A stretch of 25,848 nucleotides of DNA from a virus. Shown here piece by piece: positions 1 to 25,848 of this stretch. The notes beneath the pieces were generated by a model that saw only the letters and a program-made list of their open reading frames with translations, searched no databases and had not been told where the DNA came from. Every line of letters starts with the position of its first letter. Position 1 is the first letter of the stretch. Where the stretch lies: the IMG/VR virus record IMGVR_UViG_3300045431_000405, positions 1 to 25,848 of that record, one strand, 5' to 3'. Both the position numbers and the translations under genes were made by a program.

Positions 1-2562
1 GGCCTCCGTGGTCTCCGACCGCAGTTGCAGCACGGTCGCCGCAATCGCCGCCTCGCGCAGAGCGACCGTGTCCAGGCCGATGACGGCCGAGGCCGCCGCC
101 GCGCTGGCGTAGCTTTCCCATTGACCCCTCGCCGTCGCCAGGGCGGCTTCCCGCGCCGCGACGGTGTCCAGGCCGATGACCGCATTGGCGGCGGCGGCCG
201 TGGCGTAGCTCTCCCACTGACCTTTCGCGGTCGCAAGAGAAGTCGCCAGCTGGGCCGAAGACACGAGATTCGCCACAGCCCCGGCGATCTGCTCCGTCGT
301 CCACGACTGGACACCGGCGGCAGAGGCGCTGATCGCCGTCCCCATGGCCGTATAGGTCGCATAGGCGATCGCCGCATCGTTCCGCAGTCCGTCCGTATAG
401 ACCTTGGCGTCGATCAGGGCCTGGGCTGCACTGGCCGCATTCGCTGCATCGGCCGCGACCAGCCGCGTCCGCATCTGGACCAGGGTTTCCGGCAGGCCCG
501 TGGGACCGACGCCCTCGACCAGGGTCTCCGACTTGATCAGCGCCGTCCGCTCGACGGGGTCCAGCAGCAGGCCCAGACCCAGCCGGTCCAGCACGTCCGC
601 CACTTCCAGCGACCGGCGGCCTTCCTCCTCCAGCAGCGCCTGGGCGTCCTCGATCGCCCCCTTCAGCAGATCCTTGGCGGACTGATACAGATCCTCCCAG
701 ATTGGATCGCCGGCCCCGACGCCCGCCGTCAGAGCCGACGTCGAGACGGTGATCCAGTTCGACGCCAGCACCGGCCGCGACGGGTCGCCGATCGGAACCA
801 GCCGGCACTCCAGGGCCGAGTCCGGCGCCACCCCGTTTGTGACCACGGCCCGGCCCGACTTGGGATCGTCCAGCCGCGTCGTCGCGATCTCGGACGTCCC
901 GACCTTGCGCACCTCGGCCCGGATGGCCGTGATCGCCGTGTCCTCGGTCTCGACGTCCCAGCTGAACCGCACGGCCGGCAGGGTGCTGACCTCCCCCGCC
1001 AGGGTGATCGCCTCGGCCGACACTCCCAGCAGCTGCAACGCATCGGCCGGCGTCGGCGCCGGCGGCGGCGACGCCTGATCCTCGACCGGATCAGGCACGC
1101 CATAGACCGAGGAGGCGATCTCCTCCAACACCAGGTTGTTCTGCCAGCCGGCGTCCAGCGAGAAGCTGACCACCCGGAACCGCACCGTCGCCCCGCCGAA
1201 ACGCCGAGCACTGGTCCAGGCGATCCAGTCACCCTCCTCGACCCCGGCGAACCGGGGCGGCAGGGTGATCGTCGCCCGCCGCTCCAGCGCCGCCTTTCTC
1301 AAGGCGATGCCGCCGTTGCGGTTGGCCTGGTTCCCGACTGTGACCAGGGCCAGCGGCAGGGTCATCTCGCGCGGGCCGCCGTCGCCGACCGGGGCGGGCG
1401 CCATGCGCGACAGATCGCGGATCACGGGCGCGGCGTGATCCAGCCAACCCTGGGTCGGCTCCACATAGCGCGGCACAACGGTGTTTATCCGCCCCCCATC
1501 CGAGTCGGGCAGGAAGGGCGAGAACCCGACCGGCTTTCCGACGACCAGGTCCCCGTCTGTGATCGTCACGACCGCCGCCTTGGCCTGTCCCGGCTCGATC
1601 TCCAGCCCGCCTTCGCGCTGGACCAGGACCCCGGCCATGGCGGCGGCGAACAGCTCTTCGACCTCGTCGAACGCCTGATTGGCGAAGATCACGCCCTCGG
1701 CCGCGTACCGCATTTCGCCGTCGACCAGTTCGTCGCACAGATTGGCGGCCGCGATGATCCGCGCAGGCGGGGCTTCCTCGGCGGTCAGACCGCGTCCGAT
1801 CAACAGATGATCCGCCTCGCCCTGATGACCGGCGGCGTAGATCCCGCGCTCATAGGCGTATCGGTTCAGGATCGCGTTGCGGCTGAACCTGTGCGTGGAG
1901 GTGTCTTCCCAGGTCTGCGGATCGGGACCGGTGTAACCCAGGGCCGGGTCGCGACGCGGATCATAGACGCGCAAGCCCCGCAGAACGAATTTGAAGCGCG
2001 GATGGCCCTGCGTCCAGACCGCGTCGTCGTACCGCGTATCGACCACCACATGGGTTACGCCGGCCAACACGTCGTTGACCGTCCAACCGCCATGCTGGCG
2101 CACATGAAGCGGCGGCACATTGCCGGCGGCGACGCCGTTCTTGAACTCGATCGACAGCTTGCCGTTGAAGCCGGGCTGCAAACCGTCGCCGGTCCAGGCG
2201 TAATAGACGTCGTCCACATAGTAGCCGACGATGGCGTCGACCGGGTGATCGGCCAGGGCGATGATCCGCGTGACCGTGTCGGTCCCGTATTTGCCGCCGA
2301 AGTTGAAGGCGTCCAGCAGGGTCCCGCCGGTGCAGACCACGCCGAACGCCGCTTCGCGCGGACCTTCGCCCAGCGACAGGGATGTGACGCTTGCCTGACG
2401 CTCCTGGATCGACTGTTTCGACAGCCCCAGCGCCTTGGCCGCCTTGCTCAGGGCGACGGACGCGACCGCCTGCAGCGCGGTCTTGACCGTGAAGGCGGCG
2501 ACCGCCTTCACGGTCAGGGTCTTGGCCACCCAGGCGGCGGCGACGGCGACGACCTGCGGCAT
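1..2562 (-). CDS. TipJ-like host-specificity / central tail fibre protein (3' end outside window)
   Basis: The minus-strand frame starting at ATG 2562 stays open for 854 codons to the window edge with no stop, so the C-terminus is missing. It begins MPQVVAVAAAWVAKTLTVKA and has a hydrophobic, Ala/Val-rich N-terminus, as J/TipJ-type tail-tip proteins do. The middle carries typical J-like stretches such as GGTLLDAFNFGGKYGTDTV, and DAGWQNNLVLEEI near residue 455. The last roughly 100 visible residues are alanine-rich and contain two copies of a 32-residue unit (GQWESYA, then VIGLDTVA and REAA). In such phages this protein forms the tail tip that contacts the host receptor. The start overlaps the upstream gene's stop (TAATG), implying translational coupling. 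A long plus-strand reading frame across the same bases is a GC-driven shadow. Position after the tape measure and three tail-tip genes supports the call; family membership is judged by eye. Confidence 0.82.
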   Translation of the reverse strand, partial: MPQVVAVAAAWVAKTLTVKAVAAFTVKTALQAVASVALSKAAKALGLSKQSIQERQASVTSLSLGEGPREAAFGVVCTGGTLLDAFNFGGKYGTDTVTRIIALADHPVDAIVGYYVDDVYYAWTGDGLQPGFNGKLSIEFKNGVAAGNVPPLHVRQHGGWTVNDVLAGVTHVVVDTRYDDAVWTQGHPRFKFVLRGLRVYDPRRDPALGYTGPDPQTWEDTSTHRFSRNAILNRYAYERGIYAAGHQGEADHLLIGRGLTAEEAPPARIIAAANLCDELVDGEMRYAAEGVIFANQAFDEVEELFAAAMAGVLVQREGGLEIEPGQAKAAVVTITDGDLVVGKPVGFSPFLPDSDGGRINTVVPRYVEPTQGWLDHAAPVIRDLSRMAPAPVGDGGPREMTLPLALVTVGNQANRNGGIALRKAALERRATITLPPRFAGVEEGDWIAWTSARRFGGATVRFRVVSFSLDAGWQNNLVLEEIASSVYGVPDPVEDQASPPPAPTPADALQLLGVSAEAITLAGEVSTLPAVRFSWDVETEDTAITAIRAEVRKVGTSEIATTRLDDPKSGRAVVTNGVAPDSALECRLVPIGDPSRPVLASNWITVSTSALTAGVGAGDPIWEDLYQSAKDLLKGAIEDAQALLEEEGRRSLEVADVLDRLGLGLLLDPVERTALIKSETLVEGVGPTGLPETLVQMRTRLVAADAANAASAAQALIDAKVYTDGLRNDAAIAYATYTAMGTAISASAAGVQSWTTEQIAGAVANLVSSAQLATSLATAKGQWESYATAAAANAVIGLDTVAAREAALATARGQWESYASAAAASAVIGLDTVALREAAIAATVLQLRSETTEA

Positions 2563-2957
2563 TAGTCAGCGCTCCAGGCGATCGCCAGGGCTTCACGCGG
2601 CAGACGTCGCCAGCCGATTTCGGCAGGCCCCACCAGGGTATCGCCTTCGATCAGCACGAGGGCGCCGTCAGCGGTCAGACCGGCGTCGCCGCGCTGCGCC
2701 AGGCTCAGTTCGACCCGCGTCAGCACCGTGTCCACGGCTGCCGCCAGCCCGCCGTACCGACGAATGACGCGCGCCGCGCCCAGGGGCGTGGTCCAGCGGC
2801 TCGTGAACCGATCCAGGGGCGCACGGCCGGTCAGGGCGGCGACGCCGGCGCTCATGGCGCGGGCGCAGTCATGAACTCGAGGGCCGGGGCCATAGCCGAA
2901 GCGCCAGTCTTCCCGGCTTTCCAGAAAGGCGACGAAGGCGCCGTAGTCGCGACTCAT
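2562..2957 (-). CDS. DUF6950-like tail-tip assembly protein (NlpC/P60-slot, gpK-like position)
   Basis: This 131-residue protein starts MSRDYGAFVAFLESREDWRF and contains an HDCARAMSAGVAALTG segment, then a conserved-looking GGLAAAVD and a C-terminal WRRLPREALAIAW. This matches my memory of the DUF6950 family of small phage tail-tip proteins. The family fills the position held by NlpC/P60 peptidases (lambda gpK, GTA gp14), directly before the tip protein. The Cys in HDCA sits where the catalytic Cys of NlpC/P60 enzymes would be, but I do not see a full Cys-His-polar triad, so peptidase activity is not claimed. Its ATG overlaps the upstream stop by 4 nt (ATGA) and its TAA overlaps the next start, so it is tightly coupled on both sides. 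Confidence 0.72.
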   Translation of the reverse strand: MSRDYGAFVAFLESREDWRFGYGPGPRVHDCARAMSAGVAALTGRAPLDRFTSRWTTPLGAARVIRRYGGLAAAVDTVLTRVELSLAQRGDAGLTADGALVLIEGDTLVGPAEIGWRRLPREALAIAWSAD

Positions 2958-3598
2958 AGGCGGATCGACCCGGGCGTGAACAGGTTGATCAGGGCCGCCT
3001 GCTGGGCCGTAACGCCAAAAACGGAGCCCGCCCGCGCCGGAGGCTTACCGCCCCAATAGATCGCCTTTTCGCCGGCATAGGAGACACGGCTCATGCCGCC
3101 GTCGGTGGGATTGATCAGCCTTTGATCCGCGTCGGTCCGCATCCGCTCCGAACGGCGCCCCAGCCCGCGCGCGGCGCCTTCGACCGACAGGGTGACGCTG
3201 GCCGTGCCGCCCGTCGTTTCGCTGATCTGAATCGTATCCACCCGGCCGCGCAGATAGACGGCGGCATGCAGCAGCTGCGCGCCGGACCCGTCGAACACCA
3301 GACGACGGATCACGACCGGCGCCCCGCGCAGGGACCTCAGATCGGCTTCCGGCACCAGCTCCGGCTCGACCCCGTCCAGTGTCAGACTGGCTGGCGACTC
3401 CGCGCCGCCGATAGATCCGGACGAAACCGACACGAGCCCACGACTGCCGACGCCCTCATAGGCCTCGCCGTCAACGACCAGCGCTCCATGCCCGCCCCAC
3501 AGACGGATGGGATCGGTCGATCCGATCCGCACCGCGCCGGACACGATGACGTCGCCGCTGGCCAGGGCGGCCAGCGCCTCTGCGCTGAACAACTTCAT
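2954..3598 (-). CDS. Minor tail / tail-tip protein (GTA gp13/DUF2163-like position)
   Basis: This 214-residue protein starts MKLFSAEALAALASGDVIVS. The N-terminal half (DPIRLWGGHGALVVDGEAY, then EGVGSRGLVSVSSG) and the following ASLTLDGVEPELV resemble beta-rich distal-tail hub proteins. The C-terminal part has an INPTD...YAGEKAIYWGGK stretch. By gene order it corresponds to the second gene after the tape measure in GTA-like tails (gp13) or to a lambda L-like minor tail protein. It is separated by 13 nt from the upstream gene and overlaps the next gene by ATGA. The assignment is mainly positional; the family label is uncertain. Confidence 0.6.
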   Translation of the reverse strand: MKLFSAEALAALASGDVIVSGAVRIGSTDPIRLWGGHGALVVDGEAYEGVGSRGLVSVSSGSIGGAESPASLTLDGVEPELVPEADLRSLRGAPVVIRRLVFDGSGAQLLHAAVYLRGRVDTIQISETTGGTASVTLSVEGAARGLGRRSERMRTDADQRLINPTDGGMSRVSYAGEKAIYWGGKPPARAGSVFGVTAQQAALINLFTPGSIRL

Positions 3599-3611
3599 GG
3601 GATGCGTCCTC

Positions 3612-4283
3612 TTAGGGTAGCAGCACCTGGATCGCGGAAATCGTGCCGCCGATCCGCAGGGTGCGGGTCTTCTCGCCCAGCTTGGTCTCGTCTGAGACCT
3701 GCTTCATGACGCAGGTCGGTTCCTTCATGTCCGCGACAGCGCCGCCCGGCACCAGCGTCGGAACCGGCGGCTCGACCAGAACGGTCGCCACGCCCGCCTC
3801 GTTCGCCACAGCAGGAGCCACCGCCCGGCTCATGGAGCGCCGCTTCACCCCGCCCGTCTCCCAACGCCACATGATGTAGTCGCCGGTGCTGACGACGAAC
3901 CCGGACGGAAAGCCGCTCAAAGCCGGCTCATCTCGGCCCGCATTGACCGACCAGCTGGTCGCCGATCCGTCGAATGGCCCGCCGCTGGCACGTGTCAGCC
4001 CCGCAAACCCATAAGGCGTTGAGAGAGGATAACGTCGCCCCTGGTCGTATCCCAGGAAGGTCCGCTGCTGACCGCGCAGCACGGCGATGAAAGCCCGCCA
4101 CTCTTCCGATGTCTGACGGCTGATCGACTGGCCCAGGGTCCAGCGCGCCCGCCAAAGCGGGAAGCCCAGGGTGACGCCGGAAACATTGCCGTCGTTCGTC
4201 GGCGAGATCGCGTCCAGCCGCTCCGGCTCGAAATATTCGCTCGCCACGCCCTGTGGCATGTCGATTGGGAAGACCAGGCTCAT
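3612..4283 (-). CDS. Distal tail protein (GTA gp12/DUF2460-like position)
   Basis: This 223-residue protein starts MSLVFPIDMPQGVASEYFEP. A central segment WRAFIAVLRGQQRTFLGYDQ recalls the 'loop over the tube, filler of a fixed number of residues, Phe/Tyr-x-x-D' region of distal tail proteins that sit between the tail tube and the tip complex. The rest is beta-rich with no membrane segment or signal peptide. It follows the tape measure gene with a 4-nt overlap (ATGA), the classic place for a distal tail protein. Function is inferred from position and overall style; no catalytic motif is seen. Confidence 0.6.
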   Translation of the reverse strand: MSLVFPIDMPQGVASEYFEPERLDAISPTNDGNVSGVTLGFPLWRARWTLGQSISRQTSEEWRAFIAVLRGQQRTFLGYDQGRRYPLSTPYGFAGLTRASGGPFDGSATSWSVNAGRDEPALSGFPSGFVVSTGDYIMWRWETGGVKRRSMSRAVAPAVANEAGVATVLVEPPVPTLVPGGAVADMKEPTCVMKQVSDETKLGEKTRTLRIGGTISAIQVLLP

Positions 4284-6976
4284 GAGGTGATCAGCCGCCG
4301 CGCAATGCCGTCGTTGACGGCGGCAATGGTCCGGCTTTCGAATTCGGCGCGGTCCTGCGCCATCATCGCCTCCAGCCTTTCGGTATCGACGCCGCTGATC
4401 GTATTGGCTGGTGCATAGGTGGCCTGAACGACGACCGTCATCCCGCCCCCGCCCGACGCGGCCTTGCGCATCATGTCCAACGACCGCGCATTCTCGATCA
4501 CACGCGATCCGCGCGGCAGATCCAGCAGCTCGGGCCCCCGCTCCCCGACCCAGGTCGGACCGCCGGGCCAGTAATCCGTCCCATCGGCGTTCCGGCCGAA
4601 CAGGAAGTTGAGCCCCTTGCTCAGCCAGTTCCCGTCGCCGCCTCCGCCGAAGTCGATCTTGGACAGCCCCTCGATCAGCTTGTCGAACAGCCGATCCGAG
4701 GCCCTCTCGAACTGATTGGCCAGGGCGTCACGGATCCCTCCGGACCGAATGTCCGAGATCAAGCTCCCCAGCCCCTCGCGAAACGCGCCGACCGTCTGCG
4801 CCCGCATCAACTCGCCGTATTCCCGCGTCGCCTGCTCCACGCCTTCGCCGAAGTTCAGCGGCTTGGTCTTGTCACCCTCGATCTCGCGCGCCCGATTGGC
4901 GATCCAGGTTTCGCGGTTCAGGTCGCGCAACGCCGATCGGTCGCCCGACGCCTGGGCCAGGACCGTCTTCCATTCCCGCTCACGCACAGCCGCCGATCGT
5001 TCCGCGACCACGGCCCGCGCCTCTTCCAGCTCCAGGGCTTCCTTGCCCGCCAGGGTCTTGGCCGTGCCGTTGTCCAGCCCCTGTTTCTCCAGTTCGTTGA
5101 TGCGCCGCGTCAGATTCAGACGCCGCTCCACATTGTCGGCGTACCGGTCCTCGCCCAGCAGCCGCATCACCTCCACCTCACGCGCCCGCGCCTGTTGCCG
5201 AACCTCGCGCGCCTGAGCCAGGGACCGGGCGTCGATCAACTGCTGCTGCTCTTTCAGCGCCTTGGTCCGGGCCGCCTCCGCCGTCGTCCCGGCGTCGATC
5301 AGCTGGCGCTCGCGGACGCGAACGGCGTTCGCATCCTCCAGCGCGCGAACCCGCGAGTCATCGCCCCGGCCCCGCGCCTGCTCCAGGGCGATCTGGGCGG
5401 CCCGATCCTCTTCCTGGCGCTCCCGCTGCAGCGCCTCGCGCCGCGCCCGTTCCGCCTCGGCGGCTTCGCGTCGCGCCGCCGCCGCTGCGCGATTGGCGGC
5501 GGCGCGGCCTTCGCGTTCGCGGGCCTCACGGGCCTGGCGTTCGCGCAGGGCCGTTTGGTTGCGCTGCGCTTCGTCGGCGACGCCTTCGTCCAGCAGGGCG
5601 CGGATGCCCTGTTGCCGCTCGGCGACCCACAGTTCACCCTCGAATCGCCGGCGATCCGACGGGTTCAGGCTGCGTGACGCCAGCAGGTCGCGCAGATTGT
5701 CGATCCGCTCGTCCTCGGTCGCGTACAGAAACTCGCCCAGCTTATCCAAGGCGTCCGAGATCGAACGACCGATGGCGCTCCAGGCGTCGGTGATCTCCCC
5801 AGCCCGCGCCGCGTGACCCGAGACGGCGGACGTCAGTTCGTCCAAGAGAACCTTCTGCGCGCCCAGCAGGTCGCCCTGCTTCTGCATGTTCTCGATATTG
5901 TCCAGCTGCTCCAGGCTCAGCAGGCCGAACTGGGCGGTCATGGCCTCGCCCGCCTTGGTCGGGTCCAGCATGGCCTTGGCCAGATCCTTGGTCGCGGCGG
6001 CCGCGTCCTGCCCAGTGAATGAGGCGTAATCCTTGGTCGTCGCGATCAGGTCGCCCAGGACCTGGGCCCCGATCCGTCCGGTGGCCAGATATTCCACGGC
6101 CATGTCGCGCGCGGCCTTGCGGCTGACCTCCCCGGCGGCGGCCGAGACCACGGTCAGGGCGCGCAGCTGGTCCGCCGTCAATCCGGCCGTCCGGCCGACG
6201 CCCGTCGTCGCATCTTCCAGTTCGGCCGCCGCGCTGTTCGCCCTCTGCCAAGCGGCCGCCATCACGACCACCCCGGCCGCCGTCGCCGTCAAGGCGCCGC
6301 CGACGGCGATCAGTCCGGCCGTGGCCTTGATTCCGCTGGTCGCCAGGGCGTCGAGGATCTGCGGCCCCTGCTGGATCGCGATCATGGCCGGGTTCATCCC
6401 CATGGCCGCCGTCACCAGGACGTCGGCGCCCTGACGGCCCAGGTTCAGCCGCGACGCCAGCGCCAGGCGCGTCAGACCCTGTTCGTTGCGCTTGATCGCC
6501 GCCGTCGTCTCATCGAACCGCGTCTTGGCCTGGGTCTGCAGCTGGGCCAGTTCTCCGGTCGTGATCTTCCCGGCGTTCGCCAGGGTCTGATATTCGCGCA
6601 GTTCGTGGTTCAGCTTGTTCTGCGCCGCCGTCAGAGGGTCGATCGACGCGCGCAGAGCCTCGACCCGCCGCACGTCGTCGTCATCCTGCATGAACACGGA
6701 CGCCGAGGCGGCGGCAGCGCCGCGCGTCGGCTCCCGAACCCCGATGGCGGCGTTGATCCGCGCCTGTTCGGCCTGGGCCTGGGCGGCGTCCTGGGCCGCC
6801 TGGGCCATCCGACGATACTTCTGCTCCAGTCGATCGGCCGCGCTGCTCGCGGCGGCGGCGCCCTGTTCGGCGGCCTGATAACTGCCCTTGAAAGCCTCGC
6901 CGACGTCGCGCGCATCGCGCAGGACCTCGGTCTTGCCCTCGGACTTCAGGCGAAAGGCGACTTGCCGCGTCGTCAT
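4280..6976 (-). CDS. Tail tape measure protein
   Basis: At 898 residues this is the longest complete gene in the window. The N-terminal 60 residues (MTTRQVAFRLKSEGKTEVLR...) are helical. There is a long hydrophobic stretch at about 217-243 (AGLIAVGGALTATAAGVVVM), as in tape measures that insert in the host inner membrane. A very Arg/Glu/Ala-rich predicted coiled coil spans roughly 450-680. The C-terminus has the hallmark GGPTWVGERGPELLDLPRGS motif at about 805, common to lambda-like prophage tape measures. It determines tail length and is ejected during DNA delivery. Its ATG overlaps the stop of the frameshifted chaperone product (ATGA), which fixes the start. No lytic transglycosylase or peptidase motif is obvious. 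Confidence 0.92.
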   Translation of the reverse strand: MTTRQVAFRLKSEGKTEVLRDARDVGEAFKGSYQAAEQGAAAASSAADRLEQKYRRMAQAAQDAAQAQAEQARINAAIGVREPTRGAAAASASVFMQDDDDVRRVEALRASIDPLTAAQNKLNHELREYQTLANAGKITTGELAQLQTQAKTRFDETTAAIKRNEQGLTRLALASRLNLGRQGADVLVTAAMGMNPAMIAIQQGPQILDALATSGIKATAGLIAVGGALTATAAGVVVMAAAWQRANSAAAELEDATTGVGRTAGLTADQLRALTVVSAAAGEVSRKAARDMAVEYLATGRIGAQVLGDLIATTKDYASFTGQDAAAATKDLAKAMLDPTKAGEAMTAQFGLLSLEQLDNIENMQKQGDLLGAQKVLLDELTSAVSGHAARAGEITDAWSAIGRSISDALDKLGEFLYATEDERIDNLRDLLASRSLNPSDRRRFEGELWVAERQQGIRALLDEGVADEAQRNQTALRERQAREAREREGRAAANRAAAAARREAAEAERARREALQRERQEEDRAAQIALEQARGRGDDSRVRALEDANAVRVRERQLIDAGTTAEAARTKALKEQQQLIDARSLAQAREVRQQARAREVEVMRLLGEDRYADNVERRLNLTRRINELEKQGLDNGTAKTLAGKEALELEEARAVVAERSAAVREREWKTVLAQASGDRSALRDLNRETWIANRAREIEGDKTKPLNFGEGVEQATREYGELMRAQTVGAFREGLGSLISDIRSGGIRDALANQFERASDRLFDKLIEGLSKIDFGGGGDGNWLSKGLNFLFGRNADGTDYWPGGPTWVGERGPELLDLPRGSRVIENARSLDMMRKAASGGGGMTVVVQATYAPANTISGVDTERLEAMMAQDRAEFESRTIAAVNDGIARRLITS

Positions 6977-7290
6977 TCCTCGTCATCCTTTCTGAAGCCC
7001 TTCAGGACCTCGACCTCGACTTCCGGCAGGCTGGCGGACAGCAGTTCGGCCGCTCCCGCCGGCAGGGGCGTCAGCTGGGCGAAGGCGATCCAGGCCGGGT
7101 AGTCCAGGCCGATCACCCCGTTCATTCCGACCCTCAGCTGGCCGGCGCAGCTTTGGACGATGCGCCAGACCGCCTGGCCCGCCTCGGTGCGGGGCTCGTG
7201 TTCGCGGTAGGGGCATTCGGCGCAGTCGCCGCACGCTTCGCAGAAGGCTTGGCCGCCGCCGAAATGCCATTCGGCGAGGGCCCGGATCCT
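6973..7290 (-). CDS. Tail assembly chaperone, C-terminal part (gpT-like, DUF1799-like), reached by -1 frameshift
   Basis: This open frame of 105 codons plus a TGA stop lies in the -1 frame relative to the upstream chaperone gene and has no convincing start of its own. Translation after the A8 tract gives RIRALAEWHFGGGQAF, a cysteine cluster CEACGDCAECP, then AVWRIVQSCAGQL, LDYPAWIAFAQ and a Glu/Val-rich end KGFRKDDEE. It resembles the small DUF1799-type protein encoded between tail tube and tape measure in lambda-like phages. With the frameshift, the fused product would be 139 + 105 = 244 residues, analogous to lambda gpGT. The TGA stop overlaps the tape measure ATG. Four Cys in a C-x2-C-x2-C-x2-C arrangement could bind a metal, but this is untested. 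Confidence 0.78.
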   Translation of the reverse strand, partial: RIRALAEWHFGGGQAFCEACGDCAECPYREHEPRTEAGQAVWRIVQSCAGQLRVGMNGVIGLDYPAWIAFAQLTPLPAGAAELLSASLPEVEVEVLKGFRKDDEE

Positions 7291-7706
7291 TTTTTTTCGG
7301 CGGCGGCCCGGACGATGCTCTCGACATAGGTCCGGTCGATCGCGTCATAGACGGCCGGATTCTGACGCAGCAGGGCGGCCACATTTTCGGCGGTCACCGG
7401 CGCATTGCCGCCCGGCGGGGGATTGGCCTCCCGCCAGGCCGCCAGGGCCTCGGCCGGGCCGTTCAGGACCGCGTCGGGCGGAACCGGGGCCGGCGCCCCG
7501 ACCCCGTCCCAATCCAGCAGCCCCCAGACGACGCAGCCGACCACGAAGGCGAACTGCGGATCGGTGCGGTCGTCGGCCTCCATGGCCTGACGCGCGAAAC
7601 GCCGACCGAAGACCATGGCCTCGGACGGGCCGTGCCGGAAAAGGCATTTCAGGCCGGGCGCGACCTCGACCCATTCCGGCGCCGGCGGTTGAACCAGCGT
7701 CAGCAT
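7134..7706 (-). CDS. Tail assembly chaperone, unshifted product (gpG-like)
   Basis: The zero-frame product is 190 residues and starts MLTLVQPPAPEWVEVAPGLK. Residues 1-139 look like a folded tail chaperone domain (FAFVVGCVVWGLLDWDGVG, VTAENVAALLRQNPAVYDAI, RTYVESIVRAAAEKK). After the A8 slippery tract the zero frame becomes a low-complexity Ala/Pro/Ser/Arg tail of 51 residues, consistent with reading an overlapping gene out of frame. In lambda-like phages the G product coats the tape measure and a minority frameshift product (GT) recruits tail tube subunits. The start ATG overlaps the TGA of the tail tube gene (TGATG). Confidence 0.82.
   Translation of the reverse strand: MLTLVQPPAPEWVEVAPGLKCLFRHGPSEAMVFGRRFARQAMEADDRTDPQFAFVVGCVVWGLLDWDGVGAPAPVPPDAVLNGPAEALAAWREANPPPGGNAPVTAENVAALLRQNPAVYDAIDRTYVESIVRAAAEKKGSGPSPNGISAAAKPSAKRAATAPNAPTANTSPAPRRARRSGASSKAAPAS
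7290..7297 (-). promoter_or_regulatory. -1 programmed ribosomal frameshift slippery site (A8) in tail chaperone gene
   Basis: On the coding strand the sequence reads GCC GAA AAA AAA GGA in the zero frame. It contains A AAA AAA, a heptamer fitting the X XXY YYZ rule for tandem tRNA slippage, followed by GG. A -1 slip converts KK-GSGPSP into KK-RIRALAEWHFGG and opens the downstream frame up to the tape measure start. This is the same place in the tail gene order where lambda uses its G/GT frameshift. An 8-nt homopolymer is exceptional in this GC-rich sequence. Confidence 0.85.
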
Positions 7707-9007
7707 CAGGCGGGCTCCGGCACGACGTAGGCTTCGACGTCATTGTCCAGGACGAAGGTCACGGCGCCCGCGCCCTGCCAGTTGTAGTCGGCCTGGACCG
7801 CGCCGGGGCCGGTGATCGGGCGCTTGGCCTTGGGCAGATAGACGTTGGCCACCGTGGCCCTCAGGGCGAAGAGGGTCGCCGGAATGGCCCAGGCGAAGGT
7901 CAGTTCGCAGGCCTCGCCGTTCTCGGCCTGGGTCTGCATTTCGGTGTTGGAGTATCGAACGCCCAGGCTGCCGCTGACGCTGACCATGCCTTCGTCCACC
8001 CCGCCCACACGGCCGTCGCCGCGACCGACGGTCGGCACCGCCTCCAGACCGTTGGAATAGTTGAACTGGCCCGACACCAGGTCCGCGCCGAAGGCCGCGC
8101 CATTGCGCCGCGCCACGCCCGAAAAGCTGCTGAACTTGCGCAGGGCCAGGGTCGTGACGTCCGTGGCCGCCGTCGTCGCCGAAACCGGCGTTTCGCCCTG
8201 ACCGATCAGGCCCCAGGTGGCGTTCAGATTGCCGCTGCGCTGCAACGGCAGGCCCAGGGTGTTGGCCTTCAGCCCATAGTTGGTCGAGAAGCTGGGGACC
8301 TCGGGCATGCCGATCTCGGCCGAGGCGCTGGGCAGGGTCAGCCCGCCCGAGGTCCAGACGTGGCGATAGCCGCCGCTCGCGGCGCCGCCCGACAGGGTCG
8401 CCCCCGACACGGTCGCCTTGGAGTCTGGCGAAGACCCGGCCGCCAGGGTGAAGCTGTTGCCGCCCACGCCCAGGGCGTCATGGGCGATGCGGATCGTCTT
8501 TCCGTCCGCATCGCCCCAGTATGTGGCGGCGGCGACCGCCGTCACCGCGCTGGTGTTCAGCACGCGAACGGCGTTCGCGACCGTCTGGGCCAGGGTCGGG
8601 CCGATCTTGATCTGGTTCGTCGTCGGCGTGCCGGTGACGAAGGTGAAGGCCTGACCTGCGACGGTTATGGTGGCGTTGTTGGCGGGCTGGGCCGAAAAGC
8701 TGATCGAACCCTGCGCCGCCAAACCCTGGCTCGTCGTCGGCGCGCCCAGCAGCAGGGTCAGCATCAGGCCGGTGTTGCGGGCGCACAGGGGTGTCACCAC
8801 GTCGCCGGCGTTGTTGACCGCGTCGCGGCCCGGTTCCTGGGCGTTGCGCCCCTGACCCAGGACGTCGCTTTCCACCAGCCCTTGTTCGTCGCCCAGATTC
8901 GCGCTGACGAAGGGCAGTTGAAACCAGGCCGCGACCGAGGCGGCCGAGCCGTAGGAAGCCTCAAGGCCGAGGGCCATAAGGGCGTTGGAGCCGCGTGCGC
9001 GAGCCAT
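7706..9007 (-). CDS. Major tail tube protein (phage tail tube family) with inserted beta domain
   Basis: This 433-residue protein starts MARARGSNALMALGLEASYG. The ends (LQRSGNLNATWGLIGQG; YSNGLEAVPTVGRGDGRVGG; QADYNWQGAGAVTFVLDNDV) are typical of lambda-like/Phage_tube_2 type tail tube subunits. Residues ~102-208 form a distinct segment (ISFSAQPANNATITVAGQAF, TFVTGTPTTNQIKIG, VSGATLSGGA) resembling a beta-rich domain found as an insertion in diverse phage structural proteins. The start has a good Shine-Dalgarno (GGAG, 7 nt spacer). The gene is followed directly by the tail chaperone pair, the expected order. Confidence 0.88.
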   Translation of the reverse strand: MARARGSNALMALGLEASYGSAASVAAWFQLPFVSANLGDEQGLVESDVLGQGRNAQEPGRDAVNNAGDVVTPLCARNTGLMLTLLLGAPTTSQGLAAQGSISFSAQPANNATITVAGQAFTFVTGTPTTNQIKIGPTLAQTVANAVRVLNTSAVTAVAAATYWGDADGKTIRIAHDALGVGGNSFTLAAGSSPDSKATVSGATLSGGAASGGYRHVWTSGGLTLPSASAEIGMPEVPSFSTNYGLKANTLGLPLQRSGNLNATWGLIGQGETPVSATTAATDVTTLALRKFSSFSGVARRNGAAFGADLVSGQFNYSNGLEAVPTVGRGDGRVGGVDEGMVSVSGSLGVRYSNTEMQTQAENGEACELTFAWAIPATLFALRATVANVYLPKAKRPITGPGAVQADYNWQGAGAVTFVLDNDVEAYVVPEPA

Positions 9008-9094
9008 GTCCGTTCTCCATGTGAAGGGGGTGACGCCGGTTCAAGGCCCGGCGGATGGGCTCAGCCCAGAGAGGCGGAAGCCCGGAAGGCCCAC

Positions 9095-9122
9095 GCCGAA
9101 AATCTCAGGCCGAAAATCTCAG
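9095..9122. repeat. Perfect tandem 14-bp duplication at the 3' end of the tail terminator gene
   Basis: The plus-strand unit GCCGAAAATCTCAG occurs at 9095-9108 and again, identically and immediately adjacent, at 9109-9122. The second copy contains the TGA stop of the tail terminator gene; the first copy lies just beyond it. This may be a recent slippage or recombination scar, or part of a small untranslated signal before the tail tube gene. Confidence 0.9.
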
Positions 9123-9553
9123 TTCAGCGGGCTGGACGTCGTATATTCGGCCAGCAGCGTCAGCGTGGTCGCACGGCTCGGCGCGGCGTTCTGGGCCGTC
9201 ACGTCGTCCGGCGCCGGGGCGGCGGCCACTTCGAACCAGTCGCACAGTCCGCCCAGGGTCGGAGCCGCCTCGACCGCCGCCCCGATGGCGATCAGCAGGG
9301 CGTCCAGCGCCCCGTGGCGGTCGGCGGCGTTTTCGGGGCCGAAGATCTCCAACGGTACTTCGTGGCGATAGGTATAGCAGCGGGGCGAGAAACACTCTTC
9401 CGCCGGCCCTGGATCGCCGTCCCGCACGATGACCAGGCCGCCCGCCGGCGCCCGCTGGGGCCAGGGCGCGTCCCGCTCCACCTCGGCGTTCGGCAGGGCA
9501 GTCCGCAGCAGAGCCAGAACCGCCTGGATCACCTGTTCGCGCCGACTGGCCAT
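9119..9553 (-). CDS. Tail terminator / minor tail protein (gpU-like)
   Basis: This 144-residue protein starts MASRREQVIQAVLALLRTAL. The pattern is an N-terminal helix (VIQAVLALLRT), then RDAPWPQRAPAGGLVIVRDG, a beta segment YRHEVPLEIFG, and a central helix ALDALLIAIGAAVEAAPTLG. It ends with a DWFEVAAAPAPDD and TLLAEYTT beta pair, typical of gpU-like tail terminators. These cap the tail tube and join it to the head; homologues are sometimes mislabelled acyl-CoA transferase in databases. It lies between the DUF6441-like gene and the tail tube gene, the expected place. Spacing to the upstream stop is 1 nt. Confidence 0.75.
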   Translation of the reverse strand: MASRREQVIQAVLALLRTALPNAEVERDAPWPQRAPAGGLVIVRDGDPGPAEECFSPRCYTYRHEVPLEIFGPENAADRHGALDALLIAIGAAVEAAPTLGGLCDWFEVAAAPAPDDVTAQNAAPSRATTLTLLAEYTTSSPLN

Positions 9554-9554
9554 C

Positions 9555-10217
9555 CTATCTCCAGTTCTTGCTCAACAAGCCGTCGAACCGCCCGTCGGCG
9601 GCGGCGGCCAGGGAGTCCAAATCCTGCAGTTTCGGCAGTTTCACAGCCGGAACCAGAATGAAGGCGACCGCGCTCACGCCGCCGGTCAGTCGGGAATAGG
9701 CGTATCCGCTGCGCGTGCGCCCCCTGTTTGGGGCGATCCGACCAGCCTTCGTGATGCGTCCGCCTTCGACAATCAGCAGCCTGTTGCCGTTTGATCGGAC
9801 GACCATTCGCAGCCTCAAGCCGGTCTTCTGCTGAAAGAGAGCTGGCGTGATCTTCCGGCGCTTACCTTCGACATTCACCAGGCGCCCCACCAGATCGGTC
9901 GGAATGGCCAGATAGCGTGCGCCGTTCACCGGTTGGATGGTCGCGCCCCGCGCAAATCCATCGATAATCTCCGGCGCGTTCGTAAACACCATCGCCGCCG
10001 CATTCACGCTTTTGCGGGGGGCCTGCGGATAGACCTCGCTACGGATAGAATTGGCGAGCCTCTGGCCCAGACCCACGGCTACCACCTGATCCCGCCATGC
10101 CTGCTTAAGCTCTGCCGATGACTCGCCCATCGTCGCGGTCACGAAGCCGGCGATCTCATCCTCCAGCCCCCGCTCCAATCCGTCCAGGCTCTCGCGCCCC
10201 CCGACCGAATGCCGCAT
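9555..10217 (-). CDS. DUF6441-like phage structural protein (neck / head-tail joining region, gpZ-like slot)
   Basis: This 220-residue protein starts MRHSVGGRESLDGLERGLED. Notable stretches are ELKQAWRDQVVAVGLGQRLA, NSIRSEVYPQAP, AAAMVFTNAPEIIDGFARGA and RYLAIPTDLVGR. This pattern (WR-x-Q, GLG-x-RLA-NS, YP) matches what I recall of DUF6441, a family in prophage tail/neck modules of alphaproteobacteria. Its place between the FII-like connector and the tail terminator corresponds to lambda gpZ, a tail completion protein. Biochemical role is not established from sequence. The start has a GGGGA Shine-Dalgarno-like element and lies 15 nt after the preceding stop. Confidence 0.65.
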   Translation of the reverse strand: MRHSVGGRESLDGLERGLEDEIAGFVTATMGESSAELKQAWRDQVVAVGLGQRLANSIRSEVYPQAPRKSVNAAAMVFTNAPEIIDGFARGATIQPVNGARYLAIPTDLVGRLVNVEGKRRKITPALFQQKTGLRLRMVVRSNGNRLLIVEGGRITKAGRIAPNRGRTRSGYAYSRLTGGVSAVAFILVPAVKLPKLQDLDSLAAAADGRFDGLLSKNWR

Positions 10218-10232
10218 CTCAGTCCCCAGCGC

Positions 10233-10556
10233 TCAGGCGGCCGTGACGACGCAGCGCCAATAGCCGTCGATGTCGATCTCAGGCTCCGCCGTCAGACGCA
10301 GGGTCTCGACCGTCTCTCCCGTCTCGTCGTCCAGGCGTTCGACGATGTCCTGCGGCCGGGGCGTCGCAACCCAGCGCTGATGCACCTGGACCATCCGTCC
10401 GGTCAGGAAGATTTCGGTCGCGCCCAGGCGCGCCGTCTCGTCCGCGTCGAAGGCGTGGATCCGCACCTCGCCGTCCACCCCGCTCCAGCGCGCGCGATCG
10501 CCGAGGTGGGAATCCACCTCGGCGACCAGGGCCGACAGATGTTTGCCGAAGCCCAT
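10233..10556 (-). CDS. Head-tail joining protein (gpFII-like)
   Basis: I place the start at ATG 10556, giving 107 residues (MGFGKHLSALVAEVDSHLGD...), because an AAGG sits 10 nt upstream and it lies 11 nt after the capsid gene stop. A longer frame to 10649 would run 31 residues into the capsid gene and is less likely. The protein has a short N-terminal helix and then beta-strand pattern EVRIHAFDADETARLG, TEIFLTGRMVQVHQRWVATP and LTAEPEIDIDGYWRCVV, consistent with the small beta-barrel gpFII family at the head-tail interface. Position directly after the major capsid gene supports this. Family assignment is moderate. Confidence 0.6.
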   Translation of the reverse strand: MGFGKHLSALVAEVDSHLGDRARWSGVDGEVRIHAFDADETARLGATEIFLTGRMVQVHQRWVATPRPQDIVERLDDETGETVETLRLTAEPEIDIDGYWRCVVTAA

Positions 10557-10567
10557 CTGCGCCGGCC

Positions 10568-11647
10568 TTAGGGCTGGGGCCCGTAGACCCACTCGGTCGT
10601 CAGAGCGGGCTTCCGCCAGATCGGCAGGGCGTTCATCTGGTACTTCCATTCCAGACCAGCGCCATGCTTCATAACCTCTTCCGAGAAGTGGATCAGGTCT
10701 TCATCCGATGACGAAGCCTCGGACCCATCCAGCTCACGGATATCCAGCGGCGGCGCCGCATAGGTGATGTGCGATTCGATGGTGCCGGTGGGATAGGAGA
10801 CGGCCTCCGTCGCGCCGAGCAGTCGGGTCGTGCCGTCCTGGCCCCACAGCTTCACCCGCGCCCGATATTCACGGATCGTGACGCCGGCGATCTCGATGAC
10901 ACGCCGGAAGCTGTTGACTGTCTTCTCACGTTGCTGGTTCAGCAACTGGAGCATTGCCGGCGTGCCGGCGAAATACCTTTCGACCGATGGGTGACGGATC
11001 AGCTTGCTGTAGAACTCGGGCGCCATACGGGTCTCGAGGCCGGTCATAGTGTCGTTAACCAGATTGTCCTCGGTACCGGACAGCACCGACTCGATCGCCT
11101 CGGGGACATCGAAATCCGGATCGTCCAAGTCGAAGTAGACGGTGCGCTTGGTCACGCCAAACGCATCGTAAAGGTCATAGATCAGGGTGTTGGCGCCATC
11201 GACGATTAGCCCCTTCAAAGAGGACAGCTTCATGATCTCGAGCGTAATCGAGAACTTCAGCCGGTTCCGCTTGTGGCGTGTCTCGATCTTGTTGATCAGC
11301 GCTTCGTCCGGCGTCCGAGTCCGCTTGGCATAGGCCAGCCATTTGCGGATGTCGCCGGCGAGAACCGAGTCTTCATGGCTGACGTTCGGGACTTCAAAGA
11401 TGACCCCCTTGCCCTTCCCGTGCCGGGCGATGGTGGACGGACGACCGCCGTCCGTCACCGGAAGGGCGGTAATGACCCCGTCATCCATGTCGACGCGAAC
11501 ATAGGGCGTGTCGAGGCCGTCGGTCGGGAACATGCCGTCGGCGTTCAGCTGGCCGAACTGGTCGGGGACGGAGTTGATAAGGCCGGTATGTTCGGCGGCG
11601 GTCAGCGGCAGCAGCGAGGCGCCGGAGGCCAGTTCTTCGGGATCCAT
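10568..11647 (-). CDS. Major capsid protein (gpE family)
   Basis: This 359-residue protein starts MDPEELASGASLLPLTAAEH. It shows the recognisable gpE pattern: early RVDMDDGVITALPVTDGG and HGKGKGVIFEVPNVSHEDSV, then a helix (IRKWLAYAKRTRTPDEALIN), central DLYDAFGVTKRTVYFDLDD, and the C-terminal WKYQMNALPIWRKPALTTE. Length is close to lambda gpE (about 340). A strong Shine-Dalgarno (AAGGAGG) precedes the ATG, consistent with the high expression a capsid needs. It forms the HK97-fold shell and is preceded by the decoration protein gene, as in lambda (D then E). Confidence 0.92.
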   Translation of the reverse strand: MDPEELASGASLLPLTAAEHTGLINSVPDQFGQLNADGMFPTDGLDTPYVRVDMDDGVITALPVTDGGRPSTIARHGKGKGVIFEVPNVSHEDSVLAGDIRKWLAYAKRTRTPDEALINKIETRHKRNRLKFSITLEIMKLSSLKGLIVDGANTLIYDLYDAFGVTKRTVYFDLDDPDFDVPEAIESVLSGTEDNLVNDTMTGLETRMAPEFYSKLIRHPSVERYFAGTPAMLQLLNQQREKTVNSFRRVIEIAGVTIREYRARVKLWGQDGTTRLLGATEAVSYPTGTIESHITYAAPPLDIRELDGSEASSSDEDLIHFSEEVMKHGAGLEWKYQMNALPIWRKPALTTEWVYGPQP

Positions 11648-11676
11648 AGGGAGCCCTCCTTTTCATTCAGGTTTGC

Positions 11677-11702
11677 AAAAGAGGGCCCCCGGAAAGCGGC
11701 CC
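11677..11702 (-). terminator. Weak hairpin with T-rich tail between decoration and capsid genes
   Basis: On the minus strand GGGCC and GGCCC arms flank a 10-nt loop and are followed by TCTTTT. The stem is only 5 bp, and a strong capsid Shine-Dalgarno follows within about 30 nt. It may be an attenuating terminator or mRNA processing/stability structure rather than a full stop. Confidence 0.25.
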
Positions 11703-11714
11703 GTGGGTGTGGGT

Positions 11715-12404
11715 TCAGCCGCTGATGCGCGGCTGGATGCCCAGTTCGGCGAGGCGGGCGTAGGCGGCGGCCTTCTGGGCGTCGGTGACGCCTTCGGGCC
11801 AGGCGATGGCTTCGCGGCGGATGATGACCGGACCGCGCGCCAGGACCGTCAGTTCGATATCGACGCCGACCGGGGCTTCCGCCTCGACCAGGTTGATGCC
11901 GGTGATCGTCTGAGAGCCGTCCGTGCCGGCCGGCGCCCAGGGCACGTCCTTGGCCACGACGCCCGAGCCGTAGGCCACCGTGACCGGGATGCGGTCCCCG
12001 GCGCCGAAATCGGTCGAACCGTCCGCCAGGGTGAAGTTGATCGTGCCGTTGTAGGCGGTTCCGATCACGCCGGTTCCGTCCAGCACGCCGTCGGGGCGAA
12101 TGACCTGGAAGGTTCCGCCGTTCGCCGCCGGTTCGATGATCACGACCTGATAGACGCCGGCCGCCGCCCCGGCGTCGGCCGTGACCGTGCCGATGGCGCC
12201 GTTGCCCGTGCCCACCACCGCAGCGGGGGTGACGGTGGCCGCCCCGATCAGGACGGTGGCGGTCAGGGCGAAGGCGGCGAAGGCGCGGGCCGTGCCGACG
12301 CCGCCGCGACCGACGCGCTTGTCGGTCGTATAGGTCGGATCATACTCCGAATGGATCAGATCGCTGAGGCCGGGCAGGCCGGTCTCGAAAGTATAGGCCT
12401 TCAT
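11715..12404 (-). CDS. Head decoration protein (gpD-like) with inserted domain
   Basis: This 229-residue protein starts MKAYTFETGLPGLSDLIHSE. It is about twice the size of lambda gpD (110). The N-terminus (LIHSEYDPTYTTDKRV) and C-terminus (VGVDIELTVLARGPVIIRRE, EGVTDAQKAAAYARLAELGI) frame a middle segment, about 60-150, starting AVVGTGNGAIGTVTADAG and continuing with GVYQVVIIEPAANGGTFQV and NFTLADGSTDFGAGDRIPV. That Gly-rich beta segment recurs in many phage decoration proteins as an extra domain. It probably stabilises the capsid against packaged-DNA pressure. A GAGGAGG Shine-Dalgarno lies just upstream of the ATG. Confidence 0.82.
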   Translation of the reverse strand: MKAYTFETGLPGLSDLIHSEYDPTYTTDKRVGRGGVGTARAFAAFALTATVLIGAATVTPAAVVGTGNGAIGTVTADAGAAAGVYQVVIIEPAANGGTFQVIRPDGVLDGTGVIGTAYNGTINFTLADGSTDFGAGDRIPVTVAYGSGVVAKDVPWAPAGTDGSQTITGINLVEAEAPVGVDIELTVLARGPVIIRREAIAWPEGVTDAQKAAAYARLAELGIQPRISG

Positions 12405-12479
12405 GACGGCCTCCTCTGCTCAGAAAGGTGGATGGGGCCGGATCGCGGCCAGCTCCGGCGGGCTGGCGAGGGTCGGGCC

Positions 12480-12950
12480 TTAGGCCTGACCGCCCCGATT
12501 CTTTTCGATGCGGGCCTGGACGGCGCCGGACAGGCCCGCCTTGGCCTGGGCCGCGTCCGGCTTCAGCCGGTTGGCGCCGGCCATGACCTGATCCAGGCGG
12601 CTGGCGCGAACGGGCTGGGCCACACCGGCGCTGGCCTTGAACTGGGCCAGGGTCTGGCCCGACTGAATGGCCGCCAGGGCCAGGGCCGGGTGCTTCTTGG
12701 CCTCGGGCGAGGCGGCGATGGCAGAGGCCTCGCCTTCGACCTTGTCGTCGTCGCCCTTGTCGTCAGACCCGTCTTTGGTCTGATCCTCGCCGCCCTCGGC
12801 TTCCTCGGACGGCATGTCTTCGTCGTCGTCCTTGTCGGACGGGGTGTCGTCGCCCTCTTCGGCCTTGGGCAGGGCCTCGGACAGGGCCTTGATGTGGTTT
12901 TCGGGCAGGCCGGCCCTTTTGGCGGCCGCGAGCACGGTGGAACGCTTCAT
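12480..12950 (-). CDS. Nested internal scaffold protein (Nu3-like), in frame within the head protease gene
   Basis: An in-frame ATG at 12950 is preceded by AGGAGA with a 5-nt spacer, the best ribosome binding site of its neighbourhood although deep inside a gene. The product would be 156 residues: MKRSTVLAAAKRAGLPENHI, then a highly acidic Asp/Glu/Lys segment, then a basic Ala/Gln-rich helical end finishing EKNRGGQA. Acidic, helical scaffold proteins encoded in frame at the 3' end of the S49 protease gene are the lambda C/Nu3 arrangement. The scaffold would guide procapsid assembly and then be cleaved by the protease. Confidence 0.75.
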   Translation of the reverse strand: MKRSTVLAAAKRAGLPENHIKALSEALPKAEEGDDTPSDKDDDEDMPSEEAEGGEDQTKDGSDDKGDDDKVEGEASAIAASPEAKKHPALALAAIQSGQTLAQFKASAGVAQPVRASRLDQVMAGANRLKPDAAQAKAGLSGAVQARIEKNRGGQA

Positions 12951-13961
12951 GTCACTCTCCTGGGTGGCTTTCGGGGTGGATGCGGACGGCGCCGGGCCCG
13001 CTGCGGAAGACGCCAGGCGCTCACGCGCCAACTCGCGGATGGTCGCGAACGCCGTGCGCTCGGTCGCCACCGTGTCGACCAGGCCCTTGGCCAGGCCGGA
13101 CAGCTCCGGATCGTCGGAATCGCCGAAGTAGCAGCCGGCCTCGGTGGCCAGGACGGCCTCTTCCGTCAGGTTCGGACGGCCTTCCAGCACGTCGGACACG
13201 AACCACCGGCCGCATTGGTCGATCTCGGCCTGCAGCGACGTGCTGGCGGTTTCCGACAGGGGCTCCATCCAGCTGCCGTCCGTCTTGCGCTTGCCGAACT
13301 TGAACGGGGTGATGACGATCCCGTCCTTGGCGAAGGCGCCCGAGAAATCGCAGTGGGTGACCACCGCCCCGATCGAACCGACGCCGCTTTCGCGCGCGGC
13401 CGTGATGTGGTCCGAGGCGCTGGCGTCCCAATAGGCCGCGCTGTAGCCGTCGCGAATGAAGCTGTGGATCGGCTTTCCGCCGTTGGCGGCCCGGTGCTCG
13501 CGCTTCAGCGCCGCCAGTTCCGGCAGGCCGTGGTCCACCACCCCGCCGGGCGACCGGATCACCTCCCAAATGGCCCCGACCCGGGCGTCGGCGATCATTT
13601 CCTCATAGGCGACGTGCAGGGTGTCGTAGCCGTGGTACCAGGTGTCGCCCCAGCCGAAGCCCTCGGCCATCAAGGGCCCCTCGATCTCCAGAATTCCGAC
13701 GCCGTCCTTCAGCACCCAGCCGAAGCCGACCGCGTCGGGTTCGCCGACGAAGCGCGGCGCCGTCGCCAGCGGCTCGGTCCGCATCTCGACATCGCCTCGG
13801 CCGGCGATGGCGCGCCGGGCCCGGCCGAAGAAGGCGCTGATCGGCGAGCCGCGCTCGCCGCCGGCGATGCCCAGTTCGCGCGCCAGGGCGGGCACCGAGG
13901 CTTCGCGCATCAGAAGAGGGCGGCCGGACAGGGCGGCCGCCAGTTGGGCGGGATTTCGCAT
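12480..13961 (-). CDS. S49-family head maturation protease with C-terminal scaffold domain (gpC-like)
   Basis: I choose ATG 13961 (MRNPAQLAAALSGRPLLMRE, 493 residues): a GAGG element precedes it and it lies 23 nt after the portal stop, whereas a longer frame would overlap the portal gene with low-complexity sequence. The S49 (SppA/ClpP-like) fold is visible. GILEIEGPLM lies at 89-98 and IRSPGGVVDHG at 135-145. The probable nucleophile Ser174 sits in RDGYSAAYWDAS, VGSIGAVVTHCDF spans 194-206, and the probable catalytic Lys is in FGKRKTDGS (Lys224 or Lys226). Residues after about 338 are the acidic scaffold region. The enzyme would cleave scaffold and portal/capsid components during head maturation. 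Confidence 0.9.
   Translation of the reverse strand: MRNPAQLAAALSGRPLLMREASVPALARELGIAGGERGSPISAFFGRARRAIAGRGDVEMRTEPLATAPRFVGEPDAVGFGWVLKDGVGILEIEGPLMAEGFGWGDTWYHGYDTLHVAYEEMIADARVGAIWEVIRSPGGVVDHGLPELAALKREHRAANGGKPIHSFIRDGYSAAYWDASASDHITAARESGVGSIGAVVTHCDFSGAFAKDGIVITPFKFGKRKTDGSWMEPLSETASTSLQAEIDQCGRWFVSDVLEGRPNLTEEAVLATEAGCYFGDSDDPELSGLAKGLVDTVATERTAFATIRELARERLASSAAGPAPSASTPKATQESDMKRSTVLAAAKRAGLPENHIKALSEALPKAEEGDDTPSDKDDDEDMPSEEAEGGEDQTKDGSDDKGDDDKVEGEASAIAASPEAKKHPALALAAIQSGQTLAQFKASAGVAQPVRASRLDQVMAGANRLKPDAAQAKAGLSGAVQARIEKNRGGQA
12956..12961 (-). promoter_or_regulatory. Strong internal Shine-Dalgarno for the nested scaffold start
   Basis: The minus strand reads AGGAGA, GTGAC, ATG. 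It lies within codons for the linker of the head protease and is well placed to drive independent translation of the scaffold domain from ATG 12950. Confidence 0.75.
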
Positions 13962-13984
13962 GGAACCTCGGGTGAAGGGCCCGC

Positions 13985-15634
13985 TCAGGCGGCGGGGCGT
14001 TGGTCCAGGACGGCCTGGGCGGCGGGGTCGCGGCTGGCTTGGGCGGATCGGGCCAGGGCGCCTTCCGGTAAGGGCAGGCCCAGTTCCTGGCGTTTGGCGT
14101 ATTCGCGGGCCTGCTGCTCCAGAACCTCTTCCCAGTCGTTGCCCTGGTCTTCGGCTTCCTTTTCCAGGGTGCTGACCTGCGCCTCGACCCGCGCCGAGGC
14201 GGCGTCGATTTCCTTGGTCGGATCGACCCAGCCGCGCCCCGGGCCGATGCAGTGGATCTGACAATAGGCGTCGACGGCGTCATAGAAGTCCGGCGCGCCG
14301 TCCGGGATCTGAATATAGCCGCGATCAAAGGCCTCTTCGGCCCAGGCCACGACGAAGGGCCGCACCAGCTGGTCTTCAACCAGGCCCATCAAGGCGACGG
14401 TTTCGGACCAGGCGTGGATCATGGCCGCGCGCGCAGACGAATAGTTCGTCTGCGAATAGTCCATCGACAGCTCTTCATAGGTCACGCCCAGCGAAGCCGC
14501 GATCAGCCGCAGGATCGACCGCACGAAGGCGTCGAAACTGCCCACGTCCTTTGACGCCGTCTGCAGCTCCAGCTCGTCGCCATAGGGCAGGACCGGGATC
14601 TGGGCGCCGTTGGCCAGGTTGACCGGGTGTTCCTTGTAGTGGTCCTGGCGCCAGGTCTCGAACTCGCGGACGTCCTTGGCTTCGAAGTTCTCGCTGACCG
14701 CGCCGGGCCCGGCGTTGGACTTCATGAAGGCCACGATCAGAGCGTTGACCGTGGCGCTCTGCAGGGTGGCGTCGGTGAAGCGCGACAGGGCGCGGAAACT
14801 CTTCAGCGAGGCGGCGAAACGGCTGATGCCCCGCGTCTGACCAGCCCGCTCGGGCTCGAAGGCGTGGAACACCTGAGGCCGGCCCCATTCGGTCCAGCGC
14901 TCGAACCGCGTCCAGGCGAACTGGCCGGGACCGCCGTAGTCGGTCGGGTGCCGCTCGCGGATGTGATAGGCCGACGGCGCGCCCCAGCTGTCGAACTCGA
15001 CCCCGCCCTTCAGATCGTCACGATCCGGGCGGCCGTTCGGATTGCACAGACGGTCAGGATCGACCAGGCGCAGACGGGTCTTGTAGCGGGTGGCCTCGTC
15101 TTCGGCCCATTCGGCCAGGCCCAGGGCCTCGCCGTCCACGACGATGTGCGAAACCGCCAGGCGCAGCTGCTGGCCCCAGGTCAGCCGCCGTTCGGCGTCC
15201 GAGGCGAAGGCGTGGCCATAGGCGTACAGCTGAAACTCGGTGCTGAGATCGGCGCCCAGCTGGCGCGCGGTATCGAGGTCGATGCCCAGGGCCCGCACAT
15301 TGGGGCGGAACTTGACCCGCCAGCCCCGTCCGACGGCGGCGTTGACCTTTCGCGACCGGGCCGAGGCGGCGACCGGGTCGTTGCGGACCCGCTCGCGCAC
15401 CCGCGCCGTCACCGGCGCGCGGTTCGGCAGCCAGTCCTTGTCCGCCGAGCGCAGGGCCGCCGGCCATTCCGCAAAATAGGTGCCCGAACCGCTCGCCCCC
15501 TCATAGGCCAGGGGATAGCCGGCCGAGACGGGCTCGGCCGTCATCGCGCCGGCGCGGACGCGGGCGACCTCAAGACGCGAGATCGACCGGCCCGAGGGCG
15601 CGACCAGACCGGAAGGGGCGAACGGCGTGCGCAT
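13985..15634 (-). CDS. Portal protein (lambda gpB family)
   Basis: This 549-residue protein starts MRTPFAPSGLVAPSGRSISR, close to lambda gpB (533). Conserved-looking elements are VRERVRNDPVAASARSRKVN (N-terminal arm), the VGRGWR segment, FASDAERRLTWGQQLRLAVS, RLVDPDRLCNP, and the clip/stem region FRALSRFTDATLQSATVNAL. LGVTYEELSMDYSQTNYSSA, the signature of lambda-type portals, is also present. The dodecameric portal is the DNA entry/exit channel and docks terminase and connectors. It starts 2 nt after the stop of the preceding unknown gene. Confidence 0.93.
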   Translation of the reverse strand: MRTPFAPSGLVAPSGRSISRLEVARVRAGAMTAEPVSAGYPLAYEGASGSGTYFAEWPAALRSADKDWLPNRAPVTARVRERVRNDPVAASARSRKVNAAVGRGWRVKFRPNVRALGIDLDTARQLGADLSTEFQLYAYGHAFASDAERRLTWGQQLRLAVSHIVVDGEALGLAEWAEDEATRYKTRLRLVDPDRLCNPNGRPDRDDLKGGVEFDSWGAPSAYHIRERHPTDYGGPGQFAWTRFERWTEWGRPQVFHAFEPERAGQTRGISRFAASLKSFRALSRFTDATLQSATVNALIVAFMKSNAGPGAVSENFEAKDVREFETWRQDHYKEHPVNLANGAQIPVLPYGDELELQTASKDVGSFDAFVRSILRLIAASLGVTYEELSMDYSQTNYSSARAAMIHAWSETVALMGLVEDQLVRPFVVAWAEEAFDRGYIQIPDGAPDFYDAVDAYCQIHCIGPGRGWVDPTKEIDAASARVEAQVSTLEKEAEDQGNDWEEVLEQQAREYAKRQELGLPLPEGALARSAQASRDPAAQAVLDQRPAA

Positions 15635-15636
15635 GA

Positions 15637-16164
15637 TCAGGCTTCGGCGGCGGCCTGAGGTTCGGCGACGGCCGTTTCCGGCGCCTGTGACACCTGAACG
15701 GACGCCTCAAGCGCAGAGAGCCGTTCGGCCAGAGGCGCGCGGGCCGAGGCTTCGAAGTCGGCGAGTTTCTGAAGCGACGCTTCCAGGCCTTCGAAGCGGG
15801 CCTTCAGCTGTTCGTTCAGGCTCTCGAACGCGGCCTTGATCCAGGTGTCGTCATAGGCCAGAGCAGCGGCGGCGGGAGAGGCGTCATCGGGAGAGGCGCC
15901 GGCGGCCGCCACGGCCGGAAAGGCCAGTGGTTCAGCCAGGGCGTCCATGAAGGCTTCACGGGCCTTGGCCAGGTTCTGCAGCAGCGAGTCTGGAACAGGG
16001 CGGCTGGGAAAGCCGGCCAGGGCCGCGACGGCGCCGATCAGGCCGACCAGGGCGGCGACGGCGGGAACCTCGCCCAGGTTGAGGGTCGCCACAGGCAGGC
16101 CCTCGGTCGGAGCCTCAGTCGGCGGGGGCGGTTCGGCGGCGGGTGTCTTGGGGGATCGGCTCAT
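15637..16164 (-). CDS. Unknown protein with hydrophobic segment and coiled coil, in the head module
   Basis: I start this at ATG 16164 because AAGGAGG lies 5 nt upstream; an earlier in-frame ATG at 16227 has no such site. The 175-residue product begins MSRSPKTPAAEPPPPTEAPT, a Pro-rich disordered arm, followed by a hydrophobic run at about 33-52 (VPAVAALVGLIGAVAALAGF) long enough for one membrane pass. A helical region (TWIKAAFESLNEQLKARFEG...) probably forms a coiled coil, and the tail is Ala/Glu-rich. I do not recognise the family. It lies between gpW and portal genes, where lambda has no equivalent. Roles such as minor head protein, assembly factor or ejection protein are possible. Confidence 0.6.
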   Translation of the reverse strand: MSRSPKTPAAEPPPPTEAPTEGLPVATLNLGEVPAVAALVGLIGAVAALAGFPSRPVPDSLLQNLAKAREAFMDALAEPLAFPAVAAAGASPDDASPAAAALAYDDTWIKAAFESLNEQLKARFEGLEASLQKLADFEASARAPLAERLSALEASVQVSQAPETAVAEPQAAAEA

Positions 16165-16322
16165 GAGGGCCTCCTTGGTTAATGATGTCCGGGTGTGACG
16201 ACCTTCACCGCTCAGAACCGCCGGCATGCCGACGTCCGCGCCCGGTGTTGACGATCAGGGATCGCAGGATCGCCGGGGCCCTCGAACCCGGGGCAGGGCC
16301 TGGGGAACGGCGCGGAGAAGAC
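16165..16322 (-). other. Short intergenic stretch between gpW-like and unknown gene
   Basis: These 158 nt carry the AAGGAGG ribosome binding site of the downstream gene next to its start. The remainder is GC-rich with several short inverted repeats (for example CCCCGG/CCGGGG types) but no T-tract terminator and no convincing promoter. Confidence 0.4.
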
Positions 16323-16553
16323 TTACAGGCGGATGCTCAGCGCGCCGCGACGGCGGATCGGCAGATCCGAGGGGCGGGCGGCCAGGGCTTCCAGCTCGGC
16401 GATGTCGCGCTCCAGCCGGGCGATGTCGCCCTTGGCGTATTTGACCGTGCGGCCGTTGCTGGTGACCTCGGTCACCTGGCCGCCCGTGCTCAGCCGGCCA
16501 TAGGCGGCGCGATAGTCGTTCAGCAGGGTTTGCTGTTGGGGCGTCAGGGCCAT
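16323..16553 (-). CDS. Head-tail joining / head completion protein (gpW-like)
   Basis: This 76-residue protein starts MALTPQQQTLLNDYRAAYGR. It is similar in size to lambda gpW (68), with an N-terminal helix, the beta hairpin GGQVTEVTSNGRTVKYAKGD containing the typical V-x-x-x-G-R-x-V-x-Y pattern, and a second helix IARLERDIAELEALA. gpW binds the portal ring after packaging and prepares it for FII and tail attachment. It directly follows the large terminase gene (1 nt between the start and the terminase stop), as in lambda (A-W-B). Confidence 0.85.
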   Translation of the reverse strand: MALTPQQQTLLNDYRAAYGRLSTGGQVTEVTSNGRTVKYAKGDIARLERDIAELEALAARPSDLPIRRRGALSIRL

Positions 16554-16554
16554 G

Positions 16555-18690
16555 TCAGAAGCTCCACTTCCTCTTCGCGGCCTCGATGTCGGGCGAGGCA
16601 GGCGCCGTGTTGGCGGTGGCGGGCGGCCCGGACCCCGAACGGACGCCCGCAGATGGCGGACGCTCCCACAGCGCCTCGAGCCCCGCCTGCTGCGCCTGGC
16701 GACGACGCGCCAGCTCCAGCCAATCGGGTTCGGCGCCGGGAACCCCGATGCCCAGCGAGGCCGCCAGGGCCTTGTTGTAGACCCAGAGGTCCAGTTCCTC
16801 GTTCCGCCGGCGGACCCGCACCCAGGCCTCGTCCTTGACGACGCCCGTCTTGCTGTCCTGAACAGAGACCAGGGCTTCGCCCGTCAGCTCCTCGAAGAAA
16901 TCCCGCTCGACCCAGCCCGGCCAATGCGGACGACGCGGCGCCCGCGCCCCCTTCTCGCCCTCCAGGCTCAGGGGAATGGCCTCGTTCATCAGGGTCCGCT
17001 TCAGATCCCACGTCCCGACCCGCCAAGTGCGGCAGGTCACGACCCGCCCCTCAGGCCCCTCCAGCTTCTGGGGCTTGCCGGTGCTGCGGCGAAGCGGCGT
17101 CAGTCCCCAGCCCTTGGCCCCATCCAGGGCCTTCGACTTCGCATGCGACGAACAGAAGGCGTAGACGTGATAGGTTCCGTATCCGGAGTCGACGCCCTGG
17201 ACTTCGGTCGTGACGAACCCGCCATCCTCATGCGGCCAACGCCGCCGTTCCAGCTCGGCCAGTTCGGCCCAAATCTGCGGTTCGGACGGGCCGCCGTCGA
17301 TCCTGCCCTTGTCCACCATGACGTGTTCCGCCTCGGGGCCCCAGGCGTAGGCCGTCCATTGCGCCCAGTCGCCGTTCAGGTCGACCGCCACGGTGACGAT
17401 CTCATAGCCCGACGGCACGACGCCCTTGGTCAGCCGGTTGTCCCGCCGCTCCAGCAGCTTATCGACGTCCGCCTGCTGGACCGTGACCTCATAGGCCTCG
17501 CCGAAAATCTGCTGATGAAGGGCGATCTTGGCCTCTTCGTCGTCGGCGTCCTGGATCTGTTTGGCGATATAGGCCCAGTCGACCGCGTCTGAGACCACCT
17601 GCCAGGCGTGATAGCTGGGCTGACGCCCTTCCAGGGGCCGCGCGCGCCAGGCCTCGTACTCGCCGGCCGGAATGAAGCTGCCCGGCGCTGGATTGGTCGG
17701 GTCTTCTGAGGGGAAGCACGGGATCCAGCCGCCGCGCACGCCGTTCGCGGGCTGGCGGTCCGGTCGGCAGGCGGCCACCATGCCGCGCTTATGCCGGTGT
17801 TCAATCACCCCGCCGCAGGACGGGCAGCAGAAGTGCGGCGTCTCGCCCTTCTCCACCCCCAGCATCGCCTCCCGATCCAGCCGGATCAGCACCCCGCCGG
17901 GCAGGTGGGCGCAATGCGGGCAGGGCAGATAGAGCCGGCGCTGATCACCCGCCAGGAAGTCGGCGGTCACCGGGCATCCGGTCGCCTCGCCTGTCCCTTC
18001 CTCGGATCGGCGGACAAGTCCCGGCGTCGAATTGTGGAAGGTTTTCGCGCCCGCCAACTCCCACTGCAGCTGGCGCACCTCGATCTGTTTGTGCGGGTCG
18101 CCCCGGTCGCCGACCGAGAGGCTCCAGTTCGGCGTCTCCTCCTTCACGACCAGGCAGAAGGTGACCATTTGCAGCGGCTTGGCGCTGGTCGTTCCGAAGA
18201 ACTGGCCGTAGCCGCCGGGGAACCGCTTGTAGGTGTTGGTCGAGCCCTGCTCGTCCCGCGAAGTGACCGCCCGGATCTTGCGCCGCAGTTCCGGCGTCGC
18301 ATCCACCAGCGGCTGCCACTTGGTGCGGTTGTACTTCAGGGCCTCGTCGCCGCTCGGCAGCGCCACGCCCCAAGGCCGGGCGATCACCGTCGAATAGTAC
18401 AGGGTCGCGATCACGCCGACCGTCGTCTTGGCGATCTGCGCCGACCCGACGAAGGTGACCGTCCGGGCCGGATCGTCTGGATGCAGCCGGTCCAGAGGCT
18501 CGATCAGATATTCGAACCCGTCCCAGGACAGCTCGCCCTCGCGGGTCGTGCCGGTCTCGCCCGGAATATTGATCCGGCCTTCAGCCCAGGCGCTGATCGT
18601 CTGATCCGGCGCCGGCGTCACGGCGGCCGCCATGGCCAAGACCAGCGTCGCCGCCTGGCGCGCGATCTCCTGCGCGGAGAACAGGCTCAT
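16555..18690 (-). CDS. Terminase large subunit (GpA family)
   Basis: This 711-residue protein starts MSLFSAQEIARQAATLVLAM. GpA features in order are: SAWAEGRINIPGETGTTREG near 33-52; a Walker A-like GSAQIAKTT at 82-90; a KEET segment (182-186) where the Walker B acidic residues should lie; a zinc-ribbon-like insertion with CPHC (257-260) and CCPSC (288-292); and a nuclease region with AVDLNGDWAQWTAYAWG and later GVDSGYGTYHVYAFC, supplying metal-binding Asp residues. It is the packaging motor and cos-cutting nuclease. The Walker A has Ala where GpA proteins often have Gly, which is unusual but still compatible with a deviant P-loop. It starts 1 nt from the small terminase stop. Confidence 0.95.
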   Translation of the reverse strand: MSLFSAQEIARQAATLVLAMAAAVTPAPDQTISAWAEGRINIPGETGTTREGELSWDGFEYLIEPLDRLHPDDPARTVTFVGSAQIAKTTVGVIATLYYSTVIARPWGVALPSGDEALKYNRTKWQPLVDATPELRRKIRAVTSRDEQGSTNTYKRFPGGYGQFFGTTSAKPLQMVTFCLVVKEETPNWSLSVGDRGDPHKQIEVRQLQWELAGAKTFHNSTPGLVRRSEEGTGEATGCPVTADFLAGDQRRLYLPCPHCAHLPGGVLIRLDREAMLGVEKGETPHFCCPSCGGVIEHRHKRGMVAACRPDRQPANGVRGGWIPCFPSEDPTNPAPGSFIPAGEYEAWRARPLEGRQPSYHAWQVVSDAVDWAYIAKQIQDADDEEAKIALHQQIFGEAYEVTVQQADVDKLLERRDNRLTKGVVPSGYEIVTVAVDLNGDWAQWTAYAWGPEAEHVMVDKGRIDGGPSEPQIWAELAELERRRWPHEDGGFVTTEVQGVDSGYGTYHVYAFCSSHAKSKALDGAKGWGLTPLRRSTGKPQKLEGPEGRVVTCRTWRVGTWDLKRTLMNEAIPLSLEGEKGARAPRRPHWPGWVERDFFEELTGEALVSVQDSKTGVVKDEAWVRVRRRNEELDLWVYNKALAASLGIGVPGAEPDWLELARRRQAQQAGLEALWERPPSAGVRSGSGPPATANTAPASPDIEAAKRKWSF

Positions 18691-18691
18691 T

Positions 18692-19264
18692 TCAGGCCGC
18701 CGCCTGCTCCGGCTCTTCGAAGCCGCCGGCCAGCTTGGTCAGTTCGGCGACCAGATTGTTCAGCAGCTTCCGATCCGCCGTCTTCAGCGCCAGCTCGGCC
18801 TGGCGGACGTCTCCTAACCCGGCGATCTCCGTCGCCAGCGTGCGACGCCGGCGCTCCAGCGCCTGGGTGAAGGCCACGCCCATGGCCTCCACCGCCATCG
18901 TCACCGCCGCCTTCGAAAGCAGCTCGCGCTTCCGGTCCGCAAGATCCAGCTCAAGTTTCTCTTCCTCAAGCTGACGCTTTCGGGATCCCGCCGGCGCAAC
19001 CGCCGCCTTCGACGCCGCCGGCGCAGCCTCGCGACTGTCCAGAACCGATAGCGACTCGCCGCGCGCCTTGATCAGGGCGTCGTAATCGACCTCTTTCACC
19101 CGCCCCTGCCCGTCCCGCTTCACGGGCAGATCCTCGTTCCGCGCGATGAACCGCGAGATCGAAGATTTGTTGATCGGCCGGCCCGCCTGGGTCTCCAGCG
19201 CCGCCGCCTCGCTGACGCTCACCCACCGGCGGCTCGATTGTTCGAGGAGGAAGGGCTGTTCCAT
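18692..19264 (-). CDS. Terminase small subunit (Nu1-like DNA packaging protein)
   Basis: I prefer ATG 19264 (MEQPFLLEQSSRRWVSVSEA, 190 residues), with a CGGAG about 10 nt upstream. An ATG at 19315 would add 17 residues encoded by the repeat-rich leader and lacks a ribosome site. The N-terminus has a winged-helix/MerR-like pattern (RRWVSVSEAAALETQAGRPI, NKSSISRFIARNEDLPVKRD), as in Nu1, which binds cosB. A long helical middle (KRQLEEEKLELDLADRKREL) probably mediates oligomerisation and binding to the large subunit, and the C-terminal part is Ala/Leu/Glu-rich. It immediately precedes the large terminase gene. The repeat cluster just upstream is a candidate binding site. Confidence 0.82.
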   Translation of the reverse strand: MEQPFLLEQSSRRWVSVSEAAALETQAGRPINKSSISRFIARNEDLPVKRDGQGRVKEVDYDALIKARGESLSVLDSREAAPAASKAAVAPAGSRKRQLEEEKLELDLADRKRELLSKAAVTMAVEAMGVAFTQALERRRRTLATEIAGLGDVRQAELALKTADRKLLNNLVAELTKLAGGFEEPEQAAA

Positions 19265-19267
19265 GCC

Positions 19268-19313
19268 GTTGCACTCCGCGTTGCTTAGCAACACCCGTTG
19301 CACCCCTCGCAAC
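19268..19313. promoter_or_regulatory. Cluster of GTTGC/GCAAC repeats upstream of small terminase (candidate cosB or operator)
   Basis: Five copies of GTTGC in both orientations lie within 46 bp: plus-strand GTTGC at 19268, 19280 and 19297, and GCAAC at 19288-19292 and 19309-19313. The central pair makes GTTGCTTAGCAAC, 6-bp inverted arms around one base. In lambda, Nu1-binding R sites (cosB) lie between the cos nick site and Nu1, exactly this position. A transcription factor operator is the alternative. Confidence 0.45.
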
Positions 19314-19376
19314 ATCGCTCACTAGGGAACGAAAACGCTCTGCCGCACCGTATAGCGTTGGGGTCGGGGGGAAGGA

Positions 19377-19400
19377 CCCGCGATCGCGGGCGGCCGACCT
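19377..19400. other. Candidate cos (DNA packaging cleavage) site
   Basis: A perfect 14-bp palindrome CCCGCGATCGCGGG (19377-19390) runs into GGGCGGCCGACCT (19388-19400), which differs by one inserted base from the lambda cohesive-end sequence GGGCGGCGACCT as I remember it. It lies about 125 bp upstream of the small terminase start, comparable to lambda's cos-to-Nu1 distance. Orientation relative to transcription is the reverse complement, but cos overhang sequences are near-symmetric. Confidence 0.4.
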
Positions 19401-19419
19401 AAGTCATTGAGCGGGAACG

Positions 19420-19451
19420 AAAAACCCGCCCGGCGCGATGCCTGGGCGGGT
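19420..19451 (-). terminator. Rho-independent terminator after the NusG-like gene
   Basis: On the minus strand ACCCGCCC pairs with GGGCGGGT (8 bp, GC-rich) around a 12-nt loop, followed directly by TTTT. It lies 42 nt after the stop of the NusG-like gene and before cos and terminase, so it separates the early transcript from the late packaging operon unless antiterminated. Confidence 0.8.
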
Positions 19452-19492
19452 GGTTGGGATGGCGGGGCTCTGGATGGCTACCGCACTGCGCG

Positions 19493-20065
19493 TCAGTCTT
19501 CTGACGGCAGTGAAATGATCTGGCGCGAATCGCGGCCTAGGAGCGTGAATATGACCGCAGCCCTGTCGCCGTCAACCATCTCTTCGAAGATGACGTCGTA
19601 GTCGGCGGTCTGCCCCGCGACCCGCAGCTTGTCGCCACGCTTGAACCGAGCGGACGTCGGCCCGCCCTTTCCGTTGTCATTGCGGGCATGCTGCAACACG
19701 ACCAGGCCGTTGATCTCGCGCTTTTTCAGCTCTTCGATGAAGCGGCTCGGAATGGGGCTGGGCCGAGCGGCCTCGCCCGAACCGCGCATGATCACCTCGG
19801 TCACGCCCATGGTCGAAAACACGGCGCGCCAACGGTCCTGGTCCAGATCCATCTCGATGAACAGATAGCGCGGGATCATGGGGCGCGGACCGGGCGCCAC
19901 GCCGTTCCGGGCGCGCGCCCGAACGGGCGGCGGGACCATCGGCAGGTAGACGGTGAACCCCTGCTGCTCCAGCTGATAGCGGGCGTGCTTTTCCTGGTGG
20001 ACGTGGGTCACCACCACGTACCAGGCCCGACCCTGGCCGGAGGTTTGAACGGCGGACGCGGTCAC
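19493..20065 (-). CDS. NusG/RfaH-like transcription antitermination protein (phage-encoded)
   Basis: I select GTG 20065 (190 residues, MTASAVQTSG...) because GAAGGGG lies about 8 nt upstream and the extension to ATG 20125 is made of repeat-derived sequence. Residues 15-130 match a NusG N-terminal domain: AWYVVVTHVHQEKHARYQLE, QQGFTVYLP, PRPMIPRYLFIEMDLD, then FSTMGVTEVIMRGSGEAARP. The C-terminal 50 residues (FKRGDKLRVAG..., VIFTLLGRDSRQIISL) look like a KOW domain. NusG paralogues bind RNA polymerase and alter pausing or termination. Its placement at the end of the early block, just before a terminator and the late operon, suggests it may let polymerase read into late genes. This is a specialised paralogue, not the housekeeping nusG. 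Confidence 0.85.
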   Translation of the reverse strand: MTASAVQTSGQGRAWYVVVTHVHQEKHARYQLEQQGFTVYLPMVPPPVRARARNGVAPGPRPMIPRYLFIEMDLDQDRWRAVFSTMGVTEVIMRGSGEAARPSPIPSRFIEELKKREINGLVVLQHARNDNGKGGPTSARFKRGDKLRVAGQTADYDVIFEEMVDGDRAAVIFTLLGRDSRQIISLPSED

Positions 20066-20160
20066 TGGGAGAGCCCCTTCTCTGCTAAGCGGGGCGTCCC
20101 AAGCCGTACCATCGGGGCGTCCCATCTATTCTTTTGTTTAATCTCGTAAAAATAACTCAT
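20062..20160 (-). CDS. Possible 32-residue leader peptide coupled to the NusG-like gene
   Basis: A small frame from ATG 20160 encodes MSYFYEIKQKNRWDAPMVRL and ends LAEKGLSQ. Its TGA overlaps the GTG start of the NusG-like gene (GTGA), which would allow coupling. There is no clear Shine-Dalgarno, and much of it is encoded by the AT-rich stretch and repeat units, so it may be fortuitous. Confidence 0.25.
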   Translation of the reverse strand: MSYFYEIKQKNRWDAPMVRLGTPRLAEKGLSQ

Positions 20161-20332
20161 GGGACGCGCGGGACGCATGGGACGCACCTGTGGCGTCATG
20201 CGCCTACGCCTACGCACGCACACATGAGGCGGACTGAGCGTCCCAAGCGTCCCAGCGTCCCAACGCCCCCTCAAAGCCCCGTCAGTCATGGGTTTCCCCG
20301 TGGGACGCAGGGTGGGACGAATCATGGGACGC
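20094..20332. repeat. TGGGACGC octamer cluster in alternating orientation (iteron-like)
   Basis: About eleven copies of TGGGACGC or its complement, a few with one mismatch, lie in 240 bp. GCGTCCCA occurs at 20094 and 20117. Forward copies follow at 20160, 20169 (CGGGACGC) and 20178, spaced exactly 9 bp, then GCGTCCCA at 20238, 20247 and 20255, and forward copies at 20301, 20313 (ending GA) and 20325. The forward and reverse triplets can pair as a long hairpin or act as protein-binding arrays. An AT-rich stretch (20125-20160) lies within. The array spans the end of the helicase gene, the intergenic gap and the start region of the NusG-like gene. Confidence 0.85.
20125..20160. promoter_or_regulatory. 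AT-rich stretch within the repeat cluster (unwinding element or promoter region)
   Basis: Thirty-six bases with roughly three quarters A+T stand out in a GC-rich window (for example TATTCTTTTGTTTAATC and GTAAAAATAAC). Next to iteron-like repeats this could be a DNA unwinding element; it could equally be the promoter of the NusG-like gene, though no clean -35/-10 pair is seen. Confidence 0.4.
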
Positions 20333-22150
20333 GCCCCCGCTCCGGCCCCAACGCGGGGGGTCGAAGGCGGTCGCCTCCCTGGGGTCCGCCCCGACCGCGA
20401 CGGGCCTGTCCAACCAGGGGGTGAGGGGGACGCACAGCACGCGGCTCTGGTGCATGCCGAACCGCTTCGGCCCGTCGCCGGGCCTGGGCGCCACCGACGG
20501 GCCGAGGTCCGCCAGATGCTCCAGCACCCCGCGCCAGTTGGCGTACTGCGTCCCGTGCAGAGCCTTCTCGAGGGCCGGGTGATTGTTGGCGACCAACAGC
20601 CAAGGCCCTGGCCTGTCGGTCCCCGCATGCCCGTTCTCGACGATCAGGCCCCAGGCTTTCAGCACCTTTCCCGCCCGTGCGCCGGGGCTCTCCAACTCCT
20701 CCTGGATCAGCTCGCCTATGGTCAGCGCCCTGTCATGCCCCAGGTGGCCCGAGTTCAGCGCCCAGATGTATTGCAGACACCCCTGCCCAGGGTTCAGCGC
20801 CGAGGACCGTTCGTCCCGCGCCTGGGCCAGCCCCATCCAGATCCGCGCCTCTTCCCGCGCCTCCGCCTCGGTCAGGGCGGTGTCGAACAGCAGCAGCCTT
20901 CGCCCCGCCGCCAGGCTGGCGATCAGGTCCGCCGCCCGGGGCGCCTGTCGCGTCTCGACCAGGGCCGCCTTGATCGCGGCCACGTCGGCGCGGAACCGCT
21001 TGGCCTCCCTCAAGGCGCGCGCCAGCAGACCGGGCGACAGGGCCCGCGCCGCCTCTATGGCCGCTTCCAGGTCGTCGTCCGTCGTCCCCTTGCGGCCGTC
21101 CAGCCGCCCCATGTGGATCTCCAGCGTCCGCGTCGCCATGGCGTCCCCCAGGGGCACGGGAAAGATGCTGGCCAGATAGGCGCACCCGACGGCCGAGGTC
21201 GAAACCGTCCCGCCGTTGATCGAGCCCTTGCGCCCCGAACTCCCCTCCCCGGTCGCCATCCGGCGCAGCACTTCCAGCGCCTTCTCCACCGGCCCCGGCT
21301 GGCCGTCGGTGCTGGGCTCCGCCTCATCCAGGAACAGGCCTCTCGCCTCGGACGACAGGCTGTTTTTCAGCCCCGCGTCGGTGAAACTGTCCAACAGATC
21401 CCCGGCGTTGGCGCTGCCCGCCGCCTGCATCAGGCGCGACAGGGTCGTCTTGCCGGTCCCCGCCCCGCCGCTGACGTTGACCACGGGCCGGAACCGCGGC
21501 CAGGCGCCTAGCAATTGAACCCCCAGCCAGCCGAACAGGGCGTCGGCCTGGCTCAACCCCTCGGGGGCGCGGGGGTCCAGGGGGCTGAACGACCACAGGT
21601 TCAGCGCGGCCCTCAGGTTCTTGGCCTCCTTGACGGTGGCGGGTTTCGCCGGCCGCGCCGTCCGGGGCCGCAGCAGCCACAGAGGCCCGTCGATATCCTC
21701 GCGCAGGGCCGCCGCCACCGGACGCCAGTCGTCGGGCCCGAACGGCCAGCGCCCCACGGCGTCGCCGCAATGGACGATCGGCCCGTCGTCCCCGGCCCAG
21801 ACGCCGTATCCGCGTTCCTGACGGTTCTCGTCCCATACGCCGCGCTCGCGGCACTGCCGAACCAGCCACCGCGCCGCCTCCTGCAGCTGGATCTTGCCCT
21901 CTTCGTCGCGCCAGTTTCCGAGGAACATCGCCCCCGCCACGCTGGCGTAGATGTCGGTCCTCAGCATCTGGGCGATCCGCGCCGCCTTCTCGCGACGGAT
22001 CGAACCTTCGGGCAGGGCGAAGACGACGTCGCCCCCCAGGAAGCCCAGCGGGATCACCGGACAATCCTCGACCTTGGGATTGACGTAGGCGGTCGTCCCC
22101 TTGTCCGCCCCCTCGGCGTCGCTCTCTGAAATCACGAAATCGTCGCTCAC
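20282..22150 (-). CDS. Phage replicative helicase / P-loop ATPase
   Basis: The start is GTG 22150, overlapping the primase stop (GTGA); the product has 622 residues (MSDDFVISESDAEGADKG...). Residues 226-240 contain the Walker A VSGGAGTGKTTLSRL, and 271-279 the Walker B GLFLDEAEP, with a later sensor-like stretch around TSAVGCAYLASIFPVPLGDA. The N-terminal 200 residues have no motif I recognise. The organisation fits phage/plasmid primase-associated helicases that act with a separate TOPRIM primase, as here. The final 20 residues (SHDSSHPASHGETHD) are encoded by copies of the TGGGACGC repeat, so the C-terminus has been shaped by that element. Confidence 0.8.
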   Translation of the reverse strand: MSDDFVISESDAEGADKGTTAYVNPKVEDCPVIPLGFLGGDVVFALPEGSIRREKAARIAQMLRTDIYASVAGAMFLGNWRDEEGKIQLQEAARWLVRQCRERGVWDENRQERGYGVWAGDDGPIVHCGDAVGRWPFGPDDWRPVAAALREDIDGPLWLLRPRTARPAKPATVKEAKNLRAALNLWSFSPLDPRAPEGLSQADALFGWLGVQLLGAWPRFRPVVNVSGGAGTGKTTLSRLMQAAGSANAGDLLDSFTDAGLKNSLSSEARGLFLDEAEPSTDGQPGPVEKALEVLRRMATGEGSSGRKGSINGGTVSTSAVGCAYLASIFPVPLGDAMATRTLEIHMGRLDGRKGTTDDDLEAAIEAARALSPGLLARALREAKRFRADVAAIKAALVETRQAPRAADLIASLAAGRRLLLFDTALTEAEAREEARIWMGLAQARDERSSALNPGQGCLQYIWALNSGHLGHDRALTIGELIQEELESPGARAGKVLKAWGLIVENGHAGTDRPGPWLLVANNHPALEKALHGTQYANWRGVLEHLADLGPSVAPRPGDGPKRFGMHQSRVLCVPLTPWLDRPVAVGADPREATAFDPPRWGRSGGASHDSSHPASHGETHD

Positions 22151-23451
22151 GCCGCAGCCTCGTCCCCGGCGGCTTCGGCCGCTCTGATCATGTCGTTGAA
22201 GTCCAGACCCGGCGGCGGGGCGCTGGCCCTCACCTCGGTCTCCGATCCCGGCGCCAGCCGCCGCTTCCACGCCGCGACGGCCAGCCGTCCGCACACCCGC
22301 GCTCGCGCGGCGGCCTCGCGCCGCACGCCGATCGCGCGGCTGCGCCCCACCCGGTTCTTGCCGCTGCGCCCCTGGACGGTGATCGGGCTCATGTCGCTGT
22401 CGCAGGCGATGTCCACGACGCCCCAGGGGGCGCGGGGGTCCTCTGGCCAGGTGAAGGGCGGCCGCATCGGGTCGCCGGTCCCGCCCCAGACGTCGACCAA
22501 CACCCCTTCGCCGTCCGTCAGCTCATAGCCCTGCAGCGAATCCAGCGACCCGGCCGCCACAGCCCGCACCGGCAGGCTCAGATCCCCGGCCAGCATCATG
22601 GCCCGGCTCAAGGCGTTCTCCTGCCCTTCCGCCACGGCCAGCGGCCCCGCCGCGTCCGGACGGCTCAGCCAATATCCGCCGCGCAGCACATAGCCCTCGA
22701 TCGGCTCGCCCCGCACCTGGACCGGCGGTCCATACCCCCCGTCGCGGCGGGCCGACAGGAACAGGCCCTGCGGCCCCCACATCCGCTTCGCCGGCGCCCG
22801 GTGCGTCTTGCTGCGGCCGTTGGGGCTCAGATAGGTCGCGTGGATCCCGCCGGTCGGCCCCAGCTCGGTCATGCAGATGTTGATCATGGCCGGCAGGCGA
22901 ATCCCCGCCTCCGGATCCCCGCTGTGATAGGCCGCCGGGTGAAACCTCAGGATCTTCAGCGCCCGCGCCAGCACCGGCCCCCGGATCGCCCGCGCCTCCA
23001 GGTATGTCTGAACCAGGGTGCCTTCAGACGGCCCCGCCTCGCGCCACAGCCGCGCCGCCAGCTCGGCCTTCCACGCCGCATCGGCCATGGCCTGGCGCTC
23101 GCGCGCCTCGGCCGCCTGCGCACGCCGTTCGCGCGATTCCTCGGTCTCTTCCGCCACGATCCCGCCGACCAGGCGCAGCGCCGCATCGCGCACCGTCTCA
23201 TCGCCCCGGCCGAACAGCCGGTGCTCCAGATCCACCACGTCCCCGCCGCGCGGGTCGCAGCTCCAGCACTTCCACTTCCGGCCGTCGCCGAACACGGCGA
23301 AGGGCGCAGCCTTGCTCTTGGACCCGCAATCCTTCAGCGGACACACGCCGCGCCAGCCGGCGCCGACCTTGACCAGCTTCACCCGCCGCCCCGCCACATC
23401 CTCGCAGCGGACGCGGTCGCGGGCCTGGTCGAACAGACGGTCGTCGGTCAT
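22147..23451 (-). CDS. DNA primase with zinc finger and TOPRIM domain
   Basis: ATG 23451 is chosen (434 residues, MTDDRLFDQARDRVRCEDVA...) as it has GAGGGG upstream; a longer frame from 23550 has no support. A CHC2-like zinc-binding region uses Cys37 (CPLKDC with Cys42) and Cys62/Cys65 (KCWSC). The TOPRIM domain is visible as PLAVAEGQENALS with Glu275 and VVDIACDSDMS with Asp347/351/353, plus the intervening AVAAGSLDSL. Residues 100-135 form an Arg/Glu/Ala-rich helix linking the two. It would synthesise primers for phage replication together with the downstream helicase, whose GTG start overlaps its TGA. Confidence 0.87.
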   Translation of the reverse strand: MTDDRLFDQARDRVRCEDVAGRRVKLVKVGAGWRGVCPLKDCGSKSKAAPFAVFGDGRKWKCWSCDPRGGDVVDLEHRLFGRGDETVRDAALRLVGGIVAEETEESRERRAQAAEARERQAMADAAWKAELAARLWREAGPSEGTLVQTYLEARAIRGPVLARALKILRFHPAAYHSGDPEAGIRLPAMINICMTELGPTGGIHATYLSPNGRSKTHRAPAKRMWGPQGLFLSARRDGGYGPPVQVRGEPIEGYVLRGGYWLSRPDAAGPLAVAEGQENALSRAMMLAGDLSLPVRAVAAGSLDSLQGYELTDGEGVLVDVWGGTGDPMRPPFTWPEDPRAPWGVVDIACDSDMSPITVQGRSGKNRVGRSRAIGVRREAAARARVCGRLAVAAWKRRLAPGSETEVRASAPPPGLDFNDMIRAAEAAGDEAAA

Positions 23452-23482
23452 GCCCGCCCCTCGCGCTCGAACAGGTCGTCCA

Positions 23483-23761
23483 TCATGTCCGCCCCCGGAC
23501 GAAGCCAGCATTCGCCCGCTGCTCGCGGCTGTCAGCCCAGTTGTTGGCAACGTCTCGCGAGATGTCCTTGCTGACGGTCTCTATCAAGCAGCGAGCGGCG
23601 GCCTGATCGTCGCTGACGAACGCAACGATCGACGCCAAATGCATGATTGATGCGCCGAGGACATCTTCAACTGAATGCCCGGCACAGACCATCTGCATTT
23701 GGTTGTGGAGCTGCACACTCGGCGGCGCCGCAGCGAGCGCTTCAGGCGTGACCTTTTCCAT
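23483..23761 (-). CDS. Unknown small phage protein
   Basis: The frame begins at ATG 23761, which overlaps the stop of the upstream gene (TGATG), and encodes 92 residues: MEKVTPEALAAAPPSVQLHN, then QMQMVCAGHSVEDVLGASIM, LASIVAFVSDDQAAARCLIE and a polar end NAGFVRGRT. It looks like a compact all-alpha protein with no membrane segment. Codon use here is slightly less GC-biased than in the neighbours. I do not recognise the family; its place between a small winged-helix-like gene and the primase suggests an accessory role in replication or early regulation. Confidence 0.6.
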   Translation of the reverse strand: MEKVTPEALAAAPPSVQLHNQMQMVCAGHSVEDVLGASIMHLASIVAFVSDDQAAARCLIETVSKDISRDVANNWADSREQRANAGFVRGRT

Positions 23762-24021
23762 CAAACCCGCCCCTTCAGCCGCGCCAGCATCTTCCGGCCC
23801 GCCTCGGTCGCCCGATACCGGCTGCCGCCCAGCACGTCGCCGGCAGGCGCCGGCGCCCGCTCCAGCAGACCGAACTGCGCCAGCGCGCCCAGCGTGCCGC
23901 CCGGCGTCATCGGCGTCGCTGTCGTCCCGGCCTCGCCGGCGTCGCCGACGATCTTCAGCACCTTCGCCTTGAACGGCGTCAGGTCCTGCCCCGGCGCAAT
24001 TTTGATAGGCCACTTCGCCAT
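23761..24021 (-). CDS. Small winged-helix-like protein of unknown function
   Basis: ATG 24021 overlaps the methyltransferase stop (TGATG). The 86-residue product (MAKWPIKIAPGQDLTPFKAK...) has a helix-helix-helix-wing pattern: PFKAKVLKIVGDAG, GGTLGALAQFGLLERAPAP, then GSRYRATEAGRKMLARLKGR. The 'L-x-x-x-GLLER...YRATEAGRKML' pattern is typical of winged-helix DNA-binding proteins (marR/PadR-like end), but the region is short. A role as a small regulator is inferred from fold pattern only. Confidence 0.55.
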   Translation of the reverse strand: MAKWPIKIAPGQDLTPFKAKVLKIVGDAGEAGTTATPMTPGGTLGALAQFGLLERAPAPAGDVLGGSRYRATEAGRKMLARLKGRV

Positions 24022-24734
24022 CAACCCGGCCGCTCCGCCAACAGCTCCGACTGTCGCGGATCCTTCTCGACGACGCCGAACCGAGCCGCGTCGTCAGCCT
24101 TCGTCAGCCGCGCCTTCGTCCCTGGCGCGATGAACGACAGGCCGGGACCGGACCCGTAGCCGTCCACCCCCGGCTTCAGCCAGATGAACCAGGCATAGGC
24201 CGTCGCGCTGGACGCGGTCGGATACCAACGCCCCTTCACCATCGGCACGCGCTCGGCGAACGGCGCACAGGCGTGCAGCGGCAGTTCGTGGAACAGCCGA
24301 TACCGCCCCGCCCCTTCCAGGAACTGCAGGCGCAGCAGCATGGCGACGCCGCGTCGCGCCCGCCTCCAGGCTTGGCGCACAAAGGCCTCGCCCTTCACGA
24401 ACGGCGGGTTGGTGATGATCCAGTCGGGCCGGATGGCCGGCGCGAACGTCGGGTCCAGAAAATCGCCCAGCAGGAACCGGGGCGACATCGCGCCGCCGTG
24501 GTCATGGATGTCGCTGATGCTGACTTCGGCGAAATAGTCTGACAGGCCCCAGGCCATATGACCGCCGCCCGCCGCCGGCTCCCAGCACGTCTGCGCCAAG
24601 GGATCGAGACGCCGCACGATCTCCCCTCCGGCCCGCGCGGCCCAGGGCGGCGTGGGGAAATAATCCAGGCTGTCGGGGTCGATGGGCGCGCGCTGCGCCA
24701 TGACGGCGGTGAAGCCGGCGGGACGCTCGCTCAT
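24021..24734 (-). CDS. Phage DNA N6-adenine methyltransferase-like protein
   Basis: This 237-residue protein starts MSERPAGFTAVMAQRAPIDP. It has an N-terminal DYFPTPPWAA element common in phage methyltransferases, SAM-binding motif I-like EPAAGGGHMAWGL at 52-64, SISDIHDHG (motif II acidic position), and catalytic motif IV NPPF at 109-112 preceded by DWIIT. No separate target-recognition domain is evident. Such solitary enzymes methylate adenine in phage DNA, protecting it from restriction or altering regulation; no cognate restriction gene is adjacent. The ATG overlaps the stop of the upstream gene by 4 nt (ATGA). Confidence 0.82.
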   Translation of the reverse strand: MSERPAGFTAVMAQRAPIDPDSLDYFPTPPWAARAGGEIVRRLDPLAQTCWEPAAGGGHMAWGLSDYFAEVSISDIHDHGGAMSPRFLLGDFLDPTFAPAIRPDWIITNPPFVKGEAFVRQAWRRARRGVAMLLRLQFLEGAGRYRLFHELPLHACAPFAERVPMVKGRWYPTASSATAYAWFIWLKPGVDGYGSGPGLSFIAPGTKARLTKADDAARFGVVEKDPRQSELLAERPG

Positions 24735-25441
24735 GCCGCCACCCCGAACTCGAGCGCATCGGCCAGGGCGTCCTCATGGACGTCGAACAGATCCGCGACC
24801 TCCTCGATGGCCCAGCCTGCCTGAACGAACCAGCGCGCGAACCGCAGGCGCGGGGCCGTCATCGGCCTCAACCTTTGAACCGCCTCCGACCGCCGCGCCG
24901 GGCGTGCGGCCGGGCCCGTGGTCGAGACTGACGTTGGTCCAGACGCCGGACGCGCCTCAGGCGCCGCACCAGGCCGGGCTTCGCGACGCTCCGCAACAGC
25001 CGCCGGCTTCGACGCGGCCTTACGCGCAGGGCCTTGCGCCCCCGCCGCCGCAGGAAGAGGGCGCGCCTCGCCGTCGCGGGCGGGCCTGACGGCGGCGGCC
25101 GGCGTCACGCCGTTCACCGCCTCGACCACCTCCAGCATCATGTCCGTCGTCACCCCGGCCCGCGCCACCATCGACGGCGACAGCTCCGGCCCCGACAGAC
25201 GCAGCGCCGCCGCCAGCGTATGGGCGACACAGCCGGTGGAGGCCTTCAGCGCCGCCCCCGCCAGAATCCGCGCCCGCCGCGCCGACTGTCGTCCGTCGAA
25301 CACCGCCTCCGGCGCCACCCCCATGATCCGCGCCGCCGCCACCAGGGCCAGGGCCAACTGCCCGGCGCTGGGCTGGGGTCGGTTCGCCGACCGGGCCTGG
25401 GCCGACGTCACCCGGCCTGCGCTTCCAACCGCGCCGCTCAT
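24731..25441 (-). CDS. Two-domain, probably DNA-binding regulator with Pro/Ala-rich linker
   Basis: ATG 25441 overlaps the upstream stop by 4 nt (ATGA); a longer frame runs into low-complexity sequence. The 236-residue product has an N-terminal helical domain (about 25-112: QLALALVAAARIMGVAPEAV, GRQSARRARILAGAALKAST, then SPSMVARAGVTTDMMLEVVE). A disordered Ala/Pro/Arg linker spans about 113-190. The short C-terminal helix-turn-helix-like segment (FARWFVQAGWAIEEVADLFD, VHEDALADALE) resembles small HTH regulators. The N-terminal part has a faint DnaA-domain IV flavour (helix, G-R-x-S-x-R-R-A-R), but I do not claim homology. It may control early phage transcription or replication. It sits between a small unknown gene and the methyltransferase. 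Confidence 0.6.
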   Translation of the reverse strand: MSGAVGSAGRVTSAQARSANRPQPSAGQLALALVAAARIMGVAPEAVFDGRQSARRARILAGAALKASTGCVAHTLAAALRLSGPELSPSMVARAGVTTDMMLEVVEAVNGVTPAAAVRPARDGEARPLPAAAGAQGPARKAASKPAAVAERREARPGAAPEARPASGPTSVSTTGPAARPARRSEAVQRLRPMTAPRLRFARWFVQAGWAIEEVADLFDVHEDALADALEFGVAA

Positions 25442-25788
25442 CCGTCGATGTCCCTGCGTTCGCGCCGCCCGCCGGCGTTCAGCGCCTCGCGCGCGGCCTC
25501 CGCCGCCGTCGCCAGCTGCGCCTGCAGCTCGCGCCGACCGGCCGTCGTTTCGCCGACATAGCGGCGCGCCAGCTTGGCCAGGACGACGCACGGATTGTCC
25601 CGCGTCACCACGCCGGGGGCGCAGGCGTTGCGCGCCGCCTCCGCCACCCGCTTCAACTCGGGAACCGCCGCCGACGGCGCGCCCTGGGCCGCGCCTTCCG
25701 CCGCCGCGATCAGATCGCGCCAGCACCGTTCGTCGTCGTCGGTCATCCGGTTGTCCGGCCCGGCCTTCAGATTGCCGTAGCGGTTCAT
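25438..25788 (-). CDS. Unknown small early phage protein
   Basis: The start ATG 25788 is preceded by GGAG with an 8-nt spacer. The 116-residue product (MNRYGNLKAGPDNRMTDDDE...) is helical and Ala/Arg/Glu-rich (CWRDLIAAAEGAAQGAPSAA, VPELKRVAEAARNACAPGVV, LAKLARRYVGETTAGRRELQ), with several Cys and no membrane segment or recognised motif. An in-frame ATG at codon 15 is a possible alternative start but has a poorly placed site. It is the first complete gene of the early block in this window. Confidence 0.55.
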   Translation of the reverse strand: MNRYGNLKAGPDNRMTDDDERCWRDLIAAAEGAAQGAPSAAVPELKRVAEAARNACAPGVVTRDNPCVVLAKLARRYVGETTAGRRELQAQLATAAEAAREALNAGGRRERRDIDG

Positions 25789-25814
25789 GACTGGGGCTCC
25801 GCAGAGCGGTCCGT

Positions 25815-25828
25815 GGGGGGGGGGGGGG
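25815..25828. repeat. G14 homopolymer near the window edge
   Basis: Fourteen consecutive G on the plus strand (C14 on the coding strand), about 27 nt upstream of the first complete gene and 20 nt from the window end. Such a tract could be a phase-variable slippage site upstream of a promoter, but at a contig or window end a sequencing or assembly error is at least as likely. Confidence 0.6.
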
Positions 25829-25848
25829 CCGGGCGCCCCGCCCCCGCC

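Follow-up and report, generated by a model that had tools for sequence, protein, structure and literature searches.

A predicted replication origin of alternating iteron triplets at the 3′ end of a phage helicase gene

Through their C-terminal domain, the Rep helicases of SaPIs recognise an origin whose short iterons lie directly past the end of the helicase gene itself, and for the SCCmec helicase Cch2 specific iteron binding by the C-terminal domain has been shown biochemically (PMC7581432). The origins of PICIs, tested on plasmids, lie immediately 3′ of the rep/initiator gene and consist of two iteron sets that flank an A+T-rich region (PMC6092414), an organisation that the PICI authors called unique to PICIs. 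In the satellite phage P4, the winged helix of the primase–helicase alpha binds origin repeats, and for pRN1 and phage BIP-1 stem-loop origins have been proposed 3′ of the replication gene (PMC4234260). The array described here has, in our estimate, a probability of roughly 0.87 of being a replication origin of this PICI/SaPI/P4 kind, belonging to a tailed phage or prophage and read by its own SF3/D5-like helicase.

The array lies in a virus contig of 25,848 bases, the whole of which is referred to below as the window. Gene order around it, all on the minus strand, is primase, helicase, array, NusG-like protein, terminase small and large subunits, and portal (Table 1). Sixteen exact TGGGACG heptamers occur in the 25.8-kb window, and ten of them fall within the 239 bp at 20094–20332, where the remainder of the window predicts 0.056 (Poisson P ~8e-20). 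The array is thus confirmed as non-chance; the heptamer is rare elsewhere in the window, and the octamer is not a dispersed repeat within this contig, as the reading made earlier from the sequence alone (hereafter the sequence-only reading) had allowed that it might be. That reading described about eleven octamers in sets of two or three. The array itself is real, but the count becomes twelve, because CGGGACGC at 20169 and a degenerate TGGTACG at 20105–20111 also belong to it; the twelve sites are ten exact TGGGACG, one CGGGACG and the degenerate copy. The last of these is the middle member of the first triplet and is clearer in the relatives L014 and L109, where it reads GGGACA. On the plus strand the sites fall most naturally into four triplets that alternate in strand, (- - -)(+ + +)(- - -)(+ + +), with sites spaced at 8–9 bp in the inner triplets and at 10–13 bp in the outer ones. 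The 34 bp between the first two triplets are richer in A+T than any other 34 bp of the record (76%, vs 69% G+C overall); the AT-rich stretch had first been given as 36 bp.

Table 1. Features of the array and the adjoining genes (positions in the window).
Feature	Position	Strand	Details
NusG-like protein	19493–20065	-	PF02357, E 1.5e-19
Iteron triplet D (outer)	20094–20124	-	GCGTCCCA 20094–20101; degenerate CGTACCA 20105–20111; GCGTCCCA 20117–20124
A+T-rich stretch, candidate DNA unwinding element	20126–20159		76% A+T
Iteron triplet C (inner)	20160–20185	+	TGGGACGC 20160; CGGGACGC 20169; TGGGACGC 20178; exact 9-bp spacing
Block ATGGGACGCACCTGTGGCGTC	20177–20197	+	Third iteron of triplet C and flank
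52-bp core between facing triplets	20186–20237		Purine/pyrimidine-alternating run CATGTGTGCGTGCGTA on - strand
Iteron triplet B (inner)	20238–20262	-	GCGTCCCA at 20238, 20247 and 20255; spacing 9 and 8 bp
Iteron triplet A (outer)	20301–20332	+	TGGGACGC 20301; TGGGACGA 20313; TGGGACGC 20325; 12-bp spacing
SF3/D5-like helicase, presumed initiator, 622 aa	20282–22150	-	phrog_21086 and phrog_35358 DNA primase; Walker A GGAGTGKTT
DnaG-type primase (CHC2 zinc ribbon and DUF7146)	22147–23451	-	Profile matches

The helicase gene runs from GTG 22150, a start that overlaps the primase stop, to 20282; triplet A is therefore coding, and the array does invade the 3′ end of the helicase gene, as had been remarked from the sequence. 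From these last codons it extends ~190 bp past the stop, immediately 3′ of the initiator gene as in PICIs and SaPIs, and finishes ahead of the NusG-like start, GTG 20065, a codon conserved across all aligned relatives. An ATG at 20125, inside the array, was rejected as that start, as it is not conserved among the aligned relatives. A Pfam search of the helicase returned no family match, and a close relative among isolated phages was not found, the best being at ~25–29% identity. Its AlphaFold2 model is of moderate confidence (mean pLDDT 67), and Foldseek against the PDB matches the model to the NrS-1 helicase (CTR), poxvirus D5/E5 and SaPI PriRep1 (7pds) at low global TM-scores of ~0.3, so that the helicase family is assigned by fold class only. 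The C-terminus is predicted to adopt an H-H-H-E-E arrangement of winged-helix type (~residues 455–577, pLDDT ~80).

The locus resembles PICI and SaPI origins in that the array is immediately 3′ of an initiator helicase and its iteron sets surround an A+T-rich stretch (PMC6092414, PMC7581432), and its presumed initiator may be related by fold to that of SaPIs (PriRep1). The minus triplet at 20094–20124 and the plus triplet at 20160–20185 flank the A+T-rich region in the PICI manner, and two further triplets extend the array. It differs from both in having four alternating triplets rather than two sets, in its iteron TGGGACG, in a separate DnaG-type primase, and in its own terminase and portal genes. 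With terminase large subunit and portal genes of its own, the record is classed as a phage and not as a PICI, and it does not have the character of a satellite exploiting the structural and packaging genes of a helper. An organisation of the PICI kind is present here in phages that encode terminase and portal themselves, and so outside PICIs. As at the putative Cch2 origin, the iterons lie directly downstream of the helicase gene (PMC7581432), although the Cch2 site has three 5-nt AAGTG iterons and the present array twelve 7-nt sites. With P4 alpha and its ori the locus shares a winged-helix helicase (here predicted) at repeats and a bacterial-type (Toprim) primase (PMC4234260), whereas primase and helicase are separate proteins here, and iteron sequence and layout differ. 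As in pRN1 and BIP-1, the gene for an SF3 helicase with a winged helix (here predicted) is followed by a long inverted repeat (PMC4234260); unlike pRN1, which needs an intact stem-loop and is said to be without iterons, the inverted repeat here consists of iterons and shows no compensatory change.

Absence from close relatives had been named in advance as an observation that would speak against a functional array; all helicase relatives at 62–97% identity carry it. In these relatives the iteron columns are 86% identical, vs 60% elsewhere in the region, and the A+T-rich stretch remains rich in A+T without being conserved in sequence. Down to 62% helicase identity, no nearly invariant block is longer than 20177–20197, in which a single base differs, in L109. 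In addition, TGTGGCGTC recurs in the cores of L138 and L165, so that there may be a second, non-iteron site.

The array is tied to the helicase and not to NusG. Twenty-two loci were collected by helicase homology alone, and 18 of them have 6–9 TGGGAC copies adjoining the stop codon, against 0.07–0.6 expected; among the remaining four, one is truncated at the stop and three lack the TGGGAC word. Independent cases are fewer than these numbers suggest, since 12 of the 22 loci fall in the close clade that includes the window; in three of the 18 (L355, L356, L360) the locus is without a NusG-like gene. Searching instead for facing TGGGAC pairs at 9-bp spacing yielded 35 loci; many of the sampled loci are near-duplicates. 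The helicase gene ends no more than 450 bp from the array in 26 of these 35, in 34 of 50 loci with the word CAGGGT, and in 51 of 56 loci of a third sample, mostly of one VapE family, while in the pattern samples the helicase 5′ end is never within that distance. Across many such genes the array is usually within 200 bp of the 3′ end of the initiator helicase. The helicases beside TGGGAC arrays are of several kinds (phrog_21086, VapE-like, D5_N/DUF5906, PrimPol+DUF5906, PrimPol+AAA_25), but the recurrence of TGGGAC beside unrelated helicases is partly ascertainment, as that word was the one searched and many words exist. Some arrays (L145, L147, L157, L159, L167, L174) have no adjoining helicase, and those in L145, L147, L167, L174, L179 and L215 lie near terL or between early and late genes, distant from a helicase. 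Raw pattern counts mislead, since coding repeats of TGGGACGCC match the pattern, and some of the matches proved to be these rather than arrays; coding-like 9-bp tandem repeats of TGGGACGCC (Ala-Trp-Asp-Ala type) mimic the array in this way in L020, L021, L074, L104 and L125. The densest array seen, ~15 TGGGAC copies, is in L163 (1–1900), where it follows a 531-aa ORF without a Pfam match that may be an unrecognised initiator.

Among more distant helicase homologues the word changes and the layout stays. At 25–35% helicase identity, GTAAGA, GGGAAC or GTTAC takes the place of TGGGAC in two viral contigs (L362, L363) and three alphaproteobacterial chromosomes (L365, L366, L369). Minus and plus clusters come first, followed by a purine/pyrimidine-alternating core (e.g., GTGCGTGCGTGCG) and a facing cluster on the minus strand; ~35 bp of A+T-rich sequence then lead to the last cluster, on the plus strand. 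In L365, L366 and L369, including the GTTAC loci, this layout was read by eye, and cluster sizes vary. Such a combination, the same layout with other iterons, is as expected if the initiator reads the iterons. The homologue in L367 retains TGGGAC, and those in L364 and L368 have no array at the 3′ end. CAGGGT is a further iteron class, located 3′ of the genes for VapE and D5 helicases; some of its loci have six sites on each strand. It had been taken, as the reversed pattern, for a neutral control, but its scan matched these real iterons and is therefore unusable as a background rate. No simple match was found between residues of the helicase C-terminal winged helix and the iteron word, and similar helicase C-termini accompany both TGGGAC and CAGGGT.

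Repeat arrays of other settings were also encountered. In the phages L167, L174, L179, L212 and L215, CAGGGT arrays surround a core of long T/A runs near the terminase gene or among early genes, and in two of the five the helicase is 5–6 kb away. Within L336–L338, the isolates PS3 and AcaML1 have iterated words of their own after the primase (GGGGTGACC; GACGGGTCT around CACGCGCGCGCG), and phage Haddon has scattered GTCCCA copies further downstream. The matches listed from the scan of genome contigs are mostly dispersed TATGGGAC repeats of PVC and Acidobacteria genomes, which were set aside as a different phenomenon. Among the matches listed, many PVC-group and Acidobacteria genomes (L216–L335) have dispersed, intergenic, palindromic TATGGGACNNATGGGAC arrays of 9-bp period, often several per contig and mostly unlinked to a recognised helicase. 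A short TGGGACAGA palindrome (++/--) occurs in Roseovarius-type prophages without an adjacent helicase (L144, L157, L159, L161, L293); it adjoins a ParB-like gene and a QueC-containing gene pair resembling QatB/QatC of the Qat defence system.

Three other explanations were weighed, and all three fit worse than an origin. The sequence-only reading had considered a nut/put-like RNA, in which the facing triplets form a hairpin in the transcript, recruit the NusG-like protein and antiterminate the late genes. The minus-strand transcript of 20155–20266 does fold very stably (z -5.6), and in the closest relatives the NusG gene directly follows the array, but strong folding is expected of any facing repeats by construction, and the array occurs without NusG in the three helicase relatives named above and beside unrelated helicases. 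Across 14 sequences, iteron variants are unmatched in the partner arm 24 times and matched 4 times; nine arm pairs differ in spacing, and pairing in the ten flanking bases is close to the level of chance. These results argue against selection for an RNA hairpin, though a minor role for one is compatible with them. An Rfam scan of the region gave no family match, and the pattern expected of antitermination, an array travelling with a NusG-like gene and a conserved hairpin, was not found. We consider this explanation very improbable.

An operator array for a small regulator (the winged-helix-like protein at 23761–24024 or the two-domain protein at 24.7–25.7 kb), also proposed earlier, would here govern expression of NusG and the late genes. 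Iterated short sites ahead of a gene suit a regulator too, and an initiator could conceivably autoregulate from its iterons; yet the array accompanies the helicase across phages that differ in regulators and downstream genes, and the layout that recurs, A+T-rich flank included, resembles that of an origin. Scans of the region found no sigma-70-like promoter (the only type scanned for) and no terminator. The operator explanation, too, is highly unlikely. It is natural to consider, in addition, a terminase recognition or packaging (cosB-like) site, given that the small and large terminase genes follow, 0.8–3.6 kb downstream of the array, and that arrays L145, L179 and L215 are near terL without a nearby helicase. 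With a terminase gene 1–2 kb further on in many phages, position alone cannot separate an origin from a packaging site. However, among loci with sufficient flank, terL is no further than 4 kb away in 11 of 14 with TGGGAC but in only 7 of 13 with CAGGGT; a third sample, with short flanks, has it in 1 of 15. Helicase adjacency is the tighter and more general association. The isolates AcaML1 and Marinobacter PS3 have their own repeats after the primase and no adjoining terminase, the iteron word shifts with helicase divergence, and the same word occurs with terminases of different families. A packaging role is, on this evidence, very unlikely.

The origin of replication that the sequence-only reading had suggested, with iterons and an unwinding element after the primase and helicase genes, is well supported by layout, conservation and the link to the helicase. 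As an origin, the array would operate as follows. The helicase, encoded immediately upstream, would use its C-terminal winged-helix domain to bind the twelve TGGGACG iterons, and the two facing inner triplets and two outer triplets would seat helicase rings on either side of the 52-bp core. Next to the third triplet (in the sense of the helicase gene), the 34 A+T-rich bp would melt, the rings would load onto the single strands, the adjacent DnaG-type primase would prime, and forks would depart. Twelve sites would match two hexamers. It is possible, though we hold this only tentatively, that the four-by-three layout provides a general scaffold of twelve sites on which two initiator hexamers, with six winged helices each, sit head to head, and that this layout stays constant while the word changes with the helicase.

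If this scaffold reading is true, self-encoded phage origins that can be read from sequence would form a large family extending beyond PICIs. To our knowledge, the replication origin of most phages is unknown. The layout of alternating triplets, purine/pyrimidine-alternating core and A+T-rich flank at the 3′ end of an initiator gene may make origins predictable in many uncharacterised phages, and the loci supply many natural helicase–iteron pairs for studying DNA recognition by self-loading helicases.
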